From Natrononativus amylolyticus (GTDB lineage: Archaea; Halobacteriota; Halobacteria; Halobacteriales; Natrialbaceae), in contig NZ_CP101458.1 of the NCBI RefSeq assembly GCF_024362525.1, positions 1,116,001-1,180,000 of the forward strand: a stretch of DNA of 64,000 bases, read 5' to 3'. Within the stretch, counting starts at the first letter, position 1. Each line of letters starts with the position of its first letter. Positions 1-64,000 of the stretch are shown here, one piece after another. The notes beneath the pieces were generated by a model, which saw nothing but the letters and a program-made list of their open reading frames with translations, did no database searches and was not told where the DNA came from. Both the position numbers and the translations under genes were made by a program.

Positions 1-298
1 AGACGTCGATCTGGTCCATCAGCGCCTCGTGCGAAACGGAGCCGCCGTCGACGCTCTCGGCGACGTAGCCACACATCGTACAGCCGCCGGCGCGGGCCCA
101 CCGGCAGCCGCCGGTGTTCAGGATGATGGTCAGGCTGCGCCTGACGCCGTCGGGCGTGTTGTCCTCGTCCAGCCAGACGCGGGTGGGCTCGTGTGGATCG
201 TAGCTCGCCTCCTTTCGCGAGCGGATCTCCCGCATCACCTGGTTGTGGGCGTCCATGCCCTTGCCCTGCTCGTAGACCTCGGGCGTGGGTTTGCTCAT
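1..298 (-). CDS. raSEA: archaeosine biosynthesis radical SAM protein RaSEA (partial, N-terminus only)
   Basis: The frame opens at an ATG at 298 and runs off the left edge, so only about 99 N-terminal residues are seen. It begins MSKPTPEVYEQGKG and contains CRWARAGGCTMCGY, a Cys-x7-Cys-x2-Cys cluster that fits the radical SAM iron-sulfur site of the archaeosine radical SAM family (TIGR01210). RaSEA is known to work with ArcS: ArcS attaches lysine to preQ0 at tRNA position 15 and RaSEA cleaves the lysine adduct to leave archaeosine. The partners ArcS and TgtA lie at 23-30 kb of this window. The identification rests on the N-terminal motif and recalled family similarity; the rest of the protein is outside the window. 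Confidence 0.8.
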   Translation of the reverse strand, partial: MSKPTPEVYEQGKGMDAHNQVMREIRSRKEASYDPHEPTRVWLDEDNTPDGVRRSLTIILNTGGCRWARAGGCTMCGYVAESVDGGSVSHEALMDQIDV

Positions 299-366
299 TA
301 GCGGGAAAAGCGGCTACGAGCGTAAAGCGGCTTCGTCTCGCTCGCTCGCGACGCGGGTGCCGGCGG

Positions 367-561
367 TCAGAGACGCATCTCCCTGACCTCGACCGCGTCG
401 CACGTCGGGCACATCCGCTGGTAGCGAACCTCGCTCCCGGCGGCGGTGACGCGCCAGCCGCCGTCAGCGTCGACGTAGCCACACTCCCGACAGCGTCGGT
501 CGCCGTCGTCGAACTTCTGGCGGAGTCGCTCGAACGGTGATCGGCTTCGCTGTACTGACAT
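367..561 (-). CDS. small zinc-finger protein (HVO_0649-like)
   Basis: 64 residues with two CxxC pairs (CRECGY near residue 25 and CPTC near residue 53) separated by about 25 residues, the spacing of a single-zinc ribbon. The N-terminus reads MSVQRSRSPFERLRQKFDDG, which I recognise as like the haloarchaeal HVO_0649 family of small zinc fingers. The start at 561 is chosen because a GTTATG box sits about 25 bases upstream, fitting a leaderless transcript; an ATG nine codons further up would overlap that box. It is read away from the regulator gene at 669. Biochemical role unknown; such proteins are usually proposed to act as nucleic-acid or protein adaptors. Confidence 0.7.
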   Translation of the reverse strand: MSVQRSRSPFERLRQKFDDGDRRCRECGYVDADGGWRVTAAGSEVRYQRMCPTCDAVEVREMRL

Positions 562-636
562 ACGATAGCATACAGCACGAAGACACATAACTCCTGTGTC
601 CGTTACCCGGAGGACACGTCGGCCCCCTATCGCGTC

Positions 637-644
637 TATTTATG
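637..644 (+). promoter_or_regulatory. TATA box of the Bat-like regulator gene
   Basis: TATTTATG centred about 25 bases before the ATG at 669, the archaeal spacing for a leaderless start. The last three bases form an ATG that, with the downstream frame, gives a false upstream start at 642. Confidence 0.6.
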
Positions 645-668
645 CACTTCCCCTACCTACGTAGGGCC

Positions 669-2534
669 ATGGAGTCAGGGGACCGAGAACGCGGTGGTGA
701 GATCGGCGACGGGACACGGGCGATGGCCGCCCTCGAGGCCGTCGTCGACCCCGTCGTCGCGGTGGCGGATGGAACGGTAACGTACGCCAACGACGCGGCC
801 CGCGAGGCGTTCTCCCTCTCGTCCGGCGACGAGGCCGCGGACGCACTCGGACCGCTCTGGGAGCGCCTACGCGAGGAGGTGGCCGAGACGACGGTCGGCA
901 CCGCACGCCGGGTCGAGCTCGCCGACGACCGGTTCGACGCACGCGTCCACCGGGCTGCGGACGGGGCGACGATCGCGTTCGCGACGCTCGAGGCGGACGT
1001 CTCGACGAGCGACCGCGCCGTCACGGCCCGGGCAGTCAACGAGGCCCCCGTCGGCGTGACGATCTCGGACCCCTCGCGAGAGGACAACCCGCTCGTCTAC
1101 ATCAACCGCGCCTACCGCGAGATCACCGGCTACAGCGCCGACGAGGTCGTCGGCCGGAACTGTCGGTTCCTCCAGGGACCCGACTCCGATCCGGAGGCGG
1201 TCGCGGCCATGCGCGAGGCGATCGCGGACGAGCGCCCCGTCACCGTCGAACTCAAAAACTACCGCAAGGACGGCACCGAGTTCTGGAACGAGGTCACGAT
1301 CGCCCCCGTTCGAAACGCCGACGGCGAGCGCACTCACTACGTCGGCTTCCAGAACGACATCAGCGCCCGCAAAGTCGCCGAACTCGAGGCCGAGCGCCGA
1401 CGGGAGGAACTCGAGTACCTCCTCGAGCGCGTCGAGGGCGTCCTGCAGGACGTCACGAGCGCGATCGCGGGCTCGACCGCTCGGGAGAACCTCGAGGCGA
1501 CCGTCTGCGAGCGGATCGCCGAAGAGAGCGCCTACGACGGCGTCTGGATCGGCGAGCGAAACCCCGTCACCGACGCCGTCGACGTCCGGGCGAGCGCCGG
1601 CGTCGACCCGGAGCCGCCGGCGCCGGACTCGGACCACCCGGCGGTGACGACGCTCGCGACCGGCGAACCGGCGATCGCCTCCGCCGACGGCGCCACGATC
1701 GCCGCGTTTCCGCTCGCCTACAGCGGGGTCGAGTACGGCGTGCTCACCGTCCGGATCGCCGGGGAACGCGGGGTGAACGACCGCGAGTCGACCATCCTCT
1801 CGGCGCTGGCTCGAGCCGTCGCCAGCGGGATCAACGCCCGCGAGACGAGCCGGATGCTCGCCACCGACGCGGTCGTCGCCGTCGACGTCGAGTTCACCGA
1901 CCGCTCGATCGCCCCGGTCGCGCTCACCGCGGGGACGGACAGTCGACTCGAGTACCGCCGGTCGGTTCACGCGACCGGCGACGAGACGACCTCGCTGTTC
2001 ACCGCGACCGGCGGAACCGCCGCCGAGCTAGCGGCCGCAGCCGCCGAACTCGAGGGGATCGATCTCGAGGTGCTCGTCGACCGCGGGGACGCCGACAGCC
2101 GCCTGCTCGAGGTGACGAGCGACGACGACCTCGTGTCATGGCTCTCCGAACGCGGCGTCGGAGTGCGATCGATCGAGGCCGAGGCCGGTCGCGCGCGCGC
2201 CACCCTCGAGGTTCCACGGTCCGCGAGCGTTCGGTCGGTCGTCGAGGCGATCGAAGACCGGTACGCGGGGACCGACGTCATCTCGTTCCGGCAGCGAACG
2301 CGCGAGGGCGCCGGAAACGCGCCCGAGGAAATCGCAGTCAGGCTCGAGGAGGAGCTGACCGAGCGGCAGTTCGCCGCGCTCCAGCTGGCGTACCTCGGCG
2401 GCTACTTCGAGTGGCCGCGACCGGCGACGGGGGAGGAGCTCGCCGGCTCGATGGGCGTCTCCCGGCCGACGTTCCACGAGCACCTGCGGGCGGCGGAGCT
2501 GAAACTCTGCAGGGCGTTCTTCGGCGACGAGTGA
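669..2534 (+). CDS. Bat-like regulator: PAS + LOV + GAF + bacterio-opsin activator HTH
   Basis: 621 residues. Order: an N-terminal PAS-like segment (about 20-110), a second PAS domain of LOV type (about 120-230), a GAF domain (about 260-390), the domain shared by bacterio-opsin activators (about 400-545) and a C-terminal HTH-10 (about 555-621, ending with GVSRPTFHEHLRAAE). The LOV segment carries GRNCRFLQG with the photoactive cysteine at residue 165, the NYRKDGTEFWN pair of flavin-binding Asn residues and VGFQNDIS with the Gln. In known LOV proteins these bind FMN and form a blue-light cysteinyl adduct. No signal peptide or membrane segment is seen, so it is a soluble regulator. Start 669 is preferred to 642 because the TATA box overlaps 642. 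No opsin or carotenoid gene is next to it, so its target is unknown. Confidence 0.85.
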   Translation: MESGDRERGGEIGDGTRAMAALEAVVDPVVAVADGTVTYANDAAREAFSLSSGDEAADALGPLWERLREEVAETTVGTARRVELADDRFDARVHRAADGATIAFATLEADVSTSDRAVTARAVNEAPVGVTISDPSREDNPLVYINRAYREITGYSADEVVGRNCRFLQGPDSDPEAVAAMREAIADERPVTVELKNYRKDGTEFWNEVTIAPVRNADGERTHYVGFQNDISARKVAELEAERRREELEYLLERVEGVLQDVTSAIAGSTARENLEATVCERIAEESAYDGVWIGERNPVTDAVDVRASAGVDPEPPAPDSDHPAVTTLATGEPAIASADGATIAAFPLAYSGVEYGVLTVRIAGERGVNDRESTILSALARAVASGINARETSRMLATDAVVAVDVEFTDRSIAPVALTAGTDSRLEYRRSVHATGDETTSLFTATGGTAAELAAAAAELEGIDLEVLVDRGDADSRLLEVTSDDDLVSWLSERGVGVRSIEAEAGRARATLEVPRSASVRSVVEAIEDRYAGTDVISFRQRTREGAGNAPEEIAVRLEEELTERQFAALQLAYLGGYFEWPRPATGEELAGSMGVSRPTFHEHLRAAELKLCRAFFGDE

Positions 2535-2599
2535 CCCTACGCTGGTAGGGATTTCGGCTAATCCCGGTGCGAGCCTGCCGTACATCGGGCACCGAGACC

Positions 2600-2767
2600 A
2601 TGACACAGACCCGACGGCGGACGCTCAAACTCGCCGGCGCGGCCGGTGCGCTCATCGCAACCGGCGGCGCGGCGATTCCAGCGTTCGCGGACGACCACAG
2701 CAACTTCGTCGTGACGACGGATCGGGCTTCGGACGGCGACGACGCCGACGCGGCGGAGCACGACTGA
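2600..2767 (+). CDS. very small Tat-type secreted protein
   Basis: 55 residues. It begins MTQTRRRTLKLAGAAGALIA, a twin-arginine signal with a short hydrophobic core and an AFA-D cleavage-like site near residue 31, leaving a mature acidic peptide of about 25 residues that ends in Asp/Glu/Ala. The upstream ATG at 2567 would spoil the signal, so 2600 is preferred. It lies 65 bases after the Bat-like regulator on the same strand and may be cotranscribed. I recognise no family. Tat export of so short a product is unusual; a frame-shifted remnant of a longer Tat protein is an alternative. Confidence 0.55.
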   Translation: MTQTRRRTLKLAGAAGALIATGGAAIPAFADDHSNFVVTTDRASDGDDADAAEHD

Positions 2768-2981
2768 ACTCCGGCGAGCATCGGTGGCCGGTCCCGTTCC
2801 GGAGCCGAAAACGCCGGACAACAGTCCATCGAACGCGCCAATCGGTAAAGCGGTGAGACCCCTCGTTCGCGGTCGAGCGATCCCGTCTACGGCCGTGACC
2901 GTCACGGCCGATTTAAGTCCACCCTTACCGCAGGTGTAGCCACCCCTTAGCCGACTGAACGGTCCGGGAGGGTCGTCCGCG

Positions 2982-2987
2982 TTTATG
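2982..2987 (+). promoter_or_regulatory. TATA box of the DUF1328 gene
   Basis: TTTATG 25 bases upstream of the ATG at 3012, as at 637-644. Again the box contains an in-frame ATG (2985) that is better read as promoter than as start codon. Confidence 0.55.
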
Positions 2988-3011
2988 CCACCGGCTGTCG
3001 TACGACCAAAT

Positions 3012-3200
3012 ATGCTCGAACTCGTAACCCCACTCCAGCTCGGCGGCGGTGGCTTCCTGTACTGGGCGATCATCTTCTTCATCCTCGCGATCGTCGCCGC
3101 AGCCGTCGGCGCGCGCGGCGTCGCCGGGATCACGATGGAGATCGCACGGATCTTCGTGCTGATCTTCATCGTGCTGGCGATCGTCGCCCTGCTACTGTAA
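3012..3200 (+). CDS. DUF1328 (UPF0391) small membrane protein
   Basis: 62 residues beginning MLELVTPLQLGGGGFLYWAI. It has two hydrophobic helices (about 15-33 and 44-62) joined by GARGVAGITMEIARI, the arrangement of the DUF1328/YtjA family of small membrane proteins found in bacteria and haloarchaea. The longer reading from 2985 would add nine residues but puts the start inside the TATA box. Function is unknown for the family; in bacteria members respond to envelope or osmotic stress. It stands alone between the Tat peptide and the aldehyde oxidoreductase. Confidence 0.8.
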   Translation: MLELVTPLQLGGGGFLYWAIIFFILAIVAAAVGARGVAGITMEIARIFVLIFIVLAIVALLL

Positions 3201-3350
3201 CGGCCATCCGCGGCTCGTTCGGTACCACCGAGCGGCGGCTTCGTCTCGCAGAGCCGGCTTCCGATTTCTGCGAGAGGTAACCGGATCCAGTTACGCCCCG
3301 TCGGGAACGACTAACAGGCTCCGGACCGAATGTAATAGTGAACATTTACC

Positions 3351-5270
3351 ATGACAGAACTGGGCGGATTCCAGGACAGCGTCGCTCGCGTCGACCTCTC
3401 CTCGGGGTCGGTCGACTACGAGTCGATCGACGACGAGGACGCAGAGAAGTACATCGGCGCGCGCGGTCTCGGGGTAAAGTACGTCTTCGAACAGGGTCCG
3501 GACGTCGATCCGCTCGGGCCGGACAACCTGCTCGCGTTCATGAACGGGCCGCTGTCGGGAACCCAGGTGACGATGTCCGGACGGATCGCCGTCTGCACCA
3601 AGTCGCCGCTGACCGGCACCGTCACCGACAGCCACCACGGCGGCTGGTCGGGCGCCCGGCTCAAGTGGGCCGGTTTCGACGGCCTGCTGTTCGAGGGACA
3701 GGCCGACGACCCCGTCTACGCCGTCGTCGAGGACGGCGAACTCGAGCTTCGGGACGCCTCCCACCTCTGGGGGAAGGGATTCCACGAGACCCGTGACGCG
3801 ATCGAGGAGGAGGTCGACGGCTCCTACGGCAAAAATCTGAGCGTCATGGGGATCGGTCCCGGCGGCGAGAACGAAGTGAAGTACGCCTGCATCATGAACG
3901 AGGACGACCGCGCCTCGGGCCGGGGCGGCACCGGCTGCGTGATGGGCAACAAGGGGCTGAAGGCGGTCGTCGTGAAATCGACGACGAAGATGCCCCAGCC
4001 CGCCGACCCCGAGACGTTCAAGGAGGGCCACCAGCAGGCGATGAAGGCCATCCAGGAGTCCGACGTCACCGCGCCCAACGAGGGCGGGCTCTCGGTGTAC
4101 GGCACGAACGTGCTGATGAACATCGGCGAGGAGATGGACGGCCTTCCCACGAAGAACGGGAAGTACACCTCCACCGGCAGCATGCGCGACGCCGAGGGCA
4201 CCGACATCGACGCAGAACGCGTCTCCGGGGAGAACGTCCGCGAGAACATCCTCGTCGACGAGCCCACCTGCCACTCCTGTCCGGTCGCCTGCAAGAAGGA
4301 AGTCGAGGTGCAGACGATGCACAAGGGCGAGGAGATGAACGTCCGCACCGAGTCCTACGAGTACGAGTCGGCCTACGCGCTCGGGCCCAACTCGGGACAC
4401 ACCGACCGCGACGCCATCGCACTGATGATCGAGCGCTGTAACGACATGGGCGTCGACACCATCGAGACTGGCAACATGATGGCGATGGCCATGGAGATGA
4501 GCGAGGAGGGCAAACTCGAGGAAGGCGACCTCGAGTGGGGCGACTACGAAACCATGATCGACATGATCGAGCGGATCGCCCGCCGCGAGGACGACCTCGC
4601 GGACCTGCTGGCGGAGGGGCCTCGCCGGGTCGCCGACCGGAAGGACGCCCACGACAACTCCCTGGCGGTGAAGGGCCAGACGATCGCCGCCTACGACCCC
4701 CGCTGTATGAAGGGGATGGGTATCGGCTACGCCACCTCGAACCGCGGCGCGTGTCACCTCCGGGGGTACACGCCCGCGGCCGAGATCCTCGGCATCCCCG
4801 AGAAAGTCGACCCCTACGAGTGGGAGGGCAAGGGCGAACTCACCGCCGCCTTCCAGGACCTCCACGCCATCTCCGACAGCTTCGACATCTGCAAGTTCAA
4901 CGCCTTCGCGGAGGGCATCGAGGAGTACGTCCTCCAGTACAACGGGATGACCGGCCTCGACGTCACCGAGGACGAACTCATGGAAGCCGGCGAGCGCGTC
5001 TACAACTTAGAGCGCTACTACAACAACCTCGCCGGCTTCGACGGCGCGGACGACTCCCTGCCCGCGCGGTTCCTCGAGGGCGGCATCCCCGGCCAGGGTG
5101 CGAGCGAGGGCGAGTACTGCGAACTCGAGGAGATGAAAGAAGAGTACTACGAGCACCGCGGCTGGGTCGACGGCGTGGTGCCGGACGAGAAACTCGAGGA
5201 GCTCGAGATCGATATCGGCCCCGGAACGGGCGTCTCCGCGGGCGATTCGGCGGCGCCTGCCGACGACTGA
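3351..5270 (+). CDS. aldehyde:ferredoxin oxidoreductase family protein
   Basis: 639 residues, normal for the AOR family of bis-pterin tungsten/molybdenum enzymes that oxidise aldehydes to carboxylic acids with ferredoxin. Visible features: the N-terminal beta-domain with GARGLGVKYVF and SGRIAVCTKSPLTG, the [4Fe-4S] ligands CHSCPVAC (Cys307, 310, 314) and a fourth Cys514 in SFDICKFNAF, matching the C-x2-C-x3-C plus distal Cys pattern of the Pyrococcus enzyme. No signal peptide, so cytoplasmic. The gene is monocistronic here; no ferredoxin lies beside it. A MoaD/SAMP1 gene, needed for pterin sulfuration, is about 10 kb away. Substrate cannot be read from the sequence. The C-terminus adds an acidic tail. 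Confidence 0.92.
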   Translation: MTELGGFQDSVARVDLSSGSVDYESIDDEDAEKYIGARGLGVKYVFEQGPDVDPLGPDNLLAFMNGPLSGTQVTMSGRIAVCTKSPLTGTVTDSHHGGWSGARLKWAGFDGLLFEGQADDPVYAVVEDGELELRDASHLWGKGFHETRDAIEEEVDGSYGKNLSVMGIGPGGENEVKYACIMNEDDRASGRGGTGCVMGNKGLKAVVVKSTTKMPQPADPETFKEGHQQAMKAIQESDVTAPNEGGLSVYGTNVLMNIGEEMDGLPTKNGKYTSTGSMRDAEGTDIDAERVSGENVRENILVDEPTCHSCPVACKKEVEVQTMHKGEEMNVRTESYEYESAYALGPNSGHTDRDAIALMIERCNDMGVDTIETGNMMAMAMEMSEEGKLEEGDLEWGDYETMIDMIERIARREDDLADLLAEGPRRVADRKDAHDNSLAVKGQTIAAYDPRCMKGMGIGYATSNRGACHLRGYTPAAEILGIPEKVDPYEWEGKGELTAAFQDLHAISDSFDICKFNAFAEGIEEYVLQYNGMTGLDVTEDELMEAGERVYNLERYYNNLAGFDGADDSLPARFLEGGIPGQGASEGEYCELEEMKEEYYEHRGWVDGVVPDEKLEELEIDIGPGTGVSAGDSAAPADD

Positions 5271-5341
5271 TCGACCGCGACCATCCGCGTCGCGTTTTTC
5301 GTTTTCGGTCGGCGAACCGGTGGGAAGAGTGGGCCGTGCGC

Positions 5342-6211
5342 TCAGTTCAGTTCCGCCTCGCGAAACCAAAGATAGCCGACGACCGTCGGGAGTAGTATCC
5401 ACGCGAACAGCACGGCGACGGCGAACCACGGCTCGGCGAAGACCGACACCGACTCCGGAGCGGCGACGGTCGATCCCTGCTGTGTCTCGAGTCCCTCTTC
5501 GCTCACGTCGAAGTGGACGTGTGGCGTTTCCGGAAGCAGGGCCGTGCTGGCCGCACTGTACGAGTCGGTCGGGTTGAGCACCGTCGCGAGCTGTACCCAC
5601 CCCGGCGGCTCGTCGCCGGGAACGTCGCCGGCGACGACGTAGTGAACGGCGGTCAGCAACCGCTCCCAGAGCACCACGCTGGTCACGTACCCGCCGACGA
5701 GGACGGCCATCGCTCGCGTCGACGTCGACGCGAACGCGGAGACGCCGACGGCGACCGCGACGAACGTCGTTCCAGCGAGCACCGTCAAAAGGGCGTACGT
5801 CAGTAGCGTGCCGATCGGGGGGACGCCGTACAGCGCCGTGATGAGCCCGCCGGCGACGAGAAAGCCGGTGGAGATCGCGATCGCGAGAACCGCACTTCGT
5901 CCCAGGAGCTTCCCGACGATCACGTTCCGTCGAGAGTGCGGGAGCGAGAGCAGGAACTTGATGCTTCCCCGTTCGCGCTCGCCGACGATCGACCGGTAGC
6001 CGAGCATGATCGCGATGATCGGCAACACGAGCGCCACGGCCGGTCCCTGGGTGAATGCCACGCCGACGTCTGCGCTCGGATCGTCGAACACGAACGCCGG
6101 AATCGACGCCGTAAGGGACATGAGGACGGTAAATATCGCGGTGGCGAACCACAGCGCCCGCGAACGGATCGCGTCCGCGAGGTCCTTCCTGGCGATGTCG
6201 ATCGCGGTCAT
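5342..6211 (-). CDS. ABC-2 type transporter permease (second transporter of the peptide-like operon)
   Basis: 289 residues with about six membrane helices; it starts MTAIDIARKDLADAIRSRALW, typical of the NosY/ABC-2 permeases whose N-terminal helix lies along the membrane. Residues about 170-255 form a long extracytoplasmic loop between helices. It is the last gene of the minus-strand operon and overlaps the ATPase gene by four bases (ATGA), so the two are translationally coupled and form one exporter. Known ABC-2 exporters move drugs, lipids, polysaccharides or peptides; substrate here is inferred only from context. Confidence 0.85.
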   Translation of the reverse strand: MTAIDIARKDLADAIRSRALWFATAIFTVLMSLTASIPAFVFDDPSADVGVAFTQGPAVALVLPIIAIMLGYRSIVGERERGSIKFLLSLPHSRRNVIVGKLLGRSAVLAIAISTGFLVAGGLITALYGVPPIGTLLTYALLTVLAGTTFVAVAVGVSAFASTSTRAMAVLVGGYVTSVVLWERLLTAVHYVVAGDVPGDEPPGWVQLATVLNPTDSYSAASTALLPETPHVHFDVSEEGLETQQGSTVAAPESVSVFAEPWFAVAVLFAWILLPTVVGYLWFREAELN

Positions 6212-7146
6212 GTCTCTTCCCGAGCGTACCGCTCGAACACCGTCTCGAGGGAGTCCTCTTCGGTCGAGAAATCACGCACCGTCGTGTGCGCTTCGACGCA
6301 GCGAAGCACCGCTACCTTGGCTGCGTGGTCGTCAATGGTGACGGCGACCCCCGTCCCGCCTTTCGAAGTGCCGTCGACCGATCCGTCGCGGACGCGAACG
6401 TCCGTGACGGACGGAACCGACTCGAGTTCCGGGCCCAGTGACGGCGGAACCTCGTCCGTTTCGATCGAGAGCCGCATCGCCGCCCCGAGGTCGTCGCGAA
6501 GCGAGTCGATCTCTCCGTCGACGACCAGTCGGCCGTCGACCATGATCCCGACGCGATCGCAGACCGCCTCAACCTGCTCAAGGACGTGACTCGAGAAGAA
6601 GACGGTCGTCCCGCGCTCGCACTCTGCGGCGATGATCTCCCTGAGTCGCCTGATCCCGTTCGGGTCCAGTCCGCTCGAGGGTTCGTCGAGGATGAGGAGA
6701 TCGGGGTCGCCGACAAGGGCGAGCGCCAGCTTCAGCCGCTGTGTCATCCCCGTCGAATACGCTCTAACGGGTCGATCGCCCGCCTCATCGAGGCCGACCC
6801 GGGCGAGGAGGGAGTCCGGATCGTCTCTCGATCCCATTGCACGGATGGCGAACTCAAGGTGGTTCCGCCCCGAGAGGCGCTCGTACAGCTCGCAGCTCTC
6901 TGGGAGCACGCCGACGCGCCGGCTGATGTCGACCGCGTCCTCCCTGGCGTCCAGTCCGAGCACGCGGGCGGTGCCGTCCGTCGGTCGAACGTAATCGAGA
7001 AGCAGTGCGATCGTCGTCGACTTTCCCGCACCGTTGGGTCCGAGGAAGCCGTACACCTCTGCCCTGTCGATGCTGAGATCGACGTCCGTGACGGCCGGAA
7101 CGGTGTCGTAGCGTTTCGTCAGTCCTGTTGTTTCAATTGCTGTCAT
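6208..7146 (-). CDS. ABC transporter ATP-binding protein (second transporter)
   Basis: 312 residues. Walker A GPNGAGKST (about 34-42), signature-like YSTGMTQRLKLALAL and Walker B LLILDEPSSGLDP, followed by the H-loop SSHV. The C-terminal 90 residues form an accessory segment as in the DrrA/NosF type. It is coupled to the permease at 5342-6211 by an ATGA overlap and follows the first transporter's permease by 59 bases without a new strong ribosome site. With its permease it would form a homodimeric or 2+2 exporter at the cytoplasmic membrane. Confidence 0.92.
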   Translation of the reverse strand: MTAIETTGLTKRYDTVPAVTDVDLSIDRAEVYGFLGPNGAGKSTTIALLLDYVRPTDGTARVLGLDAREDAVDISRRVGVLPESCELYERLSGRNHLEFAIRAMGSRDDPDSLLARVGLDEAGDRPVRAYSTGMTQRLKLALALVGDPDLLILDEPSSGLDPNGIRRLREIIAAECERGTTVFFSSHVLEQVEAVCDRVGIMVDGRLVVDGEIDSLRDDLGAAMRLSIETDEVPPSLGPELESVPSVTDVRVRDGSVDGTSKGGTGVAVTIDDHAAKVAVLRCVEAHTTVRDFSTEEDSLETVFERYAREET

Positions 7147-7205
7147 CGTTGTCGTATCGTGAATCGTATCTGTCAGCCGATACCCTCGAACGTGGTGTGT
7201 CGGAG

Positions 7206-7979
7206 TCAGTAGTGACCGACCACCCCTCGCCGCCGAGCGACGTTGACGAGTGCCCGAAGCCCGAGCAGTCCTCCTCCGACGTACACGACCGCTTTCACCA
7301 CGAGCAGTGCGAGCAGATCATGTGGTAGTTCGGTGAGTAGAACCCCGGAGTCCATCGAGAGCCGAAGGAGGTAGGAACCGGTCGAGAGCGGTGCAACGTG
7401 CAGCGAAGGATACGTCGCGACGGGAGCGGCGATGAACCCGACGAGGGCGAACTGTACGAGTCCGAGTACGCTCGCGATTCGCTTGTACAGCAACGCCAGC
7501 CCGCCCATAACGAACCCGACGCCGATCGCCGAGCACAGCGAGAGTAACCCGATCAACGCGACCGTCACTGGGTCGACGTGAAGCGAGGCACCGGTCACGA
7601 GCAGCATGAATCCGAGCACCAGACTCCCCCAGAGGAGCGTCTCGAGGAGAAAGACCACCGCCATCGCCGCCGCGATGACCTCGAAGCGCCGCGGCGCGAC
7701 GTACAGCTGCTCGAACGTCCCCCACTGGGTTTCGACGAAGATGGTCTGGGCGAGCGACGAGTACGCACCCACCGCCATCGTCCAGAGGAAGTAGCCGACG
7801 ACTACGGCGCCGAGGGTGCCACCGAGGTCCGGCCCGACGATCGACTGACCGCCGAGGAACAGGACGACGAACAGGAGCACGACCGTGACCAACTGTCCGA
7901 CCGTGTCGACGGGATACCGTTTCAGGAGGATCCAGCGTCGCACTCCCAGCGCCGCGATGAGTCCGGGAAAACCGGTCAT
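7206..7979 (-). CDS. ABC-2 type transporter permease (first transporter)
   Basis: 257 residues with six predicted membrane helices. The segment PVDTVGQLVTVVLLFVVLFL and the later TFEQLYVAPRR match ABC-2 permeases of the drug/polysaccharide export kind. The start ATG at 7979 overlaps the stop of the ATPase gene upstream (ATGA), and a perfect GGAGGTGA Shine-Dalgarno lies inside the end of that gene, four bases before the start. It therefore pairs with the ATPase at 7976-9010. No substrate is visible. Confidence 0.85.
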   Translation of the reverse strand: MTGFPGLIAALGVRRWILLKRYPVDTVGQLVTVVLLFVVLFLGGQSIVGPDLGGTLGAVVVGYFLWTMAVGAYSSLAQTIFVETQWGTFEQLYVAPRRFEVIAAAMAVVFLLETLLWGSLVLGFMLLVTGASLHVDPVTVALIGLLSLCSAIGVGFVMGGLALLYKRIASVLGLVQFALVGFIAAPVATYPSLHVAPLSTGSYLLRLSMDSGVLLTELPHDLLALLVVKAVVYVGGGLLGLRALVNVARRRGVVGHY

Positions 7980-9010
7980 CCGCTCACCTCCGGAACGGGC
8001 CGATCGTCGGGGAGCGACGCCTGCTCCCGTCCCGTCGTGATCGACGAGAAGATCTCGCCCAGCGCCGGTTCGACGCGCTCGAGCGACCGAAGCGAGTGTC
8101 CGCGTTGCCGGAGTTCGTCGACGAGCGCGTACACCTCACCGGGCTCCGAGAGGAGGACGTCGAACCGGGTACGCTCGTCCACAAGCGCGACCTCACCCAC
8201 GTCAAACGACTGCGCGAGGGTCGCGATCGAATCCGTAGCGACCGCCGACTCGAGCGTCACCGAGTACGTTCGTGTCGCGAATGCCGTCTTCAGCGCGTCG
8301 ACCGACTCGTCGGCGACGATTGCCCCGTCGTCGACGACCACGACCCTATCACAGACTCGTTCGACGACGCCCATGTCGTGACTGCTGAGGAGGACTGTCC
8401 GCCCCTCCTGTTCGGTCAGCCTGACGAGTTCGTCCAGGAGCGCACGCTGGGATTCGAAATCCAGCCCGAGCGTCGGCTCGTCGAGCAACAGGATCGGCGT
8501 GTCACGGACGAAGGCGCAGGCGAGGGCACACCGCTGTTTCATACCCCGCGAGAGTTCTGTGACGGTCGTATCCGCGACCGCTTCGATTCCGGCTGCATCG
8601 ATCGCCCGTCGAACTCGGTCGGGCCGGCTCCGGCGGGGAACGCCGTGCAGTTGCGCGAAAAACGAGACGTTCTCGCGGGGGGTGAGACGCCAGTACACGT
8701 TCCGGGCACCCTCGAACACGGCGGCGACAGCGCGGTGTGCTGCCGAGGGATGCTCGCAAACGTCGACGCCGTCGACGCGAACTGTTCCGGCCGAGGGCGT
8801 GACGAGACCGAGAACGGACTTCATGAGCGTCGTCTTGCCCGCTCCGTTCGTGCCGAGGAGCCCAGTGATCGATCCCGGCTGGACGGTCACCGAGACGTTC
8901 GACAGCGCTTCGACCGACGTGCTCCCGGCCCCGTAGCATTTGGTCAGGCCGACGACCTCGACGGTGCCACCGCCGGAGCCGGGGGCGCACGCGGTATGCC
9001 GTGACGTCAC
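7976..9010 (-). CDS. ABC transporter ATP-binding protein (first transporter)
   Basis: 344 residues from a GTG start at 9010. Walker A GTNGAGKTT, Q-loop region VFEGARNVYWRLT, signature-like LSRGMKQRCALACAF, Walker B ILLLDEPTLGLD and switch SSHD are present. The signature has SRGMK in place of LSGGQ, which is common in ABC-2 ATPases. The start is fixed by a GTGA overlap with the stop of the CPBP protease gene (9007-9010). A longer in-frame reading to 9490 would run through the protease gene and is rejected. Residues beyond about 225 form a C-terminal regulatory-like domain. Confidence 0.9.
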   Translation of the reverse strand: MTSRHTACAPGSGGGTVEVVGLTKCYGAGSTSVEALSNVSVTVQPGSITGLLGTNGAGKTTLMKSVLGLVTPSAGTVRVDGVDVCEHPSAAHRAVAAVFEGARNVYWRLTPRENVSFFAQLHGVPRRSRPDRVRRAIDAAGIEAVADTTVTELSRGMKQRCALACAFVRDTPILLLDEPTLGLDFESQRALLDELVRLTEQEGRTVLLSSHDMGVVERVCDRVVVVDDGAIVADESVDALKTAFATRTYSVTLESAVATDSIATLAQSFDVGEVALVDERTRFDVLLSEPGEVYALVDELRQRGHSLRSLERVEPALGEIFSSITTGREQASLPDDRPVPEVSG

Positions 9011-9876
9011 GCCGACCACCGCCGGTAGTAGCCGAGCACGCCGGCCGTGCCGACTGCAAGAACCCCCATCGTGAACGGCGACTCCGTGACGCCGGAGAAC
9101 TCGCCGCCGAACAGCACTGGCTGTGCGGCCGGGACGTACGTGAGTAGCGTGTCGCGGGCGGCCTCGTCGGCACGGAACGCCACCAGTTCGGGACTGAGCA
9201 GCGTGTTCCACGCTGCGTGGATTCCGACGGCGTTCCAGACGTTGCCCGTGTAGTAGGTCACGAGCGCGAACAGCACGCCCGCGAGCGTCGCCGTTCCCAC
9301 GTACAGTACCGTCCCCACGGTTTCGGAGGCGTGCCCATTGTGGAGGAGGCCGAAGACCACCGACGTGACGACGATCGCGGTCGGCCACCCCCACTGGTGG
9401 CCGAGAATCGAGAGCAGGTAGCCCCGCAACAGCAGTTCCTCGAGAATCGCCGCCCACGTGGCGAGCGCGAGCGCGACCGTGACCGCCCAAAGAACTCGCG
9501 TCCCCCCACCGAACTCGAGCGTGAGCGTGCCGTCGACGACCGCCAGCGGAACGGCGAGAACGAACACGGCGAGACTAACCCCGAACAGAAGCCACCGAAG
9601 CGTCGCTGCGGTGGGGCGTCGTATGAACACGTCCGAGAGGGGAAGTCCGAGTATCCGCCCAAGACCGACGAAGACGCACAACGAGAGCGCGATCCCGATG
9701 AGCGCGGTGTCGATCGGACCCGAAAGCGAGTGTATCGCGGACAGCCGGCTCGCGATCGTCCCCGGGAGGACGACGAGCGGAAGGACCAGAAAGAGCAGCG
9801 CCCCACAGAGGGTCGTCGCCTTCCAGCGCTCCATCGTCGAGAGTCGTTCGTTGGTCGGTAGGTGTTTCGTATTCAT
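9007..9876 (-). CDS. CPBP/CAAX-type intramembrane metalloprotease
   Basis: About 289 residues with eight hydrophobic helices. The CPBP (Abi) motifs are all visible: EELLLRG (EExxxR), FGLLHNGH (FxxxH) and HAAWN (HxxxN), so it is likely an active glutamic-type intramembrane protease. In bacteria, CPBP genes next to bacteriocin operons often give immunity or help processing. Here it sits directly after a predicted peptide gene and is coupled to two ABC transporters. The start is uncertain: GTG 9918, ATG 9891, ATG 9876 and ATG 9834 are in frame; codons before 9876 look non-coding (TTA, TTT, ATT), so 9876 is preferred. Confidence 0.85.
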   Translation of the reverse strand: MNTKHLPTNERLSTMERWKATTLCGALLFLVLPLVVLPGTIASRLSAIHSLSGPIDTALIGIALSLCVFVGLGRILGLPLSDVFIRRPTAATLRWLLFGVSLAVFVLAVPLAVVDGTLTLEFGGGTRVLWAVTVALALATWAAILEELLLRGYLLSILGHQWGWPTAIVVTSVVFGLLHNGHASETVGTVLYVGTATLAGVLFALVTYYTGNVWNAVGIHAAWNTLLSPELVAFRADEAARDTLLTYVPAAQPVLFGGEFSGVTESPFTMGVLAVGTAGVLGYYRRWSA

Positions 9877-9928
9877 GGTAAATAATGTCATAATTCCGTC
9901 ACGGTTTCGGACTTCCACAGGATCGTTC

Positions 9929-9960
9929 CGAACGGCGGGCAGATGGCTGCCCCCCGTTCG
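9929..9960 (-). promoter_or_regulatory. strong RNA hairpin between the peptide gene and the CPBP gene
   Basis: On the minus strand, CGAACGG-G-GGGCAG-CCAT-CTGCCC-G-CCGTTCG folds into 13 perfect pairs with one G-G mismatch and a four-base loop. It lies 26 bases after the stop of the peptide gene. In bacterial peptide operons such a hairpin commonly acts as an attenuator or RNA stabiliser so that the precursor peptide is made in excess over the downstream genes. No T-run follows, so full termination is not expected. Confidence 0.65.
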
Positions 9961-9986
9961 ATCCGTACGTCACTCGAGTCGACTCC

Positions 9987-10064
9987 TTACAGTCGGCTCC
10001 CGCTGTACGCGAACGACCCGCTGAATCGGTCGCCGTCGTACGACACACTGAAACTGAAGATCAC
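9987..10064 (-). CDS. predicted 25-residue peptide, possible precursor of an exported peptide
   Basis: GTG start at 10064, TAA stop at 9987. The peptide begins MIFSFSVSYDGD and ends AYSGSRL. It is rich in Ser, Phe, Tyr and Gly, with FSFSVSYDG and FSGSFAYSG forming two similar halves and no cysteine. Support: a perfect 8-base Shine-Dalgarno (GGAGGTGA, 10070-10077) five bases before the GTG, a TATA box giving a leader of about 16 bases, a strong hairpin after the stop, and a downstream operon of CPBP protease plus two ABC exporters. No long leader sequence is visible, so it would be a leaderless or minimally processed product. It could instead be a regulatory leader peptide. No homologue is known to me. 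Confidence 0.5.
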   Translation of the reverse strand: MIFSFSVSYDGDRFSGSFAYSGSRL

Positions 10065-10069
10065 GTTTC

Positions 10070-10108
10070 TCACCTCCAACTGGTCGTGGGTTCGTCATCG
10101 CATATAAA
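10070..10108 (-). promoter_or_regulatory. promoter and perfect Shine-Dalgarno of the peptide operon
   Basis: Minus strand: TTTATAT at 10102-10108, predicted transcription start near 10080, then GGAGGTGA at 10070-10077, which pairs over eight bases with the archaeal 16S 3' end. Most first genes here are leaderless, so a short leader with a full Shine-Dalgarno marks this as a gene adapted for strong translation. Confidence 0.6.
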
Positions 10109-10211
10109 GTCAGCAATCCAACTAGTCGGAGTGGAGCAGGCGACGAGCGAGTAAAGCACAGACTCCGAAGCTCGAGGAATCCCGTTAGTGTCCCGACGGG
10201 GTGTTACCGAC

Positions 10212-11498
10212 TCACTCGTCGTAGTCGACGACTGGCCAGCCCTCGAGTCGGTCCGTGATCGCGTCGGTGACCGGATCCAGGTAGGGCAGTCCCCACGCGG
10301 CCACGATCGACGCGCCGATGGTGTTGAAGACGACGTCGGTCATCGTGTCGTCGAGGCCGTGCTGGGTGAGCGGCATCGTCAGGTCGTAGGCGGCCGCCAG
10401 CACGTCGAAGCCGAACTCGCTGATCTCCCAGACGACGCCGAAGGCGGCGACGAAGACGACGACGAACAAGGGGACCAGTCCCGGTGGAAGGTGGACGTCG
10501 TCGCGGTGCTCGTCCAGGGTGCGGATGAACGCATAACCGATCGCGCCGACCAGCGTCGCCGACAGCGGGTGGGTCAGGTTGTGCCACCAGAACGTGCGCT
10601 CGTAGAAGTACGCCGAGCCGAGCGCGTGCAGGAAGACGACCGTCGTCACCCAGAGGACGAGTCCCGCGTCGAACGGGAGGTCGTACCGCCGCCGGAGTAG
10701 CGTGGGAACGAACGTGATCGCGAGCATCAGCCCCGCGTTGGTGATCAGTTCCGACTGCGGGGCGAGGACGCCGTAGGCGAGCATCCCGAAGAGGCCGAGG
10801 CGCATCGCCCAGACGAGTCCGCGCTGGACGACCGTCGGGAGCGGGAGGTGCTCCTCGAGCGTCGGGTGGTCGTCGGCGCCCGTCTTCTCGGCGAAGCGAT
10901 CCTGGTCGATACCGTCGACGGGCGCCGAGACGAGTTCCTCGCCGGGAAACCCGCGGTAGTAGCGGTCGAAGACGACGCCGGCGAGCAATCCGGTGCCGGT
11001 CGCGACGATAAACAGCCACATCACCCAGTCGTTGCTCGGAACGATGGCCGTGCCGGCGACGGAGTCGAACAGCCAGGTGAGCGTCGCCCACAGCGCGGCG
11101 ATCGTCGCCGCGAGCATCGTGACGAAGCCGACGGCGAGCCACCGCTCGAGGCGGATCTCCGTGAGGGCGTTGGCCTCGAGCGTCAGCGCGAGCGCGAGCG
11201 GGGCCGCGCCGGCGTACAGTATCAGCTGCCGGGCGAACGAATCGGGGACGAGAACGGCGGCGACGAGCGGGACGACCGCGAGCACCGGGATCTCCCAGGG
11301 GAGTGCGGCGCGCCGCGAGTCGAGGACGATCGCCGGGAGCAGCGTGACGGCGGCGACGCTCGCCGCGAACACCGCCTCGTGGAGCGTGCCGGTGAGTATC
11401 GCGCCCCCGCCGACGAGCAACGCGACGGCGACAGCCGTCCAGGAGAGGTACGCGTTCGATCGTTCGCCGTGGAGTCGTCTGGTAGGGGTGCGGGCCAT
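10212..11498 (-). CDS. multi-pass membrane protein, DUF2238-like C-terminal region
   Basis: 428 residues with about ten to twelve hydrophobic helices. The C-terminal third contains FWWHNLTHPLSATLVG, VWEISEFGFD and LDDTMTDVVFNTIGA. The acidic and Asn residues inside these helices recall the DUF2238/YjdF family of membrane proteins of unknown function. A 55-residue soluble loop (about 205-260) carries charged residues. It faces the hydrolase at 11646 head to head. I cannot assign a substrate or reaction. The start at 11498 gives a short Arg-rich cytoplasmic N-terminus, consistent with positive-inside topology. Confidence 0.65.
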   Translation of the reverse strand: MARTPTRRLHGERSNAYLSWTAVAVALLVGGGAILTGTLHEAVFAASVAAVTLLPAIVLDSRRAALPWEIPVLAVVPLVAAVLVPDSFARQLILYAGAAPLALALTLEANALTEIRLERWLAVGFVTMLAATIAALWATLTWLFDSVAGTAIVPSNDWVMWLFIVATGTGLLAGVVFDRYYRGFPGEELVSAPVDGIDQDRFAEKTGADDHPTLEEHLPLPTVVQRGLVWAMRLGLFGMLAYGVLAPQSELITNAGLMLAITFVPTLLRRRYDLPFDAGLVLWVTTVVFLHALGSAYFYERTFWWHNLTHPLSATLVGAIGYAFIRTLDEHRDDVHLPPGLVPLFVVVFVAAFGVVWEISEFGFDVLAAAYDLTMPLTQHGLDDTMTDVVFNTIGASIVAAWGLPYLDPVTDAITDRLEGWPVVDYDE

Positions 11499-11645
11499 GT
11501 CGTCGGGGAAGTGGTCTCGGCGTGGGTCGTCGGTACGACGGCGGTCGAATAAAGCGTGAAGCTTGCACGCATCGGTGAGAGTCGCAGACCTGCGTTCGCA
11601 CGCGACGAACGTATGTACCCGTCCGGACTACTCCCGGTACCTGTG

Positions 11646-12275
11646 ATGGCCACCACCCACGCCATCGGCGGACTGACACTCGCAGCCGCCGTGGCGGTCG
11701 TCGCTCCGGAGTTCGCCCTCGTCGTCGCCGTCGCCGCCCTGATCGGCGGCTTCTTCCCCGATTTCGACCTCTACGTCGGCCACCGGAAGACGCTTCACTA
11801 CCCCGTCTACTACTCGCTGGCGGCCCTCCTCGTCGGCGGGCTCGCCCTCGTCCGGCCGACCGTCGAAACCGTCGCCGTCGCCGCGTTCCTGGCGAGTGCC
11901 GCCCTCCACTCCGTGATGGACGTCTTCGGCGGCGGCCTCGAGCTCAGACCCTGGGAACGGACCTCCGAGCGGGCCGTCTACAGCCACTTCCACGGCCGGT
12001 GGCTCCCGCCCCGCCGCTGGGTGCGCTACGACGGCGCGCCGGAGGACGTGGCGCTCGCGTCCGTCCTCGCCGTCCCCGGACTGCTCGTCTTCGAGGGCGC
12101 CGTGCAGGCCGTCCTGCTGGCGATACTGCTGATTTCGGTCGGCTACGCGACGATCCGCAAACCGCTCGTTCGCGTCACCGAGCGGCTGGTCGCGCTCGTT
12201 CCCGCCCCGCTTCGTCGTCACCTCCCCGATCGGTTTCACCCGGCGACCGAAGGTAGCGACACCGTCGCGGGGTGA
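11646..12275 (+). CDS. YdjM-type membrane-bound metal-dependent hydrolase
   Basis: 209 residues, starting MATTHAIGGLTLAAA. Motifs typical of the family (PF04307, LexA-binding/YdjM): an N-terminal THAIGG His, FFPDFDLYVGHRKTLHYP with the Asp and His metal ligands, and HSVMDVFGGGLELRPWE. Four to five hydrophobic helices place it in the membrane. The ATG at 11646 is chosen since the conserved MATTH start is there; the 30 extra residues upstream look unlike the family. The next gene starts six bases after its stop, so they form one unit. Substrate unknown. Confidence 0.8.
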   Translation: MATTHAIGGLTLAAAVAVVAPEFALVVAVAALIGGFFPDFDLYVGHRKTLHYPVYYSLAALLVGGLALVRPTVETVAVAAFLASAALHSVMDVFGGGLELRPWERTSERAVYSHFHGRWLPPRRWVRYDGAPEDVALASVLAVPGLLVFEGAVQAVLLAILLISVGYATIRKPLVRVTERLVALVPAPLRRHLPDRFHPATEGSDTVAG

Positions 12276-12281
12276 CCCCCG

Positions 12282-13202
12282 ATGGATCGCGCGATCGACG
12301 ACCGGGTCGACCACCGCGACTGCCTCGTCGGTGGCCTCCGCCTGCACTACGTCGCGGCGGGGCCGACGGACGGCCCGCTGGTAGTGCTGTTGCACGGCTT
12401 TCCCGAGCACTGGTACTCCTGGCGACGCCAGCTTCCCGCCCTCGCCGACGCGGGCTACCGGGTCGTCGCCCCCGACATGCGCGGCTACAACCGCTCCGAG
12501 AAACCCCACGGCGTCGACGCCTACCGGCTCGAGCGTCTGACCGGCGATCTCACCGGCCTGATCGAGACGCTGGAGGGCGACGGCGCTAGTGCCCGCGTCG
12601 TCGGCCACGACTGGGGCGGAGTCGTCGCGTGGGCGACGGCGACGGCTCGGCCGGCGGTCGTCGACCGACTCGTCGTCCTGAACGCACCCCACCCGACCAA
12701 GTACGTCCGCGAACTCTCCGCCGAGCAGGCCGCCCGCGCGTGGTACGCCATGCTGTTTCAGCTCCCGCGCTTCCCCGAGGCGCTCCTTCGGGCGGACGGG
12801 TACCGGGCGCTCGAGGACATCTTCCGCGAGGAGCCGATTCGTCCCGGCGCGTTCACCGAGGACGAGATCAGTCGCTTCGTACGCGCGATGGCGCGCCCCG
12901 GTGCACTGACGTCGGCGCTCAACTACTACCGGGCGTTCGCCCGGCACACCGTCCGGGAGAACGCTCCCGGCGCGATTCCGATCGTCGGCCGGCAGTTCGT
13001 CGACCCCGTCGAGCGGATCGAGGCGCCGACGCTGGTCCTGTGGGGCGAACGGGACGGCGCGTTGACGGTCGAACAGACGGAGGGCCTCGAGCGCTACGCC
13101 AGCGACGTCCGCGTTCGTCGGTACCCCGACGCCGGCCACTGGATACACGCGGACCGCCCCGAGAGCGTGACGGCGGAACTCCGCTCGTTTCTCTCGGACT
13201 GA
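12282..13202 (+). CDS. alpha/beta hydrolase, epoxide hydrolase-like
   Basis: 306 residues with the alpha/beta hydrolase fold. HGFPEHWYSWR provides the oxyanion-hole motif of epoxide hydrolases, GHDWGG carries an aspartate nucleophile (Asp110), the acid is Asp258 in WGERDG and the base His286 in AGHWIH. A cap-domain tyrosine pair is plausible in NYYRAF. An Asp nucleophile fits epoxide hydrolase or haloalkane dehalogenase; HGFPE favours the former. No signal peptide. It follows the YdjM-type gene by six bases. The physiological epoxide is not deducible. Confidence 0.85.
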   Translation: MDRAIDDRVDHRDCLVGGLRLHYVAAGPTDGPLVVLLHGFPEHWYSWRRQLPALADAGYRVVAPDMRGYNRSEKPHGVDAYRLERLTGDLTGLIETLEGDGASARVVGHDWGGVVAWATATARPAVVDRLVVLNAPHPTKYVRELSAEQAARAWYAMLFQLPRFPEALLRADGYRALEDIFREEPIRPGAFTEDEISRFVRAMARPGALTSALNYYRAFARHTVRENAPGAIPIVGRQFVDPVERIEAPTLVLWGERDGALTVEQTEGLERYASDVRVRRYPDAGHWIHADRPESVTAELRSFLSD

Positions 13203-13310
13203 TCGGCACACGTCACCGGCGGATCATGATTGATTCAGTGAGACTCGTGAAATTTTATTAGATTCACCGCCAAAAACATTCATGAACCGATGAAATAACG
13301 GATAACCTGC

Positions 13311-14348
13311 ATGGCAGGCGATCACAGCATCTGCAGGCAACGCGCGCTAACCGGACTCTTGCTGCTCTGTGTCGGCATCCTCGCCGCCGGACTTCTCGTG
13401 CCGGCGGCGGGTGCGGGGTCGGTGGACGCCGACTACGCGACGAACGCGAGCGACGACGCCGACCTCGAGACGACCGAGGTGGTCCTCGACCTCTCGTCGT
13501 GGGTCGACGACCGGGCCATCTCGGTTACCCTCGAGTTGCCGTCGGTAGCGGTTTCCTGGCTCGAGGCGGTGTTCACGGGGCTGGTGGAGTCACCGGAACT
13601 CGGTGACGACGAGGCCGACGAACCGACCGACCAGTCCGACGAGCGCGACGGTGACGAACCGGCCGACGCTGACGGCGACGGAGACGGTTCCGACGATGGT
13701 GATCCCGGCGAGGACGAACCCCGCGATGACGCCGGTGGCGGCGATAGCGCTGACGAACCGGAATCCGACGAGAGCGACGGCGATAGCGCCGACGATGACG
13801 GCGACGAGGCGGATGCCGGTGACGGCACCGACGAGGATGGTGATGACGGGGCTGACGACGATTCGGGCGACGGGGCGGACGAGGATAGCGACGAGGATGC
13901 TGGCGACGCGGACGACGAGGACGACCAGCGCAGCCACGCGACGGCGGTCGAACACGCGATCCACGACGAGATCAACGAGGTGCGAGCGGACCACGGCCTC
14001 GAGGCACTCGCGTTCGACGACGACCTCGCGGACGTCGCACGCGCCCACAGCGAGGACATGGCCGATCGCGACTACTTCTCACACACCACGCCGGAGGGCG
14101 AAACCGTCGGCGACCGGTACGCCGCGGCCGGAATCTCCTGTCAGGCCTGGGGTGAGAACATCCTGTACAACGGCCACGGCGAGGAGTCGCCCGCAGTGAT
14201 CGCCGAGCGGAGCGTCGCCCAGTGGATGGACAGCGACGGCCACCGGGAGAACATCCTGAGCGAGCGGTGGGATAGCGAAGGGATCGGCGTCGCGATCGAC
14301 GACGGCGAACTCTACGCGACCCAGAACTTCGGCACCGACTGTAACTGA
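13311..14348 (+). CDS. secreted CAP-domain protein with Asp-rich linker
   Basis: 345 residues. A signal peptide (residues about 10-35, LTGLLLLCVGILAAGLLVPAAGAG) is followed by a short folded segment, a linker of about 115 residues that is almost only Asp, Glu, Gly, Ser and Ala (about 98-208), and a C-terminal CAP/SCP-like domain (about 215-345). The CAP domain shows ARAHSEDMADRDYFSH, GENI, the HRENIL helix and QNFGTDC near the end. CAP proteins in prokaryotes are extracellular and of mostly unknown activity. The acidic linker fits a salt-exposed spacer that holds the domain away from the cell. Monocistronic; an AT-rich stretch lies before the start. Confidence 0.85.
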   Translation: MAGDHSICRQRALTGLLLLCVGILAAGLLVPAAGAGSVDADYATNASDDADLETTEVVLDLSSWVDDRAISVTLELPSVAVSWLEAVFTGLVESPELGDDEADEPTDQSDERDGDEPADADGDGDGSDDGDPGEDEPRDDAGGGDSADEPESDESDGDSADDDGDEADAGDGTDEDGDDGADDDSGDGADEDSDEDAGDADDEDDQRSHATAVEHAIHDEINEVRADHGLEALAFDDDLADVARAHSEDMADRDYFSHTTPEGETVGDRYAAAGISCQAWGENILYNGHGEESPAVIAERSVAQWMDSDGHRENILSERWDSEGIGVAIDDGELYATQNFGTDCN

Positions 14349-14455
14349 GCGCCGCTCTCAGGTGGGGGCCTCGAGCGGCGACCGACAACCTCCTCGAGTC
14401 CACCCCGGCACGAGAAGCGGAAACCGTTAACACGCCGACCGTGGTACGGACCCAC

Positions 14456-14788
14456 ATGCTCGTACACGTCCACCAGTACCGACACGACGACGCCAAGGAG
14501 ACGGTCCGGTCCGGGGGCGACGTCGACCCCGATCACGACACCGAGGAGTACTTCGACGCCGACGACCTCGCGGCCGACGAGGGGTGGGAACGCACCACCT
14601 ACGACGGGCAGACGATCCTGCGCCGGGCGGTGAGCTACGACGACGTCGCCGCGATATCGGTCCCCCAGCGTGACCTTGAGGAGACGTCCGACGACCTGCC
14701 CGGCGAGGACCTCCAGTTGCGCCGCGGCGGCGGGATCGAGACCCTCGAGCGGACGCGGATCGTCGAGGTGATCGACGAGGACCCGTGA
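14456..14788 (+). CDS. conserved haloarchaeal hypothetical protein
   Basis: 110 residues, soluble and very acidic, beginning MLVHVHQYRHDDAKETVRSG. No transmembrane segment, signal or known motif. The start at 14456 follows a plausible short leader; an ATG five codons upstream is also in frame. The stop lies four bases from the convergent gene at 14792, so the two share their 3' ends. I recognise no domain. Confidence 0.6.
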   Translation: MLVHVHQYRHDDAKETVRSGGDVDPDHDTEEYFDADDLAADEGWERTTYDGQTILRRAVSYDDVAAISVPQRDLEETSDDLPGEDLQLRRGGGIETLERTRIVEVIDEDP

Positions 14789-14791
14789 CGC

Positions 14792-15166
14792 TCACGCGGT
14801 CGACTCGCCACCGACGCCGATCACGACCGGTTCGCGGATCTCGAGGGCCGTCTCGAACTCGTCCTCCCGATCGTCGCGGCGGCCGACGCGGCGTAGCTGC
14901 TCCTCGTGGGCTCGCCTGACCGCCGACCGGTCCCGGGGCTCGAGGTCGAATCGGTCGCCGAGGTCCGCCCAGTGGCCCCACTCGACGAGGAAGATCGCGC
15001 GGTCGGCGTCCTCGTGGACGCACTCGCACGCTCGCCGGTAGGACTCGAGTTCCGGCGCGAGTCGCTCCTGGACCCGGGCGACCAGCGACGGCAGCCGCGA
15101 CGGCGCGACGCTCGCTTTCGCCCCCGCGAGGACGAGCACCTGCCCGTCGATCGGATCGCCGGCCAT
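14792..15166 (-). CDS. hypothetical protein downstream of the MoaD group
   Basis: 124 residues beginning MAGDPIDGQVLVLAGAKASV. Soluble, mixed alpha/beta by eye, with CECVHEDADRAIFLVEWGHW in the middle. The ATG at 15166 lies two bases after the stop of the gene at 15168-15431; a GTG three codons earlier would overlap that gene. The tight spacing indicates one transcript with the MoaD-related genes. No domain recognised. Confidence 0.6.
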   Translation of the reverse strand: MAGDPIDGQVLVLAGAKASVAPSRLPSLVARVQERLAPELESYRRACECVHEDADRAIFLVEWGHWADLGDRFDLEPRDRSAVRRAHEEQLRRVGRRDDREDEFETALEIREPVVIGVGGESTA

Positions 15167-15167
15167 C

Positions 15168-15431
15168 TCAGCCACCGGCGCGCATCGCTTTCTGCGCGAA
15201 GTCCTCGATCAGCGCCTCGAGCGCGGCGGCGTCGTCCGCTTCGAACACCACCGTCACCTCGGTCAGCGTCAGCGACGGCCCGATCTCCACCGTCTCCGAG
15301 GAGAGCCGGGCCTTCCAGTCCGGCCCCTCGACGCGGTCGTCCGCGACCCGCTCGCCGCCGAGGTTCGTCAGGTAGCGAAGCGCGAGCCGCTCCGAAATTC
15401 CCCGGAACGAGCGCTCGATGCGCGTGTCCAT
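15168..15431 (-). CDS. small protein resembling the MoaD-related C-terminal domain
   Basis: 87 residues from MDTRIERSFRGISERLALRYLTNLGGE. The pattern SERLALRYLTNLGG and the following beta-rich acidic half recall the stand-alone form of the domain found after MoaD in some bacterial proteins (molybdopterin biosynthesis MoaD-related, C-terminal). Its position, 65 bases after the SAMP1/MoaD gene on the same strand, supports that. Whether it helps activate SAMP1 or binds its target is unknown. The start is placed at the second Met, which is followed by the conserved segment. Confidence 0.55.
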   Translation of the reverse strand: MDTRIERSFRGISERLALRYLTNLGGERVADDRVEGPDWKARLSSETVEIGPSLTLTEVTVVFEADDAAALEALIEDFAQKAMRAGG

Positions 15432-15495
15432 ACCGTCGCGTTCGATCCGCGGTCGCATAAAGCCGCCTTCGGTAGCGGTTCTCGAAACCGTTTCG

Positions 15496-15783
15496 CTACC
15501 GCGAGGCGCCGCCCGCGACCGGCGGAAACACCGAGAGGCGGTCGCCCTCCTCGAGCGCCGTCTCTACCCCTGCCATGTGGACGACGTCGCGGCCGTTCTT
15601 CAGGACGCTCAGCTGCGGACGGATCGCCCCCTCCTCGAGGAGCTGGCCCTCGAGACCGTCGTACGTCGACTCGAGGCTCGCGAGGACGTCGCCGACGGTG
15701 GCGTCGTCGTCGAACTCGCGGGTGAGATCCTTCTGGCCGACGGCCTCGCGGAAGGTCGCGAAAAATCGCAGATCGAGTTCCAT
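15496..15783 (-). CDS. ubiquitin-like small modifier / MoaD family protein (SAMP1-like)
   Basis: 95 residues, beta-grasp fold of the archaeal MoaD family (TIGR01687), starting MELDLRFFATFREAVGQK and with LEEGDRLSVFPPVAGG near the end. In Haloferax, SAMP1 is activated by the E1-like UbaA at its C-terminal Gly-Gly and acts both as sulfur carrier for molybdopterin and as a protein modifier. Here three residues, Ala-Ser-Arg, follow the Gly-Gly before a TAG stop, so the diglycine is not terminal. The protein may need trimming or may be a variant with another role. It heads a group of three co-directional small genes. The aldehyde oxidoreductase at 3.4 kb needs such a pterin pathway. Confidence 0.85.
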   Translation of the reverse strand: MELDLRFFATFREAVGQKDLTREFDDDATVGDVLASLESTYDGLEGQLLEEGAIRPQLSVLKNGRDVVHMAGVETALEEGDRLSVFPPVAGGASR

Positions 15784-15841
15784 GCCCGATCCGTCGGCGC
15801 GCGACGACATAAGTGCGGGCGATCGGCCGCCCCTCGAACGA

Positions 15842-16192
15842 CTAGCCCGCCTCGACGGTGGCCCCGCCGCCGACCTCGAGTTCCTCGAGGTCGGCGGCCG
15901 CGAGCGCGTCGTCGATCGCGGCCGTCCCCGCCCGCTCGGCTGTGGCCTCGTCGGCGGCGTCGACGACCGCGGTGGCGGTGACCGAGACGCGAACCGTGTA
16001 CGGCTCGAAGGGGCCTGCGGGGTGTTCGTACACCGCCGCGTCGGTGATCTCCCAGTCGACAGCGGCAGACTCGACCGCGAGACCCTCGAGTCGGGCGGCG
16101 AGTTCGTCGCTGGCCGCCGCGCGGGCGGTCGTATCGGTCCCCTCGCGGACGGTGACGAGCGCCGTCGCGGCTCGAGAAACGGTGTGTTCCAT
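15842..16192 (-). CDS. conserved haloarchaeal hypothetical protein
   Basis: 116 residues, soluble, beginning MEHTVSRAATALVTVREGTD and Ala/Glu/Asp rich, with alternating strand and helix segments. Contains EITDAAVYEHPAGPFEPYTVRVSVT. No motif recognised. It lies 58 bases upstream of the SAMP1-like gene on the same strand and may share its transcript. Confidence 0.6.
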   Translation of the reverse strand: MEHTVSRAATALVTVREGTDTTARAAASDELAARLEGLAVESAAVDWEITDAAVYEHPAGPFEPYTVRVSVTATAVVDAADEATAERAGTAAIDDALAAADLEELEVGGGATVEAG

Positions 16193-16322
16193 GGCCGGAC
16201 CTCACGCGGCGACCAGTTGAATGCTCGCTTCCGGGACCGCACAGAGGGAGCGGTGGAGTCAGGTACCGCCGGTCGCCGATTCCGAGCGGGCGACCGGCGG
16301 TAAATCGGGACGACAGTCCCTC

Positions 16323-17432
16323 TCAACCGAGGGCGTCGTAGATCTCCGCCAGCTGCTCGAGGGAGTGGTCGACCGACAGCATCGCCCGCCGGCGCCGACA
16401 GAGGTCCGACAGCCGGTCGTTCTCCTCGAGGCTGCGCGCGAGCGCCCACTGGAAGTCGCCGATGCTGCCGCGCCGGTAGCGGTAGCCGGTTTCGCCCTCG
16501 ATGACGGAGTCGGTGAGCGCGCCCTCGTCGACGGCGACGACGGGCGTTCCGCAGGCGGTCGCCTCGAGGGCGACCAGTCCCTGCGTCTCGACGGGACTCG
16601 GGAAGACGAACACGTCGAGCGCGGAGTAGAAGGCCGGAAGGTCCTCGCGCTCGAGAAAGCCCAGAAACCGGACGTCGGCGCCCGTCTCCGCGGCGTGTGC
16701 CTCGAGGTCGTCGCGGGCGGGCCCGTCCCCGCCCAGCACGAGCGTGACCTCGGTGCCGGCGACGCCGTCGATCGCCTCCGCTAAGTTCTTTTCGTGGCCG
16801 TGACGGCCCGTGTAGCCGACGATCGGTCGGTCCGTCGGAAGGTCGTGGAGCCGGCGGAACGCCGTCGGATCGACGGGCCGGAAGAAGTCCGTGTCGATGC
16901 CGTTCGAGACGACCGTCGCGTCGACGTCGGCGTCGACGTGCTCGAGCAGGTGGCTGCGGGCGAAGGCCGTCGGCGCGACGACGTGGTCGACCCGCTCGAA
17001 GAAGCCGCGCTCGTAGCTCCGACAGGTTCTGCGGAGCCCGCCGGCGATCCCCGGCGGGGCGAGCTGGGTCGCCCGCTCGCCCAGCAGCGTGTGGTAGGAG
17101 GCGACGACCGGCACGTCCCGGTCGCGGGCGAAGCGGACGCCGGCGTAGCCCAGGGTGAAGGGGGTGTGGACGTGAACGAGGTCGGGCGTCTCGAGGCCCG
17201 CCGGGATCGTCGGCAGCCCCAGCCGGTACTGGGAGTACACCGGAGCGCGGACGCTGCGAACGGGGTGCTCGCCGGGGCCGGGCTCGTAGCCGTCCGTTCG
17301 GGGGAAGACGACCGGCATCGCCGTCCGCTGTCGGCGCCAGCGGTCGCGCCAGAGTTTGACGGTGTAGGTGACGCCGTTGACCGTCGGGAGGTAGAGATCG
17401 GTGAACGCCGTAACCGTCTCTGTCCGAGACAT
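16323..17432 (-). CDS. GT4 family glycosyltransferase
   Basis: 369 residues with the GT-B fold. The N-terminal half starts TAFTDLYLPTVNGVTYTVK, as in enzymes that act on lipid or polyprenol acceptors; HVHTPFTLGYAGVRFA and VVASYHTLLGE follow. The donor half shows VSNGIDTDFFRP, GYTGRHGHEKN and the E-x7-E motif in SPVETQGLVALEA. It is a retaining enzyme using a nucleotide sugar at the cytoplasmic face; a glycolipid or N-glycan role in the envelope is plausible but not shown. The ATG at 17432 is chosen; a longer open frame upstream overlaps the next gene and is rejected. Confidence 0.88.
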   Translation of the reverse strand: MSRTETVTAFTDLYLPTVNGVTYTVKLWRDRWRRQRTAMPVVFPRTDGYEPGPGEHPVRSVRAPVYSQYRLGLPTIPAGLETPDLVHVHTPFTLGYAGVRFARDRDVPVVASYHTLLGERATQLAPPGIAGGLRRTCRSYERGFFERVDHVVAPTAFARSHLLEHVDADVDATVVSNGIDTDFFRPVDPTAFRRLHDLPTDRPIVGYTGRHGHEKNLAEAIDGVAGTEVTLVLGGDGPARDDLEAHAAETGADVRFLGFLEREDLPAFYSALDVFVFPSPVETQGLVALEATACGTPVVAVDEGALTDSVIEGETGYRYRRGSIGDFQWALARSLEENDRLSDLCRRRRAMLSVDHSLEQLAEIYDALG

Positions 17433-17494
17433 GTCGGGGGGTTCGACGAACTGCGTGGTAAGCCGTTCGTTTGCCGATCCGGCGGGCACCTGGG

Positions 17495-17962
17495 TCAGTC
17501 GACCCGGAACGAGACGCCGTGGTCGCTGAGCAGCGAGCGCATCCGCTCGACGCCGCCGGTCGTGTCCCACCCCTCCGCTGTGTAGTGTTTGTACGGGTGG
17601 CGAAGCCAGGAGTACTCCCGGTGGGCGAACACCTCGACGGCGTCGCGTCCGTCCTGAAACAGCGTCACGTGGAGCTGCCAGTCGGCGAGCGCGGACCTCC
17701 GGCGAACCCAGCTGCCGGCGGAGGCACGGCCGTCGCTGTGAACTTTCAGCGAGGCGATCGGCTCGGGGGCGAACTCCATCGCCTCGAGGTCGGGGCGAAA
17801 CTCGGTCAACTCCCGCTGGACGGTTCCGACGTACTCGGAGGGGTGCATCGTACACTGGGCGAACCCGCCCAGCGGGGCTTTGATCCGGTGGACCGTCGGG
17901 AGGACGCGTCGCCGGGCCTTCGTTACCCAGTCGACGCCGGGGACGTCGTCGTTCGGCGGCAC
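17495..17962 (-). CDS. hypothetical protein of unknown function
   Basis: About 155 residues from a GTG at 17962 that has GAGG five bases before it; an ATG at 17848 is the alternative. The conserved-looking core includes PTVHRIKAPLGGFAQCTMHP and FAHREYSWLRHPYKHYTAEG. It is rich in Trp, His and Arg with no signal or membrane helix. The C-terminus ends 62 bases before the glycosyltransferase start, so they may be cotranscribed. I recognise no family. Confidence 0.6.
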   Translation of the reverse strand: MPPNDDVPGVDWVTKARRRVLPTVHRIKAPLGGFAQCTMHPSEYVGTVQRELTEFRPDLEAMEFAPEPIASLKVHSDGRASAGSWVRRRSALADWQLHVTLFQDGRDAVEVFAHREYSWLRHPYKHYTAEGWDTTGGVERMRSLLSDHGVSFRVD

Positions 17963-18036
17963 GAGTTCCTCTAGCAACTCCGGAAGCAAAATCGTTGTGG
18001 GTTTTCCGAACCGCGGATACCCGCCTCGAGGCGCCG

Positions 18037-18423
18037 CTACAGGTCCCGGAGCCGGATGCCGTCTTCGACCAGTCGAGCGTTGCGCTCGCGGTCGAGGTGG
18101 GGCGCGAGCCCCTCGTGGTCGTACAGCTGGGCGATCACGTCCGCGTACAGCGTCCGCCACGCGATGGCGTAGATGGGCGACTGTCCCCACGCCCGGAGTT
18201 CGGGAACGAGGTCGTCGTACGTCTGGAGGCGCTCCTCGAAGCGGTCGATCGCGTCGAGGACGTAGCCGGCGGCCTCCCGGTCGTCGTCGGCGCCGTCGAT
18301 CGCCCGGTTGAGCCGATCCTCCCAGCCGGCGACGGCCTGTTGCATGTCCATCGCCGCGTCGCCGTCCTCCTCGGGCAGTCGCTCGAGAACCTGTCGCGGT
18401 ACGCCGAGTGACACGTCGTCCAT
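18037..18423 (-). CDS. hypothetical alpha-helical protein
   Basis: 128 residues beginning MDDVSLGVPRQVLERLPEED. Mostly helical by composition, with AVAGWEDRLNRAIDGADDDRE and a central LQTYDDLVPELRAWGQSPIYAI. Soluble, acidic. The start at 18423 is preferred over a longer reading with an Arg-rich extension. No family recognised. It is the first gene of the minus-strand run that continues to the glycosyltransferase. Confidence 0.55.
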   Translation of the reverse strand: MDDVSLGVPRQVLERLPEEDGDAAMDMQQAVAGWEDRLNRAIDGADDDREAAGYVLDAIDRFEERLQTYDDLVPELRAWGQSPIYAIAWRTLYADVIAQLYDHEGLAPHLDRERNARLVEDGIRLRDL

Positions 18424-18866
18424 GGCCGTCGGTAGGCGCGCACGGATGAAGAAAGTACGTCTTCGCGCTCGGTATTCCGTCACGCGTCAACCGGTGAGTG
18501 AACCGCTGTTGATTCCACTCACACGTTCGGGCGTGACGAAATACTCAGAGCCGGCTATGTTGAAATCCTTAATGAGTGATAGGATTCAGCGACCGTGCTG
18601 AATACAGGGCGCGACTGTGGCACGGACGGTACCGAGATTAGGGGCTACTCGATTCGGTCGATACAGGATCCTCAGGGATTGGCTCGATACGCCATCTGAC
18701 ATATTTCTGCCAGGGTCGCGCGATAAACACAGTCAATCCACACATCAACTGGCTTGATAGTATCCCACAAATCAAGCGGAAACAAGACGAATTAGCCGTG
18801 CAGTAGTCACGGGCGGTGAATGAACACTTATCTCTTGTTCCGTGCTACTGAATAGCAGACCAGGTT
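18424..18866 (-). other. AT-richer intergenic region with inverted-repeat fragments
   Basis: 443 bases without a credible gene. At about 18566-18588 AATCCTTA...ATAGGATT forms a short imperfect inverted repeat, followed by GTGCTGAATACAGGGCGCG. I recall similar strings from other haloarchaeal intergenic regions, but cannot verify it. The last 90 bases are AT rich and hold the promoter of the gene at 18867. Confidence 0.4.
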
Positions 18867-19952
18867 ATGAAGCAAAACATCTTGGTGATCGGGGGGTATG
18901 GACAGGTCGGGCGCCACGTCTGTCTGGAGCTGGCGAAGGCAGTTCCGGGTCGGGTCGTCGCCGCTGGCAGGGATCTTGAAAAGGCCAGGGCATTTGCTGA
19001 GACGACGAACGGTGCAGTCCTCCCGCGAGAAGTGGACATCACCCGCGACGCCGACGAGGACTTGTTCGACGACGTAAAGCTGGTCGTCGTCTGTGTCCCA
19101 CAGGAGAATTCCGCGTTCGTCGAGGCGTGTCTCAACACCGGGACCCATTACGTCGATATCACCGAACTCTACTCCTTTCTCTCCCTGGTGGAGCCCCTCG
19201 ACGATCTGGCGGAATCTCGTGGGGCAACTGCGCTACTGAGCGTCGGCCTCTCGCCCGGTTTGACGAATCTCCTCGTCAAACACTGTGTATCGCAACTGGG
19301 CTCGGCCGAGCGAGCAGAGATCTACATCATGATCGGGGATGGTAACGAGCACGGAGACACCCTCAACGACCTGATGTTGGATCACATGGCTGAGGACATC
19401 GTGATCCCCGAGGACGGCTCGATACAGCGATATCGACCGTTCACGGACGGCAAGACGACGACGTTCCCCGACGACCTCGGTCAACACCGGGCGTATCGAT
19501 ACGAGTTTCCGGAGCCCCACGTCCTCCCGCGCACGCTGGGACTGGAACGCGTCTCGCACCGAACCTGCACCGATTCGCGGTTCACGACGTGGATGATGCA
19601 TGCGCTTTCGCGCGTGGGATTCTGGAAGTTGCTCCGCTTCTCGTTCGTCAGATCCGCCATGAAACAAGTGATGGGCGGATCGAGCGGATCGGATGTGATT
19701 GCCTTCAAGGTTATTGTCTCGGGCGAGCGAGGTGGAGAACCAGTGACGCTGGAGGCGGCGGCCACCGGGCGTGGCGTCAATATAAACACCGGACGGTTCG
19801 CGGCGGTCATCGCCGAGGAAATCTACTCCAGCGAGTACCCGCCAGGGGTTCACCACGTCGAGGAGTTATTCGAACTCTCTGACGTACGAAAGCGAATGGA
19901 GGAAAACCTCCGCTTTCATCACCGTGAGACGCCGGAACTGGTCAAAGCCTAA
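18867..19952 (+). CDS. saccharopine dehydrogenase-like NAD(P)-binding oxidoreductase
   Basis: 361 residues. An N-terminal Rossmann segment opens ILVIGGYGQVGRHVCLELAK (nucleotide loop GGYGQVG at 9-15), followed by VCVPQENSAFVEACLNTGTHYVDI, the pattern of saccharopine dehydrogenase-like and trans-acting enoyl reductase-like enzymes. Cytoplasmic. It stands alone, with AT-richer flanks and a visibly lower GC content and more mixed codon use than neighbours, which suggests recent acquisition. The family covers lysine, polyamine and lipid reductases, and the substrate cannot be told. Confidence 0.8.
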   Translation: MKQNILVIGGYGQVGRHVCLELAKAVPGRVVAAGRDLEKARAFAETTNGAVLPREVDITRDADEDLFDDVKLVVVCVPQENSAFVEACLNTGTHYVDITELYSFLSLVEPLDDLAESRGATALLSVGLSPGLTNLLVKHCVSQLGSAERAEIYIMIGDGNEHGDTLNDLMLDHMAEDIVIPEDGSIQRYRPFTDGKTTTFPDDLGQHRAYRYEFPEPHVLPRTLGLERVSHRTCTDSRFTTWMMHALSRVGFWKLLRFSFVRSAMKQVMGGSSGSDVIAFKVIVSGERGGEPVTLEAAATGRGVNINTGRFAAVIAEEIYSSEYPPGVHHVEELFELSDVRKRMEENLRFHHRETPELVKA

Positions 19953-20243
19953 GCTGAGGATTCCGCCGTCGTGGAATCGCCGGCTCGTGGAGGGAGAGTA
20001 CTGTCCTGTAGTGACCGATCTTTCGTACTTCCTTTCCTTACGGGGGGATGATGTGTTCGCCCCTTGTATGCATCACGCTCCCCCAATAACAAATATAATT
20101 TGACAATAATTCCGCTCTCTTCGAAGGTTCTCTTTCGGGTAGTTCAGAAAGGACAGGGTGAAACAAAGCCAACCGACGTGCTGCACTCATGCTCTGTGTT
20201 CAGCAGTCAACTCTTATCATGTGCTGAGAATTTCAACAGAGCC

Positions 20244-21089
20244 TCAGAGCCAGGTCGCCAGCATGACCTCGTCGACGTACTCGTCGTCGATGAGGTACTG
20301 CCCCTCGTGGACGCCCTCTCGCGTCCAGTCGTTGGCCTCGAGGAACTCGATCGCCTCGGCGTTCGTCCCCGGGACGTGCTGGTAGACCTTGCGGTAGTCG
20401 GCGCCCGCGGCCCACTCGAGGCCGTACTCGAGGAGCGCCGAGCCGATCCCCGACCGGCGCCGGGCGGGGCGGACGCCGACGGTGAGTTCGGCCGCGTGGC
20501 GCAGCGACGGGAGTTCGGGCGCGTCGACCTGCAGCCAGCCGACGACCGCCCCCTCCGCGTCGGTTTCACCCTCGACCCGGTCAACCTCGTCGTCCCCGGC
20601 GTCGTCTGACTCGACGGCCACGAAGAAGACCCGCGAGCGCTCCTCGTTGAGCCGGACGATGGCGGGCTCGCGCTCGAGTTCGTCGACGACGTTCTCGGCG
20701 ACGATGTACGTCCCCTCGCTCGCGACCGCCTGCATCGTCTCGACCAACCCCTCGCGGTCTTCCTCCCGCGCCGGCCGGATCGTCACGGCCCCCGCGTCGG
20801 TCTCGAGCGTCGTCGGCGCCGCCGAAAGCGCGACCCGGAGCTTCCCGTCCACTTCGTCGAGGTAGCCGGCGTCCTTCAGCCCCGCCACCGACCGGTGGAG
20901 TTCCTCCGAGGAGAGCGGCACCCGCTCGGTGTAGGTGCCGGAGCGGGCCGGCTTCGACTGACAGGGTCCCGCGTCGACCCGGACCCCCCGCGAGAGGTCG
21001 TCCGTCGAGACGGCGCCGTGGCGCTCGACGTACTCGTAGACCGCTCGCTGGGTGTCGTCCTCGAACGAAAACGTCGGGTGAACGCTCAT
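20244..21089 (-). CDS. GNAT acetyltransferase with N-terminal winged-helix segment
   Basis: 281 residues. The first 90 residues look like a winged-helix module (DDTQRAVYEYVERHGAVSTD and SSEELHRSVAGLKDAGYLDE). The remainder is a GNAT domain starting VTIRPAREEDREGLVE, with acetyl-CoA-loop-like VGVRPARRRSGIGSALLEYG (R/Q-x-x-G-x-G/A pattern) and a final YLIDDEYVDEVMLATW. Likely a cytoplasmic N-acetyltransferase acting on an amine or protein N-terminus. A helix-turn-helix fused to GNAT may allow ligand-linked DNA binding, though the helix part is too divergent to be sure. Confidence 0.8.
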   Translation of the reverse strand: MSVHPTFSFEDDTQRAVYEYVERHGAVSTDDLSRGVRVDAGPCQSKPARSGTYTERVPLSSEELHRSVAGLKDAGYLDEVDGKLRVALSAAPTTLETDAGAVTIRPAREEDREGLVETMQAVASEGTYIVAENVVDELEREPAIVRLNEERSRVFFVAVESDDAGDDEVDRVEGETDAEGAVVGWLQVDAPELPSLRHAAELTVGVRPARRRSGIGSALLEYGLEWAAGADYRKVYQHVPGTNAEAIEFLEANDWTREGVHEGQYLIDDEYVDEVMLATWL

Positions 21090-21858
21090 ACGGGTACGCC
21101 CACGAGAGGCAGCATTATTATGGTATTCGTAACGCGGGACGACCGTCTCCTCGAGAGGAAGCTCCGCTGGTTGCGTTTGGATCCCGGTCTCGCGCCCTCG
21201 AGACGACGCCGTCGACGCGAACTGCCGCCGTATTTTGTATCACAGTATGCAGTTTATTCGGTGGAGAAACGGCTCGAGGGGACGCCGACGGCCCGACGCG
21301 ACGGTACGGCCTCGAGAGCGGGGGTCGAAGCCGGACGAGTTTCCCACCGGCGCTGACGCGACCGGGAACCAGCGCTCCCGGACGCGGGTCCGGAGAGCGC
21401 GCATCACGCCGGGCGCACGGGGGCGCGACCGTGGGCCCGCAGGTGGACCACAAGGTTCAGCGGACGATCGACTCCCGAACGACCCGGCCGTGAAGCCGTC
21501 GCCGACCCAGTCTCCGTTCGCGTTCGCCCCGGTCCCCGCCGACCCCCTCCTCTCATCGCGCGCGGAGAAGTACGCGGCGAGAGCCCCAACGCGAGGAGAG
21601 TTCCGCTGTACACCGACGGCGGGAGTATCCGTTTGCACGGAGCCGACCGGCACCGCCGAGCGAGCGCAGCGAGGGTCGATTAGTCGCGCCGATCGCGAAC
21701 CACAGAACGTGACTCGAGTCCGCCCCGCTTCCGAGCGGCGACCCGCGTTTCGATCCAGACCGGCCTCGTAAACCACATACAGGGATACGAAATTCTCGGT
21801 CGCGCGAATATCCGGTCTTCCGGTGCGCTCCGCGACGTCCGGCGCCCGCTCGGGTGAG
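21090..21858. other. 769-base region without a credible gene
   Basis: GC-rich except for AT-richer spots near 21110 and 21230-21250. Open frames of 178 (plus) and 212 (minus) codons exist, but their products are Arg/Pro/Ser rich, basic and lack the acidic bias of real proteins here, so they are taken as chance. I looked for SRP RNA and RNase P RNA signatures and saw none. A structured RNA or an eroded gene cannot be excluded. Confidence 0.4.
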
Positions 21859-22578
21859 TCACTCGAGGAGCGAAACAAGGGTATCGGCGTCCCGGCGGAG
21901 CGCCGCGAGGGGATCGGCGGGGTCGTCGTGTTCGTAGATCACCCATTCGACGCCCGCGGCCCGGGCGGCGTCGACGCACGCCTCGAGGGGGACGTCCCCG
22001 CGACCGAGGGCGCACGGCCGGTCGCCGTCGACGTCCTTCAGGTGGACGAGGTCGATCGAGGAGGCGTAGCGCTCGAGGACGGCGACGGGGTCGCGTCCGG
22101 CCGCCGTCGCCCAGCCGACGTCGAGTTCGAGCGAGACCCCCTCGAGCGCCCCCACAAGGCGGTCGTAGGCGTCCTCGTCGGTGAGAGCGACGAACTCCTG
22201 ATCGTGGTTGTGGTAGGCCAGGTCGATGTCGTCGAGCCCACGAGTGACGGTCGAGAGCCGAGCGGCGACGCGATCGACCGCCGCCTCGGTCGCGAACGCC
22301 TCCGGATCGAGCCAGGGAACGACCAGCGTCCCACAGCCCAGACGACGGTACGCCCCCGTCACCGACGCGGGGTCGGTCTCGAGGGTCGCGAGCGGGACGT
22401 GGGCGGCGACGGCCTCGAGGCCGGTCCGCTCGAGGGCCGCCGCGAGCGGTTCGTGCGAGGCGTCGCCGAGTCCCGCCAACTCGACGCCCCCGAGCGGGGT
22501 TTCGGCCACGAGGTCGAGCAGGTCGGGAAGCGGTCGATCGAGGTCGCGAAGCGAGTACAGCTGGACGGCGGCGTTCAT
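21859..22578 (-). CDS. sugar phosphate isomerase/epimerase-like TIM barrel protein
   Basis: 239 residues of the xylose isomerase-like TIM-barrel family. It starts MNAAVQLYSLRDLDRPLPDL, then GVELAGLG, VAAHVPL, LAYHNHDQEF, LELDVGWATAAGRDP and VHLKDVDG; these give the His, Glu and Asp metal ligands expected in the family (His in YHNHD, Asp in LDVGW, His in VHLKD, Glu in YEHDD). Probable cytoplasmic metal-dependent isomerase or epimerase acting on a sugar or inositol derivative. Monocistronic. Shorter than many relatives (about 260-290). Confidence 0.82.
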   Translation of the reverse strand: MNAAVQLYSLRDLDRPLPDLLDLVAETPLGGVELAGLGDASHEPLAAALERTGLEAVAAHVPLATLETDPASVTGAYRRLGCGTLVVPWLDPEAFATEAAVDRVAARLSTVTRGLDDIDLAYHNHDQEFVALTDEDAYDRLVGALEGVSLELDVGWATAAGRDPVAVLERYASSIDLVHLKDVDGDRPCALGRGDVPLEACVDAARAAGVEWVIYEHDDPADPLAALRRDADTLVSLLE

Positions 22579-22659
22579 GGGCGACCCTCGCGACGACGGG
22601 TGAAGAAACCGCGTTCGAGTACCGAATGTGGCGCGTCGAGCGCCGACGAAAAGGAGAGC

Positions 22660-23256
22660 TCAGGCGCCGCGCGGTTCGGACGCCGGCGGGGCGACCTCCC
22701 CGGCGTTCCGGCCGGCGAAGGCGACGGCCACCATCGAGAGGCCGGTCGTGAGCAGGCTGATGCCCACGAGGAGACCGATCGCCCAGACCGCGTCTGCGGG
22801 GAAGCCGATCCAGAGGAAGCCGGCCAGGATCAGCGAGATCGCGCCGCTGGCGGCGATCCAGCCGCGACCGCGCTGTCCCGCCATCCGCACGCTCATCCAG
22901 AGCTCGGCGAACCCATCGACGAGCAGGTACGCGATGAGCAGCAGCGTCAGCGTGACGAGCCCGACGATCGGGTTCACGAGGAGGACGATCCCCGCGAGCA
23001 CGCCGATGACGCCGAGGACGACCTGCCAGAGCGAGCCGCGCCAGCTCCCGGCGCTGAAGGCGTGGACGCCGTGGACGATCCCGCTTACGACCAGCAGGGC
23101 GCCGAGGAGGTAGCTCATCGAGACGCCCGTCGCGAACGGGAAGGCGATCGCGAGAATCCCGACGAGACCGACGACGCCGCCCGCGAGCGCGAGGGTCCGC
23201 CAGCCGGTCTTCGGGTACTCGTCCGTCGCTTCCGGTGTGGTTGTAACTGTGGTCAT
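22660..23256 (-). CDS. HdeD family (DUF308) membrane protein
   Basis: 198 residues with six short hydrophobic helices in pairs, the repeat pattern of HdeD/DUF308: GVVGLVGILAIAFPFATGVS, VLGVIGVLAGIVLLVNPIVG and GAISLILAGFLWIGFP. The start at 23256 is supported by a TATAAAA box about 35 bases upstream and MTTVTTTPEA as a soluble N-terminus. In E. coli the family is linked to acid stress; here the function is unknown. Confidence 0.85.
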   Translation of the reverse strand: MTTVTTTPEATDEYPKTGWRTLALAGGVVGLVGILAIAFPFATGVSMSYLLGALLVVSGIVHGVHAFSAGSWRGSLWQVVLGVIGVLAGIVLLVNPIVGLVTLTLLLIAYLLVDGFAELWMSVRMAGQRGRGWIAASGAISLILAGFLWIGFPADAVWAIGLLVGISLLTTGLSMVAVAFAGRNAGEVAPPASEPRGA

Positions 23257-23290
23257 GGTGGTTCCCGTAGAATAGTGCGCCTCGGGAGGG

Positions 23291-23297
23291 TATAAAA
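23291..23297 (-). promoter_or_regulatory. TATA box of the HdeD-family gene
   Basis: TATAAAA read on the plus strand (TTTTATA on the minus), placing the transcription start near 23266 and giving a leader of about ten bases before the ATG at 23256. Confidence 0.55.
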
Positions 23298-23370
23298 TAC
23301 ACACACTATCCAAATGTAATTCAGTGGCGTAGACCGGTCCGAGCGTGGAACTGTCCGCTGGAGCGGCCGC

Positions 23371-25128
23371 TCAGCGCTCCTCGACGTGGCGGATCTCGCA
23401 GGCGATGCCGCGGGTGCTCTCGACCATCTCGCGGCCGAACATCTCCGCGCGGCCGACGCCGAACGCCTTCGGCCCCTCGACGACGACCTCGTCGCCAACC
23501 CGGATCTCCTCGTCGGCGTCGACGACCCCCGGCGCGAGTACGCTGCCGTGGGGGACGAAGCCGTCGATCTCGACGCGCTTCGTGGGCGCGTCGCTCTCGA
23601 CCCACCGTTTCGCGCCCTCGAGCGTGAACGACAGCGTGCCGTACTGGGGTACCATCGTCGCCAGCTGGGTCTCCTCGCCGTCGCGAACCTGGATCTTCGG
23701 GTAGCGGCTGGTCGTTTTGATGTCCTCGAAGAGGTCGTCGCCGGCGCCGTCGCCGAGCAGGTAGTCCGCGATCGCCCGCACCGTGTTGTGTTCTCGCTCC
23801 CGCTTGGAGTACTTCAGCTCGCCGGAGAGCGCGTTCGAGAGGTTCTCGAGGCTCTCGTCGTCGGTCGGGTGACCGCCCTCGGGAACGGTGTAGGTCACGT
23901 CGAGCTCCAGTTCAGTCTCGACGCGGGAGACGATGTCGCGGTAACCCTCGTCGGGGACGTGGGCGACGATCTTCGGGTACTCGTTTCGCTCGAGGTAGCG
24001 CTCTAACACCCGCGTGACGAACGTCTTCTCGTCTTCCGACCAGCGGCCGGTGACCACCGTATCGTAGTGCTGGGCGGGGTAGGTGGTCTCGAGTTCCTGG
24101 GGGACGACCCCGATGGGCGAGGTCATCGAGACGAGGTGGGCGCGCCACCGGATCGCGTCGTGGAACTGACCGTGGCTCTGTGACTCGCTGTAGGGCTTCT
24201 TCGCCGAACAGGGAACGAGCACGAGCGGGTTCTTGAAGCGATTTCGGTATCGGGAAGTCACCCGGTCGGCGAAGCGCTGGATCTCGACCCGGCGCAGGGT
24301 GTCCTCGGTGGCCGCGTCGAGCGCCGAATCCCGGAGTATCGGCGTCCGCTCCTCGAGGTAGCTCCACTGGCTGTCGAACTCCCGCAGCGCGGCGGTGAGC
24401 CACTGTTCCTGGCGGGCCTGGCCCTCGAGGTAGTCCCGCAGGCGGCCGTCGCGGATGCGCTGGCGGACGATCCCGAGTTCCGCGCGCAGGGCGTTCGCGT
24501 TGTGGTCGGCGCAGTCCTCGCGGGTGAACGCCTCGCGCGGTTTTTGGCAGGCCGGACAGGCACAGGGCAACTCCTCCAGATCCTCGAGGAAGTGTTCGCC
24601 CTCGCTCGTGAGGTACTTCCCCTGGGTTCCCTTGATCACCGCGCGAGCCTCGTCGAAGGCGTCGACGCCGGCGTACGCCAGCAGCGCGACGTTTCTGGGG
24701 GTGGCGACGCCCGAGAAGAACAGCGCGGTGTCGGCGGGGGTCGCCTCGCGGACGCGCACGACGGCGTCGACCAGCGCCGCACCGTGGCCCGTCACGGACT
24801 GGCCGTCCGAGAGCGCGTAGGCGTCCGTCCCGTGAGGTTCTGCGGTTTCACTCGAGACGACGGCGACGCTCGGGTAGTCGACGTCGGGGTGTGAAACGGC
24901 GAAGGACTCCTGGACCTCGGGGGCGGTTCCCCCCGGGAATCCCCGGTGGGGGAGCACCGTCAGGCGGGCGTCGTCGCCGTCGGGAACCTCGCGCTCGGCG
25001 GCCCACAGCGAGCCCGCGTCCGCGAGGACGTCGTCGACGAGCGCCGGGGTCGTGATCGGCGACTCGAGGCGGAGTTCGCCCAGGCGCGCGGCCCCGTCGC
25101 GCGCGTGAACTTCGAAGTAGTCGGTCAT
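23371..25128 (-). CDS. arcS: archaeosine synthase ArcS
   Basis: 585 residues, full length for haloarchaeal ArcS. It has a TGT-like N-terminal half, a zinc site around residue 187 (PCACPACQKP plus downstream Cys/His), the diagnostic PCSAKKPYSES motif near 306-316 and a C-terminal PUA domain (last 80 residues, with VPHGSVLAPGVVDAD). ArcS adds lysine to preQ0 in tRNA; its RaSEA partner is at the left edge and TgtA, which inserts preQ0, is 3.1 kb away. The N-terminus EVHARDGAARLGEL resembles that of TgtA ([14 protein letters not shown]), as expected for paralogues. Monocistronic, cytoplasmic. Confidence 0.95.
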   Translation of the reverse strand: MTDYFEVHARDGAARLGELRLESPITTPALVDDVLADAGSLWAAEREVPDGDDARLTVLPHRGFPGGTAPEVQESFAVSHPDVDYPSVAVVSSETAEPHGTDAYALSDGQSVTGHGAALVDAVVRVREATPADTALFFSGVATPRNVALLAYAGVDAFDEARAVIKGTQGKYLTSEGEHFLEDLEELPCACPACQKPREAFTREDCADHNANALRAELGIVRQRIRDGRLRDYLEGQARQEQWLTAALREFDSQWSYLEERTPILRDSALDAATEDTLRRVEIQRFADRVTSRYRNRFKNPLVLVPCSAKKPYSESQSHGQFHDAIRWRAHLVSMTSPIGVVPQELETTYPAQHYDTVVTGRWSEDEKTFVTRVLERYLERNEYPKIVAHVPDEGYRDIVSRVETELELDVTYTVPEGGHPTDDESLENLSNALSGELKYSKREREHNTVRAIADYLLGDGAGDDLFEDIKTTSRYPKIQVRDGEETQLATMVPQYGTLSFTLEGAKRWVESDAPTKRVEIDGFVPHGSVLAPGVVDADEEIRVGDEVVVEGPKAFGVGRAEMFGREMVESTRGIACEIRHVEER

Positions 25129-25179
25129 ACTCGAACTGGGTGGCGGCGCGCGAAAGAGGCTGTCGATAGCGCCCAGGGG

Positions 25180-25620
25180 CTACGAGTCGGAGCCGGCGAC
25201 GAACGAGTGACGGCCGAACAGCCGCCGGAGGAGGTACTCGAGGCCGCCGCCCGCGAGCGCGAGCGCCAGCGGAACGAACCAGATCCAGAGGTAGAGATCC
25301 ACGAGCAACGGCGCTGCACCGGCCGGCGCCGACACCCGTCCGGCCTCGAGGACGTACGCGTACGTCGCGAAGACGGTGACCACGTACAGCCCGATCGTCA
25401 CGGCGAGCGGGGTGACGAGGTGGTACCGTACCAGCGCGTAGGCGGGCACCGCCGCCAGGAAGAACGCGCCGGCGAGCACCCAGAGCTCGACGATCGGCGC
25501 CGGCGAGACGCCGTAGGAAGCGAAGACGAGCCGCCGGAGCGCGACGGTGAGTGCAACCAGGAGCCCGCCCGCGAGCGTGGCGTACTCCCGGGCGTCGACT
25601 CGACGGGTGCTGGACGGCAT
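25180..25620 (-). CDS. small four-helix membrane protein
   Basis: 146 residues with four hydrophobic helices (about 14-30, 42-62, 70-92, 108-128), beginning MPSSTRRVDAREYATLAGG. No motif recognised. It ends 52 bases before arcS on the same strand and could be in its transcript. Conserved-hypothetical in style. Confidence 0.6.
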   Translation of the reverse strand: MPSSTRRVDAREYATLAGGLLVALTVALRRLVFASYGVSPAPIVELWVLAGAFFLAAVPAYALVRYHLVTPLAVTIGLYVVTVFATYAYVLEAGRVSAPAGAAPLLVDLYLWIWFVPLALALAGGGLEYLLRRLFGRHSFVAGSDS

Positions 25621-25719
25621 ACTCGTGTCGGTTTACGGACTCCTTCTGCAAAGGTATAGTGTCCGGTATCACCGCGTGAGACACGGGACCGAGCGGCGAG
25701 TGGTCGTGCGTAGCCGGGC

Positions 25720-26370
25720 TCACCGCCCCCGTCCGACGACCGCGTCGGCGACCAGCCGCGCCTCTCCCCGCCGGAGCAGGGTCGAGGCGGTCGCCTTCGC
25801 ACAGTCGAGCTCGGCGGCGACGGCCTCGAGGCCGACCGAGCGCGGAACGTCGTAGTACCCGAGTTCGTGAGCGACCGCGAGGGCCTCGCGCTGGCGGTCG
25901 GTCAGTCGCCCGCCCGCCGCCTGGGCGTGGTCGCCGATCCACCACACGGACGCCTCGAGACCCGACGGGACGCCGTCGACGGTCGCCTGCAGGTCCGCCG
26001 GGTGGCCGATCAGCGTCAGCGCCATCGTCCGGTCGGGCCGGAACTCGATCGGCGGCACCACGACGAGCGTCTCCCGGTCGAACGCGCTCGCGAGCGAGCG
26101 GCCGCGGTCGTCGAGCTCCGAGCGCGCGTAGACGAAGAAGCCGTCGCCGGCCGCCCGGAGGTCGTACTCGAGTAGGCCGTCCATCGACTCGAGGACCCGC
26201 TCGTAGGGCTCGGCGTCGCCCTCGACGTAGCTCAGGACCGTCTCGACGCCGTCGTCGGCCCGGCCCTCGAGCAGGTACTCGCGGTCGACCCGCGGGGACT
26301 CACAGACCAGTTCGTGGGTGGGGTGGAGCGCCTCCGCGTCGTAGGTGACGACGAGGCGAACGGACTTCAT
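25720..26370 (-). CDS. bacterio-opsin activator-type HTH regulator
   Basis: 216 residues, beginning MKSVRLVVTYDAEALHPTHEL. The N-terminal 140 residues are the sensor-like domain of haloarchaeal Bat-type regulators; the C-terminal 60 residues (GGRLTDRQREALAVAHELGYYDVPRSV and CAKATASTLLRRGEARLV) are the HTH-10 domain. A TATA box at 26391-26400 places it as a leaderless transcript. It is divergent from the cytochrome P450 gene with 82 bases between, which makes the P450 gene a natural target, though that is inference. Confidence 0.88.
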   Translation of the reverse strand: MKSVRLVVTYDAEALHPTHELVCESPRVDREYLLEGRADDGVETVLSYVEGDAEPYERVLESMDGLLEYDLRAAGDGFFVYARSELDDRGRSLASAFDRETLVVVPPIEFRPDRTMALTLIGHPADLQATVDGVPSGLEASVWWIGDHAQAAGGRLTDRQREALAVAHELGYYDVPRSVGLEAVAAELDCAKATASTLLRRGEARLVADAVVGRGR

Positions 26371-26390
26371 CGGGTCGCCGTACGCGCTCT

Positions 26391-26400
26391 ACTTATAAAC
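26391..26400. promoter_or_regulatory. shared divergent promoter region
   Basis: ACTTATAAAC reads as a TATA box on both strands. On the minus strand it is 26 bases from the regulator start at 26370 (leaderless). On the plus strand it would give a leader of about 30 bases for the P450 gene at 26453. Confidence 0.5.
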
Positions 26401-26452
26401 ATCCTAGCTCGTTCGCGACAGCTGGTTTCGCCGAACGCGCACGAACGGGAGT

Positions 26453-27802
26453 ATGAGCGAATCCGACGTTCCGGCCGTCGACGGGTTGCCAGTCGTCGGC
26501 AACGCGGTCGGCATGGTCCGCGACCCGTGGGGGTTCACCGAGCGCGCCGCAGCGCAGGGCGACGTCGTCCGGATGCGAATGCTCCGGCGGGAGCCGTACC
26601 TCGTGACGCATCCCGACGCGGTCCGGCGGATACTCCTGACCGACAGCGAGCGGTACCGGAAGGCCGACGTCCTGAGCGAGAGCCTCGCCGGGATCGCGGA
26701 CACGGCGGTGATCGCCGCCGAGGGCGACCGGTGGCGGCGCATCCGGTCGGCGCTCGAGCCGGCGTTCGACGCACGGACCGTCTCGAACCTCGCCGAGGGG
26801 GTCGTCGCGGAGACCGAGCGCCACGTCGACGGCTGGGCGGACGGCCAGCGGATCGACGCGGGGCGAGAGGCGCGGGCGCTCACCGGCTCGCTGCTCGGAG
26901 CGGCCCTCTTCGACGACGGCTACGACGCGCTGTCGGCGGCGACCGACGGGCTGGTCGCCGCGATGGCCGACCGGTTCGAGATGCCCGCGCTGTTCGTCCC
27001 CGACTGGGTGCCGACGCGGACGAACCGGCGGTTCGACGCGGCCGCGGACCGGTTCGAGCGGGCGGTCGACCGCGCGATGGCCGACCAGCGGGCGGAGGGG
27101 AACGACCCGCGGCCGACGGACGAGTCCAGATCGGCGGGGCTCGACGTGCTCGAGACCCTCGTCACGGCGGCCGAAGAGGGGCGTCTCTCCGATCGGGAGG
27201 TGAAAGATCAGCTGTTCACCCTCCTCTTTGCCGGCCACGGGCCGGCGGCGACCGGCCTCGAGTTCGCGTGGTTCTCGCTGGCGACGACGCCCGCGGCGGC
27301 CGACGAACTGGCCCGCGAGGTGGACGAACTCGAGGACGAACCGTCGCTCGCCGCGCCGGGACCCGACTCCTACGTCGCGTCGGTCGTCGACGAGACGCTG
27401 CGGCTCTACCCGCCGGTGTTCGAGCTCTGGCGGGAGCCGACGGAGGACGTGACGCTGCGGGGCTACGAGGTACCGGCCGGAACCGAACTCATGCTCCCGA
27501 CGTACACGATCCACCGCGACGAGCGGTGGTGGGACGAGCCGGAGACGTTCCGCCCGGAGCGGTGGGCGGAGGGTGACGTGCCGGCGCGCGAGTGTGCGTA
27601 CGTTCCGTTCGGCGCCGGCCCCCGCACCTGCATCGGCCGCCGGCTGGCGACGCTCCAGCTTCGGCTGGCCGTCGCGACGATCGCCCGCCGCTACCGGTTC
27701 GAACTTGCACCCGGCCAGTCGCCGGATCCCGATCTGGGGCTGTCGACGACGCTCTCGCCGTCGGATCCGATCGAACTCGTCGTCCGCGAGCGATCGGACT
27801 GA
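26453..27802 (+). CDS. cytochrome P450
   Basis: 449 residues. Heme-binding FGAGPRTCIGRRLA with the thiolate Cys393, the K-helix ETLRLYPP and PERF-like FRPERW motifs are intact. The I-helix reads FAGHGPAATG (Ala260 onward): the conserved acid and alcohol residues of AGx(D/E)(T/S) are replaced by Gly and Pro. P450s without this pair are usually poor O2-activating monooxygenases and some use peroxide or do non-oxidative chemistry. No signal peptide or N-terminal anchor, so soluble. No ferredoxin or reductase is adjacent. Substrate unknown; divergent HTH regulator next door. Confidence 0.93.
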   Translation: MSESDVPAVDGLPVVGNAVGMVRDPWGFTERAAAQGDVVRMRMLRREPYLVTHPDAVRRILLTDSERYRKADVLSESLAGIADTAVIAAEGDRWRRIRSALEPAFDARTVSNLAEGVVAETERHVDGWADGQRIDAGREARALTGSLLGAALFDDGYDALSAATDGLVAAMADRFEMPALFVPDWVPTRTNRRFDAAADRFERAVDRAMADQRAEGNDPRPTDESRSAGLDVLETLVTAAEEGRLSDREVKDQLFTLLFAGHGPAATGLEFAWFSLATTPAAADELAREVDELEDEPSLAAPGPDSYVASVVDETLRLYPPVFELWREPTEDVTLRGYEVPAGTELMLPTYTIHRDERWWDEPETFRPERWAEGDVPARECAYVPFGAGPRTCIGRRLATLQLRLAVATIARRYRFELAPGQSPDPDLGLSTTLSPSDPIELVVRERSD

Positions 27803-27815
27803 GAACGCGGCCGGC

Positions 27816-28175
27816 TCACTCGCGCTCGAGGTAGGTCGCCGACGCCGACGTGTGCCCCCGGTTGAACGAGAGCACCTTCGCGCGGATCACGTCGCCGACC
27901 GCGAGGTCCTCGGGGAGGTCCTCGACGAAGATCACGAACCCCTCGACCTTGCCGACGGCGTGGACCTCGCCGGAGTGGTGACTCGAGAAATCCGTCACGC
28001 CGAGGGTGACGACGTCGCCGACGTCGACGGGCGGGTCGCGCTCGCGGGCCGCCCGGTGGCGCTCCCAGGACTCGCGCTCGTCCGCGGTTCGACCGCCGCG
28101 AAGCCGTCCGAGCAGCCACCAGCCGAAGACGACGACCATAGCGAGGCCGATCGCGAGCGAGCCCGTCCCGATCAT
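27816..28175 (-). CDS. membrane-anchored TRAM domain protein
   Basis: 119 residues. One N-terminal membrane helix (about 5-25), then a charged linker and a TRAM domain (about 48-119) with VGDVVTLGVTDFSSHHSGEV, GKVEGFVIFVEDL and the final IRAKVLSFNRGHTSASATY. TRAM domains bind RNA, especially tRNA; small TRAM proteins act as RNA chaperones in archaea. The membrane anchor is the unusual part. It lies between P450 and tgtA and converges with the P450 gene. Confidence 0.8.
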   Translation of the reverse strand: MIGTGSLAIGLAMVVVFGWWLLGRLRGGRTADERESWERHRAARERDPPVDVGDVVTLGVTDFSSHHSGEVHAVGKVEGFVIFVEDLPEDLAVGDVIRAKVLSFNRGHTSASATYLERE

Positions 28176-28258
28176 AGCAGTACCGAGGCCCTCGAGCCGC
28201 CTTCGTCCTTCCGGTTCGCGGTTTCACCGGCGCGCGACGGGGCGCGGTCCGTGCGCGA

Positions 28259-29740
28259 TCACTCGCGGTCGGTCGTCAGGTCGAGCAGGTCGACCGACGC
28301 CGGAAGCGCCTCGAGGGCCGACGCGGGCCAGCCGCGGTGGCCCACCGTGAACGCGGTTTCGGGGTTCGACTCGACGAGCCGGGCGACGCCCTCGGCGGCC
28401 GCCTCGAGGGCCGCCCGATCCGTCCGTTTCGGCACCTCGGCGGTGAGCGGGTAGGTCTTCGAGAGCGCCCGCGGAAACGGGCCGAACGGCGGGACGATCC
28501 GCCAGGAGTCGTCGTAGGCGTCCGTACTCGAGGGGTCACCCTCGGTGAGAAACACCGAGTCGGGGACCGAAAGCCGCTCGAGGCGGCGGTGGTGGCGGCG
28601 GACCTCGGGGCGGCGGGCGCTCTCGTGAGAGCCGTAGAAGAACGCGCCCTTCGAGACGGGGTCGGCGCGCTCGAGGAGGTCCGCGTGCTCGAGCAGCGCG
28701 CGGTAGCCGTCGAGCATCGTCGGGTGGGCGCGGGCGCGGCTCTCGACGAGTTCGAGGAGGTTGCCGGACCGGATCGCCCCCTTGATCCGACGGATCTCCG
28801 CGAACGTGACGTGGAGGTTGTGGGCCGCGAGGGCTTCTTCGCGCTCTCTGGCACCGAGGGCCCGAAGGTCGTCCGGGGAGTGGCTGGTGCAGACGGGACA
28901 CGGACAGGGGAGATAGTCGAGGTCCTCGAGGTGGCGGGTGCCGCGGACGGTGAGGTAGCGGTCGTCGCGGGCGTACAGCGCGTAGGCGGCGGAGTCGAAC
29001 AGGTCACAGCCAGCGGCGACGGCCAGGGCAAACATCATCGGGTGGCCGGCGCCGAAGAGGTGGACGGGCGCGTCGGCGGAGAGCCCGCGCTTCGCGGCGG
29101 CGATCACGTCGACCATGTCGTCGTAGCGGTACTCGTTCATCAGCGGGACGACCGCCCCGACCGGGAAGACGTCGAGGGAGGTCCCCGCAGCGTGGGCGCC
29201 GGCCGCCTCGCGCAGGTCGGGGTGCGTCGATCCCTGGACGGGCGCGTTGACGAGCATGTCGCCGACGTCGACGTCCTGGGCGGCCTCGAGGCGCTCCCGG
29301 GTGGTCTCGAGTTCCGCCGCCGCGCGCTCGCGGGGGACGTCCGGCGGGGTCGGGATGTCGACCGGAGTGCCGATGTCCGAGCCGATCTCGTGCTGGAAGC
29401 GGAGGATCTCCTCGTTCGTGACCGTGATCTCGCCGTACTCCGAGAGCTGGAACGAGCCGGAGTCGGTCATGATCGCACCGGGGAAGTCGAGCAGCTCGTG
29501 GAGCCCCTCCTCGAGGGCGCGCTCGCGGACGGAGTCGGTATTGTGGATGATGTAGGAGTTGGTGATGAGAATCTCGGCGCCGAACTCCTCGGCGAGTCGA
29601 CGGGGGGCGATCGTGTCCAGGTTGGGGTTGATCACGGGCAGCAGAGCGGGGGTCTCGACGGTGACGCCGGCTCGCGGCACCGACAGCTCGCCGAGCCGGC
29701 CGGCGGCGTCCGTCGCCCGAACTTCGAAGCACTCGCGCAT
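28259..29740 (-). CDS. tgtA: tRNA-guanine(15) transglycosylase
   Basis: 493 residues. It exchanges guanine 15 of tRNA for preQ0, the first step of archaeosine synthesis. Start [23 protein letters not shown] with the catalytic Asp93, [15 protein letters not shown] and zinc site CPCPVC near 276. Haloarchaeal forms are near this length and lack the C-terminal PUA extension that ArcS carries here. The ATG at 29740 is the conserved start; a longer reading to 29896 has an unlike sequence. Cytoplasmic, monocistronic; partners ArcS and RaSEA are in the window. Confidence 0.95.
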
Positions 29741-29993
29741 CGACCGTGAGTTGGCGAGGACGCCGGTAAACGTTCCGTTCCGGATCGAAAGCAAAAATCT
29801 CCCGGCGGGTGCAAGCGAGCCGCCCCGCCCCCCGTCAGTCGAGCGGGGAGTCAGGGATTGGTGACAATCGTCGCCGCGAGACGATGAAACGACCATTAGC
29901 GATCGTTGCAGCTATTGTAGCCGTGATTTCCCGCGAGATAATGGTGTAACAGTCTCCTCGTTTTAGCCTGCGAATCGGCGTACCCCCAGAGGC

Positions 29994-31562
29994 ATGGTTT
30001 CACGACCACACAAACTCGGTGTCGTTTTCGTTGCCCTGCTGGTTGCCCTCTCGGGCGGCCCCGCACTCGCCGGTGCGACAGCAGGCGCGGACGATACCGG
30101 AGACATGAGCGTAACGCTAGAGAACGTCCAGGTAGGCACACTCGACCTCGATAACGTCACGGTCGAGAACGCCACGATCGAGGAACTCACCGTCGACGAA
30201 CTCGAGATCCACAACGGCGAGGAGCTCGAGGACCTCGAGGAGGACGAGACAGACGAGAACGGCGTCGATGACGAGGAAGACGACGTCACTGACGACGAGA
30301 ACGACGTCGCCGACGAGGACGAGAACGACGTCGCTGACGACGAAAACGACGTCGCTGACGACGACGAGAACGACGTCGCTGACGACGACAACGGCGTCGA
30401 CGACACCGAACAGGTGACCATCTCGGACATCGAGATCGAGTCGCTCGAACTCGAGGGCGTCTCCATGGACGACCTCCAGCTCGATGAGGACGAGAACGAC
30501 GTCATGGATGACGAGAACGACGTCGCCGACGACGAAGACAACGGCGTTGCTGACGATGACGACGCGATGGACGACGACGAGAACGGCGTTGACGACGAAG
30601 ACAACGGCGTCGCTGACGACGAGGATAACGGCGTCGCCGATGACGACGACGCCATGGACGACGAGAACGACGTCGCTGACGACGACAACGGCGTCGACGA
30701 CGATGACGCCATGGACGACGAGGCGAACGGTCAGGACCTGATCGACGAGGACGCTGACGAACTCACGGTCCAGGAGCTGACCATCGAGTCGATGCACGTC
30801 GAGCAGCTGACCATCGAAGAGCTCACCATCGAGGAGGATGACGGTATCCTCGCCGGCATCGGTGGCTTCTTCGAGGGACTGCTCGACGATAACGGCGAAG
30901 AAAACGACACCGCTGCTGACGACGAAGACGACGCCGCTGACGACGAAGACAACGGCGTTGCTGACGACGAGGACAACGGCGTCGCCGACGATGACGACGC
31001 CATGGACGATGAGAACGATGTCGCTGACGACGAAGACAACGGTGTCGCCGATGACGACGACGCCGTGGACGACGAGAACGGCGTCGACGACGGTGAAACC
31101 CAGGAGATCGACGAACTCACCATCGAGCAGTTCGACGTCACCGAACTCACGATCGAATCGATGACGGTCGAATCGCTCGAGGAGCACGACGCTGCCGACG
31201 AGGAAGACGACGAGGCCATGGACGACGAGAACGATGTCGCTGACGACGAGGACAACGGCGTCGCCGACGATGACGACGCGATGGACGACGACGAGAACGG
31301 CGTTGACGACGACAACGGTGTCGCGGATGACGACGAGAACGACGTCGGAACGACCGAAACCGTCTCACACGCCTCCGCTGAGAGCATCACGATCGAGAAC
31401 GCGAACGCCGAGACGGTCACGCTCGGCGATCACAGCGGCCTCGCGGAAGCCGTCGAGGACGATGAGACCGACGACATGGATGAAGAGACCGACGACACGG
31501 ACGATGAGACCGACGACACGGACGAGGAGAACGACGACACTGCGCTGCTGATGCTGGCGTAA
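29994..31562 (+). CDS. secreted Asp/Asn-rich repeat protein
   Basis: 522 residues with a Sec-type signal peptide (VVFVALLVALSGGPALAGA). The mature protein alternates short blocks with hydrophobic beta-type repeats (ELTIESMTVESLE, VQELTIESMHVEQLTIEEL) and four or five long blocks built from variants of DDENDVA, DDEDNGVA and DDDDAMDD. The pattern suggests a beta-helix-like solenoid interrupted by flexible, extremely acidic repeats that could bind cations such as Ca2+ or Mg2+. The C-terminus is DDTALLMLA with no sorting signal. No known domain recognised. The repeats cause high internal DNA identity, so its length may vary between strains. Confidence 0.75.
   Translation: MVSRPHKLGVVFVALLVALSGGPALAGATAGADDTGDMSVTLENVQVGTLDLDNVTVENATIEELTVDELEIHNGEELEDLEEDETDENGVDDEEDDVTDDENDVADEDENDVADDENDVADDDENDVADDDNGVDDTEQVTISDIEIESLELEGVSMDDLQLDEDENDVMDDENDVADDEDNGVADDDDAMDDDENGVDDEDNGVADDEDNGVADDDDAMDDENDVADDDNGVDDDDAMDDEANGQDLIDEDADELTVQELTIESMHVEQLTIEELTIEEDDGILAGIGGFFEGLLDDNGEENDTAADDEDDAADDEDNGVADDEDNGVADDDDAMDDENDVADDEDNGVADDDDAVDDENGVDDGETQEIDELTIEQFDVTELTIESMTVESLEEHDAADEEDDEAMDDENDVADDEDNGVADDDDAMDDDENGVDDDNGVADDDENDVGTTETVSHASAESITIENANAETVTLGDHSGLAEAVEDDETDDMDEETDDTDDETDDTDEENDDTALLMLA
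30241..31541 (+). repeat. coding tandem repeats for acidic blocks
   Basis: Five repeat blocks inside the gene (about 30241-30410, 30490-30735, 30905-31095, 31195-31350 and 31460-31541) made of 21-30-base units such as GACGACGAGAACGACGTC and GACGACGAAGACAACGGC. Units differ at third codon positions, so the repeat is old at DNA level but still kept at protein level. Confidence 0.7.
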
Positions 31563-31600
31563 CCGTCGGAGACGACGGCCGGTAGCTCGGTCGCGCGGTC

Positions 31601-32164
31601 CTATTTTTCGGCGTCACCGTCGACGAACAGTCGGTAGTAGGTGACGGCGAGCACCGTCCGTCCGTCGCGGATCTCGCCCGCGCCGACGGCCTCGAGGAGG
31701 TCGTCGAACGGGGCCGTTCGCACGCGGATGCTCTCGTCGTGGTCGAGGTCCTGTTCGGCCGTCGGTCGACAGCCCCTGGCGACGAAGAGGTGCAAGAGCG
31801 AGTCGGCGATCCCGTTCGCCGGTTCGACGGTCACCAGCGGCTCGAGGGCGTCGGCCTCGTGGCCGGTCTCCTCGGCGAGTTCGCGTCGGGCGGCCGCCTC
31901 GAGGGTCGCGTCGTCGGGTTCGGTCGTGCCGACCGGCAGTCCGCGATTGACGCGGTCGACGGCCTGGCGCCACTCCTCGATGCAGACGACGTCGTCGGCG
32001 GGCGTAAACGGGAGGACGGCCACGCTCGCTGGCTCGCTCAGGTAGTCGAAGTCCGTCTCGGTTCCATCGGGAAGCTGAACGGTCTCGTTAACCACAACGA
32101 ACCCCGGACAGGAGTAGGCTACCCGGCTGTCGAGGGTCTCCCAGGCGAGTGGATCAGTGGGCAT
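31601..32164 (-). CDS. NUDIX hydrolase
   Basis: 187 residues beginning MPTDPLAWETLDSRVAYSCP. The Nudix box runs from G in GTTEPDDATLEAAARREL to EETG (G-x5-E-x7-R-E-x2-E-E-x-G), and the preceding beta-sheet VAVLPFTPADDVVCIEEWRQ is like ADP-ribose pyrophosphatases. Cytoplasmic house-cleaning enzyme, substrate probably ADP-ribose or a related nucleoside diphosphate. The start at 32164 is preferred over 32191 (which adds MANSPVSAR). Monocistronic. Confidence 0.88.
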   Translation of the reverse strand: MPTDPLAWETLDSRVAYSCPGFVVVNETVQLPDGTETDFDYLSEPASVAVLPFTPADDVVCIEEWRQAVDRVNRGLPVGTTEPDDATLEAAARRELAEETGHEADALEPLVTVEPANGIADSLLHLFVARGCRPTAEQDLDHDESIRVRTAPFDDLLEAVGAGEIRDGRTVLAVTYYRLFVDGDAEK

Positions 32165-32345
32165 ACGGGCCGATACGGGGGAGTTCGCCAAAAGCGTCGT
32201 GTCACGGCCGCCGGCGAACGCCGGAGCGGCGCTCGAGGGCGACCCCTTACAGAATCCTACGCTGAGCGTTCCAGACGGGTCGGCGGCGTACCCGCTCTAT
32301 AACAAAGCCACAGATCGGTGAAGGTCGGAACTCAGAGGGTGATCT

Positions 32346-32621
32346 ATGGATCAACTAACCGGCTTCCAACGCGACCTGCTGTACGTCATCGCGGGAATGG
32401 AGCGGCCGTCAGGCCAGGAAATTCTCGACGACATCAACCGCTACATCGACCAGCCCGTGACACACGGTCGGCTGTACCCCAATCTCGATACGCTCGTCGA
32501 GCAAGAACTCGTTGAGAAGGGGCAGCTCGACCGCCGAACGAACTACTACGCCCTGACGCCGAAGGGACGACGGGTACTCGAGCAACGCCAGGAGTGGGTC
32601 AACCGGTACGTCGACGTGTAG
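32346..32621 (+). CDS. PadR family transcriptional regulator
   Basis: 91 residues: a winged helix with the PadR pattern, FQRDLLYVIAGMERPSGQEI, then THGRLYPNLDTLVEQELVEKG and RRTNYYALTPKGRRVLEQR. It is the short haloarchaeal form without the C-terminal dimer helix. A TATA box (TCTATAAC near 32295) and GAGGGTGAT ribosome site just before the ATG are seen. Its regulon is unknown. Confidence 0.9.
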   Translation: MDQLTGFQRDLLYVIAGMERPSGQEILDDINRYIDQPVTHGRLYPNLDTLVEQELVEKGQLDRRTNYYALTPKGRRVLEQRQEWVNRYVDV

Positions 32622-32946
32622 CGGCCCCGCTCGGACGGCCGATCTCGAGGACGTCGGGTGCGGAGACACACCATTCACGCCGGCCCGACGCGGCTCGTTT
32701 CTCCCCTCGAGATCGAACCCAGCGACCGAGGAGCGACCGGTCCGTTCGAAAGCGGCGGACTGCCGGCGGCGGTACCAGTGCCGTCGAACACGCCCTCACG
32801 GCGGACACCCGTCTGCGAGCGGACGGGACGTCAGCGACCACTCGGCGAGTCCGGAGGTCGCGTCGTACCGCCGATCGGACACACCTGCCGCTCGCGGTCG
32901 CAAAATTCGGAAGAACCGTTCGAACCGTCGAACGACGCCGACGGCG
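32622..32946. other. intergenic region without a recognisable feature
   Basis: 325 GC-rich bases between the PadR gene and the stop of the convergent DUF4397 gene. Open frames are basic and short. I see no repeat, tRNA or promoter that I can support. Confidence 0.4.
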
Positions 32947-34200
32947 TTAGCAGCCGGTGTCGTTGTCGTCGGTGACGTTGTCGTCCATGTCGTTGTCGTC
33001 GTAGCCGTTCTCGTCCGTATCGTTGTCGTCGTAGCCGTTCTCGTCCGTATCGTTGTCGTCGTAGCCGTTCTCGTCGGCGTCGTCATCGCCCGGGCAGGGG
33101 TCGTCCTCGGGTTCGTCGGTCGGCTCCTCTTCGGGGTCGTCGTCGACCGGTTCCTCTTCGGGGTCGTCGTCGACCGGTTCCTCTTCGGGGTCGTCGTCGA
33201 CCGGTTCCTCTTCGGGGTCGGCCTCGTCGTCGGCCATCGGTCCGTCGACGGTGACCGTGACCGTTAACTCGCGGTCGTCGCCCTCGCCGGCCTCGAGGTA
33301 GCCGATCGCGTAGGCGGAGTAGGCCGTTCCCTCCTCGAGATCCGCCTCGACGGTCGCGACGGCGTCGGTCGCCTCCTCTGTCGCGTCGTCGGGGTCGGCC
33401 TCCTCCGGTGCGGCTTCCTCGTCGTCGGCCGCCTCCTCGGTGTCGTCGTAGCCGTTGTCCTCGTCGTCGGCGACACCGTTGTCGTCGTAACCGTTCTCGT
33501 CGGTGTCGTCGTAGCCGTTCTCGTCGGTATCTTCGTAACCGTTCTCCTCGGTGTCGTCGACGTCGGTCTCGTCGTCCGGCGCCGCGTCGTCGGCCGGCTC
33601 CTCGCCCGCGGGCCTGACCTCGAGGGAGTACGAGCCAGCCGGCAGCGGGAGGTAGTTGCTCGAGTCGCCGAACTCGAGGGCGCTGACCAGCGGCGACTCC
33701 CCGCCGGCGGCGTAGACGTCGACCGCCGGGGCGTCGGGCGAGCCGTGGACCACGCGCAGGAGCGAGGCGCCCGCGTCGACGAGCACCAGCGGGCGGAACG
33801 TGTCGGCCTCGAGTTCGCCGACCGCGGCGATCGTGTAGAAGGCCTGGCCGAACGTGACGTCGCCCTCGAAGGCGACCGTGTCGGGGTCGCCCGCGGCCGT
33901 CACTTCCACCGCGTACGTTCCCGGCGCGATCTCGAGATACGGAGAGACCTCGTCGTAGGCGAGGTCCGAGAGCACCTGGTCCCCGTCGACGTAGACGTCC
34001 ACGTTCGGCGCGTCGGGCGAGAAGTGGGCGACGCGAACCGCGGCGGTCGCGGCCGGTTCCTCGCCGTCGGCGTCGGCCGGCTCGTCGGTCTCGCGCTCGT
34101 CGTCCTCGTGTTCGCCCGCGGCGAACACCGTTCCGGCCATCGCCGTTCCCGCCCCGATAGCCCCTAACGTCTGCAGCGTCGTGCGTCGTGTGATCGTCAT
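32947..34200 (-). CDS. Tat-exported DUF4397 protein with acidic repeat insertions
   Basis: 417 residues. Tat signal RRTTLQTLGAIGAGTAMAG (about 5-28), then a DUF4397 domain (about 52-150, VRVAHFSPDAPNVDVYVDG) and a second copy (LRVVHGSPDAPAVDVYAAGG) split near its C-terminus by about 65 residues of EENGYEDTDENGYDD-type repeats before resuming EADLEEGTAYSAYAIGYLE. The last 100 residues are EEPVDDDP and DENGYDDNDT repeats. DUF4397 domains are extracellular and of unknown function. The repeats would form a salt-exposed, acidic stalk. Monocistronic, start at 34200. Confidence 0.85.
   Translation of the reverse strand: MTITRRTTLQTLGAIGAGTAMAGTVFAAGEHEDDERETDEPADADGEEPAATAAVRVAHFSPDAPNVDVYVDGDQVLSDLAYDEVSPYLEIAPGTYAVEVTAAGDPDTVAFEGDVTFGQAFYTIAAVGELEADTFRPLVLVDAGASLLRVVHGSPDAPAVDVYAAGGESPLVSALEFGDSSNYLPLPAGSYSLEVRPAGEEPADDAAPDDETDVDDTEENGYEDTDENGYDDTDENGYDDNGVADDEDNGYDDTEEAADDEEAAPEEADPDDATEEATDAVATVEADLEEGTAYSAYAIGYLEAGEGDDRELTVTVTVDGPMADDEADPEEEPVDDDPEEEPVDDDPEEEPVDDDPEEEPTDEPEDDPCPGDDDADENGYDDNDTDENGYDDNDTDENGYDDNDMDDNVTDDNDTGC
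32961..33560 (-). repeat. coding tandem repeats of the DUF4397 protein
   Basis: Three repeat types: three near-identical 30-bp units at 32991-33080 (DENGYDDNDT), about four 27-bp units at 33114-33220 (DDDPEEEPV) and 24-bp units at about 33440-33550 (DENGYDDT). The 30-bp units are almost identical, so expansion is recent. Confidence 0.7.
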
Positions 34201-34332
34201 GATGCACCTACAACGGGGTAACAGAGTCGTAAAAACGAGCCAGTCAGTACGCCTGATTGTCCCGTCGTTTCCACGGTCCCGCCGGCGGTAGGGTCGGTGT
34301 ACGTGTCAGTAAGTGGCGCCTACAGGGCGGGG

Positions 34333-35055
34333 CTACTCGAATGAGACGTGTGAGAGGTCTGCCTCGAGGTCGTCGACGTGCTCGTTGAACGCGCGGACGA
34401 AGCCGCCGACCTCCCCGGCGTAGCGCCGGAGGTCCGCCGGCGACGGGGGTTCGTACTGCGAGACCAGGTAGACCCCGCCCTCGCCGCCGACGCGCAGGTA
34501 GGAGGCCGCCTCGCCGTCCCACTTCAGCTCCCAGCGCGTCCCCGAGACGGTGGTCGCGTACGTGCCGTACTCGCCCTCGAAGCGGTAGCACTCGCTGGCG
34601 ATCGCGTCGGCGACGTCGCGGATCCGCCCGCAGAGCCGGTCGCGCTCGGCGACGAGTTCCGCGCTCGAGGCGACGTCCGGGAACTCGCAGTCGACGCCGT
34701 CGAGGACGCCCGCGAAGGAGGTGACGTACTCGTTGAACGCGGCGACGAACGCGTCGTAGTCGGCCATCGCCGCCGCCAGCGATTCGGGTTCGGGGGGCTG
34801 TTTGGTCGAGACGACGTACGTCTCGGAACCCGACTTCGGCTCGTATCGGAGGTACTGGATCGCGCCCGCCTCGTACTTCAGCGTCCACGTCCCGGCGTCG
34901 GTGTCGAACGTCTCCTGGCCGTAGTCGCCGCCCTTGAGGAGGGCCAACTCGCGGGCGATTTCGCCGGCGTGGTCTCGAACCTCCGCGACGAGGGCGTCGC
35001 GCTCGGCTGCAGCGTCGTCGCCGCTCTCGATCGCGGCCTCGAGTCTCTCGGTCAT
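34333..35055 (-). CDS. hypothetical protein with two internal repeats
   Basis: 240 residues, soluble and acidic. Two halves are alike: GDYGQETFDTDAGTWTLKYE...YLRYEPKSGSETYVVSTKQP and GEYGTYATTVSGTRWELKWD...YLRVGGEGGVYLVSQYEP, each followed by a helix (YDAFVAAFNEYV and VGGFVRAFNEHV). This indicates a tandem domain duplication. No motif of known function is seen. It lies between the DUF4397 gene and the M23 peptidase on the same strand. Confidence 0.65.
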   Translation of the reverse strand: MTERLEAAIESGDDAAAERDALVAEVRDHAGEIARELALLKGGDYGQETFDTDAGTWTLKYEAGAIQYLRYEPKSGSETYVVSTKQPPEPESLAAAMADYDAFVAAFNEYVTSFAGVLDGVDCEFPDVASSAELVAERDRLCGRIRDVADAIASECYRFEGEYGTYATTVSGTRWELKWDGEAASYLRVGGEGGVYLVSQYEPPSPADLRRYAGEVGGFVRAFNEHVDDLEADLSHVSFE

Positions 35056-35133
35056 CCTCGTGTGGGAGGGACCGAACGGGCGTAACGGTTGTGGCTCGAG
35101 CGCGGGGGAACCCGAGTGTGGGGCGGTCGTCCC

Positions 35134-36072
35134 TCAGTAGGGGTAGCCGGGGTAGACCGCGCCGCTGATGCCGGGGAAGTTCCGCGGGATCGCGGTGTTC
35201 AGCCACTGGTTGGCGTGGCGGACCTGGGGCCAGTTCAGGTCCGATCCGTCGCGTCGGATCTCGAAGTGGAGGTGGTCGCCGGTACAGGTGCCGGTACAGC
35301 CCATGTCGCCGATGCGCTCGCCGGCGCTGACCCACGCCCCCTGTGAGGTGCGGAACTCCGAGAGGTGGGCGTAGCGGCTCTCGTAGCCGTTGCCGTGGTC
35401 GATGTAGACCACGTTCCCGTAGCCGCTGGCCCAGCCGGCGTAGGTGACGGTGCCCTGGCGGGCGGCGAAGATCGGCGTGCCGCGGTCGTTGGCGATGTCG
35501 ATGCCGCGGTGGTAGCCGTGGGAGCGGTCGTCGCCCCAGATCGAGGAGACGGAGCCCCAGGTGCCGTAGGAGAAGTTGGGGTGGGCGGTCCAGTCCTCGG
35601 CGACGTAGCCCTCGACGCGGCTCGTGTCGTTGCCACAGCCGTTGACCCGGACCTCCCACCAGGTGTGGCCGTCGTTACTGTACGGGCCGCTCTCGATGAT
35701 CATCCCGGTGCCCTCCTGGGCGGTCTTGACGACGCCCGCGCCGGTGGTCGGCTGGCTGCGGACGTTGAGGTTACCGGTCGTGTAGATCGGCTCGTGGGTG
35801 CCGTGTGCGTCGGCGGTCTCCGAGAAGGCGACCGGCGCGAGGAAGCCCGCCGCGGCGAGCCCCGCCGCCCCGCCGAGGACCGACCGGCGGCTCACCCCGT
35901 CGTCCTCGAGCCGTTCGCGGTGCTCTCGAGCCTTCGCGGCGAACTCCTCGGCGGTCAGCTCGAGCTTCCGGCGGTCGATCCGGCGCTGGACCGCCTCCAT
36001 ATCGTCCGGCTGGCCGCAGCTACCGGTGTGTTCGGGTGTCTGGCAACCGTGTCCATCGTCATGTGTCGACAT
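35134..36072 (-). CDS. Tat-exported M23 (LytM) family metallopeptidase with SH3-like domain
   Basis: 312 residues. An unusual N-terminal cytoplasmic extension of about 60 residues precedes the Tat signal SRRSVLGGAAGLAAAG. Then an SH3b-like segment (TTGNLNVRSQPTTGAGVVKT to EGYVAED), and the M23 domain with the zinc motifs HGYHRGIDIAND and HLHFEI. M23 enzymes normally cleave peptidoglycan peptides, which this organism should lack, so the target may be a protein or pseudo-polymer of other microbes. Start 36072 is chosen; an ATG 24 codons later is also possible. Confidence 0.85.
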   Translation of the reverse strand: MSTHDDGHGCQTPEHTGSCGQPDDMEAVQRRIDRRKLELTAEEFAAKAREHRERLEDDGVSRRSVLGGAAGLAAAGFLAPVAFSETADAHGTHEPIYTTGNLNVRSQPTTGAGVVKTAQEGTGMIIESGPYSNDGHTWWEVRVNGCGNDTSRVEGYVAEDWTAHPNFSYGTWGSVSSIWGDDRSHGYHRGIDIANDRGTPIFAARQGTVTYAGWASGYGNVVYIDHGNGYESRYAHLSEFRTSQGAWVSAGERIGDMGCTGTCTGDHLHFEIRRDGSDLNWPQVRHANQWLNTAIPRNFPGISGAVYPGYPY

Positions 36073-36301
36073 GGTACGACGACACATTGAAAATCATGAG
36101 TAATAAATTCCTATGATAATTAGTTTCGGAAACCACGGGTGCAAATACTACGAGCGGTCGTCCGGACGCCGCTGTGGTCGTCTCAGATCGAGTAGGTGAC
36201 TCGAGGGCGCGACGGCCGCGACCGAGTGCTGTCGCTCGGCGGGTAGCGTCCATAAAAAACCGCACCGCATGAGACCGGAGTGATCCGGTTAGTTCAGCTG
36301 C

Positions 36302-38668
36302 TTAGTTCTGGCGGCGGAGTGCCAGCATGGCAGCGCCGAGGAGTGCGACGATCGCGACAGCGATGCCGAATCCGGGCTGGCCGTCGTCGTCAGACGGCTC
36401 GTCGTCGTCGTCGCCGTCGTCGGCGTCGCCGTCGTCGATGCCGTCGTCGCCGTCGTCGACACCATCGTCGGTGCCGTCGTCGGTGCCGTCATCGGTGCCG
36501 TCGTCCTCGCCTTCGACTGCAACGGAGCCGGAGTCAGAGGCGTCACCTGCGGTGACTTCCCAGCTGACTTCGCCTTCCTCATCGGTTGGGATGTCGAAGG
36601 AGCCTTCCCACGAGTCCTCACCCGCGAGTTCCTTCTCGTGACCCTCGACTTCCTCGCCGTCGATCGTGACAGCGAAGTCGAACGTCGCGTTCTCCGCGCC
36701 GTTGTTCGTGATGGTCACGTCGAGGGTGGCGTCGTCGCCGACGTCAACGCTCGAGGGTGCCTCACCGACAACGTCGAGGTCCTGCTCGGGTTCCTCGTCG
36801 GTGCTCTCGGTGAGCACGCCGTTAACCTCGTCCTCAGTGCCTTCGGCTTCCGTCGCGGTCAGAACGAACTCGGTGCCGCTCTCGTATGCCGAGAAGTCGA
36901 ACGTGGTGTCGAACGTTCCGTCACCGTCGACAACAGTGGTTGCCGAGGAGACGAACACACCGGGGGCGCGGACGCGCGTGTCGACATCCGTACCGGGTGC
37001 AACGTTCGTCGTACCGGAGACGGTGGAGTTCTCGTTAGCGGGGACTTCCGCAACGTCCTCGTCCCACGCCAGTTCGCGCTCTTCAGTCGAGAATTCGCTG
37101 GATGCGCTCTCGTCATCGTCGAGGTAGTAGTCGTCCTCGAGGATGGTGAATTCGACTTCGTAGTCGTCACCGATCTCGAGTTCGTCAGCGTCCTCGTAGT
37201 CAACCGTAAGGACGAGGTGGCCCTCATCCTGGTTGGCCTCGATGATCGTCACGTCAAGGCTGTGGTCACCCGAGCCGTCGGTGCTCCAGGTGAGTGGGTC
37301 AGCGTTTGGCGAGTGGTCGAGCTCGTGGAGCTCAAGCGCGAAGTGCTCGTCGAGCTCGGAGAGGTCGCTCGCGTCACCGAAGTACGCGTGGAAGCTCTCG
37401 ATGTCGACGGTCACGAGCAGGTCGTCACCAGCGGTGATCGAGTCCGTCTCGGTGACCGTGGCGTCCTCGTAGTCGTCAACGTCGCTCACGGAGTCAGCGG
37501 GGGCAGTCCAGACCGTGACTGCGTCCTCGCTGAGCTCGGTGCGGTCTTCAAGGGTCAGGAACGCGGTGTCGTGCTCCTGCAGGAGTTCACCAGCGCCATC
37601 GTCAGCGTCAGTGTCCCAGCCCTGACCGATTGCGAGCTCGTAGTCACCAGCGGCGAGAGCGCTGCTGAGACCACCAGCTAAGACCTCCTCGATCTCGACA
37701 TCAGCGTCGTCAGAGTCGAAAGCAGCGTGGCTGCCAGTGTCGCCCTCATCTACGTTGTGGGCCTCTGCGGTGTTGATGTCAAGGGTGGTGTTCTCCTCAG
37801 CGTTCGTGATGTGGAGAACAACCTCGTAGTTGACGTCGTCTTCGTCACCGACAACAACGTATGCTTCGTCGGTGTTGTCGAGTTCAAGGTCGATGCCCGC
37901 AATGTTGCTGCGTTCTTCGACGTTGGTCGACTCGACGAAGTTCAGGGAGACGTCTTCGTCAGTCACGGTGATCTCTGCCGTGTCAGATGCGCTCGTGTCA
38001 GCGGACTCGAAGACGAACTCGTAGTCGCCTGCGGGGATGTCGCTGAAGTCAGCGTTGAAGTCACCGCGGTCCTCGAGGACGACGTAGCCGTCCTCAGCGT
38101 GCTCGTCATCAGCATCCGTGAAGATGTCTGTGAGCTGGCTGGCGCTCAGGTTCTCTTCACTAACTTCAGTGGCGAACGAGGAGCGCGAGGAGTCGATCTC
38201 GAGCGTCGTGCTCGAGCCGTCAACGTTCGCGATCATGTCGTCCTCGAAGTCAGCCGTCAGCTCGTGGCTGCGGACGGTGAACTGGTGCCTGTCGCTGGAG
38301 TCGCCGGTTGCCTCGACAGCTCCAGTGTCGTCGTCGACGCTAACACCGGTAAGCACGTAGGAACCGGAGTCACCAACGGAGAACTCAATCTCATCTCCCT
38401 GGGAGACTTCGAATTCACGGACCCAGTCGCCCAGATCGTCCTCGTCGCCTTCGTAGAGGTCGATCATCTGTTCGCCATCTGCATCGTCAATCGTGAGTGT
38501 TGCGTCTTGGCCGACGTATACACGGTCGGACTCTGAGAGGTCGACCGAAGTATCCTCGGCGTGGTCTGCAACGACTGCGCCAGGGGCGACAGCCATCGCA
38601 AACACGGAGAAGACCATCAGCGCAGCCATGAGGACTGCACGTGACTTGTCTTTGTAGTTGCCTGTCAT
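36302..38668 (-). CDS. PGF-CTERM surface glycoprotein (S-layer-like)
   Basis: 788 residues. The N-terminal signal (NYKDKSRAVLMAALMVFSV to VVADH) has the haloarchaeal surface glycoprotein pattern, the body is a series of acidic beta-sandwich segments with many N-glycosylation sequons (ENTT, ENST, NGAENAT), and the end is an acidic DDGTDDGTDDG stalk followed by GQPGFGIAVAIVALLGAAML and RRQN, a PGF-CTERM signal. In Haloferax such proteins are cut by the archaeosortase ArtA and lipid-anchored. It is a strong candidate for the main S-layer protein, but it could be a paralogue. Codon and GC use is lower in GC (Ser, Asp with T-ending codons) than its neighbours. Confidence 0.85.
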   Translation of the reverse strand: MTGNYKDKSRAVLMAALMVFSVFAMAVAPGAVVADHAEDTSVDLSESDRVYVGQDATLTIDDADGEQMIDLYEGDEDDLGDWVREFEVSQGDEIEFSVGDSGSYVLTGVSVDDDTGAVEATGDSSDRHQFTVRSHELTADFEDDMIANVDGSSTTLEIDSSRSSFATEVSEENLSASQLTDIFTDADDEHAEDGYVVLEDRGDFNADFSDIPAGDYEFVFESADTSASDTAEITVTDEDVSLNFVESTNVEERSNIAGIDLELDNTDEAYVVVGDEDDVNYEVVLHITNAEENTTLDINTAEAHNVDEGDTGSHAAFDSDDADVEIEEVLAGGLSSALAAGDYELAIGQGWDTDADDGAGELLQEHDTAFLTLEDRTELSEDAVTVWTAPADSVSDVDDYEDATVTETDSITAGDDLLVTVDIESFHAYFGDASDLSELDEHFALELHELDHSPNADPLTWSTDGSGDHSLDVTIIEANQDEGHLVLTVDYEDADELEIGDDYEVEFTILEDDYYLDDDESASSEFSTEERELAWDEDVAEVPANENSTVSGTTNVAPGTDVDTRVRAPGVFVSSATTVVDGDGTFDTTFDFSAYESGTEFVLTATEAEGTEDEVNGVLTESTDEEPEQDLDVVGEAPSSVDVGDDATLDVTITNNGAENATFDFAVTIDGEEVEGHEKELAGEDSWEGSFDIPTDEEGEVSWEVTAGDASDSGSVAVEGEDDGTDDGTDDGTDDGVDDGDDGIDDGDADDGDDDDEPSDDDGQPGFGIAVAIVALLGAAMLALRRQN

Positions 38669-39263
38669 TGTTATGTTGTGTCTGTCTTTTGGAAACCGCT
38701 TCGGCGCATATCCACATCCGGGTATTGCCGAATCGAATTTCCTGGTCGGGTAGGGGTGTTTCTGCCTTTCGTCATATCTGTAATAAGCTTTCTGTCTTAT
38801 ATCTCTGTTATAATAGGTGTCTATGTGAAGCGAGACCGCTACCCGTCGGCGGGGTCAGTAACCGCGCGCGACCCTCCTACCACGTACGCTGTTCTTCTCT
38901 AATTCCATACATTCTATGCAATCCACCTAATCGCCCCTCGAGGCGGCCTATCCCCTCCGACGAAACCGTCCAGTCTCGCCACCCGCCGAAATCCTCGAGG
39001 ACCTGTCATAGAACGCGGTCGGGCGCGGATTGGGCTCGAGCGGGGCCTCGAGGCCACCCTCTGCGGCGTGGTGATTTATAAGCGAGGCGGCGGCTCGAGG
39101 CGAGGATGGATGGCGGACTCGAGCGACCCGCGAACCGGTGGGTTGCGACCGGTTCGACGGGCGCTCGCGGGCGGCTCGGGGAGCGTCAACGTGTGGAGGG
39201 GTGTGGCTCGAGGGGGTGGGCTCGAAGAAGGGAAGTTGGGTGGGTTGCTCGAGGGGAATGGGC
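38669..39263 (-). other. long upstream region of the surface glycoprotein gene
   Basis: About 600 bases without a credible gene. On the minus strand, an AT-rich stretch at about 38770-38815 contains CTATTATAAC and GATATAAG, which fit TATA boxes; they imply a leader of about 100 bases, unlike the leaderless norm. The part beyond 39060 is Gly/Arg-coding noise in all frames. Confidence 0.45.
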
Positions 39264-39320
39264 GGCCAGATTCGAACAGCGCAAACCTCAATCCGCTCGG
39301 TTTGTTGGCTCGAATCTGCG
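39264..39320 (-). repeat. diverged copy of the tRNA-end inverted repeat
   Basis: CAGATTCGA (near 39267) and TCGAATCTG (near 39310) are inverted partners, with an inner CAAACC/GGTTTG pair. The outer arms match the palindrome in the 124-bp units downstream, so this appears to be an older, decayed unit. Confidence 0.5.
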
Positions 39321-39393
39321 CGTCGTCATCGACTTTCGCACCCGGGTTTCCTCGCGTCGGATACGCGTTGCTCGGCAGTGTAGACCGCTCGAG

Positions 39394-39641
39394 GGGCCGG
39401 CGCAGATTCGAACCACGGTCGCAGCGAAGCTGCTCCCTGCTTCGAATCTGCTTGGATCCATTTTCCCGCATCACAGACTCGTCGCTTCGCTCCTCGTTGT
39501 TGTGATGCGGGAAAAGTGGGCCGGCGCAGATTCGAACCACGGTCGCAGCGAAGCTGCTCCCTGCTTCGAATCTGCTTGGATCCATTTTCCCGCATCACAG
39601 ACTCGTCGCTTCGCTCCTCGTTGTTGTGATGCGGGAAAAGT
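39394..39641 (-). repeat. two identical 124-bp tandem repeats derived from the tRNA-Pro 3' end
   Basis: Units 39394-39517 and 39518-39641 appear identical over 124 bases. Each begins with GGGCCGGCGCAGATTCGAAC, the same 20 bases as the 3' end (T arm and acceptor strand) of the tRNA-Pro gene that follows. Inside each unit are two inverted repeats: GCAGATTCGAA/TTCGAATCTGC and TTTTCCCGCATCACA/TGTGATGCGGGAAAA (15 bases, 25-base spacer). This looks like repeated integration or duplication of an attachment site at a tRNA end. Confidence 0.8.
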
Positions 39642-39713
39642 GGGCCGGCGCAGATTCGAACTGCGGTTACGGCCACCCGAAGGCCGAAGGATGCCAAGCT
39701 ACCCCACCGGCCC
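39641..39713 (-). tRNA. tRNA-Pro (anticodon CGG)
   Basis: 73 bases. Acceptor GGGCCGG pairs with CCGGCCC, discriminator A. D arm has GGGTAGCTTGGC. Anticodon stem CGGCC/GGCCG encloses TTCGGGT, giving anticodon CGG. T arm is CGCAG-TTCGAAT-CTGCG. The D-arm details match haloarchaeal tRNA-Pro. No intron and no encoded CCA. Its 3' end is repeated in the tandem units just downstream. Confidence 0.92.
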
Positions 39714-39767
39714 GCACTCGAGACGTGGGTCGCTGGTCGTTTAACCGTTGCGAATCCCCCCGTCGAC

Positions 39768-40289
39768 CTATCGCGAGGGGGTCGGCGCCTCGAGCAGCGT
39801 CGCCACCTGCCGGCGCGTCTCCGCGAGCGTGCCCGAGTTGTCGACGTGGTGGTGGGCCTCCGCGGGGGTCTCGAACTCCGACTGGAGCAGCTTGTACACC
39901 TCGAAGTCCGCGTCGCTGGCGTCGCCGTTGCGCGCGGCGATCCGCTCGCGGACGACGTCCTCGCGGCAGGTCACCCAGACGAGGTCGTACCGGGCGCCGG
40001 CGTCCTCGGCCAGGCCGCGCGTGCGCTCGCGAAGGGCCGGCCGGCGGAAGGTCCCGTCGAGGACGACCGGCTCGCCGCCGGCGAGGGAGTCCCGCGCACG
40101 CGAGAGCGTTTCGTCGTACGTCGCCCGCGTCTCCGCCGCGGTGTACGCCGGGCTGGCGAAGAGGTCCTTGCGCACGACGTCGGTACGAACCAGTTCCCCG
40201 GCGAGACGGTCTGTGAGTTCCGCGGCGACCGTCGTTTTCCCGGTTCCGGGCAATCCGCAGACGACGATGAGCCGCTTCCGTTCGGACAT
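39768..40289 (-). CDS. P-loop kinase-like ATPase (AAA_33 type)
   Basis: 173 residues. Walker A GLPGTGKTT (about 12-20) and the later VLDGTFRRPALRERTRGLAE resemble polynucleotide- or gluconate-kinase-like small P-loop kinases; VTCREDVVRERIAARNG is a lid segment. Cytoplasmic. The substrate cannot be set. Monocistronic, 54 bases from the tRNA gene on the same strand. Confidence 0.8.
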   Translation of the reverse strand: MSERKRLIVVCGLPGTGKTTVAAELTDRLAGELVRTDVVRKDLFASPAYTAAETRATYDETLSRARDSLAGGEPVVLDGTFRRPALRERTRGLAEDAGARYDLVWVTCREDVVRERIAARNGDASDADFEVYKLLQSEFETPAEAHHHVDNSGTLAETRRQVATLLEAPTPSR

Positions 40290-40370
40290 GTCGGGTACAC
40301 CGGACGAACGAAGAGGAGGGTTTAGTTCGTTCCGCTTCGCCGTCGACCCACCGCCAGCCCTCGCCGGCGC

Positions 40371-40967
40371 TCAGAACCGCTCGTAGCCGTCGGTGTCGAG
40401 GTAGTGGTGAGCGATCGTCACCGCGTGGTCGGCGTGGAGCGGATCGGGGCCGAGGCGGACCCGCAATTCGGCGGCCGACTCGAGCAGCGCCGCCTCCTCG
40501 GCCGTGAAGTCGCGGTGGTCCGAGAGGACGAACACCGGCTCCGAGAGCGACGCGAGATCGGTGTCGACGACCGCGTCGCCGTCCTCGTGGAGCAGGACGA
40601 CGGCTCCCGAGACCGCCTCGAGGGTCGCCTCGAACCCCCGCCGGTACACCTCGACGCCGGGGCTGGGCTCGGCCGGCAGCGACCCGATCGCCTCCTCGCG
40701 GGCCTCGAGGGCGTTCCTGACGAGGGCGGCCGTCGAGCGCTCGTCGGGGTTGAGCCGCCGGAGTTCGCGCCCGTCGAACGTGATCGCAAACGAGTCCCGG
40801 ACCACGAGGTGGACCCGGACGTCCTCGCGGATGTCGTGTGAGCGGACGAACGCCGCGGTGATCGACCGACAGAGCGCGTCGAGCCGGCCGGCGCCGCCGG
40901 CGAGGTCGTCGAGCGAGAAGTCGGCGTCGACCGGAACGTCGTGGGCGAGGAGAACGAACTGGCGCAT
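40371..40967 (-). CDS. trmY: tRNA (pseudouridine(54)-N1)-methyltransferase TrmY
   Basis: 198 residues of the SPOUT class, beginning MRQFVLLAHDVPVDADFSLDD. Conserved points: FVRSHDIREDVRVHLVV, FDGRELRRLNPDERSTAALV and the SAM-knot end FVLSDHRDFTAEEAALL. TrmY methylates pseudouridine 54 of tRNA to m1-pseudouridine, the archaeal replacement of ribothymidine. Its substrate is made by Pus10, encoded 2.2 kb away. Cytoplasmic, monocistronic. Confidence 0.93.
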   Translation of the reverse strand: MRQFVLLAHDVPVDADFSLDDLAGGAGRLDALCRSITAAFVRSHDIREDVRVHLVVRDSFAITFDGRELRRLNPDERSTAALVRNALEAREEAIGSLPAEPSPGVEVYRRGFEATLEAVSGAVVLLHEDGDAVVDTDLASLSEPVFVLSDHRDFTAEEAALLESAAELRVRLGPDPLHADHAVTIAHHYLDTDGYERF

Positions 40968-41459
40968 ACCGGAGCGAGGCGCGGCCGCCTGATAGGGGCC
41001 ACGGTTCGCGCCGACCTGGCGCTCATCGGGTGGGGTCAGAGTGGAAAGATACGGTCGCCCGCGCGGGGGCGAGCAGGGTGCGACGGTCGGGGCCGAAACC
41101 CCCCGTCGCGAACCCCCGTCGAGGCGACCGCCGTGACAGACGAACGAAAGACGGGTGGGGAGTCACGTGCAGTTGGGACAGGCAACGCACACCCGTGGGG
41201 CAACGGATGCGCATCTATCGCTTGGCTGGCCACCACTATTACTATCAACACCGTACCCGGATTGTTGCACACTGTCACGGCAACTTCGTGACTGTTGTAT
41301 CGCCACCCCCGCCGTTAGGCGGGGGATAATCGCCGCGAGACGCGGACTGACGGCGATCGCCCCCAGATCGCCTCGAAGGGGCCCCCGACGGCCACATCGA
41401 CGGGGAGATAGAAGCGGTAGAACGGCCACAAGCGCCGGCTGAGATCGACGGGCTGCGCC
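40968..41459. other. 492-base intergenic region with two hairpins
   Basis: No credible gene. At 41274-41292 GTCACG and CGTGAC flank seven bases, and at 41306-41325 CCCCCGCC-GTTA-GGCGGGGG makes a perfect 8-pair hairpin, then ATAATCG. Such GC hairpins end haloarchaeal IS200/IS605-type elements and their RNAs, so this may be a remnant, but no transposase fragment is visible. A terminator is another reading. Confidence 0.4.
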
Positions 41460-42026
41460 CTATCGGACCCGGTCGACCGCCGCCGTCGCCCGCCGCGGCA
41501 GGTCCAGGGCCGCCTCGAGGCCGGGTCTCCCGTCGCAGTACCAGACGACGGCCGCGACGACGAACAGGCCGAGCTGGACCCACTCGGAGGGCCCCATCGA
41601 GTAGGTGGTGAGGATCGTCTCGACGATACCGCCGCTCGGCTCGTCTGTCGGCTGGCCCGCGAGCGGCCAGAGGAGGAAGCCGGCGCCCGAGAGCTCGCCG
41701 CGAAGCGCCGCCGGCGGCACGTCGGCGAGCAGGTGCGAGAGGTGTCCGATGACGAACGCGGTGGCGACGTCGCGCCGCTCGAGGCGAATCGCGACGGCGT
41801 ACGCGGCGGGGATCAACAGCGCCGCGAAGAACAGCGAGTGGCCGAGCGTGCGCCCGCCCGGCAGGACGTTCAGCGACCAGGCGAGCGGTTTGTCGACCAG
41901 ATCCGGAAACTGCGAGCCGACCGCCAGCGCGATCGCGGGGATCGCAAGCGGGGGCCGGCCGAACCGGCGGTGGGTGTACAGCGTGTAGAGCAGGTAGGCG
42001 ACGGCGAGGTGTCCCCAGGGCCACAT
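41460..42026 (-). CDS. metal-dependent hydrolase-like membrane protein
   Basis: 188 residues beginning MWPWGHLAVAYLLYTLYTHR. The GHLAVAYL start, SQFPDLVDKPLAW, RTLGHSLFF and GHLSHLLADV motifs give the His/Asp set of the YdjM-like membrane hydrolases also seen at 11646. Four helices. The start is put at 42026: CTATTG about 26 bases upstream fits a TATA element, and the 42-residue upstream extension looks unrelated. Substrate unknown. Confidence 0.8.
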   Translation of the reverse strand: MWPWGHLAVAYLLYTLYTHRRFGRPPLAIPAIALAVGSQFPDLVDKPLAWSLNVLPGGRTLGHSLFFAALLIPAAYAVAIRLERRDVATAFVIGHLSHLLADVPPAALRGELSGAGFLLWPLAGQPTDEPSGGIVETILTTYSMGPSEWVQLGLFVVAAVVWYCDGRPGLEAALDLPRRATAAVDRVR

Positions 42027-42185
42027 CCACTGCGGATTGTGCGGGCGGCTCAATAGGCGCTTCGGCTTCGTCGAGCGCGCCGTTCCCGGCGAGCGCAAGG
42101 GATCAGCCGGGCTGACTCTCACAGAAAAGCCGGGCGGCATAGGCAGGGCCAACCGTTTCCCCGACCTCGGTGGAGAGGGGTAGGC

Positions 42186-42344
42186 ATGGCGAAATCACGA
42201 GCGGCGGGACAGCGGATGCTGACCCTCCTCGAGGGGCGTCCGTGTGGCTTCTGTGCCGACGGAACGCTCGTACAGAGGCGGTACAAGGGCAATCGGGCGG
42301 TCGTCTGCGATCGGTGTGAAACCCCGCAGATTCAGCTCTGGTAG
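42186..42344 (+). CDS. HVO_A0556-type small zinc finger protein
   Basis: 52 residues, MAKSRAAGQRMLTLLEGRPC then GFC, and CDRC later, with RRYKGNRAVV in the middle. CGFC and CDRC form a zinc ribbon. I recognise the sequence as the HVO_A0556 family of haloarchaeal zinc fingers, which are among the shortest conserved genes. It has no neighbour on the same strand. Role not shown; these proteins are likely adaptors or RNA binders. Confidence 0.8.
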   Translation: MAKSRAAGQRMLTLLEGRPCGFCADGTLVQRRYKGNRAVVCDRCETPQIQLW

Positions 42345-42376
42345 CGAGTCGAAGCGACGGACCGTCCACCGCGCGG

Positions 42377-42565
42377 TCAGTGCGGTCGCGTTTCGGGGTA
42401 GTCGTGGCCGACGACGAGCGCGACGACGTTGACCGCGAGCAGTCCGAGAAACAGCGACAGCCGCGTGAGCGTGTCGACGCCGGTGACGAACACCGGCAGG
42501 TAGACGAACGGCAGGAGCGCGCCGAGCCAGAACCCGATCGTCGTGACGGTGCTTCCGAGACTCAT
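42377..42565 (-). CDS. small two-helix membrane protein
   Basis: 62 residues: two hydrophobic helices, FWLGALLPFVYLPVFVTG and LSLFLGLLAVNVVALVVG, with a short loop. It ends DYPETRPH. Four bases separate it from the gene upstream at 42570, so they are cotranscribed. No family recognised. Confidence 0.6.
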   Translation of the reverse strand: MSLGSTVTTIGFWLGALLPFVYLPVFVTGVDTLTRLSLFLGLLAVNVVALVVGHDYPETRPH

Positions 42566-42569
42566 GTCG

Positions 42570-42770
42570 TTAGCGCATGGCCCCGAGGTCGACGAACGAC
42601 CCCTCGTGGGCGGTGATCCAGTGGGTCATCAGTTCCTCCTCGGTCGCCTCGCGCGGGAAGACCGCACACTCGTTGGGCGCGTCGTCGTTCTCGACGGTGA
42701 TGTGATCGAGTTCGAACGTCGGCTGTTCGGTGTCGGTGCGATCGGTCGTGGAGTCGACGGAGTAGCTCAT
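42570..42770 (-). CDS. DUF7511-like small protein
   Basis: 66 residues from MSYSVDSTTDRTDTEQPTFE. The core LDHITVENDDAPNECAVFPR and EATEEELMTHWITAHEGSF is a pattern I recall from haloarchaeal DUF7511 proteins. The start at the second Met (42770) fits the conserved length. The downstream membrane gene follows after four bases. Function unknown. Confidence 0.75.
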   Translation of the reverse strand: MSYSVDSTTDRTDTEQPTFELDHITVENDDAPNECAVFPREATEEELMTHWITAHEGSFVDLGAMR

Positions 42771-43153
42771 GGGTGGACGGGTTGTCGTCGTCACTCTGTA
42801 CAGGATACCAGACTATTGTTATCGGCAGACTAATCAGCCAAAACGAACCGGTAGGGTACGTTCCCGGACGGATTCACACCGTTCATGCAGCTGAAAAAGA
42901 ACTCAACAGAGCACAACCTGTATGCGGCGGCTACGCGAGCCACGACCCCTCCGCACGTGCGGAAACCGGTGCCTACCGGCGTCTCGGCGGGCGGAAGGGG
43001 CCGAATAACTGGCGCCGATTCCGGCCAACTCGCGGCGATCGAACTCGAGCGAGCGGAGACGGTCACGGCTAACCGTTTCTGACGGTGTGGTAACCCCACC
43101 GGGGGAGCGACGGAAGGGAAAACGTGTTACCGACGGCACACCGAGAGACCGCC
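42771..43153. other. intergenic region with a 12-base palindrome
   Basis: 383 bases between divergent genes. It holds CCGCACGTGCGG at 42951-42962, a perfect palindrome, and AT-rich spots near 42810 and 42890 that can serve as promoters for the flanking genes. Nothing else supported. Confidence 0.4.
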
Positions 43154-44485
43154 ATGACGATCACGGAAGACGCTCGGGCGCTGCTGGCGACGGGGCCCGT
43201 CTGTGACTCCTGTCTCGGCCGGCCGTTCGCCGAGCGGAGTTTCGGGCTCACGAACGCCGAACGGGGGCGGGCGCTGCGGACGACGATCGCACTCGCCGAC
43301 GACGACCCCTACGACGCCGACGAGCCGACCGACTGCTGGGTCTGTGACGGCTACGCCGGCAGCGTCGACGCGCTCGCGGCGACCATCGTCGACGCGCTCG
43401 AGGGGATCGACTTCGACACCTACCAGGTCGGCACCCGCGTTCCGCCGCTGGTCGAAGAGAACGACCGTCTGCTCCGCGAGGACGCCGGCTTCGAGCCCGA
43501 CGTCGGCGAGTCGTTCAAGCGCGAGGTAAACCGCGAAGTCGGCCGCCGCGTCGGCGCCCGCACCGGTGCGGAGGTCTCCTTCGACCGGCCCGACGTGCTC
43601 GCGGTGATCGACCTCGAGGCGTTCGACCCCCTCGAGATCGACGGGAGCGTGACGAGCCACGCCGTCGACGTCCAGGTGAACCCGGCGTTCGTCTACGGAC
43701 GATACCGCAAACTCGAGCGCGATATCCCCCAGACAGAGTGGCCCTGCCGGGAGTGTGGCGGCAGCGGGATTCAGCTCGGCGACGGGGGGGAAGAGCCCTG
43801 CGAGCACTGCGGCGGCTCGGGCTACATGTACGAGACGAGCGTCGAACAGGTCGTCCGTCCCCACGTCGTCGACGCCATGGACGGCGAGGAGGGAACCTTC
43901 CACGGCGCCGGCCGCGAGGACGTCGACGCTCGGATGCTCGAGGCGGGACGCCCGTTCGTCCTCGAGGTGAAACGACCCCGCAGCCGGAGCCCGGACGTCG
44001 AGGCACTCGAAGCGGAGATCAACGAGGCCGCCGACGGGGCGGTCGAGGTCGAGGGGCTCCGGCTGGCGACCTACGAGATGGTCGAGCGCGTCAAGGAACA
44101 CGACGCGAGCAAGCGCTACCGTGCGGACGTGGCGTTCGAGGAGCCGGTCGAGGCGTCGGCGTTCGAGGCCGCCATCGCGGAACTCGACGGCGCGACTCTC
44201 GAACAGTACACCCCCCAGCGGGTCGACCACCGCCGGGCGGCACTCACGCGCACGCGAACGGTGTACGAGATCGACGGCGACCTGCTCGAGCCCACCCGCG
44301 CGGAGGTCCGCCTCCACGGCGAAGGGGGGCTGTACGTCAAGGAGCTGATCAGCGGCGACGACGGCCGCACCGAGCCGAGCCTCGCCGGCTTACTCGAGAC
44401 CGGCGCCGCGGTGACGGCGCTGGACGTCACCGGCGTCGAGGGCGAGGACGAACCGTTCGAGCGCGAGGAGTTCTTCCGCGCCTGA
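43154..44485 (+). CDS. pus10: tRNA pseudouridine(54/55) synthase Pus10
   Basis: 443 residues. The N-terminal THUMP-like part has CDSCLGRPFAERSFG and CWVCDGYAG zinc pairs and later CRECGGSG and CEHCGGSG; the catalytic part carries GAGREDVDARMLEAGRPF with catalytic Asp256, and LEVKRPR. Start at 43154 (MTITEDARALLATG) rather than the longer 43124. Pus10 makes pseudouridine at positions 54 and 55 of tRNA. TrmY at 40.4 kb uses the product. Followed by rnhB after 75 bases. Confidence 0.93.
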   Translation: MTITEDARALLATGPVCDSCLGRPFAERSFGLTNAERGRALRTTIALADDDPYDADEPTDCWVCDGYAGSVDALAATIVDALEGIDFDTYQVGTRVPPLVEENDRLLREDAGFEPDVGESFKREVNREVGRRVGARTGAEVSFDRPDVLAVIDLEAFDPLEIDGSVTSHAVDVQVNPAFVYGRYRKLERDIPQTEWPCRECGGSGIQLGDGGEEPCEHCGGSGYMYETSVEQVVRPHVVDAMDGEEGTFHGAGREDVDARMLEAGRPFVLEVKRPRSRSPDVEALEAEINEAADGAVEVEGLRLATYEMVERVKEHDASKRYRADVAFEEPVEASAFEAAIAELDGATLEQYTPQRVDHRRAALTRTRTVYEIDGDLLEPTRAEVRLHGEGGLYVKELISGDDGRTEPSLAGLLETGAAVTALDVTGVEGEDEPFEREEFFRA

Positions 44486-44560
44486 GGCGACACCGCACTC
44501 GCTTCCACCAGGGTCCCGCGAGAGACAACAGCTATAGCGCTCGCGAAACCAGTCGGTCGC

Positions 44561-45217
44561 ATGCCCACAGTCGGTGTCGACGAGGCGGGGAAGGGGCCCG
44601 TCTTCGGCTCGATGTTCGCCGCGGCGGTCTGCGTCGACGACCTCCGGGTGCTCCCCGAGGGCGTCGCCGACTCGAAGCGGCTCACGGCCGCCCGCCGCGA
44701 GGAGCTCGCGGCGGCCATGCGCGGGGACGAGCGGATCCGGATCGGCGTCGCGGAGATCACCCCCGCCCGAATCGACGACCCCGACACCGACATGAACGGG
44801 CTCGCGGTCGCCGCCCACGCGAGCGCGATCGACGCGGCGGCGGGCGACCTCGAGACCGACTCCCTCGAGGGGCTCTGTGACGCCTGCGACACCGACGCCG
44901 GGCGGTTCGCCCGTCGGGTCGCCGACGCCTGCATTCTCGAGGCCACGATCGAAGCGGAACACGGCGCCGACGACGACTCCTCACTCGTCGGTGCGGCGAG
45001 CGTCGTCGCGAAGGTCGAACGGGACGCCCACGTCGACGCGCTGGCCGCCGAGTACGGCGAGATCGGCAGCGGCTACCCGAGCGATCCCGCGACCAGGGAG
45101 TTCCTCGAGACCTACGTCACGGAGCGCGGCGAGCTCCCGCCGTTCGCCCGCCGGTCGTGGTCGACCTGCGCGGACGTCCTGGCGGCGGCCGAGCAGACGA
45201 GCCTCGAGGGGTTCTGA
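44561..45217 (+). CDS. rnhB: ribonuclease HII
   Basis: 218 residues with the RNase HII signature: VDEAGKGPVFGSM (Asp6, Glu7), the DSKRL strand, an acidic third site in ADACILEATIEAEHG and the SVVAKVERDAHVD segment. Removes RNA from RNA-DNA hybrids and single ribonucleotides. Typical archaeal length. Read with pus10 upstream on the same strand. Confidence 0.93.
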   Translation: MPTVGVDEAGKGPVFGSMFAAAVCVDDLRVLPEGVADSKRLTAARREELAAAMRGDERIRIGVAEITPARIDDPDTDMNGLAVAAHASAIDAAAGDLETDSLEGLCDACDTDAGRFARRVADACILEATIEAEHGADDDSSLVGAASVVAKVERDAHVDALAAEYGEIGSGYPSDPATREFLETYVTERGELPPFARRSWSTCADVLAAAEQTSLEGF

Positions 45218-45274
45218 GCGTCGCTCGCAGCGACCAGTTTGACGTCGTCCCGCGAGAATGGGAAACCAGACAGC

Positions 45275-46288
45275 ATGCTCGAGATCCTCTCCCTGCTCGC
45301 GCTCGCCGTCGCCGGAACGGCCGTCGTCTGGAAGGGCAGCGGCTGGCTCGAGTCGGCCGCCAACCGGATCGCGGCCGGCTACGGCGTCCCGACGATCGTC
45401 CAGGGGGCCGTGATCGCCGCGGTCGGCTCGAGCATGCCCGAACTGGTGAGCGTGCTGCTCGCGACGCTGGTCCACGGCGAGTTCGAACTCGGGATCGGCG
45501 CGATCGTCGGCTCGGCGGTGTTCAACCTGCTCGTGATCCCCGGCGTCGCGGTGCTCGCAAGCGGCGACGCCGGAGAGGGAGCGCCGACGACCCGCGACCT
45601 GGTGTACAAGGAGGCGCTGTTCTACATGCTCGCGGTCGCCGCGCTCCTGCTCACCTTCTCGCTGGCCGTGATCTACTACCCCACCGGCGAGGGGTTCGAC
45701 GGCACCGTCACGCGCACGCTGGCGCTGTTTCCGCTCGCGCTGTACGGCCTCTACGTCTTCACGCAGTACCTCGAGACGAGCGAGTACGACGCACCCGACG
45801 TCGAGGTGAACACCCTGCGCGCGTGGGCGTGGTTCGGGGCCGGCCTCGTCGTCATCGTCGTCGGCGTCGAGGCGCTCGTGCGCGCGGCGATCGGTCTCGG
45901 TGACGCCTTCGGCACGCCCGCGTTCCTCTGGGGGATGATCGTGGTGGCGGCAGGCTCGAGCGTTCCCGACGCGTTCGTCAGCGTCTCCGCAGCCCGCGCG
46001 GGCCGGCCGACGGTGAGCCTCGCGAACGTCCTCGGGAGCAACGTCTTCGACCTGCTGGTGGCGGTCCCCGCGGGCGTGCTCGTCGCCGGCGCGCTGACGG
46101 TCTCCTTCGCCAGCGTCGTCCCGATGATGGCGTTTCTGATCCTCGCCACCGTCGTCTTCTTCGCCATCTCGCGGACCGGAATGGAGCTCACCGAGCGGGA
46201 GGCCTGGCTACTGCTCGCGATGTACGGGCTGTTCGTCGCCTGGCTGCTCGCTGAAAGCGTGGGTGCGGTGAACGTGATACCGGCGTGA
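45275..46288 (+). CDS. sodium/calcium exchanger family membrane antiporter
   Basis: 337 residues with about ten helices. The two inverted alpha repeats are visible: VGSSMPELVSVLLATLVHGE and AAGSSVPDAFVSVSAARAGR, each with the GSSxP(E/D) ion-coordinating motif of the CaCA superfamily. The start at 45275 is picked for MLEILSLLALAVAGTAV, a membrane helix; an ATG 12 codons earlier is less likely. Likely Na+- or H+-coupled Ca2+ export at the cytoplasmic membrane. Confidence 0.9.
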   Translation: MLEILSLLALAVAGTAVVWKGSGWLESAANRIAAGYGVPTIVQGAVIAAVGSSMPELVSVLLATLVHGEFELGIGAIVGSAVFNLLVIPGVAVLASGDAGEGAPTTRDLVYKEALFYMLAVAALLLTFSLAVIYYPTGEGFDGTVTRTLALFPLALYGLYVFTQYLETSEYDAPDVEVNTLRAWAWFGAGLVVIVVGVEALVRAAIGLGDAFGTPAFLWGMIVVAAGSSVPDAFVSVSAARAGRPTVSLANVLGSNVFDLLVAVPAGVLVAGALTVSFASVVPMMAFLILATVVFFAISRTGMELTEREAWLLLAMYGLFVAWLLAESVGAVNVIPA

Positions 46289-46366
46289 GCCCCGTCGCGG
46301 AGCCGGCGGGTTGCAGGTGCAGGGGCGCCGTTGAATCGCGTCAGTCGCCTCTACTCGAGAGAACCG

Positions 46367-46471
46367 ATGCCGACCTGTGGCAACTGCGAGCGCCCCGTCT
46401 CGCTGGACTTCGCTCGAGCCCGCGGTGTCGAGGACGGAGCCGTCGAATCGTGTCCGCGCTGTCGGGAGTGA
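46367..46471 (+). CDS. DUF7563-like mini zinc ribbon
   Basis: 34 residues, MPTCGNCERPVSLDFARARG and ending CPRCRE. The pattern CxxC...VSxxFxR...CxxC matches the very short DUF7563 haloarchaeal proteins. It lies between the antiporter and secD, opposite strand to secD. Real but tiny; start at 46367 preceded by GAGAGAACC. Confidence 0.7.
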   Translation: MPTCGNCERPVSLDFARARGVEDGAVESCPRCRE

Positions 46472-46558
46472 TACGCTCTGCGGTACCGATTTCTCGGTGC
46501 GACCGGTGACGGACGCGGTTGCGCCGGAACTGACGGACAGCGGTTCGTACGAGCGGAT

Positions 46559-48148
46559 CTACTTGTCGGTCATCAGCAGCCGCAGGATGTCGCCGTAAGC
46601 GGGCCGGGTGATGAGCACGCCCACGAGCACCCCGAGGATGGTGATGATGGCAAAGCCGCGGAGGTCGCCGAGGCTCAACACCGCGAGCGGCGACATCGCG
46701 AGAATCGTCGTCGCCGCCGCGGCGCCGATGACCCAGAACGCCTTCCGGAAGCGGGACTCGAACACCCGCTGGGAGTTGACGTCGCCCTCGGACATCACCT
46801 CGTCGGCGATGATGATGAGGTCGTCCACCCCCGTCCCGACGACGGCGATGAACCCGGCGACGTGGGAGAGATCCAGCGGCATGCGTATCAGCGCCGCGAA
46901 ACCGAGCAGGATCACCACCTCCGCGAGCGCCGTCACGACCATCGGCGCGGCGACGCGAACGTCGGTGTAGCGCAGGTAGACCATGCCGCTGACGGTGAGC
47001 ACCGAGAGCACGCCGATGAACAGCGAGTAGGTCTTGAACTGGTCGGCGAGCGCCGGCTGGAGCGAGAACGTCTGGTCGCGGTCGAAGTCCAGCGGCGCGC
47101 GCAGGCTCCCCGCCTGGAGGTTGATCGACAGCGACTGCGCTTCCTGCTGGGAGGGTGCGCCCATGATGAACGTCGGGTCGTCCGCCCACTGGCCGCTCCC
47201 CATCGTCTGGGCGAGGTCTGCGCCCATCGAGTGGGCGTCGACGACTTCGCCGTCGACCACGGTGAGCAGACAGTAGTTCTGCCCCTCCATCTCCGGGTTC
47301 TCGTAGTCACACTGTCCCGGGTTGTCGACGAACCCGAGGTCGATCATTCGCTGCTGATACTCCGGCGCCGAGTTCGAGGCGATCGACACCGGAACGTGGT
47401 GGCCGGTCCGCTCGTTGTACGTCGCCGCGTCGATCGTGTCGAAGTCGTCCTCCTCGAGCACCGTCTCGTTCGCCTGGCCGCCCTCGCCGTCGGGGTGGTG
47501 GGCGACGACCTCGACGATCCCCCGCTCCGAGAGCAGGCTGCGGAGCTCGCTCGGCGTCCGATCTGGCACCTCGACGACGATGAAGTACTCGCCGCCGACC
47601 GTCGAGGACTGGGAGACGCTGCCGCCCGAGAGGCCGGCCTCGTTGATCTTCATCTCGATGGTCTGGATGATCTCGTCGCGCGTGTCCTGGGTGACGCCGC
47701 TTCTGACGTCGCCCTCGTCGGCGTCGACGCCGGCTTCTTGCAGGGCGGCGGCGAACTCCTCCTCGGTGACGTCGTCGTCGAACACCTCGGCCGTGGAGAG
47801 CCCGCTCTCCCCGTCGAAGCGGACGAGCGCGTCCCCGGTCTCCAGCTCGAGTTCCTCGTACAGCGTCTGTTCGACCTCGGCTTCGCGTTCGGGGTCGATC
47901 TCGAGGTTCTCGGCGGTCATTCCGACGACCGGGGCGCTGATCCGGGTCCCCCCGTCGAGCCCGAGGCCGTACTGGAGGTTCGTCAGCGATTCGTCGACGG
48001 TTTCGTTCTCCGCGTCGTCGGCCTGCCCGGCGAGGCTGTCGTCGGCGATGATACCGCCGGGAACGAACAGCGCGGCGACGGCGGCGGTCACGAAGACGAC
48101 GAGCAGGATGACCCGCCAGTACTCCGAGAGGAAGGCTTTCACACTCAT
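46559..48148 (-). CDS. secD: protein translocase subunit SecD
   Basis: 529 residues. A TM1 (YWRVILLVVFVTAAVAALFV), a large exported domain with LGLDGGTRISAPV, and a C-terminal RND-type membrane bundle with ADEVMSEGDVNSQRVFESRFRKA-type loops (VGTGVDDLIIIADEVM). SecDF uses the ion gradient to aid the export step after SecYE. The start overlaps secF's stop by four bases (ATGA), confirming the start at 48148. A long acidic segment near 90-150 is haloarchaeal. Confidence 0.93.
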   Translation of the reverse strand: MSVKAFLSEYWRVILLVVFVTAAVAALFVPGGIIADDSLAGQADDAENETVDESLTNLQYGLGLDGGTRISAPVVGMTAENLEIDPEREAEVEQTLYEELELETGDALVRFDGESGLSTAEVFDDDVTEEEFAAALQEAGVDADEGDVRSGVTQDTRDEIIQTIEMKINEAGLSGGSVSQSSTVGGEYFIVVEVPDRTPSELRSLLSERGIVEVVAHHPDGEGGQANETVLEEDDFDTIDAATYNERTGHHVPVSIASNSAPEYQQRMIDLGFVDNPGQCDYENPEMEGQNYCLLTVVDGEVVDAHSMGADLAQTMGSGQWADDPTFIMGAPSQQEAQSLSINLQAGSLRAPLDFDRDQTFSLQPALADQFKTYSLFIGVLSVLTVSGMVYLRYTDVRVAAPMVVTALAEVVILLGFAALIRMPLDLSHVAGFIAVVGTGVDDLIIIADEVMSEGDVNSQRVFESRFRKAFWVIGAAAATTILAMSPLAVLSLGDLRGFAIITILGVLVGVLITRPAYGDILRLLMTDK

Positions 48149-49026
48149 CGGTTGATCCCCTCGAACTTGTACCAGCGAAGCAGGCTCAGGTTCAACATGT
48201 AGGTGTTCATCAGGTCGGCGGCGAGGCCCACGAAGAGGATGAGGCCGATCGACGTGAGCAGTTCGATGCCGAAGATCCACGCCGAGATCGCCATCACGAG
48301 CATCGCGGTCATCGACGTCACCGTCATGGTGACGCCGGTCTGCATCGCGCGGTAGGTGCTCTCGTAGAAGTCGCCCCCGCGGCGCAAGATGTGATTGTTC
48401 AACAGGATGTCCGAGTCCACAGAGTACCCGATCAGCATCAACAGCGCGGCGACGGTCCCGAGCGAGAGCGGAATCCCCACGACGTTCATAAAGGCGAGCG
48501 GAATCATGATGTCCGAAAACGCCGAGGCAACGATCGCAATCGAGGGAACGAACGTCCGGAACAGCAAGAACGCGAGCGCACTCATCCCGACGAAGGCGGC
48601 GGCGATCCCGAGCAGGGCGGTCTGTTGAGTCTGCGAGCCGAAGCTCGCCGACGTCGAGGACACCGACTGGATGACCTCGTCGTTGTCGTCGGTCGGCTCC
48701 AGGTTCGCCTCGGCCTGTTCGCTCAGTCCCTCCTGGTCGGTCGAGGTGAACTGGATGATGTACTGATTCTCCTGTGCCTGGACCGACTGGACGGACTCCG
48801 GGTCCTCCTCGAAGGCGGCCGGAATGTCCTGTCTGTCCGAGGCCGTTTCGACGGTCAGTTCCGTCCCGCCGGCGAAGTCGATTCCCAGCTGGACCGGCGT
48901 TCCGAACGCCACGAACCAGCCACCGAGTATGAGAAGGGCGACTGCGAGAACCGCGAGCGGAACCGCCGCGAGCTGGCGGTTAGTGTACCGGGTGTAGTCG
49001 ATCTCCGGTACGTCGAAATACCCCAT
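48145..49026 (-). CDS. secF: protein translocase subunit SecF
   Basis: 293 residues, start MGYFDVPEIDYTRYTNRQLA. Shows the SecF features: TM1, GIDFAGGTELTVE (SecF head), and a five-helix bundle with LIGYSVDSDILLNNHILRR, the archaeal version of the bacterial DxxDE segment. First gene of secFD. The order secF-secD is the one usual in haloarchaea. Upstream extension to 49137 is rejected. Confidence 0.93.
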   Translation of the reverse strand: MGYFDVPEIDYTRYTNRQLAAVPLAVLAVALLILGGWFVAFGTPVQLGIDFAGGTELTVETASDRQDIPAAFEEDPESVQSVQAQENQYIIQFTSTDQEGLSEQAEANLEPTDDNDEVIQSVSSTSASFGSQTQQTALLGIAAAFVGMSALAFLLFRTFVPSIAIVASAFSDIMIPLAFMNVVGIPLSLGTVAALLMLIGYSVDSDILLNNHILRRGGDFYESTYRAMQTGVTMTVTSMTAMLVMAISAWIFGIELLTSIGLILFVGLAADLMNTYMLNLSLLRWYKFEGINR

Positions 49027-49213
49027 ATACCGCAACCGTCGTATGCAGGGAAAGTAAGCCTTCTCAATTCCTGAACGCCCGGCACACTCGAGAAAAATGG
49101 GACGTCGACCTCGAGACCGGCGCGCTGGGACCCGCAACCGAGCGCGCGTTCGATCCCGTGGGGACCACCCGCGAGCGCGTCACGACTATACGCCTCGAGG
49201 CCCTGTCTCCGGT

Positions 49214-49552
49214 ATGGCACTCGAATCACCGCGCGAGGAGGGCGTCGCGACGCGGGTCGTCGTCTCCTACCCCGAGGACCTCTCGAAGTGGGGGCGGTTC
49301 CAGGTCGAGAAACCCTCGTTCCGGGCGTTTCTGCGCAAGACTCGAGGGCGCGTCCGCGAGGGCGAGGAGTGGGAGGAGTTCGTCGGCGTCGGCTGCTGCG
49401 GGAACACCCTGGACGTCCCCCTGCGAATCGAGCGCGTCGAGGGCGGCGACCGGATCGGCGAGGGGACCGAACTCGAGTACGAGGTCCGGGAGGCCTGTGG
49501 CGTCCAGGGAAGCTGGCGCGTCCAGAGCAAGGGCGGGCCGAGCCACGGCTGA
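49214..49552 (+). CDS. conserved haloarchaeal hypothetical protein
   Basis: 112 residues, beginning MALESPREEGVATRVVVSYP. Contains FVGVGCCGNTLDVPLRIERV with two adjacent cysteines and VREACGVQGSWRVQSKGG. Soluble, likely beta-rich. The start at 49214 is preferred because the 39 residues before it are basic and unlike the family bias. No domain recognised. Confidence 0.6.
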   Translation: MALESPREEGVATRVVVSYPEDLSKWGRFQVEKPSFRAFLRKTRGRVREGEEWEEFVGVGCCGNTLDVPLRIERVEGGDRIGEGTELEYEVREACGVQGSWRVQSKGGPSHG

Positions 49553-49698
49553 GTTCCGAGCGACGGTTTCTTTCGGTCTGTCTTCCGTGGGTGATTACGA
49601 TCGCTACAGAGGATGGAGACAGCAAATCGGCATCGTTTTTCCAAGCGGTTTGTTCTGAATTGTCCCGTGAGTAGAACTACGGACCCAATTATACGCTC

Positions 49699-50409
49699 TT
49701 ACCTGTTTTTCCAGTCGCCAGGTTCTTCACCGTAGATTTCGCCCTTGGCCTGGCGCTTTTTCGGCCATTGAGCGAGGGTGAAAATACCGATGTAAAAGAG
49801 TCCAAGGAAACCGGCGATCACATGACCTGGCACCCCGTATATTTCGGCTGCTTCCGTCCATTGAGTCTCCGGAGTGAACAGCGTCACTTTAGCTACCCAT
49901 CCGACACCGACCACGGTGAACAACAGCACATAAATCCGCCGCAATCGCCGGGATAATGCTTCGAGAGCGGTGACTTTGAAAGTCGGATACCGCAGATCAT
50001 CACTTAACTCCTCACGCCAGCGCGGGTGTTCAACTCCGAGTGGAACCAGTGCATTCGCAAACACATTTTCCTGGAAGAATCGCACCCGTGCCCGATACAT
50101 GTCGTAAAATCGGTAGCGTCGAACTTCGTATGAGAGGAAAATGGACAGAGCGACCAAAGCCACTAAGAGGAGATAGGCGGGCATATCCGGGCTCGAAAAT
50201 ACGACGGACAGCAGGGCAACCAGCACAGTGATCGCCCAGTTCGTGGTTTGATCGATGCGATCTTGCGCGCTGCTCACCTGTGTGACTTCGCCGCGATAAT
50301 AATGCGGCAGGGAGGTGAGGAGTGCCTCTGGATCGTCGGCGACTTCTGCGCCAATCTCTTGATCTTCACGATCAAGTGGGCTGTCGGTATGATCCTCGTC
50401 GATCGTCAT
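49699..50409 (-). CDS. DUF2270 family membrane protein
   Basis: 236 residues, beginning MTIDEDHTDSPLDREDQEIG. The core SLPHYYRGEVTQVSSAQDRIDQTTNWAITVLVAL and FYDMYRARVRFFQENVFANAL matches the DUF2270 membrane family. Four membrane helices. A TATA-like CTATAG about 26 bases upstream of 50409 fits a leaderless start. GC content is lower than its neighbours, and it is flanked by AT-richer sequence (49560-49700 and 50410-50826), pointing to acquisition. Confidence 0.85.
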   Translation of the reverse strand: MTIDEDHTDSPLDREDQEIGAEVADDPEALLTSLPHYYRGEVTQVSSAQDRIDQTTNWAITVLVALLSVVFSSPDMPAYLLLVALVALSIFLSYEVRRYRFYDMYRARVRFFQENVFANALVPLGVEHPRWREELSDDLRYPTFKVTALEALSRRLRRIYVLLFTVVGVGWVAKVTLFTPETQWTEAAEIYGVPGHVIAGFLGLFYIGIFTLAQWPKKRQAKGEIYGEEPGDWKNR

Positions 50410-50826
50410 ATAAATTGTTCGGTAACGTGCCCTATAGTACCGCAGCAAGCACAGCGTGGTGCAGCGACGGGGCCAGCACTGTACACGATCGTCTCTGCCC
50501 CGAATTTCGACGCCTCTCGGTTCGTGCTACGTTCGCACTCTCTACTGATCGATCACCGTCTTCGTAAATTACACCCAATCTCGTGTCACGTTCGCGCCAT
50601 GAGTTCAGCACAGGTTGTTCGAACGACTCTGATTCTGTCAGGAGTGGCCTGACCGACGCAGAGTAGTGCAGCACAACAGCTTCGTTGTTTCATGCCGAAA
50701 TCAGTGACCAATCCGCTCACTACACAGCCGGCTGTTGCAGATCACTCGACGCAGAGTCAGACGGATCACAGCGGAAATCGTGTGCTGTACTGCGTTGATG
50801 GACGCCTTCCTCGAGTCGGCGACGCC
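50410..50826. other. AT-richer intergenic region
   Basis: 417 bases without a gene that I trust. It has short strings such as GCAGAGTAGTGCAGCAC (about 50658-50674), which is similar to the inverse of GTGCTGCACTCATGCTCTG at about 20178-20196. Both may be fragments of a shared mobile element, but there is no transposase. Confidence 0.35.
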
Positions 50827-51297
50827 TCAGTCCGGCAGATACCGCACGCTCAACACGCCGTCGTCGGACCGCCGGACCTCGACGCGGACCGCCTCGAGGC
50901 GGGCCGCCCGTGCGACCGTCTCGGCGTCCTCGAGGACGTCCCGCGCCGCCGCCTCGACCTCGTCTTCGGGCACCCGGAGGACGTGGATCTCGCCGGTGCC
51001 GGCGCGTTCGCTGCGGGTGAGTTCGCCCACGGCGCTCTCTGCGGCGAGTTCCTTCGAGTGTGTCGTCGGCTCGAGGTCGCTGTCGACCAGTTCGATCCGC
51101 CGCCGGGAGTCGACCTCGACGACCTGCCAGGCGACCTCGAGGGGCGGGTCGGGCGCGATGGTGGCCTCGAGGACGTCGTTGACCTCGAGACCGGGGTTCG
51201 AGGAGAGGGTGTGAACCTGGGCGGTGTCGACGTCGCGGACCACCGCGGACTCGGCTTCGGCGTGGGTGACGACGAACGTGCTCGTTGTCTCGCTCAT
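50827..51297 (-). CDS. DUF5812-like protein
   Basis: 156 residues beginning MSETTSTFVVTHAEAESAVV. A small beta-barrel-like N-terminal half (DTAQVHTLSSNPGLEVNDVL) and a helical second half. I recall this pattern from the haloarchaeal DUF5812 family. Soluble. Monocistronic or with the membrane gene at 51365, 67 bases upstream. Confidence 0.65.
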   Translation of the reverse strand: MSETTSTFVVTHAEAESAVVRDVDTAQVHTLSSNPGLEVNDVLEATIAPDPPLEVAWQVVEVDSRRRIELVDSDLEPTTHSKELAAESAVGELTRSERAGTGEIHVLRVPEDEVEAAARDVLEDAETVARAARLEAVRVEVRRSDDGVLSVRYLPD

Positions 51298-51364
51298 ACC
51301 CGGTCGAACGGGCGGAGCGACTTTCGGCGTTTCGACTCGCGGGTTCCGAGCGGCCGCGGTCGGC

Positions 51365-51886
51365 TCACCGCGAGAGTCTGTGGACCTGGTAGATCAACAG
51401 CGCGGCCGCGAGCATGATCCCGACGCCGGCGGCCCACGGCAGCCCGTACAGGAACTCGACGAGCGGGGCCGACGCCCCGTCGACGTCGCTCTGGAACTCC
51501 GGCGGCACCGTCGTGATGAAGCCGACGTACAGCGCGAGGATGAACAGGAAGCCCGCGCCGGCGAGGCGGCGGTCGTAGCGGGCGTCGTCGCCGATCCCCC
51601 GGCGGTGGCGCCTGGCGACGAACAGGATCGGCGCGAGCACCGGCAGGATCACGAGCACGCCCAGCAGGGCGACGAAGCTGCGAGAGAGCGACAGCGTCGC
51701 CGACGTCTCGGCGGTGACGCCGATGATGCGAACGAACGCGAGCGTGAAGAAGATCGCAATGAGCGCCGCGACGAACCCGCCGAGGACGACGTAGGACTTG
51801 AACAGCAGGGAGTCGCTGCGCCGGAACGCGAACGGAAACGCGCCCGGAAGCCCCCGGTAGCCGTCGGCGGTCGACCGCTCGGTCAT
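51365..51886 (-). CDS. four-helix membrane protein of unknown function
   Basis: 173 residues, start MTERSTADGYRGLPGAFPFA. Four hydrophobic helices: SYVVLGGFVAALIAIFFTLA, SFVALLGVLVILPVLAPILF, AGAGFLFILALYVGFITT and AAGVGIMLAAALLIYQV. No family recognised. It is divergent from the glucose-6-phosphate isomerase gene, with 124 bases between. Confidence 0.6.
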   Translation of the reverse strand: MTERSTADGYRGLPGAFPFAFRRSDSLLFKSYVVLGGFVAALIAIFFTLAFVRIIGVTAETSATLSLSRSFVALLGVLVILPVLAPILFVARRHRRGIGDDARYDRRLAGAGFLFILALYVGFITTVPPEFQSDVDGASAPLVEFLYGLPWAAGVGIMLAAALLIYQVHRLSR

Positions 51887-52010
51887 CGGCCGGAGGTTGG
51901 ACCCCGGCGCGAATAAGCGATGCGATACGGCCCCCGATGGGGTGTCGGATCGAGGACGGAGCCGGCGGCGTGACGGAACGCCTTTAGGCCCGGCGGGCGC
52001 GCTCTCGCGC

Positions 52011-53306
52011 ATGGACGTCGACATCGGCAACGCGCTCGCGTCGGTCGCCTCGCCGGGCGTCTCGAGGGAGGCCCTCGAGCGGCTGGACGAGCGGGTCGCG
52101 ACCGCCCACGAGCGGATCGACGCGGGACGCGCGGACGACGAGCACGGCTACGCCGCCCTGAACCTCCCCGAGCGAACCGACCCCGAGGAGATCCGGCGGG
52201 CGACCGAGCCGGTCGCCGACGCCGAGGCGCTGATCACCGTCGGCATCGGCGGCAGCGCGCTGGGCGCGGCGACGATCACGGACGCGCTGGGGAGCGACAC
52301 CGAGACGCTGTACCTCGACAACGTCGACCCCGCCTGGGTGTCCGCCCGACTCGAGTCGCTGTCGCTCGAGGAGGCGGCGATCAACGTCGTCTCCCGTTCG
52401 GGCACCACGGCGGAGACGCTCGCGAACTTCCTCGTGGTCCGGGAGGCCTTCGAGGACCGGGGGGTGGACTGGACGGAACGAACCGTCGTCACGACCGGCG
52501 ATTCCGGGCCGCTGCGGGCGCTCGCGGACCGCCACGATCTTCCCTCCGTTCGGGTTCCCGACGGCGTGCCGGGCCGCTTCTCGGCGCTCTCTGCGGTGGG
52601 ACTGGTCGCCGCGTCCGTCTGCGGCCACGACGTGGAGGCGCTGCTCTCCGGCGCCGCGGCCGAAGCCGACACCCTCGCGGGCTCGCTGTTCGAGTGTCCG
52701 GCCTACGCCTACGGCGCGACCGCCTACGCCCTCTCCGCACGCGGGGCCGACGTCAACGCGATGATGCCCTACGCGGAGTCCCTCGAGACCTACGCCGAGT
52801 GGTTCGCCCAGCTGTGGGCCGAGAGCCTGGGCAAGGACGGCCTCGGCCAGACGCCGGTGCGGGCGCTCGGCGCGACCGACCAGCACTCCCAGCTCCAGCT
52901 CTACCGGGCCGGCCCGCGGAACACGCTCGTCACGTTCGTCACCCCCCGCGAGCGGCCCGACCGCGAGATTCCCGACACCGACGTCGAGGAGCTCGCCTAC
53001 CTCGGCGGCGCGAGCCTCGGGGAACTCCTCGAGGCCGAGTTCGAGGCGACCGAGGCGAGCCTGGCCGCCGCCGGCCGGCCGAACGTCCGGATCGAGCTCG
53101 AAACCGTCGACGAGTACGAACTCGGCGGGCTGCTGTACGGGATGGAGGCCGCCTGCGTCCTCGCGGGCGAGCTGTACGGCGTGAACGCGTTCAACCAGCC
53201 CGCAGTCGAGTGGGCGAAAAAGGCCACGCGCGGGCTGCTCGGCGGCGGCTCGTTCGAGGAGGCCGACGCGGTCGCCGAGAAGACCGCGCTGCGGGTCGAG
53301 CGGTAG
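52011..53306 (+). CDS. pgi: glucose-6-phosphate isomerase
   Basis: 431 residues, the short haloarchaeal PGI. ITVGIGGSALGAATITDAL (phosphate loop), SRSGTTAETLANFLV, ALGATDQHSQLQLYRAG and the C-terminal NAFNQPAVEWAKK with the catalytic Lys. Interconverts glucose 6-phosphate and fructose 6-phosphate, the latter being the substrate of GlmS at 61.7 kb. TATA-like CTTTAG sits about 26 bases before the ATG at 52011, so it is leaderless; longer readings are rejected. Confidence 0.94.
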   Translation: MDVDIGNALASVASPGVSREALERLDERVATAHERIDAGRADDEHGYAALNLPERTDPEEIRRATEPVADAEALITVGIGGSALGAATITDALGSDTETLYLDNVDPAWVSARLESLSLEEAAINVVSRSGTTAETLANFLVVREAFEDRGVDWTERTVVTTGDSGPLRALADRHDLPSVRVPDGVPGRFSALSAVGLVAASVCGHDVEALLSGAAAEADTLAGSLFECPAYAYGATAYALSARGADVNAMMPYAESLETYAEWFAQLWAESLGKDGLGQTPVRALGATDQHSQLQLYRAGPRNTLVTFVTPRERPDREIPDTDVEELAYLGGASLGELLEAEFEATEASLAAAGRPNVRIELETVDEYELGGLLYGMEAACVLAGELYGVNAFNQPAVEWAKKATRGLLGGGSFEEADAVAEKTALRVER

Positions 53307-53354
53307 TCCCGGAGCGGTGTACCTATGAACGCTGACGCGAACGAGTGGGTATAG

Positions 53355-54470
53355 ATGAGCGAGACTGCAGGGGCCGACGAGAGCCCGCTCGCCCTCGAGA
53401 CCGTGCCCGCCCTCGGGACCGTTCTCGCCACCGTGGCGATGGTCGGCGTACTCGTCCCGATTCGGCGGGGCGCCGACGAGCCGGCGGTGTGGGCGGCGGC
53501 CGCGCTCGCGCTGGTCGCCGTCGGCGCGTTCGTCGTCCGGCGCCACGGCGGCCTCGAGCGCCGACGGGGTGCACTGATCGCAGCGGGCGCGAGCATCGGC
53601 GTCGTCGTGCTGTCGGGGTACGCGATCAATCAGGGCGTGTCGGGAACGGTCGCGCTGTCGACGGTGCCGGACGTCTCCCTCGTGTTCCTCGCCTTTCTCG
53701 CCGCGGGGGCGACCGCCAGCGTCGCCGTCGCCGACTACGGCGGCGTCACCGGCCGAGGGCTGCTCGAGCGCGGAAAGCTGACCCTGACGCTGGCGATCCT
53801 CGGCGCGGTGGGGCTGCTCGCGGCACAGATCGCGGCGGTGATGATCCTGGTGCCGGTCCAGCTCGGCGTCGGCGAGCCGAGCCAGTCGCAGCTGATCGTC
53901 GTCATGCAGTTCGGCGTGGTGATCGGGACCGCCGTCGTCGCGATCGGCTACCTCTCGCTGAACGACTACGGCCTCTCGTATCTCGACCTGCGCTGGCCCA
54001 CCGTCTCGGACGCGCTCTGGACCGTCGGCGGGATCGTCGTCCTCTTCGGCGCCCTGATCGGGCTCTCGCTGCTCATGGAGTCGGCCGGCGTCGAGAGCTC
54101 GAGCCACGGCACGACCGAGATCGCCGCGGAGAACCCCGAGATACTGCTGGTGCTCATTCCGGCGTCGATCCTGGTGATCGGCCCGTTCGAGGAGCTGCTG
54201 TACCGCAACATCATCCAGAAGTCGCTCTACCGGCGGTTTTCGCGCTACGGCGCCGTGGTCGTCGGCAGCGTCATCTTCGCGGCCGTCCACCTCCCCGCCT
54301 ACGACACGGGCGGCGGCGGCGAGATCATGGCGAGCCTCGCGATCGTGTTCGGGCTCTCGATCGTGCTCGGAATCATCTACGAGCGAACCGAGAACCTGCT
54401 CGTGCCGTCGGTCGTCCACGGCCTGTTCAACGCGATCCAGTTCGCGTCGCTGTACGTCTATCTCACCTGA
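53355..54470 (+). CDS. CPBP family intramembrane metalloprotease
   Basis: 371 residues with eight or more helices. CPBP motifs: EELLYRNII (EExxxR), FAAVHLPAY (FxxxH) and VVHGLFNAI (HxxxN). A second CPBP gene in the window, not linked to transporters, so probably a housekeeping membrane protease. It starts 48 bases after pgi. Confidence 0.9.
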   Translation: MSETAGADESPLALETVPALGTVLATVAMVGVLVPIRRGADEPAVWAAAALALVAVGAFVVRRHGGLERRRGALIAAGASIGVVVLSGYAINQGVSGTVALSTVPDVSLVFLAFLAAGATASVAVADYGGVTGRGLLERGKLTLTLAILGAVGLLAAQIAAVMILVPVQLGVGEPSQSQLIVVMQFGVVIGTAVVAIGYLSLNDYGLSYLDLRWPTVSDALWTVGGIVVLFGALIGLSLLMESAGVESSSHGTTEIAAENPEILLVLIPASILVIGPFEELLYRNIIQKSLYRRFSRYGAVVVGSVIFAAVHLPAYDTGGGGEIMASLAIVFGLSIVLGIIYERTENLLVPSVVHGLFNAIQFASLYVYLT

Positions 54471-54498
54471 GTCGGAACTGACTGCCGTCCGTCGACCG

Positions 54499-54957
54499 TC
54501 AGGACGGGTTCTTCCGCGTCATCCCGGAGCCACAGATCGGACAGCGTTCTTTCTCGTCGTCGAACTCCCGGCCACAGCCCTGACACTGGAAGATCCACTC
54601 GCGCTGTTCGTCGATCCCCTCGCGGGCGATCGCCTCGACGTCGACCTGGAGGCGCTCGGCGACGTTCTGCATCGCGTAGTCGTCGGTGACGAGGGTGGCG
54701 TCGAGTTCGAACGCCGCCGCGACGAGGCGAACGTCGGTGTCCGAAAGCACCTCGAGGTCGCCGGACTCTCTCGCCGCGCGGCGGACCTTCTCGGTCGTGT
54801 CGCCGTTGGGGATGTGAACGTGCATCCCCGAGCCCTCCATCGCGTCGTAGCGGTAGGCGCTCTCGTCGACGAGCTCCTCGCGGACGAGCGGGATCGTCGC
54901 CGTCTGTTCGGTCGTGTGAAAGTCGTGAATAAAAGCGGACGAATCGAGAACGTACAT
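54499..54957 (-). CDS. nob1: rRNA maturation endonuclease Nob1
   Basis: 152 residues: a PIN domain (MYVLDSSAFIHDF, LSDTDVRLVAAAFELDATLV, TDDYAMQN) with the acidic metal residues, followed by a zinc ribbon CQGCGREF-x-CPICGSG. Cleaves the 3' end of 16S rRNA. The PRC-barrel gene lies four bases upstream on the same strand, forming a two-gene unit. Confidence 0.93.
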   Translation of the reverse strand: MYVLDSSAFIHDFHTTEQTATIPLVREELVDESAYRYDAMEGSGMHVHIPNGDTTEKVRRAARESGDLEVLSDTDVRLVAAAFELDATLVTDDYAMQNVAERLQVDVEAIAREGIDEQREWIFQCQGCGREFDDEKERCPICGSGMTRKNPS

Positions 54958-54961
54958 ACCG

Positions 54962-55207
54962 TTAGCGTTCGACGACGATGTAGTCTTTCACCGCCAGCAC
55001 GCGGCTGACGGGAACGAGGACGCGGTTTTCTTCGTCGGTCGGGAAGTCGAGCGAGCGCGAGGAGGCCTCCTCGTTCGGTTCGACGACGAGGTCGTGAATC
55101 TTGCCCGACTTGATGTCCATCGTGATGTTGTAGAGCATTCCCAGCTCCACACCGTCGGCACCCATGACGGATTTCCCCGAGAGGTTTTCAGCGAGTATAT
55201 CGCTCAT
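54962..55207 (-). CDS. PRC-barrel domain protein
   Basis: 81 residues, start MSDILAENLSGKSVMGADG. PRC-barrel pattern: LGMLYNITMDIKSGKIHDLVV and VLVPVSRVLAVKDYIVVE. PRC-barrel proteins bind RNA or regulate RNA metabolism and division in archaea; paired here with Nob1, a ribosome maturation role is plausible. The start at 55207 (second Met) is used. Confidence 0.88.
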   Translation of the reverse strand: MSDILAENLSGKSVMGADGVELGMLYNITMDIKSGKIHDLVVEPNEEASSRSLDFPTDEENRVLVPVSRVLAVKDYIVVER

Positions 55208-55363
55208 ACCCCCCTGTACTGACTTAATCAACGTGAACTTTTCCCCGTGGCTCCGACGGTGACGGCGAGTCGTCCCGTCGGCGTCTCGAGGCGGACGTCG
55301 TGACGATGGGTTTAACTACCGCGCACCGGACCGTTCAGGTACAACCTTCTCGGGTGGTTCACC

Positions 55364-57169
55364 ATGTCGGACACGGATACGAACACGCGCGACAATACAT
55401 CCCTCAGAACGCCGATCGTCGCCGTCCTCGGGCACGTCGACCACGGCAAGACCAGTCTCCTCGATAAGATCCGCGGCTCGGCGGTGATCGAGGGCGAAGC
55501 AGGCGCCATCACCCAGCACATCGGCGCCACCGCCGTCCCGCTGGACGTCGTCTCGAGCATCGCCGGCGAGCTCGTCAATCCGGACGACTTCGACCTGCCC
55601 GGCCTGCTGTTCATCGACACCCCCGGCCACCACTCCTTCACCACGCTGCGCTCACGGGGCGGGGCGCTCGCGGACATCGCGATCCTCGTCGTCGACGTCA
55701 ACGACGGCTTCCAGCCCCAGACCTTAGAGGCGCTGGACATCCTCAAGCGTTCCCAGACGCCGTTCATCGTCGCCGCGAACAAGATCGACACCGTCCCCGG
55801 CTGGAACCCGACCGAGGACGCCCCCATCACCGCGACCTACGAGTCCCAGTCCGACCGCGTCACCTCCCGACTCGACGAGAGCCTCTACCAGATCATCGGC
55901 AACCTGAGCGACCAGGACTTTTCGGCGGACCTCTACTGGCGCGTCCAGAACTTCCAGCGCAACGTCGGGGTCGTCCCCGTAAGCGCGATGACTGGCGAAG
56001 GCGTCCCCGATCTACTCGCGGTGATGATGGGGCTCTCCCAGCGCTACATGAAAGAGGAGATGGAGATCGACGTCTCCGGCCCCGGCGTCGGCACCGTCCT
56101 CGAGGTCAAAGACGAGAAGGGGTTCGGGACGACCATCGATACGGTGCTCTACGACGGCACCGTCCGGACCGACGACACCATCGTCGTCGGCGCGAAGAAC
56201 GACCCGATCGTCACCGACGTCCGGGCGCTGCTCCAGCCCCGGCCGCTCGCCGAGATCAGGACCGAGAGCCGCTTCGAGAAGGTAGAGGAGGTCTCGGCGG
56301 CGACCGGGATCAAGATCGCCGCCCCCGACTTAGAGGACGCGATGGCCGGCGCCCCCGTCCGCGTCGTCCGCGACCGCCCCCTCGAGGAGGTCGTCGACGA
56401 GGTCGAGTCCGAACTCGCCGACATCGCCGTCGACACCGCCGAAGAGGGGGTCGTCGTCAAAGCCGACACCCTGGGCAGCCTCGAGGCGATGGCCGACGCC
56501 CTGGGCGAGGCCGAGGTACCGATCGTCCGCGCGGAGGTCGGCGACATCGCCCCGCGGGACGTCTCGGTGGCGTCGACCGCCGACGACCCCAAAGAGCGGG
56601 CGATCCTCGGGTTCAACGTCGACGTGCTCGCCGACGCCGAACAGCGCGCGGAGATCGACGAGGTGAAGCTGTACACCGACGACGTCATCTACCAGCTGAT
56701 CGAGGAGTACGAGGAACACGTCGAGGAACTCGAGCGCGCCCAGCAGGACACGATCCTCGAGAACATCACTCGCCCCGCGCGGTTTCGCATCCTGCCGGAT
56801 CACACCTTCCGCCAGAACGACCCCGCGGTCGTCGGCGTCGAGGTCAACTCCGGCACCGTCCAGAACAACGCGTTCGTCGCCACGTTCGACGGCAACGAAC
56901 CCGAGCGAGTCGGCCAGATCAAGGGCATCCAGGAGCAGGGCGAAGACGTGGACGAGGCGAGGGCGGGCAACCGGGTCTCCGTCGCCATCGACGGCCCCAC
57001 CGTGGGCCGTCAGATCGAGGAGGACGACGAGCTCTGGATCGAGATCCCCGAGAAGCACGCGAAGATCCTCGAGCAAGAGCTGTCGGAAGAGATTCCCGTC
57101 GACGAGCGCGAGGCGCTGAACATGTACGTCGAGAAGCTGCGGAAACGCGATCCGTTCTGGGGCAAGTAG
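55364..57169 (+). CDS. infB: translation initiation factor IF-2 (aIF5B)
   Basis: 601 residues. GTPase domain: GHVDHGKT (23-30), [12 protein letters not shown] and a later SAM motif; then domains II, III and the C-terminal domain IV beta-barrel. It promotes subunit joining in initiation. The N-terminal extension of bacterial IF-2 is absent, as in archaea. The frame is intact. Confidence 0.95.
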
Positions 57170-57426
57170 TAGTTCACCCCCTTCTCGAGGCAGTAGTTAT
57201 CGAAGCTCCGTCGAAACCCCCGCTCTCAGACAGTCTACTCTGTGAACACTGGCCACGAATCGATCGAGGTTTTCGCGCGACATCGGCGATCGTCCCGCCC
57301 GATACTCTTCATTGCACAACGTTCAGCCTGCCAAACTGCTTAGCGGGAAACTAATCGGTTTCGTTTCGGATCCGCCCTCTTAACAAGACCATATTGATGG
57401 GAGTCACCAGAGTGGACTCTGAGACA

Positions 57427-59790
57427 ATGAACGATTCTGACGACGGGGCCGAACGGTGGGAACGACGTCGCCGATCCCGACGACTGTTCATGCAGTCGGC
57501 CGGCGTAGTGGGGTTCGGCCTGGCTGCCGGACCGTCGATCGCCGCTCCCCGAGGGGACGACGAACACGAAGACGACGACACGGACGCGACTGAGGAGTCG
57601 AACGGCTGTCCGTCGACCGAGATCGAACCCGGTCTGCACGAGTTCGTGGCGGACGACGGCGAGGCGGGCGACGATTTCGGCGATTCCGTCGCCGTCGACG
57701 GCGACACCGCGATCGTCGCGCCGGGCAACCTCCTCGACCTCGAGCAGGCCGAGTTCCACAACTTCACAGCCGATCCCGCGACGGCGTACGTGTTCACCCG
57801 TGACGGCGACGGGTGGTGCCAGCAGGCGACACTCGTCGCAGACGAGGGGGGGTCGGACGGGGACGACGAGCACCACCTCGGAGGGTCCGCGGTCAGCCTC
57901 GACGGCGACACGGCGATCGTCGGTGACGTCAACCACGACGGGACCGACGTGGATACCGGCGCGGCGTTCGTGTTCACACGCAACGGGGAGACGTGGTCCC
58001 AGGAGGCGATGCTTACGGCCGAGGACGGCCAGCGCGTCGACCGCTTCGGAGGGGCGGTCAGCCTCGACGGCGACACCGCGATCGTGGGGGCGCACCTCGA
58101 GGACGAACGCGGCTTCCAGGCTGGAGCGGCGTACGTGTTCACCCGCGACGGGGAGACGTGGTCCCAGGAGGCGAAACTCACGGCCGAAGACGGCGAGAAC
58201 CTCGATCATTTCGGGGTGTCGGTCGCCCTCGACGGCAACAGGGCGCTCGTCAGCGCGCCGTACAGAGCCGAAAACGGAAACTGGACCGGCGCCGCGTACG
58301 TATTCGCACGCGACGGGGAGACGTGGTCTCAGGAGGCGAAGCTCACGGCCGAGGACGGCGCGGAGCGCGACCGCTTCGGCCTGGCGGTCGCCCTCGACGG
58401 CGACACGGCACTCGTGAGCGCACCCTACCACGACGAGAACGGCGAGGACGCGGGTGCGACGTACGTGTTCGTACGTGACGGCGAGTCGTGGTCCCAGGAG
58501 GCGAAGCTCGTGGCTGAAGACGGCGCGGCGCGCGAACAGTTCGGCTGGTCGCTCGGCCTCGACGGGGACCGTGCGGTCGTCGGGATGTGGCACGTGATCC
58601 GGGGCGGTGCCCCCGCGACGGGTGCGGCCTACCTGTTCGCGCGAGACGAGGGGGCCTGGAGCCAGGAGGCGACGCTGCTCGCCCCCGACGGCGAGGACGG
58701 CGACGATTTCGGCCGGGCCGTCGATCTCGACGACGAGACGATCCTCGCCGGCGCGCCGGGCCGCGACGAGGGGGCGGGGTCGACGTACGCGTTCGACCGC
58801 TCGACGTGGGAGCCGACCGACCCCGACGAGGAGGAGACGGACGAGGAGCCGACGGCGATCGACTCCTGTACGGTGATCACCGAGCCCGGCGAGTACGAAC
58901 TCGTCGCCGACCTCGCACCCCGGGAGCTCGAGCAGCCCGCCTGCATCGTCATCGACAGCGACGACGTCACGCTCCGCGGGAACGGGCACACGATCGACGC
59001 CAGCGACGCGACCCACGCGGAGAGTGATTACTCCGAGGGGTACGAGCGGCCGCCCTGCATCGCCGTCCACCCGTACACGAACGGACTGGGCGAGGACAAC
59101 TGGAACACCCACGTGGCGGACGTCGTCGTGACCGGCGGGTACGCCGGCGTAGCCGCCCGGCTCTCGAGCGGCGGCCACTACGAGGACGTCAGGGCCGCGG
59201 ACAACGACCACGGCTTCCTGTTCGAGACCGACGGCGGGCTCGTCCGGAACTGCGTCGCCGAGGACAACGAACGGGGCGTGACCGTGACGACGTGGGGCTT
59301 CGGGGGCCGGCTCCGGGCGGACCTCGAGGACTGCACCGTCCGGAACAACGGGACGGGGCTGTGGGTCGACCAGGAGATGGACGCCACGGCCGCCCGGTGT
59401 CGCATCGTCGAGAACGGCACCGGCGTCCTGGCCGTGCCGTTCGCCCTCGAGACCGACTGGCAGCCGCCGACGGTGGCCCTCGAGGAGTGTCACGTCTGCC
59501 GGAACGAGAACTACGGCGTCCACGCCCGCACCGACCCGTTGGCCGAGGACGCCGACGACCACGAACAGGAGCGAGAGGGCGTCGTCCTGGCGGTCGACAA
59601 CTACTGGGGCGCCGCGAACGGTCCTTCGAGCTTCGGCGATCCGCCGGAGCCGTACGCGGACCCGGAGACGGGTCGTCCCGCCGACGGCGACGGCGACGCC
59701 GTCTCGCAATCACTGGAACCCGGCGTCTCGAACGTCCGATTCGACCCCTTCCTCGAAGTACCGTTCGACGACGTCGGCGCCCGTCGCTGA
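57427..59790 (+). CDS. Tat-exported FG-GAP beta-propeller plus beta-helix protein
   Basis: 787 residues. Signal RRSRRLFMQSAGVVGFGLAA (about 18-37). Seven FG-GAP-like repeats (about 55-460), each with a DGDTAIVGA-type strand and a YVFTRDGETWSQEAKLTAED-type strand. A Glu/Thr linker (about 460-480) leads to a right-handed beta-helix (about 485-735) with HTIDASDATHAESD and repeated GVxxRxxxG patterns as in NosD. It ends near DNYWGAANGPSSFG. The family role is not known; it is probably extracellular, bound to polysaccharide or surface. Start 57427 rather than 57394. Confidence 0.85.
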   Translation: MNDSDDGAERWERRRRSRRLFMQSAGVVGFGLAAGPSIAAPRGDDEHEDDDTDATEESNGCPSTEIEPGLHEFVADDGEAGDDFGDSVAVDGDTAIVAPGNLLDLEQAEFHNFTADPATAYVFTRDGDGWCQQATLVADEGGSDGDDEHHLGGSAVSLDGDTAIVGDVNHDGTDVDTGAAFVFTRNGETWSQEAMLTAEDGQRVDRFGGAVSLDGDTAIVGAHLEDERGFQAGAAYVFTRDGETWSQEAKLTAEDGENLDHFGVSVALDGNRALVSAPYRAENGNWTGAAYVFARDGETWSQEAKLTAEDGAERDRFGLAVALDGDTALVSAPYHDENGEDAGATYVFVRDGESWSQEAKLVAEDGAAREQFGWSLGLDGDRAVVGMWHVIRGGAPATGAAYLFARDEGAWSQEATLLAPDGEDGDDFGRAVDLDDETILAGAPGRDEGAGSTYAFDRSTWEPTDPDEEETDEEPTAIDSCTVITEPGEYELVADLAPRELEQPACIVIDSDDVTLRGNGHTIDASDATHAESDYSEGYERPPCIAVHPYTNGLGEDNWNTHVADVVVTGGYAGVAARLSSGGHYEDVRAADNDHGFLFETDGGLVRNCVAEDNERGVTVTTWGFGGRLRADLEDCTVRNNGTGLWVDQEMDATAARCRIVENGTGVLAVPFALETDWQPPTVALEECHVCRNENYGVHARTDPLAEDADDHEQEREGVVLAVDNYWGAANGPSSFGDPPEPYADPETGRPADGDGDAVSQSLEPGVSNVRFDPFLEVPFDDVGARR

Positions 59791-59837
59791 ATCACCGGAT
59801 TCAGTACGAGGCACCCCCACTACGCGTCACTGAGAGC

Positions 59838-59874
59838 GATAGCAGGCACTGAACGTCAGTGCACGCCGGTCACG
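59838..59874 (+). repeat. intergenic palindromic repeat, copy A
   Basis: GATAG then GCACTGA-ACG-TCAGTGC (59846-59862), a perfect 7-base inverted repeat with a 3-base loop, then ACGCCGGTCACG. It lies between the FG-GAP gene and the DUF5811-like gene. Confidence 0.6.
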
Positions 59875-60028
59875 ACCGTCGACGGCCAGCCTCGTCGCGG
59901 AAACCGAGGCGGCCGCTCGGCGGTGGCCGGGTGGACACCGTTTCAACGACTACTACAGTGCGTAGTTGGATCCGAGAAAGCGGCTGCGACGTGAACGCGA
60001 AAGCGCGACTCGAGACCGGTCAGTCCGT

Positions 60029-60421
60029 CTACCGCGCCGTTGGTGTCACGCCGTCGCCGACCGCCTGCTTGACCTGCAATGCGGCGCTCGCGGCCAGCCC
60101 GCGGGCGACCTCGGCGCGCTCGTCGGCGCCGATGTACTCCTCGGTCGTCTCGTCGATCTCGGGCGAGAAGCCGGCGCTCACCGGGTGACCGATCGGCGGC
60201 TGGACCGCGACGGTCACCTGCGGGCCGGCGACGCCGCTCGAGACCTCGGCGTCGACGATGTACTCGTCGGGCAGGTACTCGCGGGTCCGGGCGGCGATCC
60301 GCGACACGTCGCGGTGAAGCGTTCGTTTCTGCTCCCCCGAGAGCGCAGGAACGTCCGCCGTCGCTCGCTGACCGGCCTGCGTCACTCCGGGCAACCCCCC
60401 GTACGGCGTGTTTCCGTTCAT
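60029..60421 (-). CDS. DUF5811-like protein
   Basis: 130 residues, starting MNGNTPYGGLPGVTQAGQRA, a conserved haloarchaeal start I recall from DUF5811. Then SGEQKRTLHRDVSRIAARTR and a YLPDEYIVDAEVS core. Soluble. A TTTTTA box about 30 bases upstream fits. The repeat copies A, B and C lie on both sides. Function unknown. Confidence 0.7.
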   Translation of the reverse strand: MNGNTPYGGLPGVTQAGQRATADVPALSGEQKRTLHRDVSRIAARTREYLPDEYIVDAEVSSGVAGPQVTVAVQPPIGHPVSAGFSPEIDETTEEYIGADERAEVARGLAASAALQVKQAVGDGVTPTAR

Positions 60422-60482
60422 AAAAGGTCGTGTCCGTTCCATCGGCGCCTCGCGTAAAAAGCGTTCGCTTTCCTGCGGATGT

Positions 60483-60520
60483 GATAGTAGCCACTGAACG
60501 TCAGTACACACCTGCTCGCG
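60483..60520 (+). repeat. intergenic palindromic repeat, copy B
   Basis: GATAGTAGCCACTGAACGTC and following AGTACACACCTGCTCGCG; it shares GATAG, ACTGAACGTCAGT and the GTCGCG-like end with copy A. Same orientation. Confidence 0.55.
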
Positions 60521-60600
60521 CAGGCTCGCCCGAAGCCGTCCGCACCGCGTCGGTTTCGGGCGTCGCGTGCGAGCAGTGTGTAATCCGTTTCAGTTGTTAC

Positions 60601-60640
60601 GATAGGGTCGTCGTTGACAGTCAGTGCACTCCCGGTCGCG
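60601..60640 (+). repeat. intergenic palindromic repeat, copy C
   Basis: GATAGGGTCGTCGTTGACAG then TCAGTGCACTCCCGGTCGCG. The left arm has drifted (TTGACAG), while TCAGTGCAC and CCGGTCGCG match copy A. Confidence 0.5.
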
Positions 60641-60708
60641 AATTTTCGGCCAGCGGGCACGCGCTGACCGCTCCCGTACGACCGGTGAGACTCGTTTCAC
60701 CGACGACT

Positions 60709-61188
60709 CTACAGGAGCGGCTCGCTCTCGCCGTAGACCGCGAGGACGAGCGCGGTCGTGTACGTCCCCGTCTCGGCGGGCGCGCTCTCGACGCGCACTT
60801 GCGGGTCGCCGAACGGCCACTCCCGGAGCTCCTGGCCGGCCGCGAGTCCCTCGCGGACCCGCCGCTCGACGTCCTCGCTGTCGGTCTCGTCGGCCGCCTC
60901 GTAGAACAGCCCCGGCCCGCCGTCTTCGGACTGCGACCAGCCGAGGGCGGCGCTCACGCGCCCCGGACCGGCGGCGGTGGCTCGAGCCTCGACGACCGTC
61001 ACTCGCTCGCCGACGGGTCCGAGGTCGGGCGCGGTGCCGACCGCCTCGACGGCGGTGTCGGCGGGGATCACCGACGACACTGCCACGAGATTGTAGTTTT
61101 CGACCCCGGCGTCGGCGAGCGCGGCGTCGTACGATGCCATCTTCGTCGGCGCGCTCGCCGAACCCCAGACGACTCGAATCGTGCCCAT
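60709..61188 (-). CDS. pyruvoyl-dependent arginine decarboxylase
   Basis: 159 residues. Begins MGTIRVVWGSASAPTKMASY and carries NLVAVSSVIPADT with the Ser38-Ser39 autocleavage site that makes the pyruvoyl cofactor, then ARATAAGPGRVSAALGWSQS and GLFYEAADET. Produces agmatine, used for polyamines and, in archaea, to modify tRNA-Ile2 (agmatidine). Length matches the proenzyme. No start competitor. Confidence 0.88.
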   Translation of the reverse strand: MGTIRVVWGSASAPTKMASYDAALADAGVENYNLVAVSSVIPADTAVEAVGTAPDLGPVGERVTVVEARATAAGPGRVSAALGWSQSEDGGPGLFYEAADETDSEDVERRVREGLAAGQELREWPFGDPQVRVESAPAETGTYTTALVLAVYGESEPLL

Positions 61189-61315
61189 ACACGGCCTCGG
61201 GTGGCGGTGCCGTAAGGGGTTCCGGTTCGTCGACCGGCCGCGCTGCCACCCGGTAATGTCTGTGGAAAATCACCAGTGGCAGGAATTTATGTATTTGTAG
61301 ACTGTTGACTGGGTA

Positions 61316-61462
61316 ATGCGATACCCCGATGGGCGCTGTACCGACTGTGGCGAGCGGAAGTTCATGACCGCGAGCGGCGTGCTCTGGTGTCTCAACTGTG
61401 CGGAGCGGTCGACGCATCCGCAGGCGGCGAAAACGGCGTCGCGGGACGCCCGCGCGGATTGA
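61316..61462 (+). CDS. small zinc ribbon protein
   Basis: 48 residues: MRYPDGRCTDCGERKFMTAS with CTDC and later CLNC, a zinc ribbon, and a basic tail. TTTATG at 61286-61291, 25 bases before the ATG, supports a leaderless transcript. Family not recognised. Confidence 0.65.
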   Translation: MRYPDGRCTDCGERKFMTASGVLWCLNCAERSTHPQAAKTASRDARAD

Positions 61463-61476
61463 GTGCCCGACTGCGA

Positions 61477-61683
61477 TCAGAGTCGCGTGAACAGGAGGTA
61501 CGCGAGGTAGCCGACGGCCGCGAGGATCGCCAGCGTGACGACGGTGCTCACGATGAAGCTGACGACGCCGAAGACGAACGCGACGACCTGCAGGAGCACC
61601 CACAGCGCGATGATCGCCACCAGACCCAGTCCGGCGGCGCGGAGGAGCGAACTCATACGGGACTGTTGTGACCCATCCGACAT
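61477..61683 (-). CDS. small membrane protein
   Basis: 68 residues with two helices (AAGLGLVAIIALWVLLQVVA and FIVSTVVTLAILAAVGYLAY). The start may instead be the second Met (61656). Its start lies 16 bases before the glmS stop, on the same strand, so it is probably the last gene of the glmU-glmS transcript. Function unknown. Confidence 0.65.
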   Translation of the reverse strand: MSDGSQQSRMSSLLRAAGLGLVAIIALWVLLQVVAFVFGVVSFIVSTVVTLAILAAVGYLAYLLFTRL

Positions 61684-61698
61684 GAGTGTTGTGTCCGG

Positions 61699-63489
61699 TT
61701 ACTCGACGGTGACGCTCTTGGCGAGGTTTCGTGGCTTGTCGATCGACCGCCCCAGCCGGTTGGCCACCCAGTAGGAGATCAACTGGAGCTGGACGTTCGC
61801 CAGGATCGGCGTGAACGCCGGATGGGTTTCGGGCACCTCCATCACGAAGTCGGCGTACGGTTCGACCAGCTCCCGGGAGTCGGTGACGGCGACGACCGGC
61901 GCGTCGCGGGCCTCGACTTCCTTGACGTTACCGAGGGTCTTCTGGGGTTTCGACCCCTGCGTGACCATCGCGAACACCGGCGTCCGGTCGGTCACGAGCG
62001 CCAGCGGCCCGTGTTTGAGTTCACCCGCGGCGAACCCCTCGGCGTGTTTGTACGTGATCTCCTTCATCTTCAGCGCGCCCTCGTACGCGACCGCCTCGTT
62101 GTACTTTCGTCCGATGAAGAAGTAGGCGTCGGCGCGCTCGTAGGTTTCCGCGATCTCGCGGGCGCTCGAGTCGTCGAGCACCGTCCGGACCTGGTCGGGG
62201 AGCTTCCGCAGCCCCTCGACGAACGACTGGGAGGGGGCGCCGGTGACGGTGCTCGCGAGAAGCGCCAGCGCGACCTGCTGGGAGGCGAACGTCTTGGTGG
62301 CGGCGACGCCGATCTCGGGACCGGCGCGGATGTACATGACGTGGTCGCACTCCCGTGCGGCGGAGCTGCCGACGACGTTCGTCAGCGCGAGCGTCGTCGC
62401 GCCCGCGCGGTTCGCGCCCCGGAGGGCGCTCATGGTGTCCGCCGTCTCCCCGCTCTGGGTGACGCCGACGACGAGCGTCTCCGGGGGGACCGGGATCTCG
62501 TCGACGTCGTACTCGCTCGCGAGGAACGTCTGGGCGGGGATCCCGCGCTCGCGGAGCAGCCGGGCTCCGTACAGCGCCGCGTGGTAGGAGGTGCCACAGG
62601 CGACGAACTGCACGGACTCCGGAGCGTCGAGGTTGGCGAGCTCCTCGACGGTGATCGAGCGGGTCATCTCCTCGACGCGCTCGCGGAGGCACTTGCGGAT
62701 CGCGTCGGGCTGTTCGTGGATCTCCTTTATCATGTAGTGGTCGTAGCCGCTCTTGCCCGCGTCCTCGGGGTCCCACGCGATCGTCTCGACCGACGTCTCG
62801 ACGACGGTGCCGTCGGCGTCGGTGACGACGACCTCGTCGGCGTCGAGTCGGGCGAACTCGCCGTCTTCGAGGTAGATCACCCGGTCGGTGTACTCGATGA
62901 ACGCGGGGACGTCGCTCGCCAGGTAGTGGCCGTCCTCGCCGAGTCCCAGCACGAGCGGCGACTCGTTGCGCGCGGCGTACACCGTCTCCGAGCCGGCGAA
63001 GACCGCGGCGATGGCGTAGCTCCCCTCGAGGCGGCCGACCGCCTCGCGGAACGCCGCCTCCGGATCGGCGCCGGCCGCGAGTTCGCGCTCGATCAGGTGG
63101 GGGACGACCTCGGTGTCGGTGTCGCTCTCGAAGACGTGGCCGTCCGCCGCGAGCTCCTCGCGGAGTGCCCGGTAGTTCTCGATGATCCCGTTGTGGACGA
63201 CGGCGACGTTCCCGTCCGGCCCCGTGTGGGGGTGGGCGTTGACGTCCGCCGGGGGACCGTGCGTGCTCCAGCGGGTGTGGCCGATGCCGGCCTCGCCGTC
63301 GAGTCCGCCCTCGGGAAGCGCGCTCTCGAGCGCCGAGAGCTCGCCCTGGCGCTTGTAGATCGAAAGCGAGCCGTTAGTGAGGGCGATCCCCGCCGAATCG
63401 TACCCCCGGTACTCGAGCCCCGAGAGCCCGGTCATGAGGACGTCGAGGACGTCGTTTCCGTCGCCCGTGTAGCCGATGATGCCACACAT
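61699..63489 (-). CDS. glmS: glutamine-fructose-6-phosphate aminotransferase (isomerising)
   Basis: 596 residues. Cys2 of MCGIIGYTGDGND is the glutaminase nucleophile; HTRWSTHGPP follows. Two SIS domains give isomerase activity (FVACGTSYHAALYGARLLRE, VTQSGETADTMSALR), with the final KPRNLAKSVTVE. Makes glucosamine 6-phosphate, the first step to UDP-GlcNAc for glycoproteins such as the S-layer protein. The stop of the upstream gene overlaps the start by one base (TGATG). Confidence 0.95.
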   Translation of the reverse strand: MCGIIGYTGDGNDVLDVLMTGLSGLEYRGYDSAGIALTNGSLSIYKRQGELSALESALPEGGLDGEAGIGHTRWSTHGPPADVNAHPHTGPDGNVAVVHNGIIENYRALREELAADGHVFESDTDTEVVPHLIERELAAGADPEAAFREAVGRLEGSYAIAAVFAGSETVYAARNESPLVLGLGEDGHYLASDVPAFIEYTDRVIYLEDGEFARLDADEVVVTDADGTVVETSVETIAWDPEDAGKSGYDHYMIKEIHEQPDAIRKCLRERVEEMTRSITVEELANLDAPESVQFVACGTSYHAALYGARLLRERGIPAQTFLASEYDVDEIPVPPETLVVGVTQSGETADTMSALRGANRAGATTLALTNVVGSSAARECDHVMYIRAGPEIGVAATKTFASQQVALALLASTVTGAPSQSFVEGLRKLPDQVRTVLDDSSAREIAETYERADAYFFIGRKYNEAVAYEGALKMKEITYKHAEGFAAGELKHGPLALVTDRTPVFAMVTQGSKPQKTLGNVKEVEARDAPVVAVTDSRELVEPYADFVMEVPETHPAFTPILANVQLQLISYWVANRLGRSIDKPRNLAKSVTVE

Positions 63490-64000
63490 CAGTGGTGCAC
63501 CTCCGTCTTCTCCGAGAGGGTGCCCCGGACCGTCGCGCCGGCGCCGATGACGGAGTTCGAGCCGACGACCGTTCCGGGGACGTAGGTGACGCCCCCGTTG
63601 TCCCGGACGTGGTCCGCGAGCAGGGCGCCGAGACGTTCGGCCTCGAAGACGCGGTCGCCGACCCGGACGTCGCCGGGACCGCCCGGTACCGCCGTCGCCG
63701 CGCCGACTTCGACGCCGACACCGGTGACACACTCGAGCAGCGTCGCCTGCTGTCCGATTCTGGTGTCGGCGTCGACGACGCTGCGCTCGACGACGGCGTT
63801 CGAGCCGACGGTAACGTTCTCGCCGAGGCAGGTGTAGGGGCCGACGACCGCGCCGGGGCCGACCTCACAGTCGGCGTCGATCACGACCGGCTCGCGGATC
63901 ACCGCCGACTCGTGGACCGTCGCGCGCTCGTCGACGCTCGAGGCGACGCCGCCGTCCTCCGGAGCCGAATCGAGCAGCTGGAAGGAGACGTCGAGGAGGT
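63489..64000 (-). CDS. GlmU-like bifunctional nucleotidyl/acetyltransferase (partial, C-terminal part)
   Basis: Runs off the right edge. The visible 170 residues are a left-handed beta-helix with hexapeptide repeats (VVIDADCEVGPGAVVGPYTC, VVGSNSVIGAGATVRGT), as in the acetyltransferase half of GlmU-type enzymes. Coupled to glmS by a one-base TGATG overlap. Likely makes UDP-GlcNAc or UDP-GalNAc from the GlmS product. Confidence 0.85.
   Translation of the reverse strand, partial: LLDVSFQLLDSAPEDGGVASSVDERATVHESAVIREPVVIDADCEVGPGAVVGPYTCLGENVTVGSNAVVERSVVDADTRIGQQATLLECVTGVGVEVGAATAVPGGPGDVRVGDRVFEAERLGALLADHVRDNGGVTYVPGTVVGSNSVIGAGATVRGTLSEKTEVHH

Follow-up and report, generated by a model that had tools for sequence, protein, structure and literature searches.

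Several described systems come close to the locus reported here. In the SHP/PptAB system of Streptococcus a very short, unmodified ribosomal peptide is paired with an ABC ATPase/permease exporter, PptAB, which exports short pheromones (PMC5167397), and a membrane protease, Eep, is implicated in maturation (PMC5167397, PMC7564271). In the sil locus of Streptococcus anginosus the CAAX protease SilX has been implicated in the processing and export of the signal peptide, and the gene for this CPBP-type protease lies near those for a small peptide and its transport (PMC9298176). Leaderless bacteriocins are likewise small peptides accompanied by ABC genes for export or immunity (PMC6131525), and the haloarchaea themselves secrete small peptides, the halocins and the archaeal lanthipeptides (PMC4609331, PMC10105419).

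The locus lies on the minus strand of Natrononativus amylolyticus NZ_CP101458.1, within positions 1,116,001–1,180,000. We refer to this whole stretch of 64,000 nucleotides as the window and number all features from its first base. As in SHP/PptAB, there is a very short ribosomal peptide, a membrane protease and an ABC ATPase/permease pair, but the protease is of the CPBP type, the protease and exporter genes stand within the operon, the host is an archaeon, no Rgg/RRNPP receptor is adjacent and the likeness is one without demonstrated sequence similarity. In contrast to sil, the locus has no dedicated signal-transduction genes, its transporters are plain ABC-2 pairs and its peptide is unrelated. 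Leaderless bacteriocins are cationic, mostly of 30–70 residues and helical, whereas the peptide described here is acidic to neutral, has 23–25 residues and is strand-prone. Microhalocins are of at least 3.6 kDa and lanthipeptides need LanM; here the peptide mass is 2.65–2.8 kDa, with neither cysteine nor a LanM. No like system was found in the literature that we searched, the coverage of which was incomplete.

On direct reading, the gene order, coordinates, TATA box, overlaps and 59-base gap given by an earlier, sequence-only reading proved exact. A TATA-like box, TTTATA (TTTATATG, starting at 10108; 10103–10108), precedes a Shine–Dalgarno sequence, GGAGGTGA (10070–10077), which is placed 5 nt ahead of the start codon of a 25-codon peptide gene (9987–10064; GTG start, MIFSFSVSYDGDRFSGSFAYSGSRL, TAA ending at 9987). 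The peptide gene, which was read directly and is supported by homologues, is followed by a G+C-rich hairpin (9929–9960) and then by the gene for a CPBP, or Rce1-like, intramembrane protease (9007–9876). ATPase 1 (7976–9010) begins with a GTG that overlaps the protease stop codon (GTGA) and overlaps in turn with permease 1 (7206–7979; ATGA). After a gap of 59 nt come ATPase 2 (6208–7146) and permease 2 (5342–6211), again joined by an ATGA overlap. Just upstream of the operon, at 10212–11498 on the same strand, is a gene for a 428-residue multi-spanning membrane protein that has no Pfam family and is not conserved beside the operon in relatives.

Two of the elements singled out earlier are present and carry less weight than had been given to them. 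The 8-base Shine–Dalgarno sequence recurs, with identical spacing, ahead of the peptide gene of a metagenome-assembled genome (MAG) from a soda lake (locus L020), but the 64 kb window contains 8 copies of GGAGGTGA, and by itself the motif therefore proves little. The strong hairpin is real in the window but lacks a U-run, and Natronococcus has no clear equivalent of it. In that genus TTTATA or TTCATA stands about 43 nt ahead of the ATG in 8/8 peptide-carrying loci. In these eight loci (L012–L019) an inverted repeat, GGGTGACATACCC, or GGTTGGGTGCTACCAACCC and variants, ends exactly at the peptide ATG (for example L013:5793–5811), near the expected transcription start; it is a candidate 5′ hairpin or operator. 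The peptide genes of the window and of the MAG have a Shine–Dalgarno sequence in its place.

Homologous loci were found by way of the CPBP protein. A search of the genome contigs with the single CPBP sequence gave no match and an alignment-based search gave 6 loci. Strong CPBP relatives (about 37–42% identity) occur in 8 genomes, all of a single genus, and in a MAG from another family, with a weaker relative in genome G184. Directly upstream of the CPBP gene in all nine of the strong loci is an ORF of 23–25 codons, and the encoded peptides share the core Y-[D/N]-G-D-x-x-S. Peptide homologues are thus present in nine other loci, eight from Natronococcus and one from a MAG of another family, Halobacteriales archaeon CSSed162cmA_432R1. 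The named carriers include Natronococcus pandeyae, N. jeotgali, N. amylolyticus, strain A-GB1 and MAG CSSed10_265. Loci L052–L057 come from Natronococcus species and from MAGs whose names suggest an origin in soda-lake sediment, a possible hint that the function is tied to alkaline brine.

Two subtypes can be distinguished. The peptides of the window and of the soda-lake MAG follow the pattern SFSVxY[DN]GDRFSGSxxYxGSR[LF], and those of Natronococcus follow MLQYxEAxYDGDxxSxxxSxxIGxF, MLQYIEAGYDGDTLSGSLSVEIGSF being the commonest form. The MAG peptide, MSFSVEYNGDRFSGSISYEGSRF, is identical to that of the window at 17 of 23 residues, with proteases that are only about 35% identical.

The ORF is shown by its pattern of substitution to be a protein-coding gene under purifying selection. 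For the eight Natronococcus sequences pN/pS is 0.20 in the peptide frame, a value reached by none of 300 column shuffles (mean 0.92), and is 1.28 and 4.15 in the two other frames. Codon position 3 accounts for 17 of the 29 variable columns, and TAG, TGA and TAA are all in use at a single end point. The comparison of the window with the MAG gives a pN/pS of 0.22, with 12 of the differences falling at codon position 3, 6 at position 1 and 2 at position 2. Mean nucleotide identity within Natronococcus is 81% over the peptide ORF, 54% over the gap to CPBP, 65% over the 60 nt upstream and 37% over the 60 nt preceding those. It is this conservation of the frame in relatives that places the ORF beyond chance. 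The sequence-only reading had staked its proposal of an unrecognised peptide operon on a conserved frame with synonymous bias in relatives; both are found, at the same place relative to the CPBP gene, and the proposal is strongly supported.

The family is narrowly distributed. When 392 Halobacteriales genomes were searched with a profile of the peptide, matches with E ≤ 1.5e-11 came from only eight, the same eight that carry a strong CPBP; the next matches were at 1e-4 or weaker and were partial. We attribute the weak matches outside the CPBP genomes to chance, those inspected lying in or over other frames; one of these, in L035, overlies the start of a replication-factor-C-like gene. A phylum-wide sample yielded no further peptide, viral contigs contained neither a CPBP relative nor the peptide pattern, and plasmids gave no match. 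Searches of Pfam and NCBIfam with the peptide gave no match, and those of the PDB gave only chance-level similarities.

In every carrier found, the peptide gene stands directly upstream of one CPBP clade and the ABC-2 pair formed by ATPase 2 and permease 2. The loci differ in what else is kept. All five protein genes are retained in Natronococcus, with ATPase 1 and permease 1 divergent from the peptide–CPBP–ATPase 2–permease 2 set. Only three of the five are present in the MAG and in G184, namely CPBP, ATPase 2 and permease 2, which, together with the peptide, we therefore take as the core. The G184 set (L021; CPBP at 6926–7804 on the minus strand, followed by the ABC genes) is homologous to this core, and no recognisable peptide gene was found near it; the machinery there may serve another purpose or an older one, or the peptide may have diverged. 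Most Natronococcus loci are syntenic, which indicates vertical descent. They are flanked on one side by what we take to be a prephenate-dehydratase-like gene and on the other by presumed peroxiredoxin-, Hsp20- and aminoacyl-tRNA-synthetase-like genes.

The peptide lies just upstream of a homologous CPBP in eight of the nine Natronococcus genomes examined, and presence throughout the genus is ruled out by the ninth, G129. This genome is 99% complete and has neither CPBP nor peptide. What is left at the syntenic place is the final 168 residues of permease 2 (65% identical); the peptide, CPBP, both ATPases and permease 1 are all absent. Other genes and then a short CRISPR-like repeat array occupy the position of the module (L085, about 1,050 to 5,770 of the reverse complement). 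The genes of the module were lost as a unit, and the module is dispensable. A single event took away all of it, so that the loss speaks weakly, not strongly, for joint function.

The earlier assignment of a protease and two ABC exporters holds. The protease is a multi-helix membrane protein that matches PF02517 (2.1e-17) and has the features of a CPBP/Rce1 protein. The Rce1 motifs EExxxR, FxxxH and HxxxN (Glu146, Glu147 and Arg151; Phe175 and His179; His220 and Asn224) are invariant in all 11 CPBP sequences, and the nearest structures to its model (pLDDT 61) are SpdC and the archaeal MmRce1, with weak E-values. It is probably an active protease. Both ATPases match PF00005 (ABC_tran) and permease 2 matches PF12679 (ABC2_membrane_2; 2.6e-50). 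ATPase 2 also resembles lantibiotic-protection ATPases (TIGR03740, 7.7e-51, below the cutoff of that model). Permease 1 has no Pfam match, but the best matches to its AlphaFold2 model (nine sequences, pLDDT 70) are the ABC-2 permeases Wzm, KpsM and TarG, with modest E-values, so that judged by this predicted fold both exporters look complete. ATPase 1 and permease 1 (7206–9010, minus strand) are members of an exporter family that is very widespread in haloarchaea, and the permease of this family has no Pfam model. The permease 1 family occurs in 239 of 392 genomes and is not specific to the peptide system; the second exporter is therefore drawn from common stock. One other locus of this family, L066, showed no CPBP. 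Members of such broad ABC families could transport cargo other than the peptide.

The suggestion of a RiPP was not borne out. No modification enzyme (LanM, YcaO, radical SAM, ATP-grasp and the like) is encoded in or beside the operon, and no modification enzyme or regulator is conserved in the neighbourhood of the cluster, which itself contains neither a receptor nor a regulator gene. The peptide has no cysteine and leaves no room for a leader and core, since the whole of it is 23–25 residues long and is conserved over its length. The conserved genes are those for the peptide, CPBP and ABC proteins only, and we dropped the RiPP reading for want of any modification enzyme.

The peptides have masses of 2.65–2.8 kDa and net charges of 0 to −4. 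The two similar halves noted previously are a weak feature, and alternating polar and apolar residues around the Asp-Gly pair describe the peptide better. The C-terminal half alternates in this way throughout (moment at 180° of 0.47–0.62; shuffle p of 0.02–0.14). Alternation in the N-terminal half is found mainly in the window/MAG type, and a consistently amphipathic strand is confined to the C-terminal half. An Asp/Asn-Gly pair is a classical tight-turn former. A hairpin or an amphipathic strand is plausible from the residue pattern.

We consider it somewhat probable that a short ribosomal peptide, left unmodified, is produced by the locus and exported; its export and function are what we infer. 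The peptide would be made in the cytosol and engaged or trimmed at the membrane by the CPBP protease. By analogy with SHP, PptAB and their membrane protease, the ABC-2 pair would then export it, with the second exporter adding export or protection. Outside the cell, where the peptide would act, the Asp/Asn-Gly turn and the amphipathic C-terminal strand may constitute the active form. The breadth of the ABC families, the absence of a receptor or regulator gene from the cluster, the L021 set without a peptide and the restriction of consistent amphipathicity to the C-terminal half weigh against this reading.

A cell–cell signal is our first choice of function and a halocin-like antimicrobial a less likely second. 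The peptide might be toxic to other haloarchaea, with CPBP and one ABC exporter conferring self-immunity and the other exporter secreting the peptide, an explanation that we regard as rather unlikely. The resemblance of ATPase 2 to lantibiotic-protection ATPases and the amphipathic C-terminal half of the peptide favour it. CPBP proteins and ABC transporters are, moreover, common beside bacteriocin genes. This proximity has been discussed (PMC9298176), and to that extent the bacteriocin-like label used earlier fits. The peptide itself fits less well, being acidic to neutral and of 23–25 residues, whereas leaderless bacteriocins are cationic (PMC6131525). It is also conserved at one syntenic place in nearly all Natronococcus, and bacteriocins are often patchy or fast-evolving. 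We prefer a signal to a toxin on account of the acidic to neutral character of the peptide, its slow evolution and its presence in eight of nine genomes of the genus. The signal interpretation is weakest in that no receptor is linked to the locus.

Two further explanations would keep the peptide inside the cell. The arrangement in the window, a small ORF followed by a strong hairpin and ABC genes, together with a strong hairpin in the corresponding gap of L020, could represent an attenuator in which translation of a leader peptide controls the hairpin and thereby expression of the downstream exporters, the peptide acting only in the ribosome. This is very improbable: residues are conserved to the end of the peptide with synonymous sites free, there is no run of codons for one amino acid, and the window hairpin is without a U-run or an evident counterpart in Natronococcus. 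It is also quite unlikely that the peptide is an intracellular microprotein that regulates CPBP or an ABC exporter of other cargo. The strict linkage to CPBP and ATPase 2/permease 2 speaks for such a regulator, and haloarchaea have many very small functional proteins (PMC10716476), but nothing else supports it. The CPBP–ABC set of L021, which is without the peptide, shows that the machinery does not always need a peptide and indicates that this machinery may have another role.

On the literature that we searched, we rate the locus as a known kind of system, a peptide maturation/export operon, with a new peptide family, in Archaea. We tentatively put forward a new haloarchaeal family of genetically encoded peptide signals, in which a dedicated CPBP protease would mature, and a dedicated ABC-2 pair would export, an unmodified peptide of 23–25 residues with a Tyr-Asp/Asn-Gly-Asp core. 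Such a locus could be the first archaeal export operon to be defined for a peptide pheromone, or for what would be the smallest halocin. To our knowledge, almost no genetically defined signal exists for archaeal cell–cell signalling. The signal of Haloferax volcanii is a non-peptide small molecule (PMC12240190). Natronococcus occultus has been reported to produce an unidentified quorum-sensing activity, detected with AHL reporters (Paggi, 2003, cited in PMC4609331); any connection of that activity with the peptide is no more than a lead. Because the peptide gene is conserved and accompanied by a protease and an exporter of its own, it offers a concrete target for deletion and a peptide for synthesis, and archaeal peptide families this small can be found from operon position and frame conservation.
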